Below are positions 1 through 64,000 of a DNA stretch of 64,000 bases, one piece after another. The position numbers and the translations under genes are program-made. Below the pieces are notes generated by a model that was not told the origin of the DNA, did no database searches, and worked only from the letters and a program-made list of their open reading frames with translations. This DNA comes from Nocardia tengchongensis (GTDB taxonomy: Bacteria > Actinomycetota > Actinomycetes > Mycobacteriales > Mycobacteriaceae): the NCBI RefSeq assembly GCF_018362975.1, contig NZ_CP074371.1, positions 7,254,001 to 7,318,000 on the forward strand, given 5' to 3'. Position 1 is the first letter of the stretch. Each line of letters starts with the position of its first letter.

Positions 1-745
1 CGAGCGCCTGGGTGGCCCAGGCCCCGGTCATCAAGCGCAGCAGCCGCGTCGGCGCGTCGTGGGAGACGCCGCAGTGCACGGCCAGCACCGACGAATGTTG
101 CCCGGCCACATGCAGTTCCAGCCGCTGATAGGGCCGGTCGGCGGCGGTGGTGCGGAAGTAGAGCACCGTCGCGTGCTCGTGGCTGTTGTAGCCGCCGCCG
201 TCGGCGTGCATGCGGTTCTTGTGCAGCAGCAGCGCGCGCAACCCGACGATTTCGACGGTGTCGGCGTTGGCTGCCTCGAGCGCCAGATGCGCTTCGTAGC
301 CCGCGGCGCGTTCGGCGGCCGCGATCCCCGTCCGCGTTTGGCCGGCCGTACCCACCAAGGCGAAGATCTCCAGTAACCGTGGATCGCCGTCGGGGCTGGG
401 CACCGGCGTCCGCACGATCTGCACGTTCAGCGAGTCGGCGGGGACGCCGTAGCGGTCGGCCAGGCGGGACCTGACCACCGTGCTCGGGGTGGGCGCACCC
501 GCGCTCAATCCGCGCTCGGCCAGCGTGCGGGTGAGCACCTCCAGATCCGGCGGGAACACCAGGACGGCGGTGTGGGCGAAGCGGGTGCGAGCCATGATCG
601 CGGCCCGGTCGGCGGCGGCCAGGCCGGGCAGCATGCGGCTCAGCACCGCCCCGGTGTCGTGCGCCGCGGCGAATCTCGCCGCGGTATCCAACTGGTCGAG
701 ATCGAACGAGTCGAGCTCGGCATGCGCTATCAGCGCGGGAGTCAC
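1..745 (-). CDS. Unknown protein, C-terminus cut by window edge
   Basis: I do not recognise this protein. The reading frame is open from a GTG at 745, four bases after AGGAGG, to the window edge, giving 248 residues with no stop. It has no signal peptide or membrane helix. The N-terminal third is helical and Ala/Leu-rich; a later stretch holds HKNRMHADGGGYNSHEH, rich in His, Asn and Gly, which could suggest a metal or active site. It starts 70 bases after the stop of the PHBH-like monooxygenase on the same strand, so both are probably co-transcribed and this may be a pathway partner. That link is inference. Confidence 0.6.
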   Translation of the reverse strand, partial: MTPALIAHAELDSFDLDQLDTAARFAAAHDTGAVLSRMLPGLAAADRAAIMARTRFAHTAVLVFPPDLEVLTRTLAERGLSAGAPTPSTVVRSRLADRYGVPADSLNVQIVRTPVPSPDGDPRLLEIFALVGTAGQTRTGIAAAERAAGYEAHLALEAANADTVEIVGLRALLLHKNRMHADGGGYNSHEHATVLYFRTTAADRPYQRLELHVAGQHSSVLAVHCGVSHDAPTRLLRLMTGAWATQAL

Positions 746-815
746 GCGTCCTCCTGAGGGGATTACGAACAAAGGTATTCAGTTGTGGGACAGGAAAATT
801 GGGGTCGACGAAATG

Positions 816-2024
816 TCAGAGGCCGACGTAGTTGTCGGAGAAGAAGTCCTGGTGCGCGCGGGAGACCACGAGATCACGCAGTCGTGCCCGGCGCAGCACG
901 CGGTGGTAGTCGGCGTGCGGATCGTCCGCGGCCGGGGGATGGAGCAGATCGATCATCCAATGCGAAAACTCTTGGGCCCGTTCGATCATCGGGGTGTAGT
1001 CGGCGCAGTACTGGCCGAGGCCGCTGAGATCGCCGCCGCGCAGCGCGTCCGACAGCGCGTGGGCGAGCAGCTCGGCACCCAGGATCGCCAGGTTGGCGCC
1101 CTTGGCGGCCGAGGGACTGATCGCGGTCGCGGCATCGCCGGCCAGCAGTAATCGACCGTGCCGCAGGCGATCCCGGATCTCCGAACGCAACCGCACCAGG
1201 CCGCGTTCCACGATCGGGCCTTCGACCAGCGGCCCGTGCCGGTCGGCGTGCAGGCGCCGGCGCAGCGCCGCCCAGACGCGCGCGTCGTCCCAGTCCTCGA
1301 CGGTGTCGGACGGATCGCATTGCAGGTAGTAGCGGGTGATGTCAGGGGTACGCGGCATCTGCCCGGCGAAACCGTCGGGGTGCACGCCGTACAGGACGTT
1401 CGGGGAGCTCGGCGGGGCCTGCACCAGCAGCGCCAGCCAGGTGATGCCGTGGTCGCGCACCGCGGTGCGCGCGGGCACCGCGGCCGCCGACACGCCCCGG
1501 CCGCCGTCGCAGCCGGCCAGGTACCTGCCGGTCACCCGCCGCACCCGGCCGTCGGCGGTGCGCGCCATCACCCAGGGGCGTTCGGTGTCGAGGTCGCCGA
1601 TGAATTCGGCGGTCGTCTCGAAATGCACTGCGCCGCCGCCTCGCAGAAATTCTGCGATCAAATCGGTCACCAGCTCCTGCTGCGGATGCACGGTGTGGGG
1701 ACGGCCGGAACCTCGTTTCCCGTAACACAATTCGAATCCGCCGTCGACGCCCCGAAACTCGCACACATCATGGTCGTGACCGCGACTATCCAGGCCGGCG
1801 GCGAGCCCGTGGGTACGCAGCACCGCCACCGCGTCGGGTGCCAAAAACCCTGCCCGCGACCGGTTCTCGACCCATCGGCGACTCTGACGCTCCAGCACGA
1901 CGCAGCCGATGCCGGCCGCGCCGAGCAGGTTGGCCAGCACCAGCCCGGCCGGTCCCGCGCCCAAAACGACTACCTCGGTGTCGATGTCGCCACACTCGGG
2001 ACCCATCGACTCCACGTTGTTCAC
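816..2024 (-). CDS. FAD monooxygenase, 4-hydroxybenzoate 3-monooxygenase-like
   Basis: Flavin aromatic hydroxylase of the PobA/PHBH group, 402 residues (usual length about 390). The FAD-binding GAGPAG lies at 22-27, the RAGFLAP segment at 57-63 matches the conserved Arg-Ala-Gly region of PHBH, a GCDG motif is at 171-174, and the second FAD motif GDAAT is at 296-300. The substrate region TRYYLQ near 230-235 and VEDWDDARVW align with PHBH. The usual GDAAH has Thr in place of His, so the substrate may differ from 4-hydroxybenzoate. Expected reaction: NAD(P)H- and O2-dependent ring hydroxylation in the cytoplasm. It heads a short operon with the unknown gene at 1-745. Confidence 0.8.
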   Translation of the reverse strand: MNNVESMGPECGDIDTEVVVLGAGPAGLVLANLLGAAGIGCVVLERQSRRWVENRSRAGFLAPDAVAVLRTHGLAAGLDSRGHDHDVCEFRGVDGGFELCYGKRGSGRPHTVHPQQELVTDLIAEFLRGGGAVHFETTAEFIGDLDTERPWVMARTADGRVRRVTGRYLAGCDGGRGVSAAAVPARTAVRDHGITWLALLVQAPPSSPNVLYGVHPDGFAGQMPRTPDITRYYLQCDPSDTVEDWDDARVWAALRRRLHADRHGPLVEGPIVERGLVRLRSEIRDRLRHGRLLLAGDAATAISPSAAKGANLAILGAELLAHALSDALRGGDLSGLGQYCADYTPMIERAQEFSHWMIDLLHPPAADDPHADYHRVLRRARLRDLVVSRAHQDFFSDNYVGL

Positions 2025-2181
2025 GAAACCGTCCTAACCGAAAGGAAAGTGGTGACGCAGACCAATGCGCGGCCGATGTTACCGGGCTTGACGAGTCGAA
2101 TACGGGATTGCTTCACCTCATGGGTTCGTGGCGCGCCGCGCGATATTTACAAAATGGACAATGCGCGCAAAAGAATGGCGC

Positions 2182-2209
2182 CGGCGCGGGTGCGAGAGCA
2201 CCGGCGCCG
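2182..2209 (-). terminator. Hairpin after the LGFP/PIN-like gene
   Basis: A stem of eleven pairs interrupted by one G-G mismatch, with a GAGA loop, lies 32 bases beyond the stop of the 2241-4197 gene on its own strand. There is no clear T-run. It is a plausible terminator separating that gene from the monooxygenase. Confidence 0.45.
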
Positions 2210-2240
2210 ACGCCGACGGTAGAGCCTGCTCGAATCGTTT

Positions 2241-4197
2241 CTAGCCGCGCGACAACGGGAACCGCCACGCCCGGATCCGCCGATCCGACAACACGACCAG
2301 GGCCCCGCAGGACAACAGCTGATCCAGCCGCGGCAGCGCCTGCCGGAGCGCCACGACCTGGTCGTCGGCCGTGGCCTCGGCGTGGTGCAGAACCACCACG
2401 CTGGGCGCGGACGAGGCGGCGGCCAGGTCGTCGGCGTAGGTGCGCTCGGCGGTCACCAGGGCGCGGCCCAGCGACTTGGCCTGCTCCAGCACCCGGCGAT
2501 TGTCGCCGTTCCGCAAGCCCACGTCGCGCAGGTGCACGACGTCATAGCCCGCGGCTTCCAGCTTTTCGGCGATCCGGGGGCTCAGGTTCTCGTCGACCAG
2601 CAGCTTCGCGCCCACCACCGTCGGCGAAAGTCCTTGCACCGCTTCCGCATAGGTCATGTCGAGCGCCTCGGTGCCGGTCAATCGGCTGATGATGGTGCTC
2701 GGCTCGGTGATCGCCGAATCGCCGGTCATCCGCTTGCGCGCACCGGCCACCGCCATCCCGGCCGCGGCGGTCCCGGCGGCCGCGGTCCCGGCCAGACCCG
2801 CCCTCCTGCCCAGCCCGGAGATTCCCGCATGAGCGTCGGCCACCGTGCCCCCGGCCTGCGGCGCGACACCGGTCATGCCCGTCGCCTTCAGACTCGCAGC
2901 GGCGCCTTTCATATCCAGGGTGGGACTCTGCTCCATGACGGGACTCTGCGCGCCCACGACGGGAGCCTTCACAGTGGGGCCCCGGACGTCGGTACCGACG
3001 CCGGAGTGACCCGACCCGCCACGCCCGCCGCCGCGCAGCTTGTTCCACGCCCACCACAGCAGGCCGAGCAGGCCGATCAGCGCGGCCGCGATGGCCAGCA
3101 GCGCGAGCAGCCACCACCAACCCAGCTTGTCCTTGAACTTCGCGAACCAGCCCTGGGACTTCTCGACGCTCGGCGCGGACAGGCTCGGCAGTTTGAACGA
3201 ACCGTCGGGCAGTTTCACCGCGCCGCTGGGGAAGGTGATCGAGCCGTCGGACATTCTCACCGTGCCGTCGGGCAACTGCACCGCGCCCTCGGGCAGCTTG
3301 AACGCCCCGTCCGGCAGCCGGATCAGGCCGTTCGCGTACTGCAGCGAACCGTCCGGGAGCCGAACCGCGCCCTCCGGCAAGCTGATCGACCCGTCCGGCG
3401 GTTTGATCGAACCGTCCGGCAGCACGTATATTGCCATTCGGCAATTGGAAGCTACCGTCTGGCAATTTGATGGAACCGTCCGGGAACTGGACATTTCCGT
3501 CGGGCAATTGCACGGATCCCTCGGGGAGCGCGGCGTTCATTCCAGGGAAGGACAGACCGGCCAGTCCCGCGGCCAAACCGCCGGGCACCGTGCCGAATCC
3601 GTGCTGCGGGTTCCAGGAGATCTCCGCGGCGCCATTGTCGCCGCTGAACTTCTGCCGGATGGTGCCGTCGGGGTCGGTGACCGCGGTGGCGGCCGGGAGG
3701 CCGAGTTCGGTCGCGGGACCGCCGAGCTTGCGATAGGCCGCCAGCATCGGACCGCGCACCACCCACGCGTCCCGGGGCACCCAGTAGATCGAGGCGCCGT
3801 CGGGCGCGGAGAAGTCGTTGAAACGCCCGGTGTCGCCGGGTGTCACCGCCTCGTCGGTGGTGGGAAATCCGAGGCCGCTCGTGGGTCCGCCGAGCTGTTC
3901 GTAGTCCGCCAGAATGTCGCCGTAGAGCACGTGCGCGCCGGTCGGCGGGGAGTAGTAGATGGCACCGCCGTCGTAATCGCGGACCGCGCCGTCCGCCACC
4001 GGACGGGCGTCACCCTTCGGGCGGCCCAGCGGGGACGAGGCGCCGCCCCACTGGTCGTATTTCTGGGCGATCTCCTCCGCTCCGGTCACCTGGGCCTGCG
4101 CCGGGGAAATCAGCAGGGCCGCACCGAGGCCCGCGGAATACCCGAACACCACCATCCGCCGCAATCCGATCGGACTGAAAAGACTGACGTTTCGCAC
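2241..4197 (-). pseudogene. Frameshifted LGFP / PDG-repeat / TM / PIN-like fusion
   Basis: One gene in two frames, about 651 residues if repaired. From the GTG at 4197 (AAGGGG six bases upstream; ATG at 4242 is an alternative) come a signal peptide (1 to about 35, ending SPAQA), LGFP-type repeats (about 48-170) as in actinobacterial wall-binding proteins, then sixteen heptads of the form LPDGSxx from residue 224. The frame changes within 3427-3432. The second frame continues the heptads in phase, then has a lipid-spanning segment (WWWLLALLAIAAAL region), a Gly/Arg-rich linker, and a C-terminal domain with LVDENLSPR, HLRDVGLRN, ALVTAER and GALVVLSD, the pattern of DUF5615/Mut7-C-like PIN-fold proteins. 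Predicted topology: repeats outside, PIN-like domain inside. No DUF433-type antitoxin is adjacent. The domains are clear; the combined function is unknown. Confidence 0.75.
3192..3528 (-). repeat. Sixteen PDG heptad repeats (21-bp period)
   Basis: The coding strand repeats a 21-base unit specifying LPDGSxx, with variants LPEGAVQ, FPDGSIK, PPDGSIS, YANGLIR, MSDGSIT and FPSGAVK. The span is 337 bases, sixteen units of 21 plus one extra base, and that base marks the frameshift. The period and hydrophobic first position suggest a beta-solenoid-like stalk between the LGFP region and the membrane helix (inference). Confidence 0.85.
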
Positions 4198-4325
4198 ACC
4201 GATCCCCTTTTGCCGTGAGAAGGAACGATCAGAGCCGATCAATGAGACACGCCACTCGATGTGGCAAATTGCCCGTTATCTTATTCGATCCCCCGATTCC
4301 AGGGCGGTCCGACAGGACCGGTGAA

Positions 4326-4955
4326 TCAGCGGGTGGCGGGCTGGGTCGCGGACTCCCAGGCGAACCCGTCGGGGTCGGTGAAGGCCGCGGCGCCACCGAT
4401 GACCAGTCGATGCGAGCCGGTGCCCTCGGCGGGGACGCCCGCGTCCTTGGCGAGCGCGCGGCGCTTGTAGAGCGCCAATTTGATCGGGGATGAGCCGGCG
4501 TCGAATTCGACGTACATGGGGCCGAAGCTCTTGGCGACGGGCAGGCCGCGGTCGACGTAGAAGCGTTTGCTCGCACCGATATTCGCGACGCCGAGCAGCA
4601 GCACCAGCGAGTCGAAACGCTTCACGGCCGGGCCGGTGTTCTTCTTCGACGACGTCGCGACCTTCCAGATCGCGCCGTCGGGAGCCTGGACCACACCGCC
4701 GTAGCCCCACAGCGATTTGGTGGCGGGCTTGACGACCGTCGCACCCGCGGCGACGGCCGCGTCGAGGTAGGCGTCGGCGTCGGCGGGCTGGGCGACGGTC
4801 AGCGACAGCGTGTAGCCGCGGAAGCCGGTGCTCGGATCCTGGGCGGCGTGGAACCGCAACTGGGTGTCCAGGCCGAACGCGGTGGCGTAGAAGTGGGCGG
4901 CCGCCTCGGGATCGGCGACATCGAGAGTGATGGTTTCGATGGATGTCATGTCCAC
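4326..4955 (-). CDS. VOC (glyoxalase/bleomycin resistance) family protein
   Basis: A 209-residue cytoplasmic protein with two vicinal-oxygen-chelate half-modules. The first begins ITLDVADPEAAAHFY and ends GAIWKVA; the second begins FDSLVLLLGV and ends DPDGFAWE, both typical edges of the beta-alpha-beta-beta-beta unit. Members include glyoxalases, dioxygenases and antibiotic-binding proteins; the sequence does not identify the substrate. The start is GTG at 4955, with ATG two codons later; no strong ribosome site is visible. It appears monocistronic. Confidence 0.8.
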   Translation of the reverse strand: MDMTSIETITLDVADPEAAAHFYATAFGLDTQLRFHAAQDPSTGFRGYTLSLTVAQPADADAYLDAAVAAGATVVKPATKSLWGYGGVVQAPDGAIWKVATSSKKNTGPAVKRFDSLVLLLGVANIGASKRFYVDRGLPVAKSFGPMYVEFDAGSSPIKLALYKRRALAKDAGVPAEGTGSHRLVIGGAAAFTDPDGFAWESATQPATR

Positions 4956-5021
4956 AACGCTACGGTCGCGGCACTGACCAGCGCTTCTCGATTCCTGATC
5001 AGTCCGCGACCGCGGCGTCGG

Positions 5022-5663
5022 CTAGGTCACCGAGTCCAGTGAGGAGAAGACGACCACGTTCGACAGGTAGCTCTTGGCGTTCTTGTCGAAGTCACCGCCG
5101 CAGGTGACCACCTGCAGGGTCGCGCCGCCCCGCGGACCGAAGACGGTCTGGTCGGGGAACTCCGATTTCAGGTACATCCGCACATCGGTGACCTTGAAGT
5201 GCGCGACCTTTCCGTCCGCCCGGGTCACGTCGATCATGTCGTCCTTCTTGACCTTCTTGAGCGTGAAGAACACGCCCGGGCCCTTGTAGGAGTCGACGTG
5301 GCCGAGAATGACCGCCGAGCCCTGCTCGCCCGGCGCCGGACCCTGCTGGTACCAGCCGGCCTGCTGGTAGTCGGCGGGCACCTGGACCGAGCCATCGGCA
5401 TTGAGCCCCACCGAGATCAGCGATCCGGCCACATTGATCGAGGGGATCGAGAACGACATCGGAGTGGAGCGGGTGATCGACGCCGCCGTCTTCACCGCGA
5501 GCGTGGTCGGCGCGACCTTGGTGCTCGACGGCGCGTCCGTGCCGCCGGAGGAACCGCAGCCCGACACCAGGGCCGCGGTGACCGCCAGTACCGCGGCCAG
5601 GGCGGCCAGCGGTCTGCGGCGAGTCGCCTTCGCGTTCATCGTGTTTCGGGTTCCGGTGCTCAT
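5022..5663 (-). CDS. Class F sortase, lipoprotein-type
   Basis: A 213-residue exported protein with a basic N-terminus, hydrophobic segment and lipobox ending VSGC (Cys36), followed by a Ser/Thr-rich linker. The sortase domain has the catalytic His in ILGHVDS (His122) and Cys in QVVTCGG (Cys188). Class F sortases sit outside the membrane and join sorting-motif proteins to the cell surface. The SYLSNVVVF segment has no Arg where class F enzymes usually have one, and no Arg follows Cys188. Its ATG overlaps the stop of the glycine-rich repeat gene by four bases, so the pair is translationally coupled and that protein is the likely substrate or partner. Confidence 0.85.
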   Translation of the reverse strand: MSTGTRNTMNAKATRRRPLAALAAVLAVTAALVSGCGSSGGTDAPSSTKVAPTTLAVKTAASITRSTPMSFSIPSINVAGSLISVGLNADGSVQVPADYQQAGWYQQGPAPGEQGSAVILGHVDSYKGPGVFFTLKKVKKDDMIDVTRADGKVAHFKVTDVRMYLKSEFPDQTVFGPRGGATLQVVTCGGDFDKNAKSYLSNVVVFSSLDSVT

Positions 5664-6739
5664 CGGGCGCTCACCGCGCCGGCCATGCCGCCCGCACCCG
5701 TCTCGGGTGCGCCCTTGGGGATCTTGTAGCCGCCGGCCGGAACCGCGTCGGTGACCGCGGTGCCGCCGCCGATGCCGGTGGACGCGCCGACCGGAATCGC
5801 CATGCCGTTCACGACATCCGCGCCGGCGGCCGCGCCACCGGAGACGGTCAGGTCGACGCCACCCAGGCCACCGCCCTGCGCGTCACCACCGATGTTCGTA
5901 TTGCCGCCGACCTGCACACCGCCGTTCGCGTTGCCGCCGGTCTGCACACCGCCACCGACCTGCACACCGCCATTGGCGTTGCCGCCGGTCTGGACGCCGC
6001 CACCGATCTGCACGCCGCCATTGGCGTTGCCACCGGTCTGCACACCGCCGCCGACGTCCAGGCCGCCACCGGCATTGCCGCCGATCTGCGTGTTACCGCC
6101 GATCTGCAGACCACCATTGGCGTCGCCGCCCGTCTGCACACCGCCACCGACGTCCAGGCCACCACCGGCATTGCCGCCGGCCTGCGTGTTACCGCCTACC
6201 TGCACACCACCATTGGCGTTCCCACCTGCTTGCGTATTGCCGCCGACATCCAGGCCACCACCGGCATTACCGCCGGCCTGCGTATTGCCGCCCACCTGCA
6301 CACCACCATTGGCGTTCCCACCTGCTTGCGTATTGCCGCCGACATCCAGGCCACCACCGGCATTACCGCCGGCCTGCGTATTGCCGCCTACCTGCACACC
6401 ACCATTGGCATTTCCACCGGCCTGCGTATTGCCGCCCACCTGCACACCACCATTGGCGTTCCCGCCGGCCTGCGTGTTACCGCCTACCTGCACACCACCA
6501 TTGGCATTTCCACCGGCCTGCGTATTGCCGCCGGCCTGCACACCGCCATTGGCGTTTCCGCCCGCGTGGGCGCCGGTCTGCACGTCGACCCCGAGTCCGC
6601 CCGGACCGACATTGACGTCGACACCGAGGCCGAGGCCCGGAGCGGGCGCGGTCGTGGTGGGGTCAGCGCTGGCTGACGGCGCACAGAGTGCGACTGCCGC
6701 GGCGATGACCACAGCAACCGGGAATGTCCTTGCCGACAT
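5660..6739 (-). CDS. Secreted glycine-rich 16-residue-repeat protein, putative sortase substrate
   Basis: A 359-residue exported protein. The signal peptide runs to about residue 26 (PSASA). Residues 62-285 are fourteen 16-residue units of the type NANGGVQVGGNTQAGG, alternating with NAGGGLDVGG variants, so the mature protein is low complexity and probably extended. The C-terminus carries APETG at 344-348 followed by eleven small residues ending in Arg, resembling an LPxTG-like signal without the normal membrane segment. The ATG at 6739 gives a clean signal peptide. The gene overlaps the class F sortase by ATGA. A surface structural role is inferred. Confidence 0.8.
   Translation of the reverse strand: MSARTFPVAVVIAAAVALCAPSASADPTTTAPAPGLGLGVDVNVGPGGLGVDVQTGAHAGGNANGGVQAGGNTQAGGNANGGVQVGGNTQAGGNANGGVQVGGNTQAGGNANGGVQVGGNTQAGGNAGGGLDVGGNTQAGGNANGGVQVGGNTQAGGNAGGGLDVGGNTQAGGNANGGVQVGGNTQAGGNAGGGLDVGGGVQTGGDANGGLQIGGNTQIGGNAGGGLDVGGGVQTGGNANGGVQIGGGVQTGGNANGGVQVGGGVQTGGNANGGVQVGGNTNIGGDAQGGGLGGVDLTVSGGAAAGADVVNGMAIPVGASTGIGGGTAVTDAVPAGGYKIPKGAPETGAGGMAGAVSAR
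5885..6556 (-). repeat. 48-bp tandem repeat array, 14 units
   Basis: Fourteen in-frame 48-base units encode the 16-residue repeats of the glycine-rich protein. Blocks near 6230-6400 are almost identical at DNA level, so copy number could change by recombination or slippage without altering frame. Confidence 0.9.
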
Positions 6740-6936
6740 TTTGTATTCGCTTCCAGACGTCGTTATCGATTGCCTTGCCGTCGAATACCGCAAGCCCGGC
6801 GTTACCGACTGGTCGGCCTGAAAGCTGAGAACTAGCGACAATTAGGGGCGGTGAAGACTGGACGTTCGCGTAACCCCCTAACGGTGAGCACCGCAAACAC
6901 TCGGGATCCCCTAATACCCTGTGGGATTGCTGCGAA

Positions 6937-7875
6937 TCACACCCGCTGGACCTCGGCCTGTCGCGTCGCCCCGGTACCGATAGCCGAAAGATGCTCGGAA
7001 CCGTGGATCACATCGGTGAAGGCGCGAGCCACGGTGTCACCCTCGAGCGCCGCCTCACAGCGCCGCGCCAGCTCGTGCCGATCGACGTCCGGGCGCAACT
7101 GCGGACGCAAGGTGATCTCCGCGACCACGCCCTTGGAACGCAGCACCCGCCGGAACGAGTCCGCCAGCGAATCCACCCCGACAAAGCCGGGGACCGTGGA
7201 CAGTTCGCCGCGCGCGACGTACCGCAGCCGCAGCGGCTGCACCGGAGCACCCGAATCGACGGCCGCCTGGAACAGCGCGGGCCGCAGCCTGCCGTGGGCG
7301 CGGCCACACCAGGTGGTGCCCTCGGGGAAGAAGCAGACGCGTTCACCGGCGGTCAGACGCGCCGCCATGGTCTCGATGACCGACGGAAGCTGCCGCAGCC
7401 GTTCCCGATCGATCGGAATGACCCGCACCTTCTTCGCCACGTCACCGAGCGCCGGCCACTCCACCAGATCGGCGCGGGCCACGAACCCCATGGGCTCGAC
7501 GGCGGTCAGCGCCAGAATGTCGGTCCAGCCGATGTGGCGGGCCACCACCAGGACTCCGCCGTCACGGCGATCCCCGGCGGCCCGCTCATCGGTGATGCGG
7601 ACCCGAATCCCGCAGCAGGCCAGCAGGGCTCGCGCATAGCGGCGCTGCAGCCTGCTCCGGCGCCGGCGTGGCGTGGCGACATGGGCGATCGGGAAACTCA
7701 GCAGCACCCCCGCGATGCCGAGCACGCGGGCCGCGACCCGCAACGTGCCCGCCTCAGCGGGGGAATCGACACACGAAGGGCCGCAAGGACTGTGCGGCAT
7801 CCACGAGTGGGCGGTGGGCTCGGCCGGCGGGCACGACAGCGCACCGGCCTCCGGGGACAGCAGAGCGGGCATCAT
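6937..7875 (-). CDS. PlsC-family acyltransferase (lyso-ornithine lipid acyltransferase-like)
   Basis: A 312-residue acyltransferase with the catalytic block HIGWTD (His114, Asp119) and the phosphate/acceptor block FPEGT (183-187). A hydrophobic segment at about 52-66 probably attaches it to the membrane. The family moves an acyl group from acyl-ACP or acyl-CoA to a lysolipid. It starts six bases after the GNAT N-acyltransferase, matching the olsB-olsA arrangement that first makes lyso-ornithine lipid and then esterifies it; the same pair occurs as Rv3027c-Rv3026c in M. tuberculosis. A lysophosphatidate acyltransferase role remains possible. Confidence 0.75.
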   Translation of the reverse strand: MMPALLSPEAGALSCPPAEPTAHSWMPHSPCGPSCVDSPAEAGTLRVAARVLGIAGVLLSFPIAHVATPRRRRSRLQRRYARALLACCGIRVRITDERAAGDRRDGGVLVVARHIGWTDILALTAVEPMGFVARADLVEWPALGDVAKKVRVIPIDRERLRQLPSVIETMAARLTAGERVCFFPEGTTWCGRAHGRLRPALFQAAVDSGAPVQPLRLRYVARGELSTVPGFVGVDSLADSFRRVLRSKGVVAEITLRPQLRPDVDRHELARRCEAALEGDTVARAFTDVIHGSEHLSAIGTGATRQAEVQRV

Positions 7876-7881
7876 CGGATA

Positions 7882-8730
7882 TCACCGGGCATCCAGGCTG
7901 TTGGCCGCGCCCTGCAGGCGCTCCAGGTAGCGGGTGTTGATGGTCTCCAGACCGAGCAGCGCGACGAAGTCGGCCACCGCGAAGTCCGGGTCGTGGGCGG
8001 GCTCGCCGCAGATCTCGGCGCCCAGGCGTAGGTAGCCGCTCAGCAGCGGCGGTAGCTTGGGCCGGGCCGGGGCCACCAGGTCGTCGAGGCCGCGACCGTC
8101 CACCACGACCGGGTTGTACGGGCGCACATGGCGTTCCGCGTCCAGCGCGTGCTTGCGCAGCAGCAGATCGCGCACGCCGCGCACGTTCACGCCGGGCTCG
8201 TCCTCCGGGGTCATCCGCATCGGCACCGACACGCAGCCCATCACCCAGTCGTAGCCGGTGAGCTGGATGTAGTGCAGAATGCCGGCCCACATCAGGGTCA
8301 GCACCGAGCCGTTGCGGTGGTCGGGGACCACGCAGGCACGGCCCATCTCGACGATCCGGTGACCGACGGGATCCAGTGCGGTCAAATCGAATTCGGTGGC
8401 GGTGTAGTAGCCGCCGGCGGCGGTCACCTTGTCCGCGGGCAGCATGCGGTAGCAGCCGACGAACTGATCCGTCAGCTCGTCGCGCACCAGCAGGTGGTCG
8501 CAGAAGTCGTCGAAACGGTCGGCGTCCAGGCCGGTTCCGTTGTCGGGGATGGTGAATCCCGGCTCATTGGCGAACACCTGGTAGCGCAGGCGCTGCGCGG
8601 CCTCACGATGCTCGGCATCGGAGGAGACGACCAGGGAGTACTGGGACCGCCCGGTGGTCCGGGGCGGTTCCGGGGCGGGCTTCGACGCGGTTGCCAGCAG
8701 GCTGGAATTCGACGCTGCCATCGTGGTCAT
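7882..8730 (-). CDS. GNAT N-acyltransferase, OlsB-like
   Basis: A GNAT-fold protein of about 282 residues in the ornithine-acyl-ACP N-acyltransferase/hemolysin-like group: LRYQVFANEPGF near the start, VGCYRMLP, EMGRACVVPDHRNGSVLTLMW and YDWVMGCVSV are characteristic. It is expected to form the 3-hydroxyacyl amide of ornithine or a similar amine. The ATG at 8730 is preferred; TTG at 8742 and ATG at 8721 are in frame. It is followed by the PlsC-type partner, which supports aminolipid synthesis for the envelope. Substrate specificity is not shown by the sequence. Confidence 0.75.
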   Translation of the reverse strand: MTTMAASNSSLLATASKPAPEPPRTTGRSQYSLVVSSDAEHREAAQRLRYQVFANEPGFTIPDNGTGLDADRFDDFCDHLLVRDELTDQFVGCYRMLPADKVTAAGGYYTATEFDLTALDPVGHRIVEMGRACVVPDHRNGSVLTLMWAGILHYIQLTGYDWVMGCVSVPMRMTPEDEPGVNVRGVRDLLLRKHALDAERHVRPYNPVVVDGRGLDDLVAPARPKLPPLLSGYLRLGAEICGEPAHDPDFAVADFVALLGLETINTRYLERLQGAANSLDAR

Positions 8731-8900
8731 AGCCTTGATCAAGCCAGCCGCAGACTGCGCCGGAGCGACAGCCGGATTACCTGTCGATGCCAGTCCGGTG
8801 AACGCGACACAGACCGCACCGGGAGTTCATCCGACCGCCCTTGAACGTTCTCTACCAGGACAAACGCTCGTATCCCTGATGGGTACCGGCGAGTAGGAAA

Positions 8901-8946
8901 GCCGTTGCGGCGGCCCGCGAGCGGGCGGCGAGCGCTCGGCAACGCG
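8901..8946 (-). terminator. GC-rich hairpin after the QueA-like gene
   Basis: Arms CCGTTGC and GCAACGCGG enclose an inner GCCCGC-GA-GCGGGC hairpin, starting about 70 bases beyond the stop of the QueA-like gene on the minus strand. No T-run is present. Confidence 0.3.
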
Positions 8947-9016
8947 GAAGATGCCAGCCTACGCCCGGGCCGCCGAGCCTTGCATCCCGGGGGTCCAGTT
9001 CCGGAACGAAGGCGAG

Positions 9017-10144
9017 TCAGTTCCGGAACAGCAGCGCGGCATCCCCGAATTCGTGCCAGAGATAACCGGACTCCAGCGCCACCCGATAGGTCTCCCCCAC
9101 CACCTCCGCACCCACCACCGATTCCAGCAGATGCAGATGCGAGGCCCCCGGCGCATGCCACCCGGTGATCAACCCGTCCACCACCCGCGCCGGACGATCA
9201 GCGCTGAGCACCAATTCCGTCCAGCCGGCCATCGGTCGCACCAGACCATCCGCGCCGGCGGCGGTTTCGAGCGCCCGCGTCACCGTGGTTCCCACCGCCA
9301 CCACCCGGCCGCCCGCCGCGTGCGTGGCATTGACGAGCCTGGCCGTCATCTCCGGCACCGCGAACCGTTCCGGGCTGGGCGGCTCCCCGGTCTCCGGCGA
9401 CGACACACCCGTGTGCAAGGTGATCGGCGCGAACCCGACCCCGCCCGCCACCAACTCGGTGACCAGCGATTCGGTGAACGGCCTTCCCGCACTGGCCATT
9501 TCGGCGCTGCCCGGCTCGATGCCGAAGACCGTTCGATAGTAGGAAGCCGACCAGCGCTCGGCCACATACGAATAGGTGATCGGCCGCCCGTGCCGCGTGA
9601 GCAGCCGCCGCACGTCGGCGGCGATGCCTTTCGGAGCACCGCCGATCGATGCGCGGACGATGACATCGGCGATCCACAGGCGGCCCGCACCGGACAGCCA
9701 CGGTGCGCGCAGGACGGCGACGTGACCGTCCGGAAGAGGCAAGTACGCACCGGGTTTCAGTGCAGACCCGCCCCAGGGGATACCTCGGGGATCCCGCACC
9801 TCCACCACCCAGCCGCTGTCGTCCAGCCACGTGGAGAAGTGCAGCACCGCGGGCTCACCGCCGTACTCGGTGTCCACGGCCGCGGTGATCATGGCGGAGT
9901 TGTTCACCACGACAAGATCTCCGGGGCGCAGGAACGACGGCAGTTCCCGGAATCGCGCGTGGGTGAGCGCGGGACCGTCGGCCACCATCAGCCGCACGGC
10001 GTCGCGGGTCAGGCCGCGCGCCTCGGGCGGGGCGGTGGCCGACAGCTCGTCGGGCAGGGCGAATTCGATCGCGGCCGACCCGAGTGCCACACCGGAGCCG
10101 GAATCGGCGCTCGGCCCGCACTCCGCACGCGTGTCGATCGTCAT
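9017..10144 (-). CDS. QueA-like S-adenosylmethionine:tRNA ribosyltransferase-isomerase
   Basis: A 375-residue cytoplasmic protein of the QueA family, which transfers the ribosyl part of SAM to tRNA 7-deazaguanine to form epoxyqueuosine. Recognisable segments are IEFALPDELSA, RPGDLVVVNNS, a central SYVAERW region, and a C-terminal VDGLITGWHAPGASHLHLL, corresponding to the family's VVDALLTNFH-type motif. No other queuosine genes are nearby, so the tRNA role is family-based; actinobacterial members diverge from QueA. The ATG overlaps the stop of the upstream SDR gene by four bases. Confidence 0.7.
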   Translation of the reverse strand: MTIDTRAECGPSADSGSGVALGSAAIEFALPDELSATAPPEARGLTRDAVRLMVADGPALTHARFRELPSFLRPGDLVVVNNSAMITAAVDTEYGGEPAVLHFSTWLDDSGWVVEVRDPRGIPWGGSALKPGAYLPLPDGHVAVLRAPWLSGAGRLWIADVIVRASIGGAPKGIAADVRRLLTRHGRPITYSYVAERWSASYYRTVFGIEPGSAEMASAGRPFTESLVTELVAGGVGFAPITLHTGVSSPETGEPPSPERFAVPEMTARLVNATHAAGGRVVAVGTTVTRALETAAGADGLVRPMAGWTELVLSADRPARVVDGLITGWHAPGASHLHLLESVVGAEVVGETYRVALESGYLWHEFGDAALLFRN

Positions 10145-10830
10145 GGCGCGACCCGCATCTCCGACGCGAGGTAGCGGCCACTCGGCGGGCGCGTGTCGAG
10201 CAGCTGCAGCAGCGCGGGGACGACGGATTCCGGTTCGGGGCGGTCGGAGATGTCTTTGCCGGGGAAGGCGGCCTGGTGCATCTCGGTGCGCATGTCGCCG
10301 GGGTCGAAGCTGTAGATCCGCAGCGTGGGGTTCTCGGCGGCGAGGACGTTGGTGAGTTGATCCAGCGCCGCCTTGGACGCGCCGTAACCGCCCCAGCCCT
10401 CGTAGCCGCCGACGGCCGCGTCGGAGCTGATATCCACCACGGTGCCGCCCGCGATGCGCAGGGCGGGCAGGGCGAGTTGCAGAATCGCCAGGGGCGCAAT
10501 CACATTCGTGGCCAGGACGGTGGCGAGCTCGTCGAGGGGGTACCGGTCCAGTCTCGGCAGCGGGCTGGGGCCCAGCGCGCTGGCGTTGTTGAGGACCAGT
10601 TCCAGTCGCCGCGATCCGATGGCGTGCGCGATGCGTTCCCGGACCGCCGGATCGGCGACATCCCCCGCGATGGCGTGCGCGCCGGTCGCGGCGCGCACTC
10701 GCTCGAGCCGATCCGCGCCGCGCGCGACGATGATCAGCTCCCAATCCCGCTCGGCGAGCGCGAGCGCGACCGCCCGGCCGAAGCCCGCCGACGCCCCGGT
10801 GACCAGGGCCCTTCTCTTGTTCTCAGGCAT
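10141..10830 (-). CDS. Short-chain dehydrogenase/reductase
   Basis: A 229-residue classical SDR. The nucleotide motif TGASAGFG lies at 11-18, NNAS at 81-84, the catalytic serines near 135 and the YxxxK pair at Tyr149 and Lys153. It is short but contains the full Rossmann core. Asp and Arg residues after strand 2 do not settle NADH versus NADPH. The substrate is unknown. It is translationally coupled to the QueA-like gene; the pairing may be only transcriptional. Confidence 0.85.
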   Translation of the reverse strand: MPENKRRALVTGASAGFGRAVALALAERDWELIIVARGADRLERVRAATGAHAIAGDVADPAVRERIAHAIGSRRLELVLNNASALGPSPLPRLDRYPLDELATVLATNVIAPLAILQLALPALRIAGGTVVDISSDAAVGGYEGWGGYGASKAALDQLTNVLAAENPTLRIYSFDPGDMRTEMHQAAFPGKDISDRPEPESVVPALLQLLDTRPPSGRYLASEMRVAP

Positions 10831-10912
10831 ACTGCCATCCTGAAACCTGAAGCCCTGTTCAGGTCAATGACTTTTCACCCACGGCGAAGAAGAGGCGCGG
10901 GCCGAGGGCACG

Positions 10913-10950
10913 GCGAATCGCTCCGACCCGATCGGGCCGGAGCGATTCGC
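10913..10950 (-). terminator. Strong terminator after ABC permease
   Basis: A 13-bp stem, GCGAATCGCTCCG against its complement, then an A-C mismatch, three G-C pairs and a GATC loop, 22 bases beyond the permease stop. Confidence 0.65.
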
Positions 10951-10972
10951 GGTGCGCTCGACGCCGCGCGGG

Positions 10973-11734
10973 TCAGGCGTTCTCGCGCGCGAAACTGCGG
11001 GAAGCGACCAGGATCAGCAGCAGCGACACCGCGACGGTGACCGCGGTGCCGAGATACACCTCGTGCGCACCGAAGTCGCCGCGGAACAGCGCCCGCGCCG
11101 CATCCACGGTGTGCGAGAACGGATTCACCTTCGCCAGGTTCTGCAGCCAGGTCGGGCCGACCGTCATCGGCAGCAGGATGCCCGACAGCAGCATGACCGG
11201 CACCGAAACCGAGTTCAGCAGCGAGGCCAGGGTGTCCTCCGAACGCGCCCACAAGCCCAGCGCGTAGGAGGCCGACGCCAGACCCGCGCCCATCACCGCG
11301 ATCAGCGCCAGCGACAGCACCATCCCCAGCGGGTTCGGCCGCAACCCGAACGCCAGCGCGGCCACGCCGACCAGCACCAGCGCCTGTACCACCAGCACCA
11401 CCATGTCCTTGAGCACTCGGCCCAGCAGCAGCGCGCCACGCGAGGCCGGAGTGACCCGCTGGCGTTCGACCACGCCCGCGCGCAGCTCGGCCACAATGCC
11501 GAAGCCGACGAACAGCGCGCCGAACAAGCCGATCTGGATGACCAGGGCCGGGGTCAGGATCTTCCACGGGTCCGCGCCGGGACCCAGCGCCGGTGCGATG
11601 CCCTTCACCAGCGGCCCGAACAACACCAGGTAGATGATCGGCTGCATGAGCCCGATGATCACCCAGACCGGGTTGCGCAGATTGGCTCGCAGCTGGGACC
11701 AGAAGATCAGTCCCGTATCGCGCAGAAATGTCAT
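10973..11734 (-). CDS. ABC-2 type transporter permease, DrrB-like
   Basis: A 253-residue integral membrane protein with about six hydrophobic helices and the ABC-2 permease pattern: an N-terminal amphipathic segment, FGPLVKGIAP loop, RQRVTPASRGALLLGRVL and the C-terminal PMTVGPTWLQNLAKVNPFSHTV region. It forms an exporter with the overlapping ATPase gene. DrrAB-type systems export drugs or lipids; no substrate can be assigned here. Expression probably follows the PadR-type regulator at 12828. Confidence 0.85.
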   Translation of the reverse strand: MTFLRDTGLIFWSQLRANLRNPVWVIIGLMQPIIYLVLFGPLVKGIAPALGPGADPWKILTPALVIQIGLFGALFVGFGIVAELRAGVVERQRVTPASRGALLLGRVLKDMVVLVVQALVLVGVAALAFGLRPNPLGMVLSLALIAVMGAGLASASYALGLWARSEDTLASLLNSVSVPVMLLSGILLPMTVGPTWLQNLAKVNPFSHTVDAARALFRGDFGAHEVYLGTAVTVAVSLLLILVASRSFARENA

Positions 11735-12750
11735 GACCGGTCTCCTTCCCGGAGCGAACGCCCGGTGAGCGTGAGGAATACGTCGTCGAGGCTGGGGCGC
11801 TTGACGGTGAGCGAGCCGGGCGTGATGCCCCGGTCGCCGAGGGCGCGCAGCAGCGGAACCACCGCCGCGTCACCGTGTTCCACGGTCAGGTGCACGAGAC
11901 TCTTTCCGGCATGGCCGTTCTGGCCCTCGGTGCGCAACCGCGAGCGCAGCGCCAGTACGTCACCGGCGATGTCCAGCGCGAGATCAGCGCTGTGGGAATC
12001 GATTTCGAGGCTGATCACGTCGCCGGAGATGCGCCGCTTGAGCTCGTCGGGGGTGCCCTCGGCGACGATGGTGCCGTGATCCATCACCAGGATGCGGTCG
12101 CACAGCGCGTCCGCCTCGTCCAGATAGTGGGTGGTGAGCACGACGGTGGTGCCCTCGTCGCGCAGCCGCCGGATGTGATCCCACAGGTTGGCGCGGCTCT
12201 GCGGATCCAGGCCGGTGGTGGGTTCGTCGAGGTAGATGAGGGTCGGCCGGTGCACGAGTCCGAGCGCGATGTCGACGCGCCGGCGCTGGCCACCGGAGAG
12301 CTGCCCACATTTGCGCCGTTCGAGGCCGTCGAACTCCAGGGCCTTGGCCAGGTCGGCGGCGCTGGCTTTGGCCTCGGCCTTGGACAGCCCGAAGAGCCGG
12401 GCCTGCAGGATCAATTCGTCCTCGACCAGTTCCGTCTCATTGGTCGATCCGCCCTGCGGCACGTATCCGATCCGGGAGCGCACGGTCCGCGCTTGGGTAC
12501 GCAGGTCCGCGCCGACCACGGTGGCCTCGCCCGCGGTGGGGGCGAGCAGGGTCGAGATCATGCGCAGGGTGGTGGTCTTGCCCGCCCCGTTGGGGCCGAG
12601 CAGACCGATGATCTCCCCGTAGCGCACGTCGAAGTCGATACCGGAGACCGCTTGCACGTCACCGGTTTTGGTCGCGAAGGTCCGGGCCAGCCCACGCACC
12701 CGGATCACCGGGTCGGTGGGTTCACCGCGAACGGGTGATGTCGTTTCCAC
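11731..12750 (-). CDS. ABC transporter ATP-binding protein, DrrA-like
   Basis: A 339-residue ATPase with Walker A GPNGAGKT (52-59), signature LSGGQ (151-155), Walker B LIYLDEPT (to about 178) and the H-loop TTHYLDEAD. The C-terminal 110 residues match the DUF4162-type tail of DrrA exporters. It overlaps the permease by ATGA. The GTG at 12750 lies at the predicted transcription start of a promoter whose -35 TTGACT sits inside a palindrome, so the message is probably leaderless and PadR-controlled. Confidence 0.85.
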   Translation of the reverse strand: METTSPVRGEPTDPVIRVRGLARTFATKTGDVQAVSGIDFDVRYGEIIGLLGPNGAGKTTTLRMISTLLAPTAGEATVVGADLRTQARTVRSRIGYVPQGGSTNETELVEDELILQARLFGLSKAEAKASAADLAKALEFDGLERRKCGQLSGGQRRRVDIALGLVHRPTLIYLDEPTTGLDPQSRANLWDHIRRLRDEGTTVVLTTHYLDEADALCDRILVMDHGTIVAEGTPDELKRRISGDVISLEIDSHSADLALDIAGDVLALRSRLRTEGQNGHAGKSLVHLTVEHGDAAVVPLLRALGDRGITPGSLTVKRPSLDDVFLTLTGRSLREGDRS

Positions 12751-12756
12751 GCCTCA

Positions 12757-12796
12757 ACGGTAGAAACGACTATTCAAATAGTCAAGCTTGACTATT
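12757..12796 (-). promoter_or_regulatory. PadR-type operator and leaderless promoter
   Basis: A perfect 20-bp palindrome, AATAGTCAAG-CTTGACTATT, spans 12777-12796. On the minus strand it contains TTGACT (12780-12785), 17 bases before TACCGT (12757-12762), good -35 and -10 elements. Extra half-sites (GACTATTC at 12768, CTTGACTA at 12801) flank it. The -10 ends seven bases before the GTG of the ATPase gene. The padR-like gene lies immediately upstream. Confidence 0.65.
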
Positions 12797-12827
12797 AAAA
12801 CTTGACTACCGCCGTGGCGGCGGCCGA

Positions 12828-13445
12828 TCATCGCACCGGCGGCGGGACCGGAGCCCCTCCCATCGTCCCCGACCAGGCATCCAGCTCACCGCTCTCGATC
12901 CGCCGCAGCGTCCGGCGCGACCACTCCAGATCCGCCCGCACATGCGCCGCCGCCAGATTGATCGCATCCGCCACGTGATGCGGCTCCGCCTCCCGCGGAT
13001 CACCACTGCCCGCCAGAATCCGCTCCTCCTCGCGCTCCAGGAACAGCAGATTCGCCTCGAACTGCAGGATCCGGCTGCGCAGGGCGGCCACCACGTCATC
13101 CTTGGGCGCGTGCGGAAACAGCGACACCGTCGCGAAATACGGATGCTTGAGCTGATCGGCGGCGAACAGCGACTCCCGGAGCAGCTCGCCGAACTCCTTC
13201 TCCCCCTCCGACGTCAGCCGATACGTGCGCCGCTCCGGCCGCGCGCCCTCCTGCCCGACACCCTCCACCGAGATGAGCCCGTCCCGCTCCAAGGTGTTCA
13301 ACGCGCCGTACACCGACCCGGGCTTCACATTGGCCCAGTCATCGGCATGCCAGGACAGCAATTCGCGGCGAACGTCGTAGCCGTGCACGGGTTGCAGCAG
13401 GCGCACCACCGCCAGCACGAGCAATCGGGTTGTAGGAACAGCCAT
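12828..13445 (-). CDS. PadR family transcriptional regulator
   Basis: A 205-residue regulator with the N-terminal PadR winged helix: LLVLAVVRLLQPVHGYDVRR, then VKPGSVYGALNTLERDGLI and RRTYRLTSEGEKEF. The C-terminal half is the helical dimerisation domain of the subfamily-2 type. It lies directly upstream of the DrrAB-like exporter, with the AATAGTC palindrome between them, the usual layout for a ligand-responsive repressor of its own efflux pump. Confidence 0.9.
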   Translation of the reverse strand: MAVPTTRLLVLAVVRLLQPVHGYDVRRELLSWHADDWANVKPGSVYGALNTLERDGLISVEGVGQEGARPERRTYRLTSEGEKEFGELLRESLFAADQLKHPYFATVSLFPHAPKDDVVAALRSRILQFEANLLFLEREEERILAGSGDPREAEPHHVADAINLAAAHVRADLEWSRRTLRRIESGELDAWSGTMGGAPVPPPVR

Positions 13446-13476
13446 ATTCGCAGGTTAACCCTCGCCACCGAACGAA

Positions 13477-13508
13477 CGAGCCGCCCGGTGACAACACCGG
13501 GCGGCTCG
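13477..13508 (-). terminator. Terminator of ndh
   Basis: A perfect 14-bp stem, CGAGCCGCCCGGTG with its complement, closed by an ACAA loop, begins 15 bases beyond the NADH dehydrogenase stop. Confidence 0.75.
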
Positions 13509-13523
13509 ATTCGGAAACAGCGG

Positions 13524-14819
13524 TCAGGCCGCTAGTCGATCGCGCTCCGGAGCCGTTGCCGCGGAACCCTTTTCGACCTCGTTGAAACCGGGGCGGCCGC
13601 TGCCGATGAACGCCACCAGCCACGACAGCACCGCGGCGAAGCGGTTACGGAAACCGACCAGGTAGAACAGGTGCACGGCGAGCCAGGTCAGCCACGCGAC
13701 GAAGCCGGTGAACTTGACCTTGTCATTGATCTTGGTGACCGCGTTGAAACGGTTGATCACCGCCATCGAACCCTTGTCCCAGTACTGGAACGGGGTGGCG
13801 GCGGCCTTCTTGCCGCGAATGATGTCGGCGACGTGGCGGCCCTCCTGCATGGCGACCGGCGACTGGCCGGGGTAACCGTTGAGGAAGGTCATGTCACCGA
13901 TCGCGAAGATGTCCGCGTGACCGCCGACGGTGCAGTCCGGATTGATGAGAAGGCGTCCGGCGCGGTCGGTTTCGCAACCGGTCGCCTCCGCCAGCACCTG
14001 GGCGAAGCCGCCCGCCTGCACGCCCGCCGACCAGACCACGGTCTCGGCGGCGATGCCGCGCTCCACGCCGTCCTTGCTCTTGACGGTGACCTTGCCGTCC
14101 TCGATATCGGTCACGAAGGTGTCGACCAGCACCTCGACACCGCTCTGCTCCAGCGACTGCTTCGAATACTCCGACAGCCGGCCACCGAACGGCGGCAGCA
14201 CCACGCCCGCACCCTCGACGAGAGTGACGGTGTCCTCCAGGTGGAAGTACCGTTTCGCGAGTTCCTTCAGCTGACCGGCGACCTCGACGCCGGTCGCGCC
14301 CGCACCCACCACCACGAAGCTGAGCAGCCGGCGGCGGGTCTCCGGGTCGGCGGTCTTGGCCTGCTCGAAGACGCGCTCGATCTGCGCGCGCAGGGCGCGG
14401 GCGTCGTCGATGGTCTTGAGCGAGAACGTCTTGTCCGCGAAATCGTCGCGGCCGAAATAGGACTGGCTGGCGCCGGTCGCCGCGATCAGCTTGCCGTAGC
14501 GGATCTTGCGCGGGCCCTCGGCCGTCTCATAGGTGAGCACCGCGTTCGGGGCGTCGATGGCGGTGACCTTGCCCAAGCGGGTCTCGCCGTTCTTGTGCTT
14601 GCGCAGGATGTGCTGGATGGGCGGCGCGATCTCGTCGGAAGCCAGCACACCCGTCGCTACCTGGTAGAGGAGTGGCTGGAAGAGGTGCTCGGGGGTACCC
14701 GAGATGAGGACGTAACCGACTCCCGACTTGTTCAGCTGCTTGGCGGCGGCGAGACCACCGAAGCCCGATCCGACGATGACGACATCGGCGGTTTCGATAT
14801 CCGCCTCCACGTTGTACAT
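13524..14819 (-). CDS. ndh: Type II NADH:quinone oxidoreductase
   Basis: A 431-residue NDH-2, a peripheral membrane flavoprotein that passes electrons from NADH to menaquinone without pumping protons. The FAD-binding GSGFGG is at 17-22, the NADH-binding GAGATG at 172-177, and the conserved LYQVATG at 51-57. FAIGDMTF near 320 is the second FAD contact. The hydrophobic C-terminal segment WLTWLAVHLFYLVGF probably anchors it. It is transcribed divergently from a LysR-type gene 112 bases away, a possible regulator. Confidence 0.9.
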   Translation of the reverse strand: MYNVEADIETADVVIVGSGFGGLAAAKQLNKSGVGYVLISGTPEHLFQPLLYQVATGVLASDEIAPPIQHILRKHKNGETRLGKVTAIDAPNAVLTYETAEGPRKIRYGKLIAATGASQSYFGRDDFADKTFSLKTIDDARALRAQIERVFEQAKTADPETRRRLLSFVVVGAGATGVEVAGQLKELAKRYFHLEDTVTLVEGAGVVLPPFGGRLSEYSKQSLEQSGVEVLVDTFVTDIEDGKVTVKSKDGVERGIAAETVVWSAGVQAGGFAQVLAEATGCETDRAGRLLINPDCTVGGHADIFAIGDMTFLNGYPGQSPVAMQEGRHVADIIRGKKAAATPFQYWDKGSMAVINRFNAVTKINDKVKFTGFVAWLTWLAVHLFYLVGFRNRFAAVLSWLVAFIGSGRPGFNEVEKGSAATAPERDRLAA

Positions 14820-14931
14820 GACTGCTCCCTTCTCTCATGACTAACCGTGATTCGGAACGCGGTTGTTCCAGCTGTCAGGGCGCATAATCAAGATGACTCT
14901 TATCTACGTTGATCATGAATTGGAGAATGCG

Positions 14932-15792
14932 GTGGAGCTGCGGCAACTGGCCTACTTCGTGGCGGTCTGCGAGGAGCTGAGCTTCAGCCGGGCCGCGAGC
15001 CGCTGCTTCATCTCGCAGTCGGCTATCAGTCACCAGATCGCGCGGCTGGAACGCGACCTCGGCGTGAACCTCTTCGAACGCTCGACCCGATCGGTCGTTC
15101 CGACCGACGCGACCACTCGGCTACTTCCCCTTGCGAAACAAATGCTGAGCCTCGAATCCGCCATTCGCGCAGCTGTACGGGCCTCCGGGCCACGCATTCG
15201 CCTCGCAGCAAATATGAGCTTCGCAACTAGATCACTGTCCGCCATCGCGGGCGCACGCGAGGCGCATCCGGGCGCGGAGATCGAATTCGTCATCAAACCC
15301 TTCCGGCAGCGCATCCAGGCGGTGGCCGACGGCGACTGTGATCTCGCTCTCATCCGCGGCAGCGTGGACCAGCCCGGACTGCACGTCGAGCAGCTCTGGC
15401 TCGAGGATCCGGTCATCGCCACCTCCACCGCCCACCCGCTCGTCATCCGCGGCGGCGACGTCACACTCGCGGAACTCGGCGCCTACCCCCTGCTGCTCCC
15501 CCCGGAGTCCGAGCAGGTCCTGCTCCACAACGTGGTCCGCGCCGCCTTCGCCGACCTCGCCACCGGCCCGGTCTTCGGCCCACCCATCCCACCCGACCAC
15601 ACCGCCACCATGGAACTCATCAACCGCCCCGACGCCTGGACCATCCTCTACGCCGACAGCCAGACCGAGGGCATCGCCACCCTCCGCCTCACCGGCCATC
15701 CCCTCCGCATCCCCGTCTCCGCCGTCACCCGCGCCGAAGGCCGCACCTCCCCCATCGTCACCACCCTGCTGGCCGCCCTGCACAGCTCCTGA
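14932..15792 (+). CDS. LysR family transcriptional regulator
   Basis: A regulator of about 286 residues. The GTG at 14932 gives the family's standard VELRQLAYFVAVCEEL start and has GGAG seven bases upstream; an ATG at 14893 is a less likely start. The helix-turn-helix spans about 16-45 (RAASRCFISQSAISHQIARL). The rest is a LysR effector-binding domain. It is divergent from ndh; the shared 112-bp region contains ATCAA-N17-TTGAT, a weak candidate site. Effector and targets are unknown. Confidence 0.88.
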   Translation: MELRQLAYFVAVCEELSFSRAASRCFISQSAISHQIARLERDLGVNLFERSTRSVVPTDATTRLLPLAKQMLSLESAIRAAVRASGPRIRLAANMSFATRSLSAIAGAREAHPGAEIEFVIKPFRQRIQAVADGDCDLALIRGSVDQPGLHVEQLWLEDPVIATSTAHPLVIRGGDVTLAELGAYPLLLPPESEQVLLHNVVRAAFADLATGPVFGPPIPPDHTATMELINRPDAWTILYADSQTEGIATLRLTGHPLRIPVSAVTRAEGRTSPIVTTLLAALHSS

Positions 15793-15802
15793 ACCGCAAC
15801 CC

Positions 15803-16294
15803 CTAACCAGGATGAGCGGCCGCGTAATCCGCGAGACCGGCCGCGAACGCTTCGAACATCGGGGTCAGCATCGACGCGGCGAATCGGGACTCGACCGGCG
15901 CGAGCACGGGGGCCGGATCGAGATGGACCTGCCAGGTCAGGGTGCAGTGCCGTACATCGATCGGGGTGAACGAGATGTCCTCGATCATTCTGCGGGCCAG
16001 CGGAATCGACATGGCGTCCGCGCCGAAGGTGAAGCGCGCGGCCGGTTCCCACGCCAGGAATCGCTCCCGCACGGTGATCCAACGCAGGTGGATATCGCGG
16101 ATCGCGCCCGCGGCACGGGCATTCGAGTACCAGGTGGTGGCGCGGTAGCCGTTCGCCCACCCGGTCTGACCCTCGCCGGTGGCGAGGATCTCGAAGGTAC
16201 GCGCGGCCGAGGCCGCGACCGTGCGATCGCTGCGCAGGTGCAGGCGCATGGAATCGATGTCGCCCAGACCACTCGGGCGCAGCGCGAACATCAT
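15803..16294 (-). CDS. SRPBCC (polyketide cyclase/START-like) family protein
   Basis: A 163-residue protein with the SRPBCC pattern: an N-terminal strand DRTVAASAARTFEIL, a central RWITVRERFLAWEPAARFTF and a terminal helix MFEAFAAGLADYAA. Such proteins form a hydrophobic ligand pocket and act in lipid binding or as aromatase/cyclases. Its ATG overlaps the stop of the SDR gene, so they are one operon, probably controlled by the divergent TetR gene. The ligand is unknown. Confidence 0.75.
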   Translation of the reverse strand: MMFALRPSGLGDIDSMRLHLRSDRTVAASAARTFEILATGEGQTGWANGYRATTWYSNARAAGAIRDIHLRWITVRERFLAWEPAARFTFGADAMSIPLARRMIEDISFTPIDVRHCTLTWQVHLDPAPVLAPVESRFAASMLTPMFEAFAAGLADYAAAHPG

Positions 16295-17076
16295 TTCGCC
16301 GCCACCAGGCGACGCGTGACCCGGATCGTGGTGCGGCGAGGCAGGATTCGCGGCAGACCGGACGAGAGCGCATTGGCGGCGCCGGAGACCACACTGGGCG
16401 GCGGGTTGCGGCGGTCGAGCACGCGCACGGCCGTGGCCACCACCTGCTGCGGGGTCTGGCGGCTGCCTACGCTGGCGGCTTCGCCTGCCACATCGAAGAA
16501 TTCGGTGTCGGTGGCCCCCGGGCAGACCGCGAGCGCGGTGACGCCGGAATCCTCCAGCTCACCCCACAGGGCCTCGGTGAAGGACAGGACGAAGGCCTTG
16601 GTCGCGCCGTAGACGGCCATGAAGGGAATCGGCTGGAACGCCGCGGTCGAGGCGATATTGACGATGACCCCGCGATCTCTGGTCACCATGGGCGGCAACG
16701 CGGCGTGGGTCAGTTCCGCGAGCGCGGCCACATTCACCGCGATCTCCTCGCGGACCTTCGCGGCGGTGTGGTCGGCCAGCGCGCCATGGGTGGCGAAACC
16801 CGCATTGTTGATCACGATGTCGACGGGGTTCGCGGGGTCTTCGAAGACCGCCGTGACGCGGCGCAGGTCCGTCGGTTCGGACAGGTCCGCGGCCAGGACG
16901 CGCACCGCGACCCCGTGCGCCGATTCCAGCTCTTTCGCCAGATCCAGCAGCCGCGACTCGCGCCGGGCCACCAGGATCAGATCGCAGCCGCGGGCGGCCA
17001 GGGCGGCGGCGAAGGCCGCGCCGATTCCGCTGCTCGCGCCGGTGACGACCGCGGTCGCCGGGTACCACTTGCCCAT
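16291..17076 (-). CDS. Short-chain dehydrogenase/reductase
   Basis: A 261-residue classical SDR with TGASSGIG near the N-terminus, NNAG in the NIV region, catalytic Ser in NIASTAAF and YGATK. The ATG at 17076 has an AGGAGG a few bases upstream. The C-terminal basic tail after about 225 is longer than the core. Co-transcribed with the SRPBCC gene, it suggests modification of a lipophilic compound (inference). It is divergent from a TetR gene with inverted repeats between them. Confidence 0.85.
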   Translation of the reverse strand: MGKWYPATAVVTGASSGIGAAFAAALAARGCDLILVARRESRLLDLAKELESAHGVAVRVLAADLSEPTDLRRVTAVFEDPANPVDIVINNAGFATHGALADHTAAKVREEIAVNVAALAELTHAALPPMVTRDRGVIVNIASTAAFQPIPFMAVYGATKAFVLSFTEALWGELEDSGVTALAVCPGATDTEFFDVAGEAASVGSRQTPQQVVATAVRVLDRRNPPPSVVSGAANALSSGLPRILPRRTTIRVTRRLVAAK

Positions 17077-17089
17077 TGCTCCTCCTAGG

Positions 17090-17128
17090 TGAACAGGTGT
17101 ACAGCTATGTATACTTAACAGCTGTTCA
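17090..17128. promoter_or_regulatory. Candidate TetR operator between SDR and TetR genes
   Basis: TGAACAG at 17090-17096 and CTGTTCA at 17122-17128 form inverted half-sites. Within them lie AACAGCTGTT, a perfect 10-bp palindrome at 17117-17126, and GTACAGCTATGTATAC. The location in a 76-bp divergent intergenic region fits autoregulation and control of the SDR operon. Confidence 0.5.
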
Positions 17129-17152
17129 GTCATCTCTGTCAAGGAGGAATCC

Positions 17153-17743
17153 GTGCCCGGCACCCGACAGCGCCGAACCCGCGGCGAAGGCGACCGGCTG
17201 CGCGCCGAACTCGTCACCGCGGCCATCGACCTCCTGCTCGAACCCCAGCCGCTGCCCGCACCGTCGCTACGCGCCATCGCCCGCGCCTGCGGCGTCGCCC
17301 CCAGCGCCGTCTACATGCACTTCGCCTCCCAGGACGCCCTCAACTACGCGGTGATCGCGGAACTGTTCGGCCGCCTGCGCGCCGACCTGGACGCCGCCGA
17401 CCCGGTCGAGGCGGCACCCGCCGACCGACTGGAAGCCCTGCTCGGGGCCTACCTGACCTGGGCCGAAACCCACCCCGGCGCATACCAATTGCTGTTCGAG
17501 CGACCCGATCCCGCCGGCGACGAGGGCGAGGGTCCCGGCCTGGACCTGCTCGACCGCCTCGCGCGGCTACTACCCGATCCGGACCCGCACGCACGCCACG
17601 CCGCGGCCCTGCGCATCTGGTGCGCGCTACACGGGGTGGCCTCACTGCGCATCCACAAGCCGACCGCGCCCTGGGCCACCGACCCGCGCACCGACGCCCG
17701 GGCGCTGGTCGCGGCCATCACCGGACTGCCCGCCGGCACCTGA
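17153..17743 (+). CDS. TetR family transcriptional regulator
   Basis: A 196-residue regulator starting at GTG 17153 with AAGGAGG upstream. The N-terminal HTH reads SLRAIARACGVAPSAVYMHFASQDAL. The C-terminal ligand domain contains LLGAYLTWAETHPGAYQLLFERP, typical of the WHG/TetR_C group. It is divergent from the SDR/SRPBCC operon and probably represses it. The inducer is unknown. Confidence 0.88.
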   Translation: MPGTRQRRTRGEGDRLRAELVTAAIDLLLEPQPLPAPSLRAIARACGVAPSAVYMHFASQDALNYAVIAELFGRLRADLDAADPVEAAPADRLEALLGAYLTWAETHPGAYQLLFERPDPAGDEGEGPGLDLLDRLARLLPDPDPHARHAAALRIWCALHGVASLRIHKPTAPWATDPRTDARALVAAITGLPAGT

Positions 17744-17847
17744 CTGCGCCGCGAACCCCCACTCCCCAGCCGAATACGGCCGACACGAACATCCGATCCG
17801 AACCAGGCGGCGACGCGCGAACAGTCCCGGCCGCGGTAGATTCCGGC

Positions 17848-18789
17848 TCAGGCCAGCGCCGCCGCGACCGCCAGGTGCAGTCGCAGGTCCTCGGGCTCCT
17901 CGTCCTGGACGGCCCAGACGATCTCCTCCATCGACCGCATGAACGCCCACGCGTGGGCACGATCGGCGGAAACCCCCAGCGCCGCGGCCGTCCGCTCGAC
18001 CACCGCCCGCGCATGCGCCGACGTCGGATCAGTCTGCACCTGGATCATCACCAGGAACCCGGCGTCGAAGGCGGCCTCCCCTAGATAAGCCTTCGGATCG
18101 ATGAGCAGCCACGGCTCCCGCTCCGCCGCAACGATATTGCCCAGGTGGGTATCGCGGTTGACCACCAGCAGCGGACCGTCCGGCAACGCCAACTCCGCGC
18201 CTCGCTCGGCGGCCCGTTCCAGCAGCCGCGCCGGAATCACCTCGGCGACAGCGGCTTCCGGCTTGCCGAACATCCCCGCCCACTCCGACACCATCCCCGC
18301 AGCGGTCGGCAATTCCGGGAACCCCGCCGGCACCACGACCGGCTCCCGCCGCAGCCTGCGATACAACTCGCACGCCCGCTCAACCTTCGCGATGTTCTCC
18401 GGCCGTCCCTCGAGACTCGGAAACCCGGGCTGATACAGCAGTTCCGTCCCCGGCCGCGCCCACTCGAGCAGCATCGCGCCGCTCCCCGGATCGAATTCGT
18501 AGAGCCGGACCGCCCCGTCCCCGCCATAGCAGTACAGCCCCGTCGGCTCCCCGGCATTCTCCTCGTCGACCACCGGCACTTTCAGCACCGCGACCGACCC
18601 GTCCGCCCGCCGCACCGGCGCGACCCACGAATGCGTCCCGCCTCCGAAGCTCTCCCCGACGACCTCCAACCCCCAAGCCCCGCGGAGTTTCTCCACCACC
18701 CCCGGCAATGCGGCCAGCCACCGCCGCCCCGGCTCCCCGAAGTTGTCCGCGATGTTCTCGGCAACCTCCGGCGGCAATGAGATCGACAT
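17848..18789 (-). CDS. APH(6)/hydroxyurea phosphotransferase family kinase
   Basis: A 313-residue small-molecule kinase of the aminoglycoside/hydroxyurea phosphotransferase family. It has an N-terminal nucleotide lobe (VLKVPVVDEE, with the ATP-binding Lys), a catalytic loop VVNRDTHLGN and a metal-binding IDPKAYLGEAAFD. The usual HGD of the Brenner motif is NRD, but the catalytic Asp and the later Asn are kept. Homologues phosphorylate streptomycin; chromosomal copies often have no known substrate, so a resistance claim would be premature. Confidence 0.75.
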   Translation of the reverse strand: MSISLPPEVAENIADNFGEPGRRWLAALPGVVEKLRGAWGLEVVGESFGGGTHSWVAPVRRADGSVAVLKVPVVDEENAGEPTGLYCYGGDGAVRLYEFDPGSGAMLLEWARPGTELLYQPGFPSLEGRPENIAKVERACELYRRLRREPVVVPAGFPELPTAAGMVSEWAGMFGKPEAAVAEVIPARLLERAAERGAELALPDGPLLVVNRDTHLGNIVAAEREPWLLIDPKAYLGEAAFDAGFLVMIQVQTDPTSAHARAVVERTAAALGVSADRAHAWAFMRSMEEIVWAVQDEEPEDLRLHLAVAAALA

Positions 18790-18819
18790 CAGCCCACCCT
18801 GCCCGACCCCACACCGAAT

Positions 18820-18846
18820 CGCCACGGGTGTCCGGCCACCGTGGCG
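18820..18846 (-). terminator. Hairpin after small secreted protein 1
   Basis: CGCCACGG pairs with CCGTGGCG, extended by TG/CA after a bulged G, with a TCCGGC loop, 26 bases beyond the stop at 18873. Confidence 0.5.
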
Positions 18847-18872
18847 ATGGGCGCGAGGGTGGAGCAGGCGGT

Positions 18873-19109
18873 TCAGCCTGTGAGAACGCAACCCAGCCCG
18901 CAGGTGGGTGCGGTATTCGCGCCGCCGCTGCCGCTCGGTGTGGGCTGCGAGCTGCCGGTGTAGGGCTGCGAGGTCTGCGGCGGCAGGCCTACCGGGCCGC
19001 TGCTGGCTATCGGGGTGGGTGCGACCAGCGGAAGCGGCGCTGCGGCAGCCTGCCCGGCTCCGACGGTCAGCGCCGCCGCGATACCGGCCACGGCGATGAA
19101 TGTGCGCAT
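18873..19109 (-). CDS. Small secreted two-cysteine protein 1
   Basis: A 78-residue precursor with a signal peptide (MRTFIAVAGIAAALTVGAG, cleavage near AAAA) and a Pro/Ser/Thr/Gly-rich mature chain ending TCGLGCVLTG. It has exactly two cysteines, both near the C-terminus. Its first 70 coding bases are nearly identical to those of the next paralogue (19180-19407), and the leader keeps a CGAAAGG ribosome site before the ATG. Function unknown; it is one of four related exported genes in 1.9 kb. Confidence 0.7.
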   Translation of the reverse strand: MRTFIAVAGIAAALTVGAGQAAAAPLPLVAPTPIASSGPVGLPPQTSQPYTGSSQPTPSGSGGANTAPTCGLGCVLTG

Positions 19110-19179
19110 GAGAGAAGCCTTTCGATGGAGTCTGCTGACGATGCCGCGACCCGACTACGTCGGACCGCGATCGGGCGCG

Positions 19180-19407
19180 TCAGCCGATGTGCGGATTCAA
19201 GTTGACGGGGGCACAGATGTTGGTGCTGCCGAGCACCGAGCACAACACCAGGGTCTGCAAGTTGCCGAGCGCGTTGTTGGCCGAACCGCTCATATCGCCC
19301 GTGGTGGGAATTCCGGGGAAGGTGGGGGGCGTCGAGGCTGCTGCCGCCTGCCCGGTCCCGACGGTCAGGGCCGCCGCGATACCGGCCACGGCGATGAGTG
19401 TGCGCAT
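19180..19407 (-). CDS. Small secreted two-cysteine protein 2
   Basis: A 75-residue precursor; the ATG at 19407 gives a signal peptide almost identical to paralogue 1 (MRTLIAVAGIAAALTVGTG). The mature part contains SANNALGNLQTLVLC and STNICAPV, again with exactly two cysteines. GAAGGA lies upstream of the start. The near-identical signal sequence DNA suggests recent tandem duplication with a divergent mature region. Function unknown. Confidence 0.7.
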   Translation of the reverse strand: MRTLIAVAGIAAALTVGTGQAAAASTPPTFPGIPTTGDMSGSANNALGNLQTLVLCSVLGSTNICAPVNLNPHIG

Positions 19408-19563
19408 GAAAGTGAGTCCTTCGGTGGAGATTTCGTGGCCGGATCGCCCGGCCGCCACCAGAAAGATAATCGCTTCCTTTTCAGAATTTGCCCGAAGTCT
19501 GCGGCCCCGGTGCCCCTAATTCCATGGGCGGTCGAGCTCCAACCCCATTCCGCAGCAGCGGTT

Positions 19564-20022
19564 TCAGGGTTCGGGCGTCGAGGTCTCGTGCACGGTCCGC
19601 CACCGATAGGTGCGCCCGTCGGTGATCAGCACCGCCGTCACCGTCCGGCCGGTGCGGGTCTCCCCCAGCCGGTTCTCCGCGACGAACCGCACCACCAGCA
19701 CGTTGCGGCCGCGGGCCAGCTCCCGCACCTCGGAGACCTCGATCTCCAACCCCGGCTGCAGGTTTCGCGCCGACCACAGTCCCGCCAGCAGCGTCTCCCG
19801 ATCCACTGCCTGCCCGGTGGTGACCACCGAGGTGAACTGCTCGTCCAGCTGCGCCGAGATCCGGTCGAACACCTTCGGCGGCGCGTCCGAGCCCAGCCAT
19901 TCGGCGAGGTCGTAGTGGAAGGCAGAGACGGTGCCGACCAGATCGACATCGCCTGCCGTATTGGTCCTCTCAGGGGCGACCGGCTCCACTTGCCGACGCC
20001 GGGGATCGAATCGCCCTAGCAC
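19564..20022 (-). CDS. Hypothetical protein, possibly NTF2/SnoaL-like
   Basis: A 152-residue protein with no signal peptide or membrane helix. The middle and C-terminal parts (LEIEVSEVRELARGRNVLVVRFVAENR, VTAVLITDGRTYRWRTVHET) alternate hydrophobic strands in a way compatible with an NTF2/SnoaL-like cone, but this is a weak call. It starts with GTG at 20022 without a clear ribosome site. It sits between small secreted paralogues 2 and 3 on the same strand. Confidence 0.6.
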   Translation of the reverse strand: MLGRFDPRRRQVEPVAPERTNTAGDVDLVGTVSAFHYDLAEWLGSDAPPKVFDRISAQLDEQFTSVVTTGQAVDRETLLAGLWSARNLQPGLEIEVSEVRELARGRNVLVVRFVAENRLGETRTGRTVTAVLITDGRTYRWRTVHETSTPEP

Positions 20023-20063
20023 CAGGCCATTTTACGAGTGACAGGCCCGGGCATCGGTGGCGG

Positions 20064-20309
20064 TCACGAGACGTGGCCCTCGCCCGTGCCCCCGCTCCAG
20101 CAGTGGGGGTTGGTCAGCAGGCACAGGATTCCGGCGATCCCGCTGGCGCTTTGCGTCGCGCTGCCGGTCAGGCTGCTGTCGGCACCCGCGGTGTCGGTCG
20201 CCACCGGGGTTCCCGAGACATCGATCAGCGGCAGCGGCGCGGCCGCCGCCGGGCCGATTCCGGTGATCAGTGCGCCCGCGGCGAGGCCGGCGAGAATGAG
20301 AGTGCGCAT
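20064..20309 (-). CDS. Small secreted two-cysteine protein 3
   Basis: An 81-residue precursor: signal peptide MRTLILAGLAAGALITGIG ending AAAA, a Ser/Thr-rich middle, and a C-terminal GIAGILCLLTNPHCWSGG with exactly two cysteines six residues apart. The leader has CGAAAGG before the ATG at 20309. The APLPLID start of the mature chain matches APLPL in paralogues 1 and 4. Function unknown. Confidence 0.7.
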   Translation of the reverse strand: MRTLILAGLAAGALITGIGPAAAAPLPLIDVSGTPVATDTAGADSSLTGSATQSASGIAGILCLLTNPHCWSGGTGEGHVS

Positions 20310-20453
20310 GGTGCACAACCTTTCGAGCAGCGATGGCCCAGGCCTTCGCCGAGCCGCGCCCACAACGTAAGTGAACACGTTTCAGAATTGGCCGGATTCC
20401 GCGACACCCCCGCGCCCTCAATTCCTTTGGCCCCCGAACCCGGGCCATGCACC

Positions 20454-20765
20454 CTAGCCCACTTCGCCGGATCTCATGGGGCACGAGGACCCGCTGATCA
20501 CACCGGCGAGCACCCCGGCCATATTTCCGGACGCCAGCTCCGCAAGGGTGAAGGCGAGAATCCCAGCGGCCCGGGCGCTTCCGGTGCCGCCGACGGAGGA
20601 CTGGTTGCACCCGTCCGGCGCCCACGGCGATACCGAACCCGATGCCGAGCCCGATGCGGAGGAAGAACCGGCGACGTCACTCAATGGCAAGGGCTCGGCG
20701 GCCGCCTGGCCGATCCCGACCGCCAATGTGCCCGCGACAGCGACGGCTCCGATGAGAATCCGCAT
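20454..20765 (-). CDS. Small secreted two-cysteine protein 4
   Basis: A 103-residue precursor: signal peptide MRILIGAVAVAGTLAVGIG ending AAAE, then PLPLSDVAG and a Ser/Gly-rich segment, with cysteines in PDGCNQSS and GSSCPMRS, exactly two. A hydrophobic helix-like part (AAGILAFTLAELASG) separates them. The leader has a GGAAGG site. It is the longest of the four paralogues and lies 311 bases upstream, on the same strand, of the etfBA terminus region. Function unknown. Confidence 0.7.
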   Translation of the reverse strand: MRILIGAVAVAGTLAVGIGQAAAEPLPLSDVAGSSSASGSASGSVSPWAPDGCNQSSVGGTGSARAAGILAFTLAELASGNMAGVLAGVISGSSCPMRSGEVG

Positions 20766-20889
20766 ACGGTATTGCCTTCCGATGTGGCGACCGGGCTCGG
20801 CCCGGCCGCGGCCCCAATTGTGAATTGCACATTTTCACATTTGCGGCAGCGGCACCGAGCCCCCAATACCGTGGGCACCAACGCAAACC

Positions 20890-20916
20890 GTCCCCCGGCC
20901 GTAGCGGCCGGGGGAC
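20890..20916 (-). terminator. Terminator of etfBA
   Basis: A perfect 12-bp stem, GTCCCCCGGCCG with its complement and a TAG loop, lies 29 bases beyond the etfA stop. Confidence 0.75.
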
Positions 20917-20944
20917 AGTCGATTGCGGGTTACCGCAGGGGTGT

Positions 20945-21904
20945 TCAGCCCTTGTGGGCCTTGACCGCTTCGGTCAGCTGCGGGGCGACGTTGAACAGGT
21001 CGCCGACGATGCCGTAGTCCGAGATCTCGAAGATCGGGGCCTCTTCGTCCTTGTTGACGGCCACGATGGTCTTCGAGGTCTGCATGCCGGCGCGGTGCTG
21101 GATGGCACCGGAGATGCCCAGGGCCACGTACAGCTGCGGGGAGACCGTCTTACCGGTCTGGCCGACCTGGAACTGGCCCGGGTAGTAGCCGGAGTCGACG
21201 GCGGCGCGGGAAGCACCGACGGCGGCACCGAGGGCGTCGGCCAGCGGCTCGACGACCTTGCCGAAGTTGTCGGCCGAACCGACACCACGGCCACCGGAGA
21301 CCACGATCGCGGCCTCGGTGAGCTCGGGGCGGTCGCCGCCCACGTTCGGCTCACGCGAGATCACCTTGGTGACGCCCTCTTCCTGCGCGGGCAGCTCGAC
21401 GACGACCTTCTCGCCGGCGGCGGCCTGCGGGGCGGCCTCGATGGCACCCGGACGGACCGAGATCACCGGCACGTCGCCGGTGGCCTTGGCATCCACGGTG
21501 AACGCGCCACCGAAGATGGAGTGCTGCGCCGAGCCGTCGCCGTTCACGGCGATGACGTCGATCAGCAGACCGGAACCGATGCGGGCGGCGAGGCGGCCCG
21601 ACACCTCCTTGCCGTCGGCGGTGGCGGCGACCAGGATCGCGGCCGGGGAGGCGGACTCGGACAGGCCGGCCAGCACGTCGACCTTGGGGGTGACGAGGAA
21701 GCCCTCGGCGTCATCGCCCTCGGCGACGTAGATTTTCTCGGCGCCGGCCGCGGCCAGCGCGTCGCCCAGCTTGTCGGCGGTGCCGGGGGCGGCGACGACG
21801 ACGGCGGCCGGGGTGCCCAGCGCGCGGGCGGCGGTGAGGAGTTCGGTGGTGACCTTCTTGGGCGCACCGTCAGCGTGCTCCACGAGCACGAGTACTTCTG
21901 CCAT
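20945..21904 (-). CDS. etfA: Electron transfer flavoprotein alpha subunit
   Basis: A 319-residue ETF alpha (FixB; Rv3028c counterpart). It has the N-terminal [13 protein letters not shown] strand, a central [16 protein letters not shown], the FAD-domain start [28 protein letters not shown] and the conserved [25 protein letters not shown] region. With ETF beta it carries electrons from acyl-CoA dehydrogenases to the quinone pool. It starts 38 bases after etfB and ends before a strong terminator. Confidence 0.95.
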
Positions 21905-21942
21905 TGTTCTTTCTCCTGAAGTTCGTTCGCTCGGGGGCGGCT

Positions 21943-22728
21943 TTAGATGATCTTCTGACCAACGAGGTAGGTGGCGATCTGGTTGCCGCCCTCACCCTCG
22001 TCGACGATCTTCGCGCCCGCCGTGCGCGCCGGCTTCGGGGTCACACCGGTCACCTTGGTGCCGGCGTTCGCAACGCCCACGGTCTCCGGGTCGACGCCCA
22101 GATCGGCCAGGGTGAAGGTCTGAACTTCCTTCTTCTTGGCGGCCATGATGCCCTTGAAGGACGGGAAGCGCGGCTCGTTGATCTTCTCGGTCACCGAGAC
22201 GATGGCAGGGAGGGTGGCCTCCAGCTTGAAGACGCCCTCGTCGGTCTCGCGCTCGCCGGCGATGCGCTCGCCGTCGACGGTCAGCTTGCGAAGGTGGGTC
22301 AGCTGCGGCAGGCCCAGGTACTCGGCGATGATCGCCGGAACGGCGCCGGCGCGACCGTCGGTGGCCTCGTTGCCCGCGATGACCAGCTCGATGCCCTCGA
22401 TCTGGCCCAGAGCGGCGGCCAGGATGTAGGACGTCTGCACGGCGTCGGAGCCGTGGATCGCCGGGTCGTTGATGTGGATGGCCTTGTCCGCGCCCATCGA
22501 GAGGGCCTTGCGGATGGCCTCGGTGGCCCGATCGGGGCCGGCGGCCAGCACGGTGACCTCGCCGCCCTGCGCCTCCTTGATCAACAGCGCCTCCTCGACG
22601 GCGCGCTCGTTGATCTCGTCGAGGATGGCGTCGGCGGCCTCGCGGTCGAGGGTGTAGTCACCGCTGGTCAGCTTGCGCTCGGACCAGGTGTCGGGAACCT
22701 GCTTGATCAGTACGACGATGTTCGGCAT
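21943..22728 (-). CDS. etfB: Electron transfer flavoprotein beta subunit
   Basis: A 261-residue ETF beta (FixA; Rv3029c counterpart). The ATG at 22728 gives MPNIVVLIKQVPDTW; DREAADAILDEINERAVEEAL and the AMP-binding VIAGNEATDGRAGAVPAIIAEYLG are typical. First gene of an etfBA operon, divergent from the MGLP methyltransferase gene, with a palindrome TAAGTTAC-N6-GTAACTTA about 100 bases upstream that may bind a fatty-acid-type regulator. Confidence 0.95.
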   Translation of the reverse strand: MPNIVVLIKQVPDTWSERKLTSGDYTLDREAADAILDEINERAVEEALLIKEAQGGEVTVLAAGPDRATEAIRKALSMGADKAIHINDPAIHGSDAVQTSYILAAALGQIEGIELVIAGNEATDGRAGAVPAIIAEYLGLPQLTHLRKLTVDGERIAGERETDEGVFKLEATLPAIVSVTEKINEPRFPSFKGIMAAKKKEVQTFTLADLGVDPETVGVANAGTKVTGVTPKPARTAGAKIVDEGEGGNQIATYLVGQKII

Positions 22729-22828
22729 TGGTCTTCGTCGACCTCCTGTTCTGGTGGCACTGGGTGTGGCGGTCGCACGAGTTTTGCCGTACGTCCACAA
22801 GTAGCTCGTCCGGGAGATTACCCTACGT

Positions 22829-22850
22829 TAAGTTACTCGTGGGTAACTTA
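22829..22850. promoter_or_regulatory. Palindromic operator between etfB and methyltransferase
   Basis: TAAGTTAC (22829-22836) and GTAACTTA (22843-22850) are perfect inverted 8-mers separated by six bases. TTACCC at 22818 and GGGTAA at 22841 form a second overlapping pair. The site sits in the 190-bp divergent region between etfBA and the MGLP genes. The binding protein is not known. Confidence 0.5.
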
Positions 22851-22918
22851 GCGTGTGACTTTCTGCATCGGTTGATCCGGTCGCGGGTGTGATATGTGCA
22901 ACCGCTAACGTCGGAGCA

Positions 22919-23701
22919 ATGAGCGAGGCCGTGAGACCTGTTGAAAACCACACCGATCCCTTGCCTTTGACCGGTGAGCGGACGGTGCCCGGCATCGCCG
23001 AGGAGAACTACTGGTTCCGGCGGCACGAGATCGCCTACGTCCGCATGCTGGAACAGTGCGAGGGCAAGGTCGTCCTCGAGGCCGGCAGCGGAGAAGGCTA
23101 CGGAGCCAACATGATCGCCGGCGTCGCCGCGCGCGTCACCGGCCTGGACTACGACGACAGCGCCGTCGCCCACGTGCGCGCCAAGTACCCGCGCGTGGAA
23201 ATGGTGCAGGGCAACCTGGCCGCGCTGCCGCTCGACGACGCCTCGGTCGACATCGTGGTGAATTTCCAGGTGATCGAACACCTCTGGGACCAGTCCCAGT
23301 TCCTGCGCGAATGCCTGCGGGTGCTGCGCCCCGGCGGCAAGCTGCTGATCTCGACCCCGAACCGGATCACCTTCTCCCCCGGCCGCGACACCCCGCTCAA
23401 CCCGTTCCACACCCGGGAACTCAATGCCGCCGAGATGACCGAACTGCTCGTCGAGGCCGGCTTCACCGTCGAGTTGATGGCGGGCATCTTCCACGGACCC
23501 GAACTGGTCGCGCTGGACGAGAAGTGGGGCGGGTCGATCATCGACGCGCAGATCGAGCGGGCGCTGGCGGGCGAGCCGTGGCCCGCGGACCTGGCCGCCG
23601 ACGTGGCCGCGGTGCGCATCGACGACTTCGAGCTGCTCGCCGACTCCGAGCGGGACATCGACGCCAGCCTCGATCTGCTGGCCGTCGCGGTGAAGCCGTG
23701 A
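22919..23701 (+). CDS. SAM-dependent methyltransferase, MGLP locus (Rv3030-like)
   Basis: A 260-residue class I methyltransferase. Motif I is VLEAGSGEGYGANMIAG, followed by VTGLDYDD, DIVVNFQVIEHLW (motif III region) and LRVLRPGGKLLISTPN. It corresponds to Rv3030, encoded with the GH57 and GT4 genes in the methylglucose lipopolysaccharide locus, so methylation of polymer or precursor is the likely role. The ATG at 22919 is preferred by comparison; 22889 is in frame. The stop overlaps the GTG of the next gene. Confidence 0.8.
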   Translation: MSEAVRPVENHTDPLPLTGERTVPGIAEENYWFRRHEIAYVRMLEQCEGKVVLEAGSGEGYGANMIAGVAARVTGLDYDDSAVAHVRAKYPRVEMVQGNLAALPLDDASVDIVVNFQVIEHLWDQSQFLRECLRVLRPGGKLLISTPNRITFSPGRDTPLNPFHTRELNAAEMTELLVEAGFTVELMAGIFHGPELVALDEKWGGSIIDAQIERALAGEPWPADLAADVAAVRIDDFELLADSERDIDASLDLLAVAVKP

Positions 23702-25229
23702 CCGACAACACCTCCCCGGTGCCGGGCCAATTCACGCTGGTCCTGCACTCGCACCTGCCGTGGCTGGCCCACCACGGGCGGTGGCCGGTCGGCGAGGAGT
23801 GGCTCTACCAGTCCTGGGCGGCGTCCTACCTGCCCGTCGCGAAGGTGCTGAGAACCCTTGCCGCCGAGGGCCGTTCGCATCTGATCAGCCTCGGGATCAC
23901 GCCGGTGCTGGCCGCGCAGCTCGACGATCCGCACTGCCTCAAGGGCATGCATCACTGGCTCGGCAACTGGCGGCTACGCGCCGACGAAGCCTCCATGGCG
24001 GGCAACACCGCGCTCGGCGGGCACGAACATCGGCTCGCCGCAGCGGCTCTCGACGATTTCGAGACGCGCTGGATGCACGGCGCCTCGCCGGTGTGGCGCG
24101 AGCTCATCGACGCCGAGGCCATCGAATTGCTGGGCGGGCCGCTGTCGCATCCGTTCCAGCCGCTGCTGGATTGGCGACTGCGCGAATACGAACTGGTCGA
24201 GGGACTCGCGGACGCGCGGGCGCGCTGGGGGCACACGCCGTCGGGCATCTGGGCTCCCGAGTGCGGGTTCACCCCGGGCATGGAGCGGACCTACGACAAG
24301 GTCGGCATCTCGCATTTCATGGTGGACGGTCCCGCGCTGCGCGGCGACACCACCCTGGGACGGCCGGTGTGGGATTCGGATGTGGTGGCCTTCGGTCGCG
24401 ATCTCGCGGTTAGTTATCGCGTCTGGTCGCCGAAATCCGGTTACCCGGGCAGCCCTACTACCGTGATTTCCATCACTACGACCACGCCACCGGATTGAAG
24501 CCGGCGCGCGTCACCGGCAAGACCGTCTCCGGCCCTGACAAGGCTCCTTACGATCCCGCGCTCGCGTCGGCGGCCATCGAGAAGGACGTCGCGGACTTCG
24601 TGGCGACCGTGCGCGAACGACTGATTTCAGAGTCGGAGCGCATCGGACGGCCGGCCCTGGTGGTGGCCGCGTTCGACACCGAACTGTTCGGGCACTGGTG
24701 GCACGAGGGCCCGCAGTGGCTCGAACAGGTGCTGCGCGCACTGCCCGAGGCCGGGGTCACCGTCGGCACCCTCGCCGATGCCCGGGCCCGCGGTTACGTG
24801 GGCGAACCCGTCGAATTGGCCGATTCCTCCTGGGGTTCGGGCAAGGACTGGCGGGTGTGGGCCGGGGATCAGGTCGCGGATCTGGTCGAGTTGAACGCCG
24901 AGGTGGTGCGGCTGGCGCTGGACACCATCGACAAGATGCGGGTCGACGCCACCGGCCTGCGCGACCCGGTTGCCGACCAGCTGCTGCGGGAGGCGATTCT
25001 GGCCGTCTCCAGCGACTGGGCGTTCATGGTGTCGAAGGATTCTGCGGCCGGCTACGCGCGTGACCGAGCCCATGAACACGCGCACGCCGTGCGCGAGATC
25101 GCGGCCGCGGTGGCGGCCGGGCAACTCGCCAAAGCGGGTCAGTTGGCGGCAGGATGGTATCCGGCCGACGGACTCTTCCCCGCGCTCGATGCGCGCAGGC
25201 TCGGCCCCGCTTCAGAAGGACCCGCATGA
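23698..25229 (+). pseudogene. GH57 alpha-glucan branching-type enzyme, single-base deletion
   Basis: Counterpart of Rv3031, a family 57 enzyme of the MGLP pathway. The first frame, from GTG 23698, has LHSHLPWLAHHGRWP, SGIWAPECGF and WSPKSGYPG, then runs into a stop near 24498. Restoring one base in the C-run 24453-24455 (CCC to CCCC) recovers YYRDFHHYDHATGLKPARV and the rest, including VAAFDTELFGHWWHEGP and SSWGSGKDWRVW, to 25229, about 510 residues. Both catalytic regions (GIWAPECG and AAFDTELFGHWW) are present but in different frames. The flanking overlaps with the methyltransferase and GT4 genes are intact, suggesting a sequence error rather than decay. Confidence 0.8.
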
Positions 25230-26488
25230 AGATCTTGATGGTGTCGTGGGAGTACCCACCCGTCGTAGTCGGTGGGCTGGGCCGCCACGTCCATCACCTG
25301 GCCGTCGAGCTGGCCGCCGCCGGGCACGAAGTCGTCGTGCTGGCGCGCCGGCCGATGGGCACCGACGGCACCACCCACCCGACGCACTCCTTCATCGAGG
25401 AGCGCGTGCTGGTGGTGGCCGTCGCCGAGGATCCGCCGGTCTTCGACTTCGGCGAGGACATGCTGGCCTGGACCCTGGCCATGGGACACGCCATGGTGCG
25501 GGCCGGGATCGCGCTCGACAAGCCGGGCATCGGCGAGGGCTGGACGCCCGACGTGGTGCACGCCCACGACTGGCTGGTCGCGCACCCGGCCATCACCCTG
25601 GCCGAGTACTACGACGTGCCGCTGGTCTCCACCATTCACGCCACCGAGGCGGGCCGCCACAGCGGCTGGGTGTCGGGGCGGGTGAACCGGCAGGTGCACT
25701 CGGTGGAGTGGTGGCTGGCGCACGAATCCGACGCGCTCATCACCTGTTCGGAGTCCATGAAGGACGAGGTGCACCGGCTCTACGGCGCCGAGAAGGTGCC
25801 GATGACGGTGATCCGCAACGGTATCGACGTGGGCGCGTGGACCTTCCGTGAGCGCGCGCCGCGCTCCGGGCCGCCGCGACTGCTCTACGTCGGCCGCCTC
25901 GAATACGAGAAGGGCATCCAGGACGCCATCGCCGCGCTGCCGCGCATCCGCAAGGCGCACCCCGGCACCACCCTCACCGTGGCCGGTATCGGCACCCAGT
26001 TCGATTGGCTGCGTGAGCGGGCGCGCGCCCACCGGGTGGCCCGCGCGGTCAATTTCGTCGGCAAGCTCGACCACACCGATCTGCTCGGCTGGCTGCACAG
26101 CGCCGACGCCATCGTGCTGCCCAGCCGCTACGAGCCGTTCGGCATCGTGGCGCTGGAGGCCGCGGCGGCCGGTACCCCGCTGATCACCTCCACCGCCGGC
26201 GGGCTCGGCGACCTCGTCACCGACGGCGTCACCGGCGCGTCCTTCGAACCGGCGGACGTGAACGGCGTTGCGGAAGCGGTCATTTCGGTGCTCGACGATG
26301 CGTCCGCCGCACAGGATCGCGCCTGGGCCGCCCGCGAACGACTCACCGCGGACTTCGCATGGGATGTGGTGGCCGAGGAAACCGCGCTGGTCTACCAGGG
26401 CGCGAAGCGTCGCGTGCGCAACCCCGTCGGACGGCCGGTCATCTCGGAACGTCCACTGCCCGAACGGGATCCGAACCAGCCGTACTGA
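25226..26488 (+). CDS. GT4 glycosyltransferase, MGLP locus (Rv3032-like)
   Basis: A 420-residue retaining glycosyltransferase. The N-terminal MVSWEYPPVVVGGLGRHVHHL carries the glycogen-synthase-type glycine loop, VVHAHDWLVAHPA follows, and the donor site is RYEPFGIVALEAAAAGTPLI (EX7E motif). Rv3032 homologues extend alpha-1,4-glucan for methylglucose lipopolysaccharide and glycogen-like polymer. ATGA overlap with the GH57 gene shows a three-gene operon. A hairpin follows the stop. Confidence 0.88.
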   Translation: MKILMVSWEYPPVVVGGLGRHVHHLAVELAAAGHEVVVLARRPMGTDGTTHPTHSFIEERVLVVAVAEDPPVFDFGEDMLAWTLAMGHAMVRAGIALDKPGIGEGWTPDVVHAHDWLVAHPAITLAEYYDVPLVSTIHATEAGRHSGWVSGRVNRQVHSVEWWLAHESDALITCSESMKDEVHRLYGAEKVPMTVIRNGIDVGAWTFRERAPRSGPPRLLYVGRLEYEKGIQDAIAALPRIRKAHPGTTLTVAGIGTQFDWLRERARAHRVARAVNFVGKLDHTDLLGWLHSADAIVLPSRYEPFGIVALEAAAAGTPLITSTAGGLGDLVTDGVTGASFEPADVNGVAEAVISVLDDASAAQDRAWAARERLTADFAWDVVAEETALVYQGAKRRVRNPVGRPVISERPLPERDPNQPY

Positions 26489-26526
26489 GCGGCCGGGTTC
26501 GGGAAATTTCGGACGGACACCCCTGC

Positions 26527-26558
26527 GCCTCGAATTGGAACGAGTTCTAATTCGAGGC
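26527..26558. terminator. Bidirectional terminator between GT4 and cupin genes
   Basis: A 14-bp stem with one G-U pair (GCCTCGAATTGGAA with its partner) and a CGAG loop lies between convergent stops at 26488 and 26578. Confidence 0.7.
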
Positions 26559-26577
26559 CCTGTTCGTCGCGGGCCCG

Positions 26578-27012
26578 TCAGTCGAACGCGCAGCCCGGGT
26601 TCGGGGCGTCCTCGGACAGCGGACTGCCCGCGGGCAGCACATAGAGCACGTCGAGGATCTGCGCCTCGGTGCCCAGATTCCGTTCCAGATGCACGTTCCC
26701 GAGACCGGCCCGCTCCACGAACGCGGTACCCGCCCCGCCGACCTGATCGATCGCGCAATCCGCGCCGTAATGACTCAGCTCGCCCTGCCGCAGCACCGCG
26801 TACAGCGTGCCGTCGTGGTAGTGCCACCCGGTGGAACCGCCTGGGGCGATGGTGATTTCACGCAGTATGTAGTCGGTGTCACCGATGGTGGTGCGCGAGA
26901 TGATCACCCCCGTGACGCCGTTCGACGGCGTCGCCTGCGCGGTCGCCGCGCACGACCCCACCAGCGCGCACGAGGCCAGACCCGCCAGTACAGCTCGAGA
27001 ACCGAGAGTCAC
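26578..27012 (-). CDS. Secreted cupin-domain protein
   Basis: A 144-residue exported protein: signal peptide ending near TAQA (about residue 27), then a cupin-like barrel. STGWHYHDGTLYAVLRQGELSHYG carries the His residues of cupin motif 1, and LGNVHLERN provides a further His. Two mature cysteines (DCAID and PGCAFD) could form a disulfide. Cupins bind metals or small ligands; no enzyme activity can be assigned. It appears monocistronic. Confidence 0.75.
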   Translation of the reverse strand: MTLGSRAVLAGLASCALVGSCAATAQATPSNGVTGVIISRTTIGDTDYILREITIAPGGSTGWHYHDGTLYAVLRQGELSHYGADCAIDQVGGAGTAFVERAGLGNVHLERNLGTEAQILDVLYVLPAGSPLSEDAPNPGCAFD

Positions 27013-27050
27013 CAGGCCACGCTATCGCGCGCCACCGGTCGGCGAAAACC

Positions 27051-27587
27051 CTAGGCGTCCATCTTTTTCAGGGCCTTCTGGACGGTGAGGTAGGTGCGGG
27101 TGGTCATGTCCTTGCCCCAGGCCTTCTCGATGGTCTGCATGAAGCCGGTGGTGCTGGGGTCGGTGTTGTCGATGACGGTGAGCAACGCGGCGGCGGGCTT
27201 GTCGTAGCGGACCACGCGGACCGGGGAGCCTTCGGGGAAGTCGGGTATGGACTTCGGGTGTTCTCGGACGAAGGTGACCGTCAGATACGTCTCGCGGCCG
27301 TGGGTGAGACCCGCGTAAGGATCGGAGTCGACGAGCGCCTGGAGTTGGGCGCGGGTGCGGATCAGGGTGCCGCCGGGGATGCCCAGTTCGGCGGTCAAGG
27401 CCTGCTGGATCTTCGATTCCAGGGCCGGCACGTTCGTGTCGTCGGACCGGAAGACGACATTGCCACTGGCCAGCAGGGTGCTGACCTTGGCGAAGCCGAG
27501 ACCCTCGAACACGCCGCGCAGCTTCTCGCCGCGCATGTTGGGGTTGGTCGGCATGATCCCGCGCAGGAAGGCGGCGTACTGGTGCAT
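27051..27587 (-). CDS. DUF1697 family protein
   Basis: A 178-residue cytoplasmic protein of the DUF1697 family, recognised by the N-terminal YAAFLRGIMPTNPNMRGEKLRGVFEGLGF, VSTLLASGNVVFRS, YLTVTFV and the C-terminal WGKDMTTRTYLTVQKAL. The family has a duplicated ferredoxin-like fold and no defined biochemical role. It starts at ATG 27587, close to the hexapeptide acyltransferase gene on the same strand. Confidence 0.85.
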   Translation of the reverse strand: MHQYAAFLRGIMPTNPNMRGEKLRGVFEGLGFAKVSTLLASGNVVFRSDDTNVPALESKIQQALTAELGIPGGTLIRTRAQLQALVDSDPYAGLTHGRETYLTVTFVREHPKSIPDFPEGSPVRVVRYDKPAAALLTVIDNTDPSTTGFMQTIEKAWGKDMTTRTYLTVQKALKKMDA

Positions 27588-27619
27588 GGCCGTGAACCTA
27601 CCTGCGCGGGGCGACAGCG

Positions 27620-28354
27620 TCAGGACGCCGCGATACCGCTTTTCTTGCGTTCGATGTCGGCGAGGGCCGCCATGTGGGCGGCACGGGCCTCGGCGGCGGC
27701 GTCCCAGGTTTCCTTGCGGTTCTTGACCGCGCGGGCGGGAGCGCCGACACAGATGGCGTAGTCGGGGTAGTCGCCCTTGACGACGGCGTGCGCGCCCAGC
27801 ACGCAGCCGCGGCCGACGCGGGTGGAGCGCAGCACGGTGACCTTGGCGGCGATCCAGGTGTCGGGGCCGATGCGGACCGGCGACTTCACGATGCCCTGAT
27901 CCTTGATGGGCAGGTTGATGTCGTCGGTGACATGGTCGAAGTCGCAGATGTAGCACCAGTCGGCGACCAGGGTGGATTCGCCGATCTCGATGTCGAGGTA
28001 GGTGTTGACGACGTTGTCCTTGCCGAACACAACCTTGTCGCCGATGCGCAGCGAACCCTCGTGGCAGCGAATGGCATTGCCGTCGCCGATGTGCACCCAG
28101 CGGCCGATCTCGAGCCGGGCCAGTTCCGGGGTGGCGTGGACTTCCACGTTCTTGCCCAGGAAGACCATGCCGCGCAGCACGATGTGCGGGTTGGCCATCT
28201 TGAACTTGAACAGCCGGTAGTAGCGCACCAGGTACCAGGGCGTGTAGGCGCGGTTGGCGAGAACCCACTTCAGAGACGCGGGCGTGAGGAAACGGGCCTG
28301 CTCCGGATCCCGGCGGCGCGAACCCGCCAACGCGAGCGCAACGGTGCGCCCCAC
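27620..28354 (-). CDS. Left-handed beta-helix (hexapeptide) acyltransferase, Rv3034c-like
   Basis: A 244-residue hexapeptide-repeat transferase. Successive short turns such as IGRWVHIGDGNAIRC, IGDKVVFGKDNVVN, IGPDTWIAAKVTVLRS and VGRGCVLGAHAVV form the beta-helix; VGAPARAV is the usual C-terminal turn. CDFDHVTDDI provides a probable catalytic His. The family O- or N-acetylates sugars. Its position beside the Rv3035-like gene follows the mycobacterial order. Acceptor unknown. Confidence 0.85.
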   Translation of the reverse strand: MGRTVALALAGSRRRDPEQARFLTPASLKWVLANRAYTPWYLVRYYRLFKFKMANPHIVLRGMVFLGKNVEVHATPELARLEIGRWVHIGDGNAIRCHEGSLRIGDKVVFGKDNVVNTYLDIEIGESTLVADWCYICDFDHVTDDINLPIKDQGIVKSPVRIGPDTWIAAKVTVLRSTRVGRGCVLGAHAVVKGDYPDYAICVGAPARAVKNRKETWDAAAEARAAHMAALADIERKKSGIAAS

Positions 28355-28504
28355 ATGCTCGTCACGAACTACTCCCTGTGTTCACCGGTCGTTTCAACGA
28401 GGGTATCCGTCCCCTGCGCGGGGCACGAAAGTAGGCTGTGCTCCGGCTGTAGCAACCCGGCGACAATCCTCAGACTTCCGTACTGGCAGAAGGGACACCA
28501 GCAG

Positions 28505-29845
28505 GTGCGAAACGGCAGGCGGCGGACCGGACGTGATCGACGCTCGAGCACCGGGGCCAAGGCGCTGGCCTTGGCGGGCGCCGGGTTGTTCGCGCTGACG
28601 GCGTGCTCGTACGGCAGCACCAAGGTCGACGATATCGGCGTCGGTCCCGGCAAGGGCTGGCCGATGGCGTTCGGGGATGCCCGCAACAGCGGGTCGAGCG
28701 CGGTCACCGGGTCCCGGAATCTGGCCTTGAATTGGTCTCGGCCCGTGGGCGGTCCGGTCGCGCAGCCGGTGACCATCGGCGGCGACGGGCAGCTGTATGT
28801 CACCACCCGCACCAACGGGTGCAACATCGTCTCGTTCCAGATGCCGACGGGCCGTAAGCGTTTCTGCAATCCGATGGGCCCCAGCGCCATCGCCGGCGGC
28901 GCCGCGGTGGACGGCACCGGCAATGTGTACGCCGGCGACGACGGCGGGGTGAACTCCTTCAACAATCTGGGGCAGCCCCGCTGGCGCACCCCCGCCGCCG
29001 GGACGCCGGTCTCGGTGCAGTTCACCGGTGACGGAAAAGTCCTGTCCGTCACCCAGTCCGGGCAGGTGGACGTCCTGATCCGGCAGACCGGCGCCCGCCA
29101 GGTCCCCACCTCCCAGCTGCTCGGTGAGCCCGACTTCCTGACCAACCCGGCGCTGAGCCGCCCGCCGGACGGCCAGGGTCTCGAGGATTGCGCGACCGGC
29201 GGCCCGCAGTGCCCGGTCGCGAATGTGTCGGCGGTGGACCAGAAGTCGGGCCGCTTCTACGCCACCGTGTGGAAGCCGGGCGACGGCCAGGCCGACCTGG
29301 TCGCGCTCACCTACGACGGCAAGGAAGTCCGCGTCGACTGGGACGCCAAGATGCTGAACCAGGGCAGCGCCACCAGCCCCGCCCTGTCCGCGGACGGCGC
29401 CACCGTCTACATCGGCGACAACACCAACCGCCTGATGGCCGTGGACGCCGCCACCGGCCGCACCAAATGGACTCGGGACCTGGGCTTCCCGGCCCGCGGC
29501 GGCATCTCCGTCGCCGACGGCCTGCTGATCCCCGCCGGCGACGAAGGCCACCTGATGGCGCTGCGCGATCAGGGCGACACCGCCGACATCGCCTGGGAGC
29601 GTAAGGATCTCGAACTCCGCGGTCGGCCCGTCCAGACCGCCGGCGGCACCGGTTACACCGTCGCCCCGATCGGCGACAAGCTGACCCTGGTCACCTTCGA
29701 CACCCGCTCCGGCGCCACCATCCAGTCCAACGACCTGCCGGGGGCCGAGGGCACCACCGTCGCCACCTCCATCGGCGACAAGGGCGAAGTCGTGGTCACC
29801 ACTCGCATCGGCGAACTCTTCGTCTTCAAGCCGGAGAAGAAGTAG
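28505..29845 (+). CDS. PQQ-like beta-propeller lipoprotein, Rv3035-like
   Basis: A 446-residue exported protein. The GTG at 28505 gives a basic N-terminus, a hydrophobic segment and a lipobox FALTAC. The mature part is built of repeated blades of the PQQ type, e.g. SPALSADGATVYIGDNTNRLMAVDAATGRTKW and GNVYAGDDGGVNSFN. It has no dehydrogenase cofactor residues that I recognise, so a structural or binding role outside the membrane is likely. It is divergent from the hexapeptide transferase, as in M. tuberculosis. Confidence 0.85.
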   Translation: MRNGRRRTGRDRRSSTGAKALALAGAGLFALTACSYGSTKVDDIGVGPGKGWPMAFGDARNSGSSAVTGSRNLALNWSRPVGGPVAQPVTIGGDGQLYVTTRTNGCNIVSFQMPTGRKRFCNPMGPSAIAGGAAVDGTGNVYAGDDGGVNSFNNLGQPRWRTPAAGTPVSVQFTGDGKVLSVTQSGQVDVLIRQTGARQVPTSQLLGEPDFLTNPALSRPPDGQGLEDCATGGPQCPVANVSAVDQKSGRFYATVWKPGDGQADLVALTYDGKEVRVDWDAKMLNQGSATSPALSADGATVYIGDNTNRLMAVDAATGRTKWTRDLGFPARGGISVADGLLIPAGDEGHLMALRDQGDTADIAWERKDLELRGRPVQTAGGTGYTVAPIGDKLTLVTFDTRSGATIQSNDLPGAEGTTVATSIGDKGEVVVTTRIGELFVFKPEKK

Positions 29846-29851
29846 CGGCCA

Positions 29852-30169
29852 CTAGCGCAGCGTCGACGCGAACGCGTCGACGTTGGCCGAAACACGCTGC
29901 AGGAGATCGAGCAGCGTGCGGTAGTCGTCGTCGGTGAGGCCCGCGGTGACGGCCGCGCGTTGAATCTGGATGCGCTCCAGCAGTTTCGCGTGCGTCTCGA
30001 CGCCTTCCTGGGTCAGCACGTAGGTTCCGGCGTCGGTCGGCGCGACCCAGCCGCGGTCCACCAGCGCGCCGACATACGGTGCGGCCGTGGGCTCTTGCGC
30101 GTTCAGGAACGGGGCCAGGGCGACGTCGAGCCCGGCCGCGTCGAGCGGGCCGATCACGCGCACACCCAT
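29852..30169 (-). CDS. Small winged-helix (MarR-like) protein
   Basis: A 105-residue protein in which PTAAPYVGALVDRGWVAPTDAGTYVLTQEGVETHAKLLERIQ resembles the recognition helix, wing and following helix of MarR-type domains, and LTDDDYRTLLDLLQRVSANVDAF the terminal dimer helix. At 105 residues it lacks part of a full MarR N-terminus, so it may be truncated. It converges with the propeller gene; a 10-bp inverted repeat at 29861-29882 lies inside its 3' end. Confidence 0.65.
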   Translation of the reverse strand: MGVRVIGPLDAAGLDVALAPFLNAQEPTAAPYVGALVDRGWVAPTDAGTYVLTQEGVETHAKLLERIQIQRAAVTAGLTDDDYRTLLDLLQRVSANVDAFASTLR

Positions 30170-30181
30170 CGCCGTGCCGCG

Positions 30182-30283
30182 TTCACGGCGGCCACGGCGG
30201 ACTGGCCCGATCCGGAACGCGCCGAATTCGCACGATTGCTCACCAGATTCGTCGCGAACTTCGACGCGGTCAGCGGCGGGTAG
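30182..30283 (+). pseudogene. Possible remnant of a MarR C-terminus
   Basis: The plus-strand frame ending at the TAG at 30281-30283 reads FTAATADWPDPERAEFARLL followed by TRFVANFDAVSGG, like the last helix of MarR regulators, with mostly G/C third positions. No upstream plus-strand coding connects to it; the region before it is the opposite-strand winged-helix gene. It may be the tail of a deleted gene. This is a weak call. Confidence 0.3.
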
Positions 30284-30286
30284 GAG

Positions 30287-30748
30287 TCAGTCCGGGCGGA
30301 CCCCGTCTAGGACGATGGCGGCGCGTTCGAGCATCGCCATGAGGGCGGCGGATTCGGCCTCGGTGAACTCCGCGGCGAGCGCCCGTTCCACCGGGACCGC
30401 GCGTTTGTCGGCAGCGCGCATCACCTTGCGGCCCTCGTCGGTGAGGCTGGTCTCGAGCACATTGCGGTGCCAGGCGTGCGGGGTGCGTTCGATGAGGCCG
30501 CGGTCGCGCAGGTTGGTCAGCACGGTGTTCATGGTGGGCGGGGTGACGCCGCAGCGGCGGGCCAGTTCGGCGGCCGAGATGCCGGGATTCTCGCTGAGGA
30601 CGTAGAGGGCCGCGTACTGCGGGATGGTCACGCCCGTGGGCTTGAGAGCGGCGTTCTTCGCGCCCATCAGCGCCTGTTCGGCGCGCTTGATGTAGCTCCC
30701 CAGGCGTTCTTCGACCGGCATCGACGTCACCTCGGCATGATAGCTCAC
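30287..30748 (-). CDS. MarR family transcriptional regulator
   Basis: A 153-residue regulator. The winged helix is ISAAELARRCGVTPPTMNTVLTNLRDRGLIERTP, followed by the wing NVLETSLTDEGRKVM and a C-terminal dimer helix. In-frame starts exist at 30748 and at the MPVEERLGSY methionine 27 bases later. It is divergent from an F420/FMN PPOX-type gene; a perfect ATTAGA-CC-TCTAAT repeat lies between them, suggesting direct repression. Confidence 0.88.
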   Translation of the reverse strand: MSYHAEVTSMPVEERLGSYIKRAEQALMGAKNAALKPTGVTIPQYAALYVLSENPGISAAELARRCGVTPPTMNTVLTNLRDRGLIERTPHAWHRNVLETSLTDEGRKVMRAADKRAVPVERALAAEFTEAESAALMAMLERAAIVLDGVRPD

Positions 30749-30772
30749 GCCATTGTTCGAACCTTGACTGTT

Positions 30773-30786
30773 ATTAGACCTCTAAT
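30773..30786. promoter_or_regulatory. Candidate MarR operator
   Basis: ATTAGA-CC-TCTAAT is a perfect 14-bp inverted repeat in the 85-bp region between the divergent marR-like and PPOX genes, in an A/T-rich stretch likely to hold both promoters. Confidence 0.5.
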
Positions 30787-30833
30787 CTATCTTCGCTCTC
30801 GTACTCAGATGTCGTCTCTATCGTTCGGAAGGC

Positions 30834-31238
30834 ATGCGCATGTCCCACACCGTGATTCCCGAGAAGTACACCGACCTGCTCACCCGCCCGCTGTTCGCGC
30901 ACCTGGCCACCCTGAATCCCGATGGCACGCCCCAGGTCACGCCGATCTGGCAGCTCTGGGACGGGGAGTTCCTGCGCTTCACCACGACCACCACCCGGGC
31001 CAAGCACCGCAACACCGCGCGCGACCCGCATGTGGCGGTCAGCATCAACGATCCGGAGGCCCCCTACCGCTACCTGGAGATCCGCGGCGTCATCGAGCGC
31101 GTCGACGCCGATCCGGAGGGCGAGTTCTTCGATGTCCTGGCACAGCGCTACGGGCTGCCCTACGAGAAGCCGGTGGGCGACCACCCCGACCGCGTGGTGC
31201 TGGTCATGCGGCCGACGCACACCACCTATCAGGGGTGA
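30834..31238 (+). CDS. PPOX-class F420/FMN-dependent oxidoreductase, Rv1155-like
   Basis: A 134-residue split-barrel flavoprotein. LLTRPLFAHLATLNPDGTPQVTPIWQLW, TRAKHRNTARDPHVAVSIND and YRYLEIRGVIE are the conserved flavin-fold segments of the PPOX class F420-dependent group. Members reduce F420-linked or other small substrates; the substrate is unknown. Control by the divergent MarR suggests induction by a small molecule. Confidence 0.85.
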   Translation: MRMSHTVIPEKYTDLLTRPLFAHLATLNPDGTPQVTPIWQLWDGEFLRFTTTTTRAKHRNTARDPHVAVSINDPEAPYRYLEIRGVIERVDADPEGEFFDVLAQRYGLPYEKPVGDHPDRVVLVMRPTHTTYQG

Positions 31239-31244
31239 CCGCCG

Positions 31245-32405
31245 CTAGGGGGTGGCGCAGAGGAAAACCGTTGCCGTGCGGCCGATTCGGGTGACGACCA
31301 GGGTGTGCGGGATCTTGCCGCGGGGCTTGATGCGGGCGCGGAGGGCGTCGGGGTCGATATCGACTCCGCGGGTGAGGATTTCGAGGGGCCCGCAGTCGCG
31401 GCGGTGGAGTTCGGCGCGCAGGGGCTTCTCGCGGAATTCCATGCGGTCGAGGATGCGGAAGCCGCGGACGCCGTCGGGGACCTTGTCACCGGTGAGGTAG
31501 GCGATGCGCGGATCCAGTTGCCACAGGTCGTGTTTCGCGGCGTAGTGGCGGACCAGGCCGGCGCGGACCACCGCGCCGTCGGGGTCGACGATCCACTCCC
31601 CCGGCTCGCGCTCGGGGATGTCGTCGGGGGCGGTGTCGGTGAGGGTCCACGGGGCCGCGGTGGCGGACAGCACCGTCGCGCGGCGGGTGACGCCGGGCTC
31701 GGCCAAACCCGTTGACCACAGGCAGGCTTCGCGCACCGCGCCGTCGAGGGACACCACCTCGACTTCCCCGGCCCAGCCGAGGGTGTCGAAATCCAGTCCG
31801 GGAGCGCACTTCACGGCCAGGTCGCGGCCCGCGTAGGCGGTGAGCAGGTCGGGCAGGGGCGGCTGGAGTTTGGCCGGGTCGTGGGTGCGGCGGCCATCGG
31901 CGCGCCGGGCCGGGTCGGCGATCACCACCTCGGCGGTGCTGCACGGGACCAGGGCATCCGCCTTGGCCAGCAACACCTTTCGAACGCCGAGGTTGTGGGC
32001 GGCCATGGCCAGGCGGACCTCGTCGAGGTCGCTGCCGAGGACCGCGGGGCAGACCTCGGCGAGGGCGGCCAGTTCCGCGCCGATCGAGCAGGTGACGTCG
32101 TGGACGGTGCGGCCCGCGAGCCGCTGGGCGCGGTGCCGGGCCACCGCGGACGGGGTCGCCTGTTGCAGGGCGTCGTCGGTGAAGAGCCAGTCGTCCGCGT
32201 CCGCCAGTTTGGCGGTGGCCCGGCGGCGCAGGCGGACGGTTTCGACCAGGGCCGCGGCGCGGTCGCCGTGGCCGCGGCGGATCCGTTCCAGATCCTTGAG
32301 CAGCGAGGCGGACGACAGCGCGACATCGCCCACCTCGGCCAGGGCCGCCGCGCCGGCGGCACTGGAGAGGTAGGCGATGTCGTCGCGAGTGAAGGTGTAG
32401 CCCAC
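31245..32405 (-). CDS. Class I SAM methyltransferase with THUMP-like domain, Rv3037c-like
   Basis: A 386-residue protein. An N-terminal helical part is followed by a SAM-binding core with VHDVTCSIGAELAALAEVCPAVLGSDLDE (motif I region) and EVVIADPARRADGRR, where the acidic-Pro motif resembles nucleic-acid methyltransferases. The C-terminal ILTRGVDIDPDALRARIKPRG fits the THUMP-like domain. RNA modification is likely but the site is unknown. It follows the Rv3038c-like methyltransferase on the same strand, as in M. tuberculosis. Confidence 0.75.
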   Translation of the reverse strand: MGYTFTRDDIAYLSSAAGAAALAEVGDVALSSASLLKDLERIRRGHGDRAAALVETVRLRRRATAKLADADDWLFTDDALQQATPSAVARHRAQRLAGRTVHDVTCSIGAELAALAEVCPAVLGSDLDEVRLAMAAHNLGVRKVLLAKADALVPCSTAEVVIADPARRADGRRTHDPAKLQPPLPDLLTAYAGRDLAVKCAPGLDFDTLGWAGEVEVVSLDGAVREACLWSTGLAEPGVTRRATVLSATAAPWTLTDTAPDDIPEREPGEWIVDPDGAVVRAGLVRHYAAKHDLWQLDPRIAYLTGDKVPDGVRGFRILDRMEFREKPLRAELHRRDCGPLEILTRGVDIDPDALRARIKPRGKIPHTLVVTRIGRTATVFLCATP

Positions 32406-32424
32406 GGGATTTCGTGGAGTCGGC

Positions 32425-33402
32425 CTACTTGGCGGACGTGCCGGGCTTCACGCCGGTGATCATGGCGTTGTAGAAGAACTGGCGGGGCACCACGTGGCGC
32501 AGCACCTTCTCGTCGAGAGCGGAGAACGCCAGCCACGCCTTGTACTGGGCCAGGCGGTAGCGCATGGTCAGCTTCTCCTCGGGCACGGCGGCCTCGAAGG
32601 TGCGGACCGGCCAGCCCCACAGGGCGGCGGCGAATTCCTCGGTCTTGGCCTGCACCTCGACGGCGCCCGCGTTGCGGGCCATCTGCTCCAGGTCGGAGGG
32701 GTCGAAGGTGTGCAGGTCGACGACGGCCTCGAGGGCGGCCGCGCGCGAGGACTCGTCGAGCTCGGCCTGCGGGCGACGCCAGCCGCTCAGGAACGGCAGC
32801 TTGGTGACGGTGGTGGTGACCTTCCAGGTGGCCTGACCCAGCCGGCGGGCGTAGATGTTGCCGATGGTGGTCGGCTCACCGGCGAACACGAAGCGGCCGC
32901 CCGGCTTCAGCACGCGCAGGCATTCCTTGAGCGCCAGTTCCACGTCGGGGATGTGGTGCAGCACGGCGTGACCGACGACCAGGTCGAAGGTGTCGTCCTC
33001 GTACGGGATGGTCTCGGCGTCGGCGACCCGGCCGTCCACGTCCAGGCCCAGGTTCTGGCCGTTGCGGGTGGCGACCTTGACCATGCCCGGCGACAGGTCG
33101 GTGACCGAGCCACGCTTGGCCACGCCGCCCTGCATCAGGTTCAGCAGGAAGAAGCCGGTGCCGCAGCCGAGTTCGAGGGCCCGCTCGTAGGGCTGCTCGG
33201 AGCTGGGGGCGACGGCGTCGAAGCGACCCCGGGCGTATTCGATGCAGCGCTCGTCGTAGGAGATCGACCACTTGTCGTCGTAGGTCTCGGCTTCCCAGTC
33301 GTGATACAGGACCTGGGCGAGCTTGTTGTCGCTATACGCGGCCTGGACCTCGGCCTCGGTGGCGTGCGGGTTCGGCGCGGGGTCTTCAGGACCAACTGTC
33401 AT
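32425..33402 (-). CDS. Class I SAM-dependent methyltransferase, Rv3038c-like
   Basis: A 325-residue methyltransferase; ATG at 33402. Motif I is ALELGCGTGFFLLNLM, then VTDLSPGMVKVA, a motif II-like DLVVGHAVLHHIPDV and a motif III CLRVLKPGGRFVFAGEP. The C-terminal 120 residues are a family-specific helical extension. The ubiE-like core suggests a small-molecule or lipid acceptor (inference). It starts a short same-strand run with the THUMP-like gene. Confidence 0.85.
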   Translation of the reverse strand: MTVGPEDPAPNPHATEAEVQAAYSDNKLAQVLYHDWEAETYDDKWSISYDERCIEYARGRFDAVAPSSEQPYERALELGCGTGFFLLNLMQGGVAKRGSVTDLSPGMVKVATRNGQNLGLDVDGRVADAETIPYEDDTFDLVVGHAVLHHIPDVELALKECLRVLKPGGRFVFAGEPTTIGNIYARRLGQATWKVTTTVTKLPFLSGWRRPQAELDESSRAAALEAVVDLHTFDPSDLEQMARNAGAVEVQAKTEEFAAALWGWPVRTFEAAVPEEKLTMRYRLAQYKAWLAFSALDEKVLRHVVPRQFFYNAMITGVKPGTSAK

Positions 33403-33437
33403 GCAGGCTAGCCTAATGAATAGCCCGGTGAGGGGTG

Positions 33438-34217
33438 TTATCGGGCCACTGAACGGGACGTGAACGGGGCCGCATCCGGACCGTCGACCAAATAAGAACG
33501 TGTTCCAACCTGCTGATCCGGTGTGCCGAACAACTCCGACCACTCCCGACGCGCCCGATCATGGCCGTGCGTACCCGCCTCGAAGACCCGTTTCGCGGCC
33601 GCCAGCGCGGTGCCCGGACCACCCACGAACTGCCGCGCCCAGCGCAGGGCGGCGGCGAAGACATCGTCGGGCGCGACCACCTCGTCGACCAGACCCAGCG
33701 CCGCGGCCTCCTCGTGGTCCACGAAGCGGCCGCTGTACACCAGATCCTTCGCGGCCGACGGGCCGATCAGCAGGCTCAGGCGGCGGATGCCGGCGAGCGG
33801 GATCAGGCCCGCCTTGATCTGCGGCAGACCCAGTTTCACGTTGTCGCCGATGATCCGGCGATCCGCGGCCAGCGCCAGCTCCAGGCCCGAACCCAGCGCG
33901 TAGCCGCTGATGGCGGCGACGGTCGGCTGCGGCAGCCGGGCCAGGCAGCCCAGCGCCGACTGGAAGTCCGCGACCATGGCCTGCGCCTGCTCCGGGGTGA
34001 GGCGGGCCAGCTCGGCCAGCTCGTCGCCGGCGCTGAAGACCCGCTCGTCGCCGTAGACCACCACGGCCGCGATCGACGCGTCGGCGGCGATCGCGTCGGC
34101 AGCGGCCGACACCTCGAGCGCCACCTGCAGATCGATCAGATTCATCGGCGGGCGGGCGATGCGGAGTACCGCGACACCCTCTGCCACACCCCGGTCCACG
34201 GTCACGAATTCGGCCAC
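33438..34217 (-). CDS. Enoyl-CoA hydratase/isomerase, EchA17-like
   Basis: A 259-residue crotonase. FSAGDELAELARL provides the first oxyanion-hole region, ISGYALGSGLELALAADRRI the second (GSG in place of the usual GGG), and LGLPQIKAGLIPLAG follows. The second catalytic Glu of hydratases is not obvious, since the GLPQ segment has no Glu after the Leu-Pro. It is expected to act on acyl-CoA in fatty-acid breakdown. Synteny places it at Rv3039c (echA17). Confidence 0.85.
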   Translation of the reverse strand: MAEFVTVDRGVAEGVAVLRIARPPMNLIDLQVALEVSAAADAIAADASIAAVVVYGDERVFSAGDELAELARLTPEQAQAMVADFQSALGCLARLPQPTVAAISGYALGSGLELALAADRRIIGDNVKLGLPQIKAGLIPLAGIRRLSLLIGPSAAKDLVYSGRFVDHEEAAALGLVDEVVAPDDVFAAALRWARQFVGGPGTALAAAKRVFEAGTHGHDRARREWSELFGTPDQQVGTRSYLVDGPDAAPFTSRSVAR

Positions 34218-34297
34218 AGCCGATCACATTAGCCCGGGCGCCGCGTACGGTGTCCCGCCGCCCGGCCCCGGCCGCGACCGCCATGCCCCGCGCCGGA

Positions 34298-35152
34298 CTA
34301 CTCCGGCCGCTGCGAACCCCGGATGCGCGCGTTCTTCGGCAGCTCCGCGAAGTAGCGGTCGGCGTTCGGGAACGCCAGCGCCGGGCCGTCTGCCTCGGGG
34401 TCGTAGACCGGCATGATCGGGGCGATGGTCCGGTCGGCCGCGAGAATCTCGGCGGTGGAAGCGAATTCGCCCAGGGCCGCGAGCTGGGTCCAAGTCGGCG
34501 GCAGCAGCACGTCGGTGCCCTCGTGCCAGCGGCGGATGGCCTCGGCGGGGGTGCACCAGGAGACGACCTCGGCCTCGGAGGTCGCGCCGTCGGCGAGCTG
34601 ACCCTGCGGCAGCACGGCGACGAAGAAGCGGGTGTCGTAGCGACGCGGCTCGATCACCGGGGTGATCCAGTTGTCCCAGGGCCGCAGCAGATCGGCGCGC
34701 AGCACCAGGTTCTCGCGGGTGAGGAATTCGGCGAAGGACAGCTCGCGGCCTTCGAGCTGACCGCGGGCCTCGGCGTAGACGGCGGTGTCGGTGACGACGG
34801 TGTCGGCGGTCGGCCCGGCCAGCAGCACGCCGCATTCCTCGAAGGTCTCGCGCACGGCCGCGCACACCAACGCCTGGGCGCGACCCGCGTCGATGCCGAA
34901 GGCCTCGGCCCACCAGTCCGCGTCGGGTCCGGCCCAGTCCAGGGCGACCGACGCGTCGGAGGGGTCGACGCCGCCACCGGGGAAGACGGTCATGCCGGCC
35001 GCGAACGCCATCTCGCCGACCCGGCGCTGCAGGAACACCTCGGGCCCGTGCGCACCGTCGCGCACCAGCATGACCGTGGACGCGTCCTTGACCGGACGGG
35101 CGGCGGGCTGGGATCCGGGCTGTGCAACTGTCTCGCTCACATTTCGCACCAT
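34298..35152 (-). CDS. Nudix hydrolase, Rv3040c-like
   Basis: A 284-residue Nudix protein. FPGGGVDPSD followed by the long insertion and AAVRETFEECGVLL gives the RExxEExG core of the Nudix box. The spacing between the leading Gly and REx is longer than the classical 23-residue box, as in CoA-pyrophosphatase-like relatives. It may cleave a nucleotide-linked diphosphate. The neighbouring enoyl-CoA hydratase makes a CoA-related substrate conceivable (inference). Confidence 0.85.
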   Translation of the reverse strand: MVRNVSETVAQPGSQPAARPVKDASTVMLVRDGAHGPEVFLQRRVGEMAFAAGMTVFPGGGVDPSDASVALDWAGPDADWWAEAFGIDAGRAQALVCAAVRETFEECGVLLAGPTADTVVTDTAVYAEARGQLEGRELSFAEFLTRENLVLRADLLRPWDNWITPVIEPRRYDTRFFVAVLPQGQLADGATSEAEVVSWCTPAEAIRRWHEGTDVLLPPTWTQLAALGEFASTAEILAADRTIAPIMPVYDPEADGPALAFPNADRYFAELPKNARIRGSQRPE

Positions 35153-35261
35153 AACCCTTACCCGAGCGAAATAACATAAGCCGGTTCGGTTTGCCGGGCC
35201 GTTCGGCCGAATGCCCCGATTCCCGCGGAATGCCTCGGTCAGGTGCGCCGCAGGCCGGGTT

Positions 35262-35759
35262 TCACTCGGTCAAATGCACTGATCCGGTGCGGGTTTCGAT
35301 GACGGGCGGCCCGGCGGGGTCGGGGCGGCGGGTCCAGGTGCCCTCGACCCGGCCGGTCCGGTAGTCCTGCACCTGGCTGACCACCTCACCGGCGTCGTCG
35401 GTCCAGGTAACCAGGAAGACGCCCGCCTCGACGGCCGCGACCGCGACCGGGGCGCTGGTCCGGCGGCCGGTGTCGGCGGCGGTGTAGGTGACGGTGCGCC
35501 CGTCGGCGGCGAAGGTGATGGTGCCGCCCGAGCCGACGTCGTAGCTGAGCTGCACCGTCTTACCGTTCAGGTCCGCGGGCACCGCGGCCTTGCCGAGGGT
35601 TTCGGCGGCGTGCGACTTCGAAACCTGCTGGGCTGCCGGTGGATCGGCGACGCATCCGGCCGCGGCGAGGGCGACGGCGAGGATCGCGATCGCACCGGTG
35701 CCCCGGGACGCGATGGGGCCCGCGTTGCGGGTAGCGAAGGCACCGTTGGTCCGGCCCAC
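35262..35759 (-). CDS. Lipoprotein with MoaF-like beta-barrel domain
   Basis: A 165-residue exported lipoprotein: a hydrophobic segment and lipobox LAAAGC near residue 36. The mature part LNGKTVQLSYDVGSGGTITFAADGRTVTYTA and VFLVTWTDDAGEVVSQVQDYRTGRVEGTWTR has the strand pattern of MoaF/lipocalin-like small barrels that bind small ligands. No ligand is known. It stands alone between the Nudix and ABC ATPase genes. Confidence 0.7.
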   Translation of the reverse strand: MGRTNGAFATRNAGPIASRGTGAIAILAVALAAAGCVADPPAAQQVSKSHAAETLGKAAVPADLNGKTVQLSYDVGSGGTITFAADGRTVTYTAADTGRRTSAPVAVAAVEAGVFLVTWTDDAGEVVSQVQDYRTGRVEGTWTRRPDPAGPPVIETRTGSVHLTE

Positions 35760-35866
35760 AGCCAGCTCCCTCCGTCAGCGGCAGTTGCGGACAGTTTGCC
35801 CGGCAGCTCCGGACGATGCAATCGCAGCGCGCCGACGGTCGCGAGACAGGTTGCGGGAAAACCGGA

Positions 35867-36700
35867 TCAGCGATTGCGATGACGGCCGAAGCGCTGGCTG
35901 CGGCGGGCGAAATAGCGGCCGTCGATGCGATCCAGCTGAATCGACTGCCGGAACGCCTCACTCAGGTTCTCCGAAGTCAGCACATCGGTGAGCAAACCCT
36001 GCGCGACCACCGCGCCCTCATTGAGCAGCAGGCCGTGGGTGAAGCCCGGCGGGATCTCCTCCACGTGGTGGGTGACCAGGACGGTGGCGGGCGCGTCCGG
36101 GTCGGCGGCCAGATCGCCGAGCCGTTCGACCAGTTCCTCGCGGCCGCCCAGATCGAGTCCGGCGGCGGGTTCGTCGAGCAGCAGCAGTTCCGGGTCGGTC
36201 ATCAGCGCGCGGGCGATGAGCACCCGCTTGCGCTCGCCTTCGGAGAGCGTCCCGTAGGTGCGGTCGGAAAGGTGTTCCGCGCCCAGGCTTTCCAGAATGT
36301 CTACAGCCCGGTCGGTATCCATATCGTCGTACCGCTCACGCCAGCGGCCCATCACCGCGTAACCGGCCGACACCACCAGATCGGAGACCTTCTCGTCGAT
36401 CGGCACCCGGCTGGCGATGGCGGCGGAGGAGATTCCGATGCGCGGGCGTAGTTCGTTGATGTCGACCCGCCCGAGCGTCTCGCCGAGCAGATTGGCGACA
36501 CCGGAGGTGGGATGCATCTCGGCGGCGGCCATCCTCAGCAGCGAGGTCTTGCCCGCGCCATTGGGGCCCAGCACCACCCAGCGTTCGTCCAATTCCACCT
36601 GCCAGGTGACCGGACCGACCAGGGTATGTCCGGAACGTCGGACGGTGACGTCGTTGAAATCGATGAGCAGATCGGGATCCGGTTGCGGCACGGGGTCCAT
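35867..36700 (-). CDS. ABC ATPase, stand-alone, Rv3041c-like
   Basis: A 277-residue ABC ATPase. Walker A is LGPNGAGKTS, signature TLSEGERKRV (a degenerate LSxGE form), Walker B ELLLLDEPAAGLD and H-loop VTHHVEEIP. It belongs to the ModF/YcjX-like soluble group without its own permease, so it may act in regulation, RNA/ribosome work, or with a remote membrane partner. The ATG at 36700 lies 26 bases after the small membrane protein's stop. Confidence 0.82.
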   Translation of the reverse strand: MDPVPQPDPDLLIDFNDVTVRRSGHTLVGPVTWQVELDERWVVLGPNGAGKTSLLRMAAAEMHPTSGVANLLGETLGRVDINELRPRIGISSAAIASRVPIDEKVSDLVVSAGYAVMGRWRERYDDMDTDRAVDILESLGAEHLSDRTYGTLSEGERKRVLIARALMTDPELLLLDEPAAGLDLGGREELVERLGDLAADPDAPATVLVTHHVEEIPPGFTHGLLLNEGAVVAQGLLTDVLTSENLSEAFRQSIQLDRIDGRYFARRSQRFGRHRNR

Positions 36701-36725
36701 CTTGGCCCACCGCACTGGACGATCG

Positions 36726-36947
36726 TCAACGTGGTGGGTAAACCCGGGGCGTGTCCTCTCCGGAAGTATGGGGACGATAAGCGATTTCGTGGGCGCCGCT
36801 ATCGAATTCCGATAGGTCACGTTCGGCGTCGCTCATTCCGCGGTCTCGCGCGTCGGCCCTGGTGGAGCGAAACATCCGCGCCAGGATCAGTGCCACCGGG
36901 ATCGAGAGCACTATCCACACGATGAGAACAACCAGCAATGTTGTCAT
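36726..36947 (-). CDS. Small single-pass membrane protein
   Basis: A 73-residue protein with one N-terminal transmembrane helix (LLVVLIVWIVLSIPVALILA) followed by a basic RMFRSTRADARDR and a polar C-terminal tail, so the tail should be cytoplasmic. No family is recognised. A 7-bp hairpin in the leader contains its ribosome-binding site, suggesting translational control. It precedes the Rv3041c-like ABC ATPase by 25 bases and may be a small membrane partner of that ATPase (inference). Confidence 0.6.
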   Translation of the reverse strand: MTTLLVVLIVWIVLSIPVALILARMFRSTRADARDRGMSDAERDLSEFDSGAHEIAYRPHTSGEDTPRVYPPR

Positions 36948-36953
36948 TTCGTG

Positions 36954-36971
36954 GTTTCCTTTCGAGGAAAC
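36954..36971 (-). promoter_or_regulatory. Hairpin covering the ribosome-binding site
   Basis: On the transcript GTTTCCT-CGAA-AGGAAAC forms a perfect 7-bp stem with a CGAA tetraloop. Its right arm, AGGAAAC, is the only Shine-Dalgarno-like sequence before the ATG at 36947, so folding would block ribosome entry. Confidence 0.5.
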
Positions 36972-37094
36972 TCGTGAATCGATCCTTGCCCACCCGGTCG
37001 GGGAAGTCGATACGCGCTGCCCATATGGGTCAGCACGCCGACCATTCGGTTTCGCTAGTGCGCCATCCGAACATTCGCTCCCACGCCGCCCGAA

Positions 37095-37838
37095 CTACGG
37101 CACCGCGATCACGGTCGTCGATCCGGGAGCCACCTCCGTGAACCCGGCATCGCGCACCGCCACCGCGTCGCCCCGGGCCACCCGCCGCTGCAACTCCGCC
37201 CAGTGCCCCGGGTCGGCCTCCGCGACGGTGCACCGGAATCCGGTGCCGGCCCACGCATACGCCTGCCGCACCGGGAGGGCGCCTGCGAGCAGCATGCTCG
37301 CATGCCCTACCTGTGCCGCTGCCTTCCCCACAGTCATACCCAATTCCGCGTCCACCCATAGCACCGGAAATTCCGGATCGATTGCGATCTCTTCCTCGAC
37401 CGGAAGCTCGGTGCCACTGATCTGGAGTCGGCGAATCCGCGGATCCACCTCGCCGACCGGGCCCGGCACCAGCGCCCGCGCCTGCGCGCCCGCGAATTCG
37501 ACTGTCACACCGTCGACTTCCTGCGCGGCCAGCCACTGCGCGCCCCGAGCCCGCCGCGCCACCTTGCGGATTCGTGAGTGTTTCCACGTCAAATACCGTT
37601 CCTCCCACTCGCCCCCGGGCCCGACCCGCTCGTCCAGGCACAGCGCCACCACCGCCGAGGCGGCGGCGGCCAGCAGCGCCGAACGCGCGGGCGGGTCGTT
37701 CTTGGGGATGTGCAGCACCATCTGCATGGCCTGGACCAGCGCCGGGTCGGCGGGATCGCCCCCGCCGCCGTACCCCTTGGCCAGCTCCGCGTGCCTGGCC
37801 TCGAAACCGGCATCGATGGTGGATCCAACGCTCGACAC
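37095..37838 (-). CDS. Peptidyl-tRNA hydrolase, PTH2 family, with N-terminal extension
   Basis: A 247-residue protein; GTG 37838 with GGAG upstream. The C-terminal domain has the PTH2 core: WVDAELGMTVGKAAAQVGHASMLLAGAL, followed by VAVRDAGFTEVAPGSTTVIAV. PTH2 enzymes cut peptidyl-tRNA to recycle tRNA; actinobacterial members carry an N-terminal region, here about 100 residues, of unknown function. It is 21 bases after the chagasin-like lipoprotein gene, so the two are one operon. Its role beside Pth1 is unclear. Confidence 0.75.
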   Translation of the reverse strand: MSSVGSTIDAGFEARHAELAKGYGGGGDPADPALVQAMQMVLHIPKNDPPARSALLAAAASAVVALCLDERVGPGGEWEERYLTWKHSRIRKVARRARGAQWLAAQEVDGVTVEFAGAQARALVPGPVGEVDPRIRRLQISGTELPVEEEIAIDPEFPVLWVDAELGMTVGKAAAQVGHASMLLAGALPVRQAYAWAGTGFRCTVAEADPGHWAELQRRVARGDAVAVRDAGFTEVAPGSTTVIAVP

Positions 37839-37859
37839 AACTTCTCCTACAACGACGTT

Positions 37860-38327
37860 CTAACGCACCGTCACGTTCACGGTGAAACGCTTGGCGGGCT
37901 CCACGCCCTGTTCCCAGGCGCGCATGTACGACAGGCTCAACGTGGTGGAGCCGGGTGCGGCCGCCACGAAATTCAGCACCGACTTGCCGCCCACGCCGAC
38001 CTTGCCGTCCGGATTCGAGTCCTGCTCGTAGTCCGGAGAGCCGTTCGGCTTCACCACCTTCTGGTCCAGTTCACCGACCTGCCAGGCGTATCCGGTGGTC
38101 GGATTGGCCTCGAGGGTGACGATCAGCCCCTGGCCCACTTCCAGACTCACGTCCTTGCCGTCGGCGTCGGCGCCGATCCGCTCGGCCGCGTGCGCGGTCG
38201 GTGACGCCGCGGTGGTGACCGCGACGCTGGTGGCGGACAGCGGTGTCGCCTCGTTCGAACCGGAACTGCCGCAGCCGGCCAGCGCGAGGCCCGCCGTCAC
38301 CATCACCAGCGGCATACGCAGGCGCAC
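37860..38327 (-). CDS. Chagasin-like (I42) cysteine protease inhibitor lipoprotein
   Basis: A 155-residue lipoprotein. GTG at 38327 has GGAG at good spacing; lipobox LALAGC gives Cys19. The mature domain has the inhibitor I42/chagasin features in order: NPTTGYAW (75-82), GVGG (111-114), and RAW (136-138) within LSYMRAWEQ, matching the three loops that block papain-type active sites. Expected location is the outer leaflet of the plasma membrane. It leads a two-gene operon with PTH2, an unusual pairing. Confidence 0.8.
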   Translation of the reverse strand: MRLRMPLVMVTAGLALAGCGSSGSNEATPLSATSVAVTTAASPTAHAAERIGADADGKDVSLEVGQGLIVTLEANPTTGYAWQVGELDQKVVKPNGSPDYEQDSNPDGKVGVGGKSVLNFVAAAPGSTTLSLSYMRAWEQGVEPAKRFTVNVTVR

Positions 38328-38460
38328 GCGGTCTCCTTCGGTCGTGGCCGGGTCTCCGACCACGGTACCGAGAGCGGAGCTCCGAGTGGCGCAAGCGAAT
38401 TGGACGCGTTGCGGCCAACTAGCCGGATATACCCGAACTAACGGACGCCACTCACAAACT

Positions 38461-40955
<2,495 letters not shown>

Positions 40956-41001
40956 CCGGTCGGCCCCCGAAACGCGCCGGTGGACCACCCACCCCGCAAC
41001 G

Positions 41002-41037
41002 CAACGCGGCACCCGTCCGAAGACGGGTGCCGCGTTG
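41002..41037 (-). terminator. Terminator of ctaD
   Basis: A perfect 16-bp stem, CAACGCGGCACCCGTC with its complement and a CGAA loop, begins 22 bases beyond the ctaD stop. Confidence 0.8.
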
Positions 41038-41058
41038 GATGTTCCGGCTGTCAGGCGA

Positions 41059-42795
41059 CTAGTGCGACGCCTTCTCCAGCTCGTGCACATTGTGGGACTT
41101 GGTGCCCCAGCCCACGTGGGCCTCGGCGCGCATGCGGTCCACCATGTGCGGGTAGTGCAGCTCGAACGCGGGACGCTCGGAGCGGATGCGCGGCAGCTCG
41201 TAGAAGTTGTGCCGCGGCGGCGGGCAGGAGGTCGCCCACTCCAGGGAGTTGCCGTAGCCCCACGGGTCGTCCACGGTCACGACCTCGCCGTAGCGGTAGG
41301 ACTTGAAGACGTTCCAGATGAACGGCAGCATCGACGAACCCAGGATGAAGGCACCGATCGTGGAGATGGTGTTCAGGGTGGTGAATCCGTCGCTCGGCAG
41401 GTAGTCGGCGTAACGACGCGGCATACCCATGTTGCCCAGCCAGTGCTGCACCAGGAACGTGGTGTGGAAGCCGACGAAGGTGGCCCAGAAGTGCCACTTG
41501 CCCAGGCGCTCGTCCATCATGCGGCCGGTCATCTTCGGGAACCAGAAGTAGATGCCCGCGAAGGTGGCGAACACGATGGTGCCGAAGAGCACGTAGTGGA
41601 AGTGCGCGACCACGAAGTAGGTGTCCGACACGTGGAAGTCGATCGGCGGGGCGGCCAGGATGACACCCGACAGACCACCGAAGAGGAAGGTCACCAGGAA
41701 GCCGACCGACCAGAGCATCGGGGTCTCGAAGGTGAGCTGACCGCGCCACATGGTGCCGATCCAGTTGAAGAACTTCACGCCGGTCGGGACCGCGATGAGG
41801 AACGTCATGAACGAGAAGTACGGCAGCAGCACCGCACCGGTCGCGTACATGTGGTGCGCCCACACCGCGATGGACAGGGCCGCGATACCCAGGGTCGCGT
41901 AGACCAGGGTGGTGTAACCGAAGATCGGCTTACGGCTGAAGACCGGGAAGATCTCCGACACGATGCCGAAGAACGGCAGCGCGATGATGTACACCTCGGG
42001 GTGGCCGAAGTACCAGAACAGGTGCTGGTAGAGCAGGACACCGCCGCTGGCCGGGTCGTAGATGTGGCCACCCAGGTGGCGGTCGTAGGCCAGGCCGAAC
42101 AGCGCCGCGGTGAGCAGCGGGAAGGCCAGCAGCACCAGCACCGAGGTGACGGCGATGTTCCAGGTGAAGATCGGCATCCGGAACATGGTCATACCCGGGC
42201 AGCGCAGGCAGACCACGGTGGTGAGCATGTTGACGCCACCGAGGATGGTGCCCAGACCGGAGACGGCCAGACCCAGGATCCACAGGTCGGCGCCGACGCC
42301 GGGCGAGTGGACGATGTCCGAGAGCGGGGTGTACGCGGTCCAGCCGAAGTCCGCCGCGCCGCCGGGGGTGATGAAGCCCGCGGTCGCCATGGTGCCGCCG
42401 AACAGGTACAGCCAGTAGCTGAACGCGTTCAGACGCGGGAAGGCCACGTCAGGGGCGCCGATCTGCAGCGGCAGGATGATGTTGGCGAAGCCGAACACGA
42501 TCGCGGTCGCGTAGAAGAGCAGCATGATCGTGCCGTGCATGGTGAACAGCTGGTTGAACTGTTCCGGCGACAGGAACTGCATGCCCGGTCGGGCCAGCTC
42601 GGCGCGCATGAGCAGCGCCATGATGCCGCCGACCATGAAGAAGGACATGGCGGTCACCAAGTACATGACGCCGAGAACCTTCGGGTCCGTGGTGGTGACC
42701 ATCTTGAAGATGAACGATCCCTTCGGACCCGTCCTTTGAGGATAGGGCCGCGCCGCCTCCACAAGGCTGGCCGGCCGCGGTTCTACGGCAGTCAC
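41059..42795 (-). CDS. ctaD: Cytochrome c oxidase subunit I (aa3)
   Basis: A 578-residue heme-copper oxidase subunit with twelve hydrophobic helices. Heme ligands are in TMHGTIM and HFHYVLFGT, the CuB and cross-linked His-Tyr motif is WYFGHPEVY, and WAHHMY gives the other CuB His. It is the catalytic subunit of the bcc-aa3 terminal oxidase. GTG at 42795 has GGAGG four to five bases upstream. It is monocistronic with its own terminator and is transcribed divergently from fecB, as in M. tuberculosis. Confidence 0.95.
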
Positions 42796-42973
42796 GAAAC
42801 CTCCACAGGTATGCCATCGTTCGTACGCTGCTTCCGGCGTCCGGTTCGGCACATGACGAACGACGGTGGCTTGCGCTGTGACAGATCGTAAACCGTGTTC
42901 CATCGGCGCTCGCCACGGGTCCTACTCTGTGTCGTAATTGGGAGTCGCGAGGCACGGCTGTAGGCTGCCCCGC

Positions 42974-44074
42974 ATGCCGGTGCGCGAGTCTGCTTCCACC
43001 CGAAACACGTTCGCCCCCACCTTTTCCCCTATGCGGCATTTGCGCAGTGTGGGATTGGTCTCGGCGGCCACGCTGCTGTCCGTCGGCCTGCTCGCGGGTT
43101 GCGCGAAGACCGATGACAACTCCGCCTCGATCGTGCGCACGACCACGAATATCGCGGGGGCGGGCGTGGTCGGCATCGAGCGCGACACCACCAAGGCCTG
43201 CGCGCTACCGACCGTCCCGGATTCGGCGGCGGGCACCCGGACCGTCGCCCACGCGGCGGGCACCGCGGAGGTCCCCGCCGACGCCAAGCGCATCGTGGTG
43301 CTGTCCACGCCCGCCTTGGACGCGGCCTGCGCGCTGGGTCTGTGGGAGCGGGTGGTCGGCGCGGCCACGGTCTCGGGTCCGTCACCGCAGCCCGAATATC
43401 TGGGTAGCGGGATCGCCGCGATCTCGGGGGTCGGCATGGTCGACAGCCCGGATCCGGCGAAGATCGCGGAGCTGAAGCCGGATCTGATCATCGGCCCGGC
43501 CGCCGACGGCTCGCGCTACGACGCCTTGAAGGCCATCGCCCCGACCGTCCTGGTCGGTGACGACCACGGCTGGCAGGCCACCTTCACCGGTTTCGCGGAG
43601 GCCCTGAACCGCAAGGCGGCCGGCGCCAAGGCGCTCGACGACTACCGCACCGCCGCGAAGGACACCGGCATCGCCGCCAACGCCGCGCTCACCCAGGCGT
43701 CGGTGATCCGCTTCGACCCGAAGACGATTCAGGTGCAGGGCGGCAACAGCTTCGCCGCCCAGGTGCTGGGTGACGCGGGCGTGCAGCGCCCGCAGGCGCA
43801 GCGCGGCGACTCCTTCGACGTGTCCAGCCTGAGCACCGAGGCCGACCGCAACAAGATCGAGGGCGACCTCATCTTCCTCATGTTCGACGGCAAGGACGGC
43901 CTCGCCTACGGCAAGTCGATCATGAAGGGCGACAACTGGAAACAGCTCGGCGCGGTCAGCGACCGCCGCGAGTTCGCCGTCGACGACACCATCTGGCACG
44001 GCAGCGGCATCACCGCCGCCCGAGCCATGCTCGAGGACATTCGCAACAACCTCAACGGCTACGTCGCCGACTGA
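42974..44074 (+). CDS. fecB: Fe(III)-siderophore-binding lipoprotein, FecB-like
   Basis: A 366-residue periplasmic-binding-protein-like lipoprotein (347 residues from ATG 43031). The lipobox SVGLLAGC follows a basic start. IVVLSTPALDAACALGLWERVVGAA, GMVDSPDPAKIAELKPDLIIG and APTVLVGDDHGW are the class III binding-protein pattern. It resembles FecB (Rv3044), linked to carboxymycobactin-type iron acquisition. It has an isolated position, with no ABC permease nearby. An MRH start at 43031 is a good alternative. Confidence 0.85.
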   Translation: MPVRESASTRNTFAPTFSPMRHLRSVGLVSAATLLSVGLLAGCAKTDDNSASIVRTTTNIAGAGVVGIERDTTKACALPTVPDSAAGTRTVAHAAGTAEVPADAKRIVVLSTPALDAACALGLWERVVGAATVSGPSPQPEYLGSGIAAISGVGMVDSPDPAKIAELKPDLIIGPAADGSRYDALKAIAPTVLVGDDHGWQATFTGFAEALNRKAAGAKALDDYRTAAKDTGIAANAALTQASVIRFDPKTIQVQGGNSFAAQVLGDAGVQRPQAQRGDSFDVSSLSTEADRNKIEGDLIFLMFDGKDGLAYGKSIMKGDNWKQLGAVSDRREFAVDDTIWHGSGITAARAMLEDIRNNLNGYVAD

Positions 44075-44082
44075 CGTAGGGC

Positions 44083-44123
44083 GCTCGGCCCGATGACGTG
44101 GGGAAGTCGCCACCCGGCCGAGC
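44083..44123 (+). terminator. Terminator of fecB
   Basis: GCTCGGCC and GGCCGAGC pair around an inner GTGG/CCAC stem, starting nine bases after the fecB stop. Confidence 0.55.
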
Positions 44124-44217
44124 ACCGACCGCGAAGTTCACCAGCCACACCGTGAACTTTTCGTGATCACGGGTATTCCCCGCGGACAGACGCGACAAAC
44201 GCGATCAACGACAGCGA

Positions 44218-44249
44218 AACGGCCCCGAGCGAATCCGCTCGGGGCCGTT
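44218..44249 (-). terminator. Terminator of nrdF
   Basis: A perfect 14-bp stem, AACGGCCCCGAGCG with its complement and an AATC loop, begins 29 bases beyond the nrdF stop. Confidence 0.8.
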
Positions 44250-44277
44250 GCCGTTCAGGGTCGGCGGGAGCTGACCG

Positions 44278-45261
<984 letters not shown>

Positions 45262-45297
45262 TCAGCTTCCGGACCCTGCGAATTCCCTTGCCATGAA

Positions 45298-45343
45298 CAC
45301 TACTACTGGTAGGTGACATCCCCGTGCAGCACAAGAAGTTGTG
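45298..45343 (-). promoter_or_regulatory. Paired NrdR-like boxes upstream of nrdF
   Basis: CACAAGAAGTTGTG at 45330-45343 is a clean CACAA/TTGTG palindrome matching the NrdR box type. A weaker CACTAC...GGTAGGTG is at 45298-45315. Box centres are about 30 bp apart, as known for NrdR sites. Confidence 0.55.
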
Positions 45344-45485
45344 TCATCACGTGTCTATGCACTGTCCTGCGAGAATGCGAAACGAGGATGGGCAAAGTAC
45401 GCCACCGACGGCAGAAAATTACAGCCGTGCAATCCGTCACAGCGCACCGGGGTAGACGTGCCCAGACCCGCCCCAGGTTTGCCGA

Positions 45486-46874
45486 TCAGATGCCGAGCAC
45501 CACTTTCGCCGTCGTGAAGTAGATGACCAGTCCGGTGGCGTCCACCAGCGTGGTCACCATGGGCGCGGAGATGACCGCCGGGTCGATGCGCAGTTTCTTG
45601 GCCAGCAGCGGCATGGTGCCGCCGATGGTGGCCGCCCAGCCGCAGATGATCACCAGCGCGATGCCCACCACCACCGCGATCTTCACGCCGACGAACAGCG
45701 TGCCGATCACCATGCCGACGGCGGCCAGCATGCAGCCCAGCAGCAGCCCGACCCGGCATTCGCGCCAGATCACCGCGAGCAGGTCCGAGACCCGCACCTC
45801 GCCGACCGCGAGCGCGCGCACGCAGGTGGTCGCGGCCTGCGCGCCCGCATTGCCGCCGGACCCGATGAGCAGGGGGATGAACAGCGCCAGGTGCGCGGCC
45901 TGCTCGAGGGTCGGTTCGAAGAAGTTGGTGACCGTGACCGTGAGGGTGGCCGCGACCAGCAGCAGCATCAGCCACAGGGCGCGGTAGCGGGCCAGCTGGA
46001 ACACGCCCGCGGCCATGTAGTGCCCCGACCACGGGGAGGTACCGGCCTGGCGGGCCATGTCCTCGGAGTCGGCGGCCTCGATGACCTCCACGGCGTCGTC
46101 GATGGTGAGCAGGCCGACCAGGCGGTCCTCGCTGTCGACCACGGGCAGGTTGATCAGGTTGGCGCCCTGCATGAGTCGCGCCGCCTTCTCCGCGGAGCCG
46201 GTGGCGCGCGCCGAGACCGGTTCGCCCGCAATGAGTTCCGCGATCATGGTGTCGGGCGAGCCGAGCACCAGGTCGCGCAGTTCCACCACGCCGATCAAGC
46301 GCCGGCCCGCGTCGACCACGGGCAGCGTGTACACGGTCTCGGCGGTGGAACCCTTGGCGCGCACCATGTGCAGCGCCTCCCCCACGGGCAGATTTCGGGG
46401 CAGCGCAACGACTTCCGGCGTCATGTAGAAGCCGACGGAGCCCTCCGGGTAGCCGAGCAGGGTCGCGGTCATGCGCCGCTCGTGCGGGCTCAGCCCGCCC
46501 AGGACGCGCTTGGCCACCTTGGCCGGGACCTCGCGCAGCATGCGGGCGCGGTCGTCGGGATCCATCCCCTCGACCAGGTCGCGGAAGCTCTGATCGCGCA
46601 GCCCGGACAGGATCTGCTGCTGGTCGACGGGTTCGAGTTCCTCGAACACGGCCAGCGCGCGGTCCTTGTCGAGCAGCCGGAAGGCCATGCCGGCGGTGAC
46701 GGCGTCCATCCGGGCCAGCTCGTCGGCGATGACGTGCGGCGCATGGTTGTCCAGCCACTCCATCGCCGGGGTCAGGTGGTGGCAGTCGACGATGTCGCGC
46801 AGCGAATCCTGTTCGGGGACGGGCGTATCGGCGACAACCGTGGGGACGGCAGGGGGCAGTTCGGTCTGCGTCAT
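45486..46874 (-). CDS. mgtE: Magnesium transporter MgtE
   Basis: A 462-residue MgtE channel/transporter. It has an N-terminal acidic helical domain (about 40-140), two CBS domains (about 145-280: VYTLPVVDAGRRLIGVVELRDLV and LINLPVVDSEDRLVGLLTIDDAV), a linking plug helix, and five C-terminal membrane helices with the pore-lining GSGGNAGAQAATT. It imports Mg2+ and is gated by cytoplasmic Mg2+ through CBS domains. The 397-base region upstream may hold regulatory elements; no riboswitch is claimed. Confidence 0.95.
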   Translation of the reverse strand: MTQTELPPAVPTVVADTPVPEQDSLRDIVDCHHLTPAMEWLDNHAPHVIADELARMDAVTAGMAFRLLDKDRALAVFEELEPVDQQQILSGLRDQSFRDLVEGMDPDDRARMLREVPAKVAKRVLGGLSPHERRMTATLLGYPEGSVGFYMTPEVVALPRNLPVGEALHMVRAKGSTAETVYTLPVVDAGRRLIGVVELRDLVLGSPDTMIAELIAGEPVSARATGSAEKAARLMQGANLINLPVVDSEDRLVGLLTIDDAVEVIEAADSEDMARQAGTSPWSGHYMAAGVFQLARYRALWLMLLLVAATLTVTVTNFFEPTLEQAAHLALFIPLLIGSGGNAGAQAATTCVRALAVGEVRVSDLLAVIWRECRVGLLLGCMLAAVGMVIGTLFVGVKIAVVVGIALVIICGWAATIGGTMPLLAKKLRIDPAVISAPMVTTLVDATGLVIYFTTAKVVLGI

Positions 46875-47271
46875 GGCGAAACCTCGGCCGGGTGGCGGTC
46901 AGGGGTGGTCGGGGGTACCGGATCACACCGCGGGCACCGCACCCACCGTCGCCAGGTGTTGTTCTATCGACGGAATTCGAGGGCGATGCCACGCGGCCTT
47001 CGACTGGGAGGTTCACCGCGCACGGACCTCACCCCCTCCTCGAAAACCACTATTGCTCGACAGGCGTCATGGATAGAAACAACCATGTTCAGGATACAGA
47101 GGGTGGCCTAACGACGCTCGCTCGCCCTCGACCGGTGGGCGCGTCCATCGGTACAGTCGGAGCGGGCGGCCGCGAAACGGCTTGCCGCCGAATCATTTTT
47201 CGATCATTTTCCGTCGATCACGTGGTCGAGGCCGTTGGGCGCGAGTCCGGAATGCCCTACTCTCTGCCTCT
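46875..47271. other. Intergenic region between mgtE and response regulator
   Basis: Divergent 397-base region with no convincing gene. Near the regulator start (47195-47220) two TTTTC...CGATCA units occur as direct repeats about 14 bases apart, a possible OmpR-type binding site. No clear Mg2+ riboswitch or hairpin was found upstream of mgtE. Confidence 0.4.
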
Positions 47272-47940
47272 GTGCGTGTTTTGGTGCTAGAGGACGATCC
47301 CCAGCTCTGCCGTGAGGTGACCGAGGGGTTGCGTTCGGCCGGGTTCGCGGTGGACCTCGCCCAGAGCCTCGCCGACGCCGATTTCAAGATCGCCGTCAAT
47401 CGCTACGACTGCCTGGTCGTCGACCGCGGCCTGCCCGACGGCGACGGCTTGGACCTGGTCGCGAGCACGCGCGCCGCCGGGCACACCGTGCCCGCGCTCA
47501 TGCTCACCGCCCGCGACGGGCTCGACGACCGGCTGGCCGGCTTCGAGCACGGGGCCGACGATTACCTGACCAAACCCTTCGCACTGCCCGAACTGGTGAT
47601 GCGGGTGCGGGCACTGTGCCGCCGCCGCGAACAGCCCACCGCCGCGCGGATCGCGGTGGCGGACATCGAGATCGACCTCATGCGCCGGCGGGTCACCCGC
47701 GGCGGCATCATGCTGGCGCTCACGCCGAAGGAGTTCGCGCTGCTCGAGCTCATGGCCACCCGGCGCGGCAGCGTCGTGACCCGCACCGATCTCATCGAAT
47801 GCTGCTGGGACGAAATGGCCGAGCCCGCTTCGAATGTGGTGGACGCGGTCGTCGCCAAGCTGCGGCGCAAACTGGGTGAGCCGGGCGTGATCGAGACGGT
47901 TCGGGGGACGGGTTTCCTGATAGCCGGCGGCGTCTCGTGA
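47272..47940 (+). CDS. Two-component response regulator, OmpR family
   Basis: A 222-residue regulator; GTG 47272. The receiver has the phospho-acceptor Asp51 in CLVVDRGLPDGDG and Lys in DDYLTKPF. The C-terminal winged helix shows LTPKEFALLELMATRRGSVVTRTDLIECCWDE and VDAVVAKLRRKLG. It lies 19 bases before a histidine kinase. The upstream direct repeats suggest autoregulation. Target genes are not visible. Confidence 0.9.
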   Translation: MRVLVLEDDPQLCREVTEGLRSAGFAVDLAQSLADADFKIAVNRYDCLVVDRGLPDGDGLDLVASTRAAGHTVPALMLTARDGLDDRLAGFEHGADDYLTKPFALPELVMRVRALCRRREQPTAARIAVADIEIDLMRRRVTRGGIMLALTPKEFALLELMATRRGSVVTRTDLIECCWDEMAEPASNVVDAVVAKLRRKLGEPGVIETVRGTGFLIAGGVS

Positions 47941-47959
47941 GTACCCACCGCTCCCCGCG

Positions 47960-49240
47960 GTGTCCCGGCTGAAGCGCGCCCGCTGGTTCATGACCGCGCT
48001 GGTCACCGTGATCATCGCAGCCGCCGTGCTGATCTTCGGTTTCGTGGCCGCCGCCATCGACGCGGACGCGCGCGCGACCCGTGCCGACGATCAGGCACGG
48101 CAGGTGTCCGGCGGGCTGGCGCGGGCCATCCAGCACGACGAGAAGCAGGCGCTGGACCTGTCGACCGTCATCGACGATCAGCTGGCCAAGGGACCGACCG
48201 CGGTCGTCGTGGCAGTGCGCGTACCGGGCGAGCCATGGAAGCAGGCGCACACCTATCAGCGCTCGTACATGCCCGACGATACCCAGATCGCCACGCTGGC
48301 AACGCAAACCGAGGATCACGCCGAGGGATTGCTCTACCGGGACAGCCAGTTTCACGGTACCGACATCACCGGCCGCGCGGTGACGATGGTCGGCACCCCG
48401 GTGTTCTGGAACGATTGGGACCATATCGTCGTCATCCTGACCGGCGCCGAGTCCATGGCGGACGGCGACCAGCATCGAAAGCTGGTGTGGGAGTTGACTG
48501 TCGGCGGGGTCCTGCTGGTGTTGCTGTCGGCGGCGGCGACGTTCGTGCTGTCGGGGCGCAGTCAGCGCCAGGCGCTGCGCATGCTGGACGAGCACGAACA
48601 GTTCCTCGGAGACGCCGCGCACGAATTGCGTACGCCGCTCACCACATTGAAGCTGCTCACCGAGTCCCGGCCGAAGCCGGAGGACGTCCAGCAGACACTG
48701 GCCGAGGCGCGGAAGCTGACAGATCGCATGGCACGCTTGGTGACCGGGCTGCTGGCCCGCGCGCGCATGCAGTCCGGCATCGCCGAACCCGAGCGCACGC
48801 TGCTGCGGCTGGATCAGCTGACCGAGACGGTGGCCGACGAGGCCGCCGACGAGCGCATCCTGGTGACCGCGTATCCGAGTGTCGTACTGGGGGATCCGCA
48901 ACTGCTGAGCCTGGCCATCCGGAACATGCTGGAGAACGGGCTGACCCATGGCGCGGTGAACCGATCCGCGCCGGTCGAGGTGCACGTGGCGGAGGGGCGG
49001 GTCAGCATTCGCGATCACGGTCCCGGCGTCGATCCGGTCATGGCGGCCAACCCGTTCGATCGCGGCACAGCCGGGCGCACCGGACGCAACGGGATCGGCT
49101 TGGCGCTGGTCGCGTGGGTGGCGCAGGCGCACGGCGGCAATGCCTCGATCGAGCCCGCGGCCGGCGGCGGCACCATCGCGACGCTGTGGCTGCCGCCCGC
49201 CGACATCACGGTGGGCGGGCCCGTCGGCGCTCGGCACTAG
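47960..49240 (+). CDS. Two-component sensor histidine kinase
   Basis: A 426-residue membrane kinase. Two membrane helices (about 10-33 and 178-198) flank an extracellular sensor. The H-box EFLGDAAHELRTPLT contains His221, the N-box is LAIRNMLENGLTHG, and ATP-lid motifs are DHGPGVDP and GRNGIGLALVAWVAQAHGG. GTG at 47960. It phosphorylates the response regulator upstream. The stimulus is unknown. Confidence 0.9.
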   Translation: MSRLKRARWFMTALVTVIIAAAVLIFGFVAAAIDADARATRADDQARQVSGGLARAIQHDEKQALDLSTVIDDQLAKGPTAVVVAVRVPGEPWKQAHTYQRSYMPDDTQIATLATQTEDHAEGLLYRDSQFHGTDITGRAVTMVGTPVFWNDWDHIVVILTGAESMADGDQHRKLVWELTVGGVLLVLLSAAATFVLSGRSQRQALRMLDEHEQFLGDAAHELRTPLTTLKLLTESRPKPEDVQQTLAEARKLTDRMARLVTGLLARARMQSGIAEPERTLLRLDQLTETVADEAADERILVTAYPSVVLGDPQLLSLAIRNMLENGLTHGAVNRSAPVEVHVAEGRVSIRDHGPGVDPVMAANPFDRGTAGRTGRNGIGLALVAWVAQAHGGNASIEPAAGGGTIATLWLPPADITVGGPVGARH

Positions 49241-49527
49241 CCGCTGTCCAGCCGGGCTGACAGGAATGTCACGGCCGGAATCGGATTCGCCGCGGTGTCA
49301 CTCCGGCGTCGCGAGCACCCGCGATGACCACGCCGATGTCCCGAACCGGTACCGGCGGTGACGGTCATGCGCGGCCGGTCTGGCACATGTGAGAAGTCAC
49401 AGGACCACTCCTCGCCTATTACTGTGCTTCACAGGGAGAGATCGATCCGGCCGTTCGGAGACGCGGCCTGCGTTAGCGTTTCAGGTCCCGCACGGGGCGC
49501 AGAACCGGGGGTGGAAGGGAGTCACGG

Positions 49528-50802
49528 ATGGCCGTGGGAATTCCGGCCCGGGCCGGACTCACCGTATCGGGCACGCCGATCTCGTCGCCGCTCAAGGATG
49601 TTCGCGGCGTCGCCCAGCACATGGTGGGGCATTTCGTCGAGACGGTCGCGCCCTGCGGCACACTGCCCGGCGACGCCATTCACGGCGACGTCACCGTCAT
49701 CACCCGCACCTGTCTGGAGCTGGCGGTGGGCATGCTCGACGGGCGCGACATCCCGGAGAAGACCAAGCGTCTGGAGGAGGCCGCGGCGCAGTGGGCGCGC
49801 GAGGGCATCCCGATCGACACCATCCATCACGCCATCCACGAAGGCTTCAAGATCGGCTCGGAACTGGTGATGGCCAAGGCGCTGTCCGGGCACGTGCGCC
49901 GCGAGGACGAGGACGGCGCCGTCACCCTCGTCATCGCCGCCACCGACATGAACAACATCGTGGACGGGGCCAAGCTGGTGGTGGAGCTGCTCGATCGGAT
50001 GACCTCCGCGGTGGCCATGGCCTATGTCCGGGAGATGCGGTCGGTGGTGAGCGAACACCACACCGCCGTGCACACTCTCACCTCGGCGCTGCTGGGCGGG
50101 CACAGCACCTCCACCATGGCGCGGGAATGCGGGATCGAGATCGCCGAGGCGTATCACGTACTGGCGCTGTCCATTCCGGAACACCCGGAGGAGGACTCCC
50201 CCACCGTGGACGGCGCGGTGGTGGCGCGGCGCAAACTGCGGCGGGTGCAGGCGGAGCTGGCCACCCGCTACACCGACAAGGTGCTGTCGCTGCTCAGCGT
50301 GGACGGCGGCACCCTGCTGGTCCCGGCCACCGATATCGCCGACGATCAGCTCGACGAGTTGATCGAAGGCCTCTCGCGCGCGGCCCGGGTCCCGATCACC
50401 GCGACGCTGGTTCCGGCCGCGCCGCAACAGATTCCGGACGCCGCCGACCAGGCGCACGAACTGCTCGACATCGTGCACCGGCTGCGGCTGGTGCGCGGAC
50501 TGTTCCGCTTCGACGAACTGGCCCTGGAGTATCAGCTGACCCGTCCCGGGCCCGGCCGCGACCATCTCGGGTCGCTGCTGGATCCGCTCGACGCGCACGC
50601 CGAACTGCTGGAAACCCTGCAATCCCACATCAGCAACAACCTGAACCGGCAGCGCACGGCGCGCATGCTGCACGTGCACACCAATACCGTGGACTACCGG
50701 CTGAAACGGATCGGACAGCTGACCGGATTCGATCCGACCCAGCCGTCCGGTCTCTGGTATCTGCGTTCGGCGCTGGTGGCGCGCACCTATCAGGCGGGCT
50801 GA
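49528..50802 (+). CDS. PucR/CdaR-type transcriptional regulator
   Basis: A 424-residue regulator with an N-terminal helical domain of the RsbR-N/PucR type and a C-terminal HTH_30 domain: LNRQRTARMLHVHTNTVDYRLKRIGQLTGFDP. The ATG at 49528 has GGAAGGGAG nearby. Nocardia genomes carry many such regulators. Target genes and ligand are unknown. It converges with a frameshifted lipase gene whose stop is 12 bases away. Confidence 0.85.
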   Translation: MAVGIPARAGLTVSGTPISSPLKDVRGVAQHMVGHFVETVAPCGTLPGDAIHGDVTVITRTCLELAVGMLDGRDIPEKTKRLEEAAAQWAREGIPIDTIHHAIHEGFKIGSELVMAKALSGHVRREDEDGAVTLVIAATDMNNIVDGAKLVVELLDRMTSAVAMAYVREMRSVVSEHHTAVHTLTSALLGGHSTSTMARECGIEIAEAYHVLALSIPEHPEEDSPTVDGAVVARRKLRRVQAELATRYTDKVLSLLSVDGGTLLVPATDIADDQLDELIEGLSRAARVPITATLVPAAPQQIPDAADQAHELLDIVHRLRLVRGLFRFDELALEYQLTRPGPGRDHLGSLLDPLDAHAELLETLQSHISNNLNRQRTARMLHVHTNTVDYRLKRIGQLTGFDPTQPSGLWYLRSALVARTYQAG

Positions 50803-50814
50803 CCCCGCGGCGGT

Positions 50815-52010
50815 TCAGCAGTTGGTGGGCGCGGGCTCGCCGCGCAGGCGGGCGTCGAGCCAGGAGTAGGCGGCCGGGAGGCCGAGCACGGCGGCGGTGA
50901 GGTGATCGGGCACCGGCACCTGCTCGGACCACACCCGTGCGCCCGCGGCGCAGTAGCGGCGCAGGGTGTGCACGACGGCGTCGATCGGGATCAGCCCGTC
51001 GATGGGCGAATGCCATTCGAAGACGGGCATGTTCGGGACGCCGGGGTAGAGCTCGACGCTGTTCTCGTCCACCACCGCGCGGGCTCGCGGGTCGTCGGTC
51101 ATGACGGTCGTCTTGGCGACGTCGAGCGCGCCCTGTCCGGCGCCCGCGGTCAGGATGTCGTTGGTGCAACTGTTGACCAGCTTGTCGCGGATGGCGAGGC
51201 CGCGGTCGTTGAGCTGGTCGGTGAGCGGGAAGCGGTCCGGGTACTCGCGTTCCAGGCCCAGCCCGGCCGCCAGCGCCAGCCCGAAGGCCGGATGCCGGTT
51301 CATGCCGAGGCCCTCCATCATCGAGACCAGGTTCATCGGGACACCGCCCATGGCGGCGCCCGCGATGCGCAGCTCCGGGGCGTAGGACGCGGCCAGCGCC
51401 GCCGCCCAGGCGGTCGCCATGCCGCCGCCCGAATAGCCGGCCATGACCAGCGGACTGTGCTCGGCCCGCAACTCCGGCACCCGCTGGACCGCGCGCAGGC
51501 CGTCCAGGGTGATCTGGCCGCCGAGTTTGGCCGCGCCGTAGGCGATTCGGGGGCCGAGGTGGTCGGGCAGGGCCAGGGTCCAGCCGCGCTGCAGGGCCAC
51601 GTTCCAGCCGGGGGCTTCCCGGATCATCAGATTGGGGTCGCTGGTGTAGAGCTCGCGGGAGACCGCGCACTGCGCGCCGAGGCCGTTGATGATCTGCTGC
51701 AACGACAGGACGGGCGCGCCGGGGAGGCGGTGGCGCGGCGAGATCACCGTGGTGGTGGCCGCGATGGGGTGTCCGGTGGAGTCGGTGGAACGGAACTTGA
51801 TCAGCGTGATGTCGGTGTCGGGGAAGCTCGCCAGCGCGGGCATGGCGCGGGTGGCGAGCACGTCGCCGGGCTGGTGGTCGGCGATGTCGGAAGGGTTGGC
51901 GTAGAAGGGGTCCGGGTCCGGGGGGGGAGCAGCGGCTGAGCCGCGGCCGATCCCGTGGCGACCGTCACGAGCAGAGCGCCGATCACCGCGATCGGAACAC
52001 GAATCCTCAT
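50815..52010 (-). pseudogene. Secretory lipase (LIP family), frameshifted in signal region
   Basis: From ATG 52010 the signal peptide is MRIRVPIAVIGALLVTV ending SAAA, then the frame breaks at a run of eight Gs (coding-strand Cs) at 51920-51927. Adding one base (nine Cs) joins it to PDPDPFYANPSDIADHQPGD and the full lipase domain. The nucleophile motif is MAGYSGGGMATA; WHSPIDGLIPID gives the acid and RLR end regions. The family cleaves triacylglycerols or esters extracellularly. Intact domain and a homopolymer change suggest sequence error or phase variation. Confidence 0.75.
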
Positions 52011-52235
52011 GCGGGGCAGCGTAGGAACGCCGCTCGCGCCGGACCAGGGGGCCGGGGGAACATTCCGAATAGTCACAAACGGCGTGGTGGTCGTTTGTGA
52101 TCGCGCGCCGAATTCCGAGCGACCAATGTTTCTGTTCCGACGAGTAACAACTAGTCCCGCGCGCCCCTTGTGAGATATCCAAGCGGAAACCGGAACACGT
52201 TCCTACACACGGCAATCCGGATACGTTCGGTCACA

Positions 52236-52275
52236 GAGAGGTGCGGGCCGACGAAGGGGTCGGCCCGCACCTCTC
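52236..52275 (+). promoter_or_regulatory. 17-bp perfect hairpin before the small gene
   Basis: AGAGGTGCGGGCCGAC and its complement (17 pairs counting the outer G-C) enclose GAAGGG, ending 27 bases before the ATG at 52303. It lies in the leader region, not after any annotated gene end. Its role (leader hairpin or terminator of an unseen transcript) is open. Confidence 0.5.
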
Positions 52276-52302
52276 CCCGCACCGACTCGAGGAGCAGCGC
52301 AC

Positions 52303-52545
52303 ATGGCCGGCAACACCGAAGGCAGAGTCCGCTTCGACAGCGTGGGTGACGCGCTCACCCACCGGGTGACCGTCTACCTCGGCGGACCCGAGGACGGGGC
52401 CGAACTCACCATGGAATACGTGGCCACCTGGAAGGAGGCGTCGGACTTCACCGTGGCCGCGGTACACGCGGGACTGGCGGTGACGGTGGACAACCGGATC
52501 CGGCCGGGATTGCGCCGACTGCCGCGCTACGGACTCCGGCACTGA
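52303..52545 (+). CDS. Small protein of unknown function
   Basis: An 80-residue protein, start ATG 52303 with GAGGAG upstream. It has no signal or membrane segment: MAGNTEGRVRFDSVGD then VTVYLGGPEDGAELTMEYVATWKEAS and a basic C-terminus. No family is recognised. Its 3' end overlaps the convergent esterase gene by 19 bases, and a strong hairpin precedes it. A predicted alternating strand pattern suggests a small beta domain (inference). Confidence 0.6.
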   Translation: MAGNTEGRVRFDSVGDALTHRVTVYLGGPEDGAELTMEYVATWKEASDFTVAAVHAGLAVTVDNRIRPGLRRLPRYGLRH

Positions 52546-53592
52546 GATCCGCTACACCCCAGCGGCGTTCGGGCGGTGTCCTCACCGCCCGGCGCGGGGG
52601 CCAAGGCCGCCGAGAGGGCATCCCAGGCCGGCCCCAGCTGAGCGGAGAAATCCTCCCAGGCGTGCAGGCCCGTCGGCTCGTAGTGCACGGTGGCGGGAAT
52701 CCCCAAGTCGCTCAATCGTTTCGCGAAATGCTCGGTACAGACCCGCGCGCCCGCCTCGAGCAGCACCCCGCCACCGGCCGTGCCCAGGGCCGCCACCGCA
52801 TCCGGGGATCGCAGCACCTCGGCCAGATCCGGCACGCCGGGCACGCCGGAGGCGGCCGACAGGTAGATCGCGGTGCCGCGCAACGCTTCCGCGCCCACCG
52901 TGCTGTCGTGGGTCAGCCAGTCGAACGTGCCGGGCAGACCCCAGAGATTCAAGATATTGCCGCCCCGCGAGGCCACCGTGGCCGCGGTGATCGCGCTGCC
53001 GGGCCCGTCGACGGTGGAATAGCAGCCGCTCAAGCCCGCGACGGCCCGATAGAACCCGGGATGCCGTGTGCGCGAGCATCATCGCACCCTGCGCGCCCAT
53101 GGACACGCCCGCGATCCCCCGACGACCGTCGGACCGCAGATACGGCTCGATCACCCCGGGCAATTCGGCGGTCAGGAAGGTTTCCCAGCGATTCCACCCG
53201 AGCGCGGCATCGGGATGCTGCCAGTCGGTGTACATGCTGCCGGTGGCCCCGGCCGGGAACACCACATCGACCGGCTTGTCGGCGAAGAAGTCCGCGGCAT
53301 GCCCCTTGGTCAGCCAGTCGGACACCCCCTCGGCATCGACGCCGTCGAGCAGATACAGCGTCGGCCGCGGCCCGGTTCCGGAGCCGTGCAGCACATCCAG
53401 CGCGACGGCGCGCCCCATGGCGGACGAGGCCACCTCCACGCGCTCCCAGCGCGGCCCGACCTGCTCCACCCGCGTCACCGCGCCCCGCGCCCCGATCCGC
53501 CCGGGCGTACCCGCCTGCGCGCTCGCCCCGAACGCCGAGCTCGCGAGCACGGCCAGCGCCATCGCGACCCCGGCGGCCGCACGCCGCTTCAC
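52527..53592 (-). pseudogene. Secreted Ag85-like esterase/mycolyltransferase, frameshifted
   Basis: From GTG 53592 (GGGAGG upstream) a signal peptide ends near SAQA. The alpha/beta-hydrolase domain shows LYLLDGVDAEG and the nucleophile IAGVSMGAQGAMMLA. The frame then breaks at 53055-53060 (CCCGGG): removing one base joins to GFYRAVAGLSGCYSTVDGP and the rest, including TGLHAWEDF with the catalytic-type His. About 354 residues. Such enzymes transfer mycolates or cleave esters at the envelope. The single extra base in a short run could be sequence error. Confidence 0.7.
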
Positions 53593-53911
53593 GACACCTC
53601 CCGGTGTCTTCGAATCATGCAGTGCGACAAGCCGACTCCTCATGCGCGATGTCCGATGCCCGCCGAAGAACCCACCGGGCGGGTGCGAGGTTGATACACC
53701 GGTGGGGTCTCCGTTCGATCGACTCACCTCCAAAACGCTTGTCCCAATGCGTTTCCCGATTCCGGCATCACCCGCGCAATTCGATGGAAACCGATGCCCG
53801 AACCACGGCGAGCCTAACCAGCCGTGGACGTCGTCCGACAGGCCGGAGAACACCTTCTGGAGAGTTCACAATCGCGCACGACGCAAACGTGGGATCGGCC
53901 ACAGCAACGAC
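53593..53911. other. Intergenic region between esterase and nrdE
   Basis: Region of about 320 bases upstream of the esterase gene and beyond the nrdE terminator. AAACGC and GCGTTT at 53733-53754 form a 6-bp inverted repeat. I see no gene here. Confidence 0.5.
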
Positions 53912-53950
53912 GAAAGGGCGCTCCCGGCCGATGGCCGGAAACGCCCTTTC
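53912..53950 (-). terminator. Terminator of nrdHIE
   Basis: Outer arms GAAAGGGCG and CGCCCTTTC (9 bp) enclose an inner CCGGCC-GAT-GGCCGG hairpin, starting 13 bases after the nrdE stop. Confidence 0.65.
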
Positions 53951-53962
53951 TCGTACTGCCGA

Positions 53963-56146
53963 TCAGAGCATGCAGCTCACGCAGCCCTCGACCTCGGTGC
54001 CCTCGAGCGCCATCTGCCGGATGCGGATGTAGTAGAGGGTCTTGATGCCCTTGCGCCAGGCGTAGATCTGCGCCTTGTTGACGTCACGGGTGGTGGCGCT
54101 GTCCTTGAAGAACAGCGTCAGCGACAGGCCCTGGTCCACGTGCTGGGTGGCGGCCGCGTAGGTGTCGATGACCTTCTCGTAGCCGATGTCGTAGGCGTCC
54201 TCGAAGTATTCGAGATTCTCGTTGGTCAGGTAAGGGGCCGGGTAGTAGACGCGGCCGATCTTGCCTTCCTTGCGGATCTCGATCTTGGAGGCGATCGGGT
54301 GGATCGAGCTGGTGGAGTGGTTGATGTAGGAGATCGAGCCGGTCGGCGGGACCGCCTGCAGGTTCTGGTTGTAGATGCCGTGCTGCATCACCAGCGTCTT
54401 GAGCTCGCGCCAATCATCCTGGGTGGGGATGTGGACGTTCGCCTCGGCGAAGATCTGGCGCACCCGCTCGGTGGCCGGCTCCCACACCTGCTCGGTGTAC
54501 TTGTCGAAGAACTCACCGGAGGCGTACTTCGACTCGGGGAAGCCGCCGAAGTACGAACCCCGCTCCTGCGCGATCAGATTCGAGGCGCGAATCGCGTGGT
54601 AGGCGATCGTGTAGAAGTAGATGTTGGTGAAGTCCACGCCCTCTTCGGAACCGTAGTGGACGTGCTCCCGCGCCAGGTAGCCGTGCAGGTTCATCTGACC
54701 CAGGCCGATGGCGTGGGACTCGTTGTTGCCCTGCTCGATCGAGGGCACCGAGTAGATGTGGGTCTGATCCGACACCGCGGTCAGCGCGCGGATCGAGGTC
54801 TCCACCGTCTTGGCCAGGTCCGGCGAATCCATGGTCTTCGCGATGTTCAGCGAGCCCAGGTTGCACGAGATGTCCTTGCCCACCTTGGCATAGGACAGAT
54901 CGTCGTTGAACTCCGACGGGGTGGAGACCTGCAGGATCTCCGAGCACAGGTTGGAGTGGGTGATCTTGCCCGCGATCGGGTTGGCCCGGTTCACGGTGTC
55001 CTCGTACATGATGTACGGGTAGCCCGACTCGAACTGCAGCTCGGCGATGGTCTGGAAGAACTCGCGAGCCTTGATCTTGGACTTGCGAATCCGCTTGTCG
55101 TCGACCATCTCGTAGTACTTCTCGGTGACATTGATGTCGGCGAACGGCACGCCGTAGATGCGCTCCACGTCGTATGGCGAGAACAGGTACATGTCCTCGT
55201 TCTTCTTCGCCAGCTCGAAGGTGATGTCGGGGATCACCACACCCAGCGACAGCGTCTTGATGCGGATCTTCTCGTCCGCGTTCTCGCGCTTGGTGTCCAG
55301 GAAGCGGTAGATGTCGGGGTGGTGGGCCTGCAGGTAGACCGCGCCCGCGCCCTGACGCGCACCCAGCTGGTTGGCGTAGGAGAACGAGTCCTCCAGCAGC
55401 TTCATGATCGGGATGACGCCCGAGGACTGGTTCTCGATCTTCTTGATCGGGGCGCCGGTCTCACGAATGTTGCTGAGCAGCAGGGCGACACCGCCGCCGC
55501 GCTTGGACAGCTGCAGCGCCGAGTTGATGGAGCGCCCGATGGACTCCATGTTGTCCTCGATGCGCAGCAGGAAGCAGGACACCGGCTCGCCGCGCTGCTT
55601 CTTGCCCGAGTTGAGGAAGGTGGGGGTGGCCGGCTGGAAGCGGCCGTTCATGATCTCCTCGACCAGCTCGCCCGCCAGGGTCTCGTCACCGGCGGCCAGG
55701 GTCAGGGCGACCATGCACACGCGGTCCTCGAAACGCTCCAGGTAGCGCTTGCCGTCGAAGGTCTTCAGCGTGTACGAGGTGTAGTACTTGAACGCGCCCA
55801 GGAAGGTCGGGAACCGGAACTTCTTGGCGTACGCCTGCTGGAACAGCTGCTTGATGAACGTCCGCGAGTACTGGTCGAGGACCTCGGTCTCGTAGTAGTT
55901 CTCCTTGACGAGGTAGTCGAGCTTCTCGTCGAGGTTGTGGAAGAAGACCGTGTTCTGGTTGACGTGCTGCAGGAAGTACTGGTTGGCGGCTTCCCGATCC
56001 TTGTCGAACTGGATCTCGCCGTTGGGTCCGTACAGGTTGAGCATGGCGTTGAGGGCGTGGTAGTCCAGTCCCTCGGTCGCGGAGTCGCCGCTGACGGGGC
56101 GCTCTACGCGGGCAGTCTTTCCGACCGGTGCTGTTGTCGTTGCCAA
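53963..56146 (-). CDS. nrdE: Ribonucleotide reductase class Ib, alpha subunit
   Basis: A 727-residue large subunit. [10 protein letters not shown] holds the active-site Cys, and the C-terminal CVSCML (722-727) the thiol pair reduced by Nrd[11 protein letters not shown] and the [18 protein letters not shown] loop follow NrdE. It reduces ribonucleoside diphosphates with NrdF. TTG start at 56146 overlaps nrdI by 43 bases; GGGA is upstream at proper spacing. Last gene of nrdHIE, with a terminator beyond. Confidence 0.95.
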
Positions 56147-56565
56147 AAGATTCCCAATCCCTCGCGGACGCGCTCGACGTCCTCGGCAGTTCCCATGAGT
56201 TCGAAGCGATACAGGTACGGGACCCCCGCTTTGCGCGAGATCACTTCTCCCGCATAGCAGTACGTGTCGCCGAAGTTGGTGTTGCCGCTCGCGATCACGC
56301 CGCGCAGCAGGGCGCGGTTGTGTGGATCGTTGAGGAACTTGGCCACCTGACGGGGCACGAATTCCTTGTCGGATCGCTGCCCACCCAAAACGTGCCGACC
56401 TCCCCCGTAGGTGGGGACGATCAGCACGAAAGGTTGGTCGACGCGAAGCGAGTCGGCGGTGTGAAGCGGAATGCGGACGGCGGGCAGGCCCAGCCGTTCG
56501 ACGAACCGGTGAGTGTTCTCCGAAGCGCTGGAGAAATAGACCAGATTCGGTGTCTCACTCGACAT
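56104..56565 (-). CDS. nrdI: Flavodoxin-like NrdI
   Basis: A 153-residue flavodoxin-like protein that helps form the Mn2-tyrosyl radical of Nrd[20 protein letters not shown] is the FMN phosphate loop, [12 protein letters not shown] and [18 protein letters not shown] are the other FMN loops. Two in-frame ATGs occur; the one at 56565 is preferred since GGGAG sits nine bases before it, whereas it would abut the ATG at 56574. It lies between nrdH and nrdE. Confidence 0.93.
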
Positions 56566-56598
56566 TTCGGTCATCTCCCTGACCGCTGGGCCGAGCCG

Positions 56599-56838
56599 TC
56601 AGGCGACTGCGACGACGTCGGCCAGCGCCTTGATGCGGTCCGGACGGAAGCCGGACCAGTGGTCGTCCCCGGCGACGACGACGGGGGCCTGCAGGTAACC
56701 CAGGGCCATCACGTAGTCGCGGGCATCCGGGTTCTCGGAGATGTCGACGACGCTGTAGTCGACACCAGCCTTGTCGAGGGCGCGATAGGTCGCGTTGCAC
56801 TGGACACAAGCGGGCTTGGTGTAAACGGTGATGGTCAT
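56599..56838 (-). CDS. nrdH: Glutaredoxin-like NrdH
   Basis: A 79-residue redoxin. ATG 56838 has AGAAGGGGA upstream. The active site is CVQC (11-14), and the C-terminal WSGFRPDRI is the NrdH signature. It carries electrons from thioredoxin reductase to NrdE. It starts the nrdHIE operon, below a pair of NrdR-like boxes. Confidence 0.95.
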   Translation of the reverse strand: MTITVYTKPACVQCNATYRALDKAGVDYSVVDISENPDARDYVMALGYLQAPVVVAGDDHWSGFRPDRIKALADVVAVA

Positions 56839-57287
56839 TGGTATCCCCTTCTCCTCAGCCTTGATCTGTCTGCAGTGCACACCTGAAACAAGATCCACGT
56901 AGTAATGCGCAAACCCCTGGAAGCGGAGCCGAAGCTCCTGGTCACCGGCCCGTGATCGAGGTCTCGTCCTTGTGGCCTTCCAGCTCCCAAGACACTACAC
57001 CTAGTGGCCGACAAACTCATACAACACGACATGTTGCGACTCACAAAGGTGAAATTCCGGACGGGTAAGTACCTGGACACTCGATTCGCAACTCGACACG
57101 ACTGAGTCACACATCACAATTTCGGCATTCAGTTCATTTCCAGCAAACACACCATTACCGCTGATCAACACGCTTCTCACGAGTCACAGCAGACTCGAGC
57201 GACCACCCGGTTCGCAACCTCGCCGAGTCGAGCGACCGATTCCAGGCCGCCCGCTCGCCCGGGCGTGTCGCGGCATACGCCCCGGTC
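56839..57287. other. Intergenic region upstream of nrdH
   Basis: The 449-base region contains the paired NrdR-like boxes at 56992-57036 and about 150 bases of nrdH leader. Near 57190-57235 there is a direct repeat of a TCGAGCGACC sequence and a GACTCG/CGAGTC inverted repeat just beyond the G1 peptidase stop. No gene seen. Confidence 0.5.
56992..57036 (-). promoter_or_regulatory. Paired NrdR-like boxes upstream of nrdHIE
   Basis: ACACTACACCTAGTGG at 56992-57007 and ACAACACGACATGTTG at 57021-57036 are imperfect palindromes with centres about 30 bp apart, as in NrdR-repressed promoters. The NrdR gene itself is not in the window. Confidence 0.6.
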
Positions 57288-58208
57288 CTAGCGGATCGTG
57301 AACGACGCGCCCTCGACCGGTCCGGGCGCCAGCAATCGATTGGTGGCCGGAATGCCGTAGGTATGGGCGTCGTAATCGGACAGCGGCCGCCCGTCGATGC
57401 TGATCTCGGTGAAGGTGATCGGCGCGAACCCGGGCAGCGCGGCGTCGAGGTGTCCCTCCACGATGATCTCGGCGGTGCGCGCGGGCACCGGCGAGGCCAC
57501 GACCGTGGTGCGACGCCAGTTCGCGGTGCGGTTCTCCAGCGTCATCACATAGCGCCCGCCGTCCCAGCTCACGATGGAATGCATGGTGTCGCCGGCCCGG
57601 ACCGACACGTCGTCGTAGGTCACCGGCGGATCGGGATAGCCCTCCCACCAGCCGTCGATCAGCTGGTCCGGATGGCAGAAGCCACCGAAGATGCCCAGCG
57701 AGCACATCCCGTCCGCGGCCGCACCCAGCGCGTCGGAGACCTTGGCGCCGGCGTTCATCACAGTCCCGGCCAGTCGCGGATCGGCGTACGCCAGGCCCGC
57801 CGCCATCGTTTCGACCTGCAGGCCGGGCAACGCCGCGTACACGGCCGCGTCACTGGCACACATGGATTCGACGCCGGTCTGCATGAGCGGCAGCGCGACC
57901 TGACCGTCCAGGCCGGTGGCCCCGTTGAGCCCCACCCAGGGGACCACGCGCTGCAGGATGCCGGGATTGCGGCACTCGATCTCGGGCTGCACCCAGGTGG
58001 CACTGATCTCCCGAAAGTTTCCCTGCACCACGTACCCGGCCCAATTACCCAGGTAGAGATGGGAATTCGAAAGCTCCGACCCGTACGCGACGAACGATTC
58101 GGCCGTCGCGTCGGCCGCATTGCCGACCGCCATCGAGGCGGCGGACGCGGCCAGGGTGACCGCCATGAAACAACGGCCCCACACAGAGTTGCCCGTTGAT
58201 AACTTCAT
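57288..58208 (-). CDS. Secreted G1 family glutamic peptidase (eqolisin)
   Basis: A 306-residue exported protein: ATG 58208, signal peptide to about residue 36. The G1 domain starts at NWAGYVVQGNFREISATWVQP; WVGLNG then LMQTGVES carries the catalytic Gln (Gln110), and WWEGYPDPPVTYDD the catalytic Glu (Glu189). Eqolisins are acid-active peptidases best known from fungi but also present in actinobacteria. Cysteines in IECRN, SMCAS, GMCSLG and GFCHP may form disulfides. It is unlinked to the nrd genes in function. Confidence 0.8.
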   Translation of the reverse strand: MKLSTGNSVWGRCFMAVTLAASAASMAVGNAADATAESFVAYGSELSNSHLYLGNWAGYVVQGNFREISATWVQPEIECRNPGILQRVVPWVGLNGATGLDGQVALPLMQTGVESMCASDAAVYAALPGLQVETMAAGLAYADPRLAGTVMNAGAKVSDALGAAADGMCSLGIFGGFCHPDQLIDGWWEGYPDPPVTYDDVSVRAGDTMHSIVSWDGGRYVMTLENRTANWRRTTVVASPVPARTAEIIVEGHLDAALPGFAPITFTEISIDGRPLSDYDAHTYGIPATNRLLAPGPVEGASFTIR

Positions 58209-58246
58209 GGTCAGACCGTAGCCCGAATTGTCCGGGAAAAAGCGGC

Positions 58247-58272
58247 AGGCCACGACTCGAAAGCCGTGGCCT
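58247..58272 (-). terminator. Terminator after FMN reductase gene
   Basis: AGGCCACG and CGTGGCCT pair, then one A-C mismatch, two further pairs and a CGAA loop, 33 bases beyond the reductase stop. Confidence 0.6.
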
Positions 58273-58305
58273 CGCGCTGAATTCAGTTGGTGATCGCCGG
58301 ACGGA

Positions 58306-58872
58306 TCAGGCGTTCGCCCGAGCCTTGACATCCTCGGCCAGCAGCCGCACGGTGGCCGCCAGCTGGGTCAGCGCCTCGGCGTCGTCGGCCGGGTGGGTCT
58401 CGACGAAGCGCGAACCGATGGCGCCGAAGTTCAGCGACGCCTCCTTGACCACCTCGGCGCCCGCCACGCCGAGCGCCTTCACGGCGTCGTCGTGCGACCA
58501 CTTGGCGGCGTTCTGGCTGATGGAGGCCGACACCACGGCGACCGGCAGGCTCTTCAGCGCGCCCGCGCCGTACGGCCGCGACGCCCAGTCGATGGCGTTC
58601 TTCAGCACGGCCGGCAGAGTGCCGTTGTATTCGGGGGTCACCAGCAGGGTGGCGTCGGACGCGGCGACCGCGTCCCGCAGCGCCTGCGCGGCGGCCGGGA
58701 CCTGGCCCTCGACGTCGAGGTCCTCGTTGTAGAAAGGAATGTCACCGAGGCCTTCGTAGATGAAGAGTTCGACGCCCTCGGGAGCGGTCTGCACCGCGGC
58801 CTCGGCGAGGCGGCGGTTGATCGACGCGGCGCGAAGGCTTCCGACCAGAACGAGGATGCGGGTCTGCGACAT
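58306..58872 (-). CDS. NADPH-dependent FMN/quinone reductase, Rv3054c-like
   Basis: A 188-residue flavodoxin-fold reductase. ILVLVGSLRAASINRRLAEA is the FMN phosphate loop and VTPEYNGTLPAVLKNAIDWASRP the substrate/flavin loop of the ChrR/azoreductase-like family. It reduces quinones, chromate or flavins. TTGGAG is upstream of ATG 58872. It is divergent from a TetR gene with a 26-bp operator-like repeat between, so it is probably induced by an electrophile or quinone. The arrangement matches Rv3054c-Rv3055. Confidence 0.88.
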   Translation of the reverse strand: MSQTRILVLVGSLRAASINRRLAEAAVQTAPEGVELFIYEGLGDIPFYNEDLDVEGQVPAAAQALRDAVAASDATLLVTPEYNGTLPAVLKNAIDWASRPYGAGALKSLPVAVVSASISQNAAKWSHDDAVKALGVAGAEVVKEASLNFGAIGSRFVETHPADDAEALTQLAATVRLLAEDVKARANA

Positions 58873-58921
58873 GATGATCACTCCAAGGGTTACTGATTCA
58901 GCGGTGGATCTTTCGATAGAC

Positions 58922-58947
58922 TGTAACCGGACCTCAGTCCGCTTACA
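58922..58947. promoter_or_regulatory. TetR-type operator
   Basis: TGTAAC-CGGAC-CTCA-GTCCG-C-TTACA is an imperfect palindrome with ten matching pairs over 26 bp, in the 99-base region between the reductase and TetR genes. Its CGGAC-N4-GTCCG core is typical of TetR-family sites. Confidence 0.65.
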
Positions 58948-58971
58948 TTCCCGGGTAGGAGCCGACAGCCT

Positions 58972-59661
58972 GTGACACGCGACACGTCCGCCGATGACGT
59001 CGTACCGGCACTGCCGAACATCGCGCTGCCGATCGAAGCCGTCGGCACCCAGCGGCCACCACCGCACTCGGTCCCGCTGCTCATGCCCGGCAGCAGCCAC
59101 GAACGCAGCGACGCCGCCCGCAACCGCCAGCTCCTGCTCGACGCCGCCGAAACGCTGGTCCGCGAACAGGGCGCCGACGCGGTCACCATGGACGCGGTCG
59201 CCAAACTCGCCGGGGTCGGCAAGGGCACCGTCTTCCGGCGCTTCGGCAACCGAGCCGGGCTGATGCTGGCGCTGCTGGACCAGTCCGATCAGAAACTGCA
59301 GTGGGCCTACATGTTCGGGCCTCCGCCGCTGGGTCCGGGCGCGCCCGGCGTCGAGCGGCTCATCGCCTACGGCCGGGCCCGGCTGGCCACCGTCGAGGTG
59401 GAAGGCGACGTCCGCAAGAACGCCGCGATCGGCGGACAGTACGGCGGCCCGCCCTACAACATCGCGAAAACCCATGTCTCCCTGCTGCTCCGGGAGGCCG
59501 GAGCCCCCGGCGACATCGGGCTGACCGCGGACACGCTGCTGGCGGCGCTGGACGCCGGACTGGTGCTGCATCAGATCCGGCAGCTGCGCTACACGCCCGA
59601 ACAGGTCGGCGACCACTGGGAGACCCTGGTCCGGCAGGTGACCGCGCCCATCGATCGGTAG
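58972..59661 (+). CDS. TetR family transcriptional regulator, Rv3055-like
   Basis: A 229-residue regulator; GTG 58972. An unusual 40-residue N-terminal extension precedes the HTH DAVTMDAVAKLAGVGKGTVFRRFGNRAGLM. The C-terminal ligand-binding domain is helical. It probably represses the divergent FMN reductase through the TGTAA/TTACA palindrome. The start could be the later Met at residue 38 (MPGSSHERSD), which would remove most of the extension. Confidence 0.85.
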   Translation: MTRDTSADDVVPALPNIALPIEAVGTQRPPPHSVPLLMPGSSHERSDAARNRQLLLDAAETLVREQGADAVTMDAVAKLAGVGKGTVFRRFGNRAGLMLALLDQSDQKLQWAYMFGPPPLGPGAPGVERLIAYGRARLATVEVEGDVRKNAAIGGQYGGPPYNIAKTHVSLLLREAGAPGDIGLTADTLLAALDAGLVLHQIRQLRYTPEQVGDHWETLVRQVTAPIDR

Positions 59662-59690
59662 TCGCGACGCCCGTTCAGTAGAGTGTGCCC

Positions 59691-60527
59691 ATGGGGAACC
59701 TGCGCGCACAGATCATCGCCGAATTGGGCGTCCTGCCGTCGATCGAACCGAAAACCGAAGTGCGGCGACGCATCGACTTCCTCAAGGAGTACCTGAGTTC
59801 CACCCCCGCGACCGGCTTCGTGCTCGGCATCAGCGGCGGCCAGGACTCCACCCTCGCCGGCCGGCTCTGCCAGCTGGCCGCCGAGGAACTGCGCGCCGAA
59901 GGCCGTGAAGCCACCTTCGTGGCGGTCCGCCTGCCCTACGGTGTCCAGTTCGACGAGCAGGACGCTCAGATCGCGCTGACCTTCATCCAGCCCGACCGTT
60001 CGGTCGTGGTGAACGTCAAGCCCAGTGCCGACGCCGCCGCGGGCGAGGCCGCCACCGGAATCCTGGAACTGCACGAAGAACCGCACCTGCGGGACTTCGT
60101 GCGCGGCAACATCAAAGCCCGCGAGCGCATGCTCCTCCAATACGCCATCGCCGGCCAGCTCAACCTGCTGGTCGTGGGCACCGATCACGCCGCCGAGGCC
60201 GTCACCGGCTTCTTCACCAAATACGGCGACGGCGGCGTCGACATCACCCCGCTGACCGGTCTGACCAAGCGTCAGGGCGCGGCGCTGTTGCAAGAACTCG
60301 GCGCGCCGCCGAGCGTATGGCAGAAGGTCCCCACCGCCGACCTCGAGGACGACCGCCCGTCGCTTCCCGACGAGGAAGCCCTGGGCATGAAGTACTCCCA
60401 GATCGACGACTACCTCGAAGGCAAGCCTGTCGGACCGGAGGTCTCCGAGAAGCTCGAGCGGATCTTCCTCAACACCCGCCACAAGCGCGCCGTCCCGGTG
60501 ACCCCGCTCGACACGTGGTGGAAGTAG
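59691..60527 (+). CDS. nadE: NH3-dependent NAD+ synthetase
   Basis: A 278-residue synthetase with no glutaminase domain. The P-loop [12 protein letters not shown] (43-54) binds [31 protein letters not shown] is the conserved active-site segment, and HKRAVPVTP the C-terminal loop. It converts deamido-NAD to NAD with ammonia. M. tuberculosis uses a longer glutamine-dependent enzyme, so this copy is a different type. ATG 59691 is chosen; GTG 59685 is in frame. It converges with the DUF1003 gene. Confidence 0.92.
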
Positions 60528-60531
60528 CCCA

Positions 60532-60957
60532 CTACTTCCGCAGCTGATCCGGGTCGTCGATGACGCGACGGTGCAACTCCGCCGTCATGGCGTGAATGGC
60601 CCGGGTCAGTTCGGTATTGGTCTTGAGCTCGAGTTCCTGCTCCTGGAAGTCGTGATCGGCTTTGGCCCGCTGGAAGTCGGCCTGGCGGTTCTGGCCGATC
60701 ATCACGAAGGTGGACAGGAAGATCGCTTCCAGCGAGACCACCAGGGTCAGGGTGGGCCAGGGGCTCTTCTCGACCAGCAGCATCCAGGCCGCGAAGCCGA
60801 CGGCGTGGATGTAGACGAACGGCATCGAGCCCGCGAACTTGGTGATCCAGTCCGCGACCCGGAGTTGCAGACTCGCGGCGCGCGCCTCCCGGACCCGCAC
60901 GAATGCGGGATGGGGAATGGGCGGCGCCGAGTGCGGCGGTTGGGTGGATTGCGTCAT
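60532..60957 (-). CDS. DUF1003 membrane protein
   Basis: A 141-residue protein of the DUF1003 family: ADWITKFAGSMPFVYIHAVGFAAWMLL (first helix), WPTLTLVVSLEAIFLSTFVMIGQNRQ (second helix), then a long coiled-coil-like C-terminal part EQELELKTNTELTRAIHAMTAEL. Function unknown; members are linked to membrane stress and cation effects. ATG 60957 is chosen. It converges with nadE. Confidence 0.85.
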   Translation of the reverse strand: MTQSTQPPHSAPPIPHPAFVRVREARAASLQLRVADWITKFAGSMPFVYIHAVGFAAWMLLVEKSPWPTLTLVVSLEAIFLSTFVMIGQNRQADFQRAKADHDFQEQELELKTNTELTRAIHAMTAELHRRVIDDPDQLRK

Positions 60958-61057
60958 GCGGCTCGGTCTCCTGGCGATGGGGTGCGGGGACCGGCGAATG
61001 TTAGCGCCCAACAGTGAAATTCGCGTCTATCCGAAGCCCGCGTGGCCTTCGGGAGGT

Positions 61058-61300
61058 CTAGCCGCCGGCGAAGGGCGGCAGGACGTCGACGCGCGGGGTC
61101 AGCGGCGTGGCGGCGTCCCGGGTGAGTTCGTCGCCGATCAGGTAGGCGCAGACCTTGAGCATCGGGTCCAGCTTGGGGCCGTAGGCGGCCGAGAGCGTGG
61201 TGCGCAGATCCGCGATGGTCGCCCCGGACGGCAGGTCCAGGGTTTCCTTGTCCTTGCCGACCGCATCGGCGATCGCGGCGAAATAGCGGACCTCAACCAC
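61058..61300 (-). CDS. moaD: Molybdopterin synthase small subunit
   Basis: An 80-residue ubiquitin-like sulfur carrier with the C-terminal Gly-Gly (79-80) needed for thiocarboxylation. [33 protein letters not shown] is the beta-grasp start. It delivers sulfur to cyclic pyranopterin with MoaE in molybdenum-cofactor synthesis. It overlaps the moaA stop by 8 bases, so it is translated with moaA. Confidence 0.9.
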
Positions 61301-62351
61301 CGATGGCTCCCATCGTTCGGGTGGGCGGGACGAAGCCGGCGGCGTCGATACCGTGCCCGGCCGATTTGTTCCACATGGCGCCGCGCCACAGGGCGGCGAT
61401 GTCGGCGTCGCTCGCGCCGGACCGCAAGGCGCCGCGAATGTCGTACTCCTGATCGCTGAACAGGCAGGACCGGATGCGGCCGTCGGCGGTCAGCCGGGTG
61501 CGGTCGCAGTCGCCGCAGAACTTGCGGGTGACCGAGGCGATGATGCCGACGGTGGCCGGGCCACCGTCCACCAGCCAGCGTTCGGCCGGGGCGGACGGGT
61601 CCTCGCGGCCAGTCTCGACCAGGGAGAAGCGCTTGCCCAGCACGTCGAGCAGTTCGGCCGCGGTGATCATGTTGGCGCGCGCCCACTCGTGGTCGGCGTC
61701 GAGCGGCATCTCCTCGATGAACCGCAGTTCCGCGCCCACCTCCAGGCACCACTGCAGCAGATCGGCCGCGCCGTCGAGGGTTTCGCGCATCAGCACCGCG
61801 TTCACCTTGAGCGGGGTGAGCCCGGCGGCGATGGCGGCGCGAATGCCGGCCTGCACCGAGGCGAGGCGGTCGCGGCGGGTCAGGCGGTGGAAGCCGTCCC
61901 GGTCCACGGTGTCGAGGGAGATATTGATGCGCTTCAGTCCGGCATCGGCCAGCGCCTGGGCCCGATGCTCGAGCCCGACGCCGTTGCTGGTCATGGCCAG
62001 CGGCGTATCCGGCAGTGCCGCATGGCATCCGGCGATGATGCGTTCCAGATCGCGGCGCATGAGCGGCTCGCCGCCGGTGAAACGCACCTCGTGCACGCCG
62101 AGTTCGCGCACCGCCAGCGTCACCAGCCGCACGATCTCCTCGGGGGCGAGCAGTTCGTCGGCGGGGATCGCGGGCAGGCCCTCCTCGGGCATGCAGTAGG
62201 TGCAGCGCAGCGAGCACTTCTCGGTGATGGACACCCGCAGATCCCGCGCCACCCGGCCGAAGCGGTCAAGCAGGACGGGGGTGTCCGGGCGGCCGTCGGT
62301 ATCGGGTCGCCCCGTTCGCACAGCGGGCATACCCATCGCGACCACGGTCAT
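61293..62351 (-). CDS. moaA: GTP 3',8-cyclase
   Basis: A 352-residue radical-SAM enzyme. The first cluster motif is CSLRCTYC (Cys46, Cys50, Cys53), the C-terminal cluster is [10 protein letters not shown] with CLFS, and the Gly-Gly tail closes the protein. [12 protein letters not shown] and [12 protein letters not shown] are family segments. It starts molybdenum-cofactor synthesis from GTP with MoaC. It is divergent from moeA by 107 bases and overlaps moaD. Confidence 0.95.
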
Positions 62352-62458
62352 TGGACCATTATTGCCTGGTCCGCAAGTCTTCGTAGATTCCTACGAGCGG
62401 GACCCCGTGATCAGCCGGTCACGGCCTGGAGGATCCACCCGCGTATAGGCTCACGACT

Positions 62459-63664
62459 ATGAGTTCCCGGCACGCGACCGCCCCGGCCCGACCCGTCGAC
62501 GACCATCGCCGGCGCATCGAGGACGCGCTGCGCCCGCTGGCCGGTCGGGTCGCCGAGACCGTCCCGATCGCCGCCGCGCTGGGCCGTCGGCTCGCGGTCG
62601 ACGTGTCCGCGCCCCTGGATCTGCCGGTGTTCCGGAACTCGGCGATGGACGGCTACGCGGTGGCGGCGGAATCGGTGGCGATCGTGCCCGCGACCCTGCC
62701 GCTGGCCGGCGTGGTCGCGGCCGGGAACACCGAGGGGCTGGTCCTGCCCCCGGGCGCCGCCGTGAAGGTGATGACCGGCGCGCCCGTGCCGCCCGGCGCG
62801 GACTGCGTGGTGCCGGTCGAGCACACCGAATCCGATGGCGTCACCGTGACGATCCGAACCAGCCGTGCCACCGGCGATTTCGTGCGCGAGCCCGGCACCG
62901 ACGTGCGTGCCGGACAGTTGCTGGCCGCCGCGGGCACCCTGCTGCGGCCCCGGCACATCGCGGCGCTGGCCGCGGTCGGGCTGGGCGAGCTGTCGGTGAC
63001 GCGGCGGGTGCGGGCCGCGGTCCTCACCACCGGCGACGAACTGCGCCCCGCGGGCGCGGTGCTGCTGCCGGGACAGATCTTCAACTCCAATGGCATCGCG
63101 CTGGCCGCGGCCCTGTCCGACAACGGCGTCGAGGTGGTGTCGGTGGCGCATTCCACCGACGAGCACGCCGAGTTCCGGCTGCGGCTGGCCGAGGCGGTGG
63201 CCCAGGCCGATGTGGTGTTCACTTCCGGCGGCGTCTCCATGGGCGACTTCGAGGTGGTGAAGGAGGTGCTGGCGGCCCAGGGCGGCGAATTCGGTTCGGT
63301 CGCACTGCAACCCGGCGGCCCGCAGGGCCTGAGCACGGTCGACGGCGTGCCGGTGCTGAGCTTCCCGGGGAATCCGGTGAGCACCATGGTGTCGTTCGAG
63401 GTGTTCGCCCGCCCGATCCTGCGCGAGCTGGCGGGCCTGCCCGCGCTGCCGATCACCGAACTGCCGCTGCTGCAGGCGGTCCGCTCCCCCGCCGGGAAGC
63501 GGCAGTTCCTGCGCGGCAAGCTGACCGAGGGCGGGGTGGCGCTGGTGTCGGGTCAGGGCTCGCATCTGATCGCGGCCATGGCCCACGCCGATGTGCTGAT
63601 CGACATTCCGGCCGCCGTCACCGAGGTGCCCGCGGGCACGATCGTCGAGGTCCGGCCGCTGTGA
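62459..63664 (+). CDS. moeA: Molybdopterin molybdenumtransferase
   Basis: A 401-residue MoeA. RNSAMDGYAV, VKVMTGAPVPPGADCVVPVE, TSGGVSMGDFEVVKEVL and LSFPGNPVSTMVSFEVF are the conserved segments of domains I-III. It inserts molybdate into MPT-AMP. The ATG at 62459 follows a short leader. moaC begins 33 bases after its stop on the same strand, so they are one operon. Confidence 0.95.
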   Translation: MSSRHATAPARPVDDHRRRIEDALRPLAGRVAETVPIAAALGRRLAVDVSAPLDLPVFRNSAMDGYAVAAESVAIVPATLPLAGVVAAGNTEGLVLPPGAAVKVMTGAPVPPGADCVVPVEHTESDGVTVTIRTSRATGDFVREPGTDVRAGQLLAAAGTLLRPRHIAALAAVGLGELSVTRRVRAAVLTTGDELRPAGAVLLPGQIFNSNGIALAAALSDNGVEVVSVAHSTDEHAEFRLRLAEAVAQADVVFTSGGVSMGDFEVVKEVLAAQGGEFGSVALQPGGPQGLSTVDGVPVLSFPGNPVSTMVSFEVFARPILRELAGLPALPITELPLLQAVRSPAGKRQFLRGKLTEGGVALVSGQGSHLIAAMAHADVLIDIPAAVTEVPAGTIVEVRPL

Positions 63665-63697
63665 ACACCCGCGATCCGCTGTGCCAAGGTGATGGAC

Positions 63698-64000
63698 ATG
63701 AGTGAGTTGTCGCATGTCGACCGTGAGGGTCGCGCCCGCATGGTCGACGTGAGCGCGAAGGCCGACACCGCCCGCATCGCGGTCGCGGCGGGCGAATTGC
63801 AAACCACCGCCGACGTCATCCGCCTGGTCCGGGCCGACGACATGCCCAAGGCCGACGTGCTCAGCACCGCCCGCATCGCCGGCATCAACGGAGCCAAGAA
63901 GACCTCCGAACTGATCCCGCTGTGCCATCAGCTGGCGCTGTCGTCGGTGAACGTGAGCTTCGGCTTCACCGACACCACCATCACCATCGAGGCCACCGCG
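63698..64000 (+). CDS. moaC: Cyclic pyranopterin monophosphate synthase, C-terminus cut by window edge
   Basis: The first about 101 residues of MoaC: LSHVDREGRARMVDVSAKADTA, KADVLSTARIAGINGAKKTSELIPLCHQLAL are characteristic. It works after MoaA to form cyclic pyranopterin monophosphate. The ATG at 63698 is chosen because AAGG sits eight bases upstream; ATG 63692 and GTG 63689 are in frame. The end is outside the window. Confidence 0.93.
   Translation, partial: MSELSHVDREGRARMVDVSAKADTARIAVAAGELQTTADVIRLVRADDMPKADVLSTARIAGINGAKKTSELIPLCHQLALSSVNVSFGFTDTTITIEATA

Follow-up and report, generated by a model that had tools for sequence, protein, structure and literature searches.

A Nocardia gene joining LGFP repeats, a heptad stalk and a predicted membrane helix to a DUF5615 domain with replaced aspartates

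The window, that is, the whole 64,000-nucleotide stretch of DNA analyzed here (Nocardia tengchongensis contig NZ_CP074371.1, positions 7,254,001 to 7,318,000), comes from a genome of 8.0 Mb in a single contig, and N. jejuensis belongs to the same genus. Positions 2241 to 4197 of its minus strand encode a signal-peptide-like start followed in turn by three LGFP repeats, 16 PDG-type heptads, a membrane helix, a linker and a DUF5615 domain. The 35-residue N terminus (4093 to 4197) has a hydropathy peak of 1.61 at residues 15 to 33 and ends in AQA, a cleavage motif recognized by eye. The LGFP repeats (3553 to 4086, limits approximate) match PF08310 in three stretches with a score of 115.7 bits (cut-off, 22; E = 1.2e-33), and the same part matches the Corynebacterium glutamicum PS1 structures 6swz (E = 4.1e-28) and 6sx4 (E = 4.5e-26). 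Heptads of the LPDGxxx type, with exact PDG in nine of the 16 when counted by eye, fall into a set of five in a first frame (heptads 1 to 5, 3427 to 3528) and a set of 11 in a second (heptads 6 to 16, 3192 to 3422), the latter with similar heptads in Antrihabitans. The single strong transmembrane helix (3048 to 3119; mean hydropathy of 2.66 over 19 residues) is followed by a linker, first Gly/Arg-rich and then Ala/Gly-rich (2694 to 3047), which probably lies in the cytosol, as judged from the positive residues directly C-terminal to the helix. Ahead of the DUF5615 domain is a segment of the form G-T/A-[DE]...YA[ED] (2640 to 2693); in alignments it is specific to the family described below, matches from other loci beginning after its start. 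The DUF5615 domain itself (2286 to 2606), in which acidic residues are replaced, scores 64.4 bits against PF18480 (cut-off, 23.8; E = 1e-17). The initial annotation had read this same series of parts, from signal peptide through sixteen PDG heptads and Gly/Arg-rich linker to C-terminal DUF5615, and each was borne out by profile search, hydropathy or inspection by eye. Also on the minus strand of the window, a GGNTQAGGNANGGVQV-type repeat protein (5660 to 6841), which gave no Pfam match at E ≤ 1, adjoins a sortase-domain gene (5022 to 5663; PF04203, E = 1.3e-21).

As it stands, the window gene is broken, since heptads 1 to 5 and 6 to 16 sit in different frames, with third-position GC switching around 3433. 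The two frames overlap and the switch lies near 3425, within a region between heptads 5 and 6 (3420 to 3433); third-position GC is highest for one frame in blocks down to 3433 and for the other from block 3522 to 3343 on. The frames were searched separately and never joined. Of the 651-residue protein proposed in the initial annotation, the domain order therefore stands and the single reading frame does not, that version being a reconstruction. With one genome per species in the collection, the break may be a sequencing error or a real mutation, and the function of the window copy itself depends on it.

The domain order in the window is more than chance, since it recurs in a single open frame in Antrihabitans cavernicola C1-24. 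This frame, of 1,079 codons from stop to stop and 1,070 from ATG, encodes a signal peptide, LGFP repeats (two stretches above the Pfam cut-off), PDG-type heptads, a membrane helix, a long linker and DUF5615 (55.5 bits), and shares with the window 55% identity in the LGFP part and 45% in the C-terminal domain. A two-row model of its N-terminal half was poor overall (mean pLDDT, 42.5) and was used for the membrane helix only, which spans residues 374 to 400 with block means of 57, 81 and 73. The layout is thus real, and a fusion across the membrane exists outside the window genome. The Antrihabitans linker (L115:3247-6456) carries repeated Gly/Ala-rich blocks of the KKGALGGAAAAGVAGAAGLGAK type.

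Together with its own preceding segment, the C-terminal domain recurs in three other genomes, those of A. cavernicola (G248), N. jejuensis NBRC 103114 (G024) and a further member of the genus (G067). The N. jejuensis LGFP-helix-linker frame, without a heptad stalk by eye, continues past the terminus of contig 7, and the frame of its C-terminal domain is open from base 1 of contig 8, which suggests that this is probably one fused gene cut by assembly at the contig break; sequence joining the two contigs was not seen. In G067, an LGFP-membrane gene, a small Gly-zipper gene and a C-domain gene lie on one strand with gaps of approximately 30 and 70 bases; the separate C-domain protein (396 amino acids) starts with a signal-like stretch, followed by a membrane helix and a C-terminal domain just below the DUF5615 cut-off (23.4 versus 23.8 bits). 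In the window, Antrihabitans and G067 frames, the domain comes after a membrane helix. The LGFP and DUF5615 parts, for which the initial annotation had allowed that they might always be separate genes, are therefore separate neighboring genes in G067 and one frame in Antrihabitans.

A search of the genus gave a clear match over the family segment in three of 150 genomes (window, N. jejuensis and G067); a weak match over the segment in G007 (E = 5e-4) ran through a stop codon, the domain there being a stand-alone DUF5615 frame. The segment was reached in the window, N. jejuensis and Antrihabitans genomes in a draw of 401 genomes of the family, in the latter two in a second such draw, and in Antrihabitans only in a draw of 394 genomes of the class. 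As the family and class draws sampled evenly from larger groups (G067, found in the genus search, was absent from the first family draw), more members may exist. Scanning genome contigs with alignment A2 returned 12 loci, and a scan with a single protein returned 92 pattern stretches, none of which was confirmed. PDG-type matches in other genomes were examined at 13 loci, of which only L007 and L014 reached eight motifs; by eye these had neither LGFP nor DUF5615 and were treated as low-complexity matches. No match was found by protein search of a plasmid collection (E ≤ 0.001), and the open-licence PMC papers searched included none naming DUF5615 or LGFP with a PIN domain, and no title on an LGFP-DUF5615 layout among those listed.

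At four acidic positions of the domain, the members were compared with 63 other DUF5615 rows, which are the distinct matches to the A3 profile at E ≤ 1e-6 from the fetched loci and not a survey; duplicates, contained rows and six partial rows missing a counted column (one with Y at the third position) were left out. Aspartate occupies the four positions in 63, 63, 56 and 59 of these rows, and all four are aspartate in 52. The corresponding residues are D, N, E and T in the window, D, N, E and S in N. jejuensis and Antrihabitans, and D, a gap, D and G in G067. Hence the first aspartate is kept in all four members and the second and fourth in none, with glutamate at the third position in three members and aspartate in G067. 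The window domain is without an intact acidic site, three of the four conserved aspartates being replaced. Alignments also revealed a Y-x-D-D-L motif near the lost positions in all four members, which leaves room for the acids to have shifted and for catalysis to be retained.

For the window C-terminal domain, the AlphaFold2 model is confident (pLDDT, 86; pTM, 0.83) but gave weak matches on fold comparison, with no PIN-domain entry among the 50 of 948 Foldseek matches and the 50 of 775 second-look rows listed; the domain may nevertheless have a PIN fold. Sequence-profile matches to the PDB (IcmE repeats and weak rows) were judged to be chance. Against MUT7-C (PF01927; cut-off, 23.3 bits), the window domain scores 14.8 bits, below the cut-off, and the N. 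jejuensis domain passes with 24.8. For MUT7-C, PMC11347159 describes a solved structure and assays, from which RNA binding was proposed as the ancestral role, and its authors propose only distant kinship with PIN domains. None of five proteins scanned against NCBIfam came near a cut-off, and four proteins gave no match in PADLOC (E ≤ 0.01).

DUF5615 occurs once in the window genome. No DUF433 match (PF04255, E ≤ 0.001) was found beside the window gene, in agreement with the initial annotation's remark that an adjacent antitoxin was missing, or anywhere in that genome; the same search gives matches in three of 14 control genomes. DUF433 was likewise not found in the N. jejuensis or Antrihabitans genomes; the G067 genome carries two such genes, on contigs other than that of its C-terminal domain. 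By eye, DUF433-like frames lie upstream in nine of 10 canonical DUF5615 loci (L117 to L126, the exception being L124). That the TYAEA segment might be left over from a DUF433 end was a thought formed by eye only, and it was not adopted. In PMC3834315, Synechocystis vapBC10 is described as a functional toxin-antitoxin pair of PIN and COG2442.

Related LGFP-membrane proteins were fetched from the genus at 29 loci (L086 to L114), these being the ones with a locus among 36 non-own matches. A small Gly-zipper membrane protein (MEWLLGLLGG...) adjoins the LGFP-membrane gene in all 29 (e.g., L087:2716-2979), upstream in some loci and downstream in others, and the two look like a conserved pair. The L087 Gly-zipper protein, the one scanned, had no Pfam or NCBIfam match; the window genome yielded no Gly-zipper gene, and that of Antrihabitans no separate one. 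At six of the 29 loci (L087, L090, L091, L110, L111 and L114), the LGFP-membrane protein carries the motif YENNA[VIL]GA[NGD]Q[RQ]S in its tail, close to the C terminus.

In a tree of 40 DUF5615 rows, comprising the four members and the 36 of the 63 other rows that have at least 110 residues, the four C-terminal domains form one clade with support of 100/99. The LGFP tree, built from 31 parts, joins the window to Antrihabitans with support of 93/84, below the starred level; N. jejuensis falls among short-tailed LGFP-membrane proteins, and G067 in another group. One C-domain lineage is thus tied to LGFP parts from three places in the LGFP tree, by shuffling or repeated loss, and we read this as favoring a link in function. 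Both trees give the window a long branch (0.94 for the C-terminal domain and 0.93 for LGFP), and decay, given the frame break, also fits.

Our preferred reading, to which we give an even chance, sees the protein as an adaptor that is anchored in the wall and spans the membrane, with a nuclease-like domain that does not cut but binds RNA or protein. According to PMC12113857, C. glutamicum proteins have LGFP domains that interact with the peptidoglycan layer, and from this and the similarity to PS1 the LGFP repeats would, by analogy, hold the cell wall. The heptad stalk would bridge wall to membrane, the single helix would cross the membrane, and the flexible linker would present a cytosolic DUF5615-derived domain; with most conserved aspartates lost, this domain could serve as a binding module for protein or, as proposed for MUT7-C, for RNA, making the whole protein a putative tether between wall and cytosol. 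The stalk, the helix and the positive residues after it place the domain probably in the cytosol; the topology is not certain because, by eye, the linker is moderately hydrophobic in its Ala/Gly-rich part. Counting against the adaptor are the family size of only four members, the shared Y-x-D-D-L motif, a third position that stays acidic (glutamate in three members, aspartate in G067), a MUT7-C kinship that rests on weak Pfam scores, and the case of G067, with a C-terminal domain under the DUF5615 cut-off and two DUF433 genes in its genome.

The window copy could instead be a pseudogene in decay within a family that otherwise works, which would leave the adaptor reading intact for its relatives. 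The frame break points this way, as do an end branch that is the longest in the LGFP tree (0.93; median, 0.069) and a C-domain branch of 0.94, where the other two fused copies have 0.23 and 0.40; on the other hand, third-position GC is strong on either side of the break, both frames are used without a stop codon up to it, and a sequencing error would look identical. We regard decay as rather unlikely. The initial annotation proposed a putative RNase tethered to the membrane, cutting RNA when the wall-binding part senses a change in the envelope. In favor of an active RNase are a DUF5615 match above the Pfam cut-off, the first aspartate in all four members, glutamate at the third position in three, Y-x-D-D-L in all four, and a PIN-COG2442 (DUF433) pair that works as a toxin-antitoxin system in Synechocystis (PMC3834315). 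This reading is weakened because the second and fourth aspartates, kept in 63/63 and 59/63 of the other rows, are gone in 4/4 members; with DUF433 also not found in three of the four genomes, an active enzyme seems improbable.

A purely structural wall anchor, in which the C-terminal domain is a neutral remnant merely capping the cytosolic tail, would suit the 29 related loci of the genus, where the tails displayed are short and no DUF5615 frame was found, with the exceptions of N. jejuensis, whose frame exits the contig, and G067, whose domain is in a neighboring gene. A neutral remnant does not predict, however, that one C-domain clade with its own segment should be fused or adjacent to LGFP parts from three places in the tree, and it is disfavored for this reason; we hold it to be a shade more doubtful than an active RNase. 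Carrying the adaptor reading further, the wall-gripping stalk might position or switch a cytosolic RNA-binding pseudo-nuclease, so that the state of the envelope would govern what becomes of particular RNAs at the membrane, or where they are placed; this coupling is the least probable of the readings.

The recurring layout joins a putative wall-binding ectodomain to a domain of toxin type that is probably inside the cell. This domain has lost most conserved aspartates, and three of the four genomes have no detectable DUF433 partner for it. Should it bind RNA, there would be a direct physical link from the envelope to RNA in the cytosol; if it is an adaptor only, it would clearly exemplify the reuse of a toxin-type domain for binding. 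The intact copy in a named species, A. cavernicola, makes the layout testable.

Several known systems share parts of this layout. DUF433-DUF5615 toxin-antitoxin pairs (PIN-COG2442, such as Synechocystis vapBC10, likened via DUF433) have in common with the window a DUF5615 above the cut-off; they differ in that the window protein is membrane-fused rather than small and helix-free, has its aspartates replaced and was found without DUF433. MUT7-C (PF01927) has weak Pfam similarity and an alpha/beta domain in common, and an RNA-binding role is proposed for it in PMC11347159, but it has a zinc finger, whereas the window domain has one Cys by eye and scores under the cut-off. The Nocardia LGFP-membrane proteins share signal peptide, LGFP repeats and one membrane helix with the window protein, and DUF5615 is present only in N. 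jejuensis, probably as a fusion, and in G067, as a third gene. With PS1 (6swz and 6sx4), the window protein has in common LGFP repeats on an exported protein; PS1 is a mycolyltransferase, whereas the repeats in the window belong to a membrane protein that has a stalk, crosses once and probably carries a further domain on the far side.
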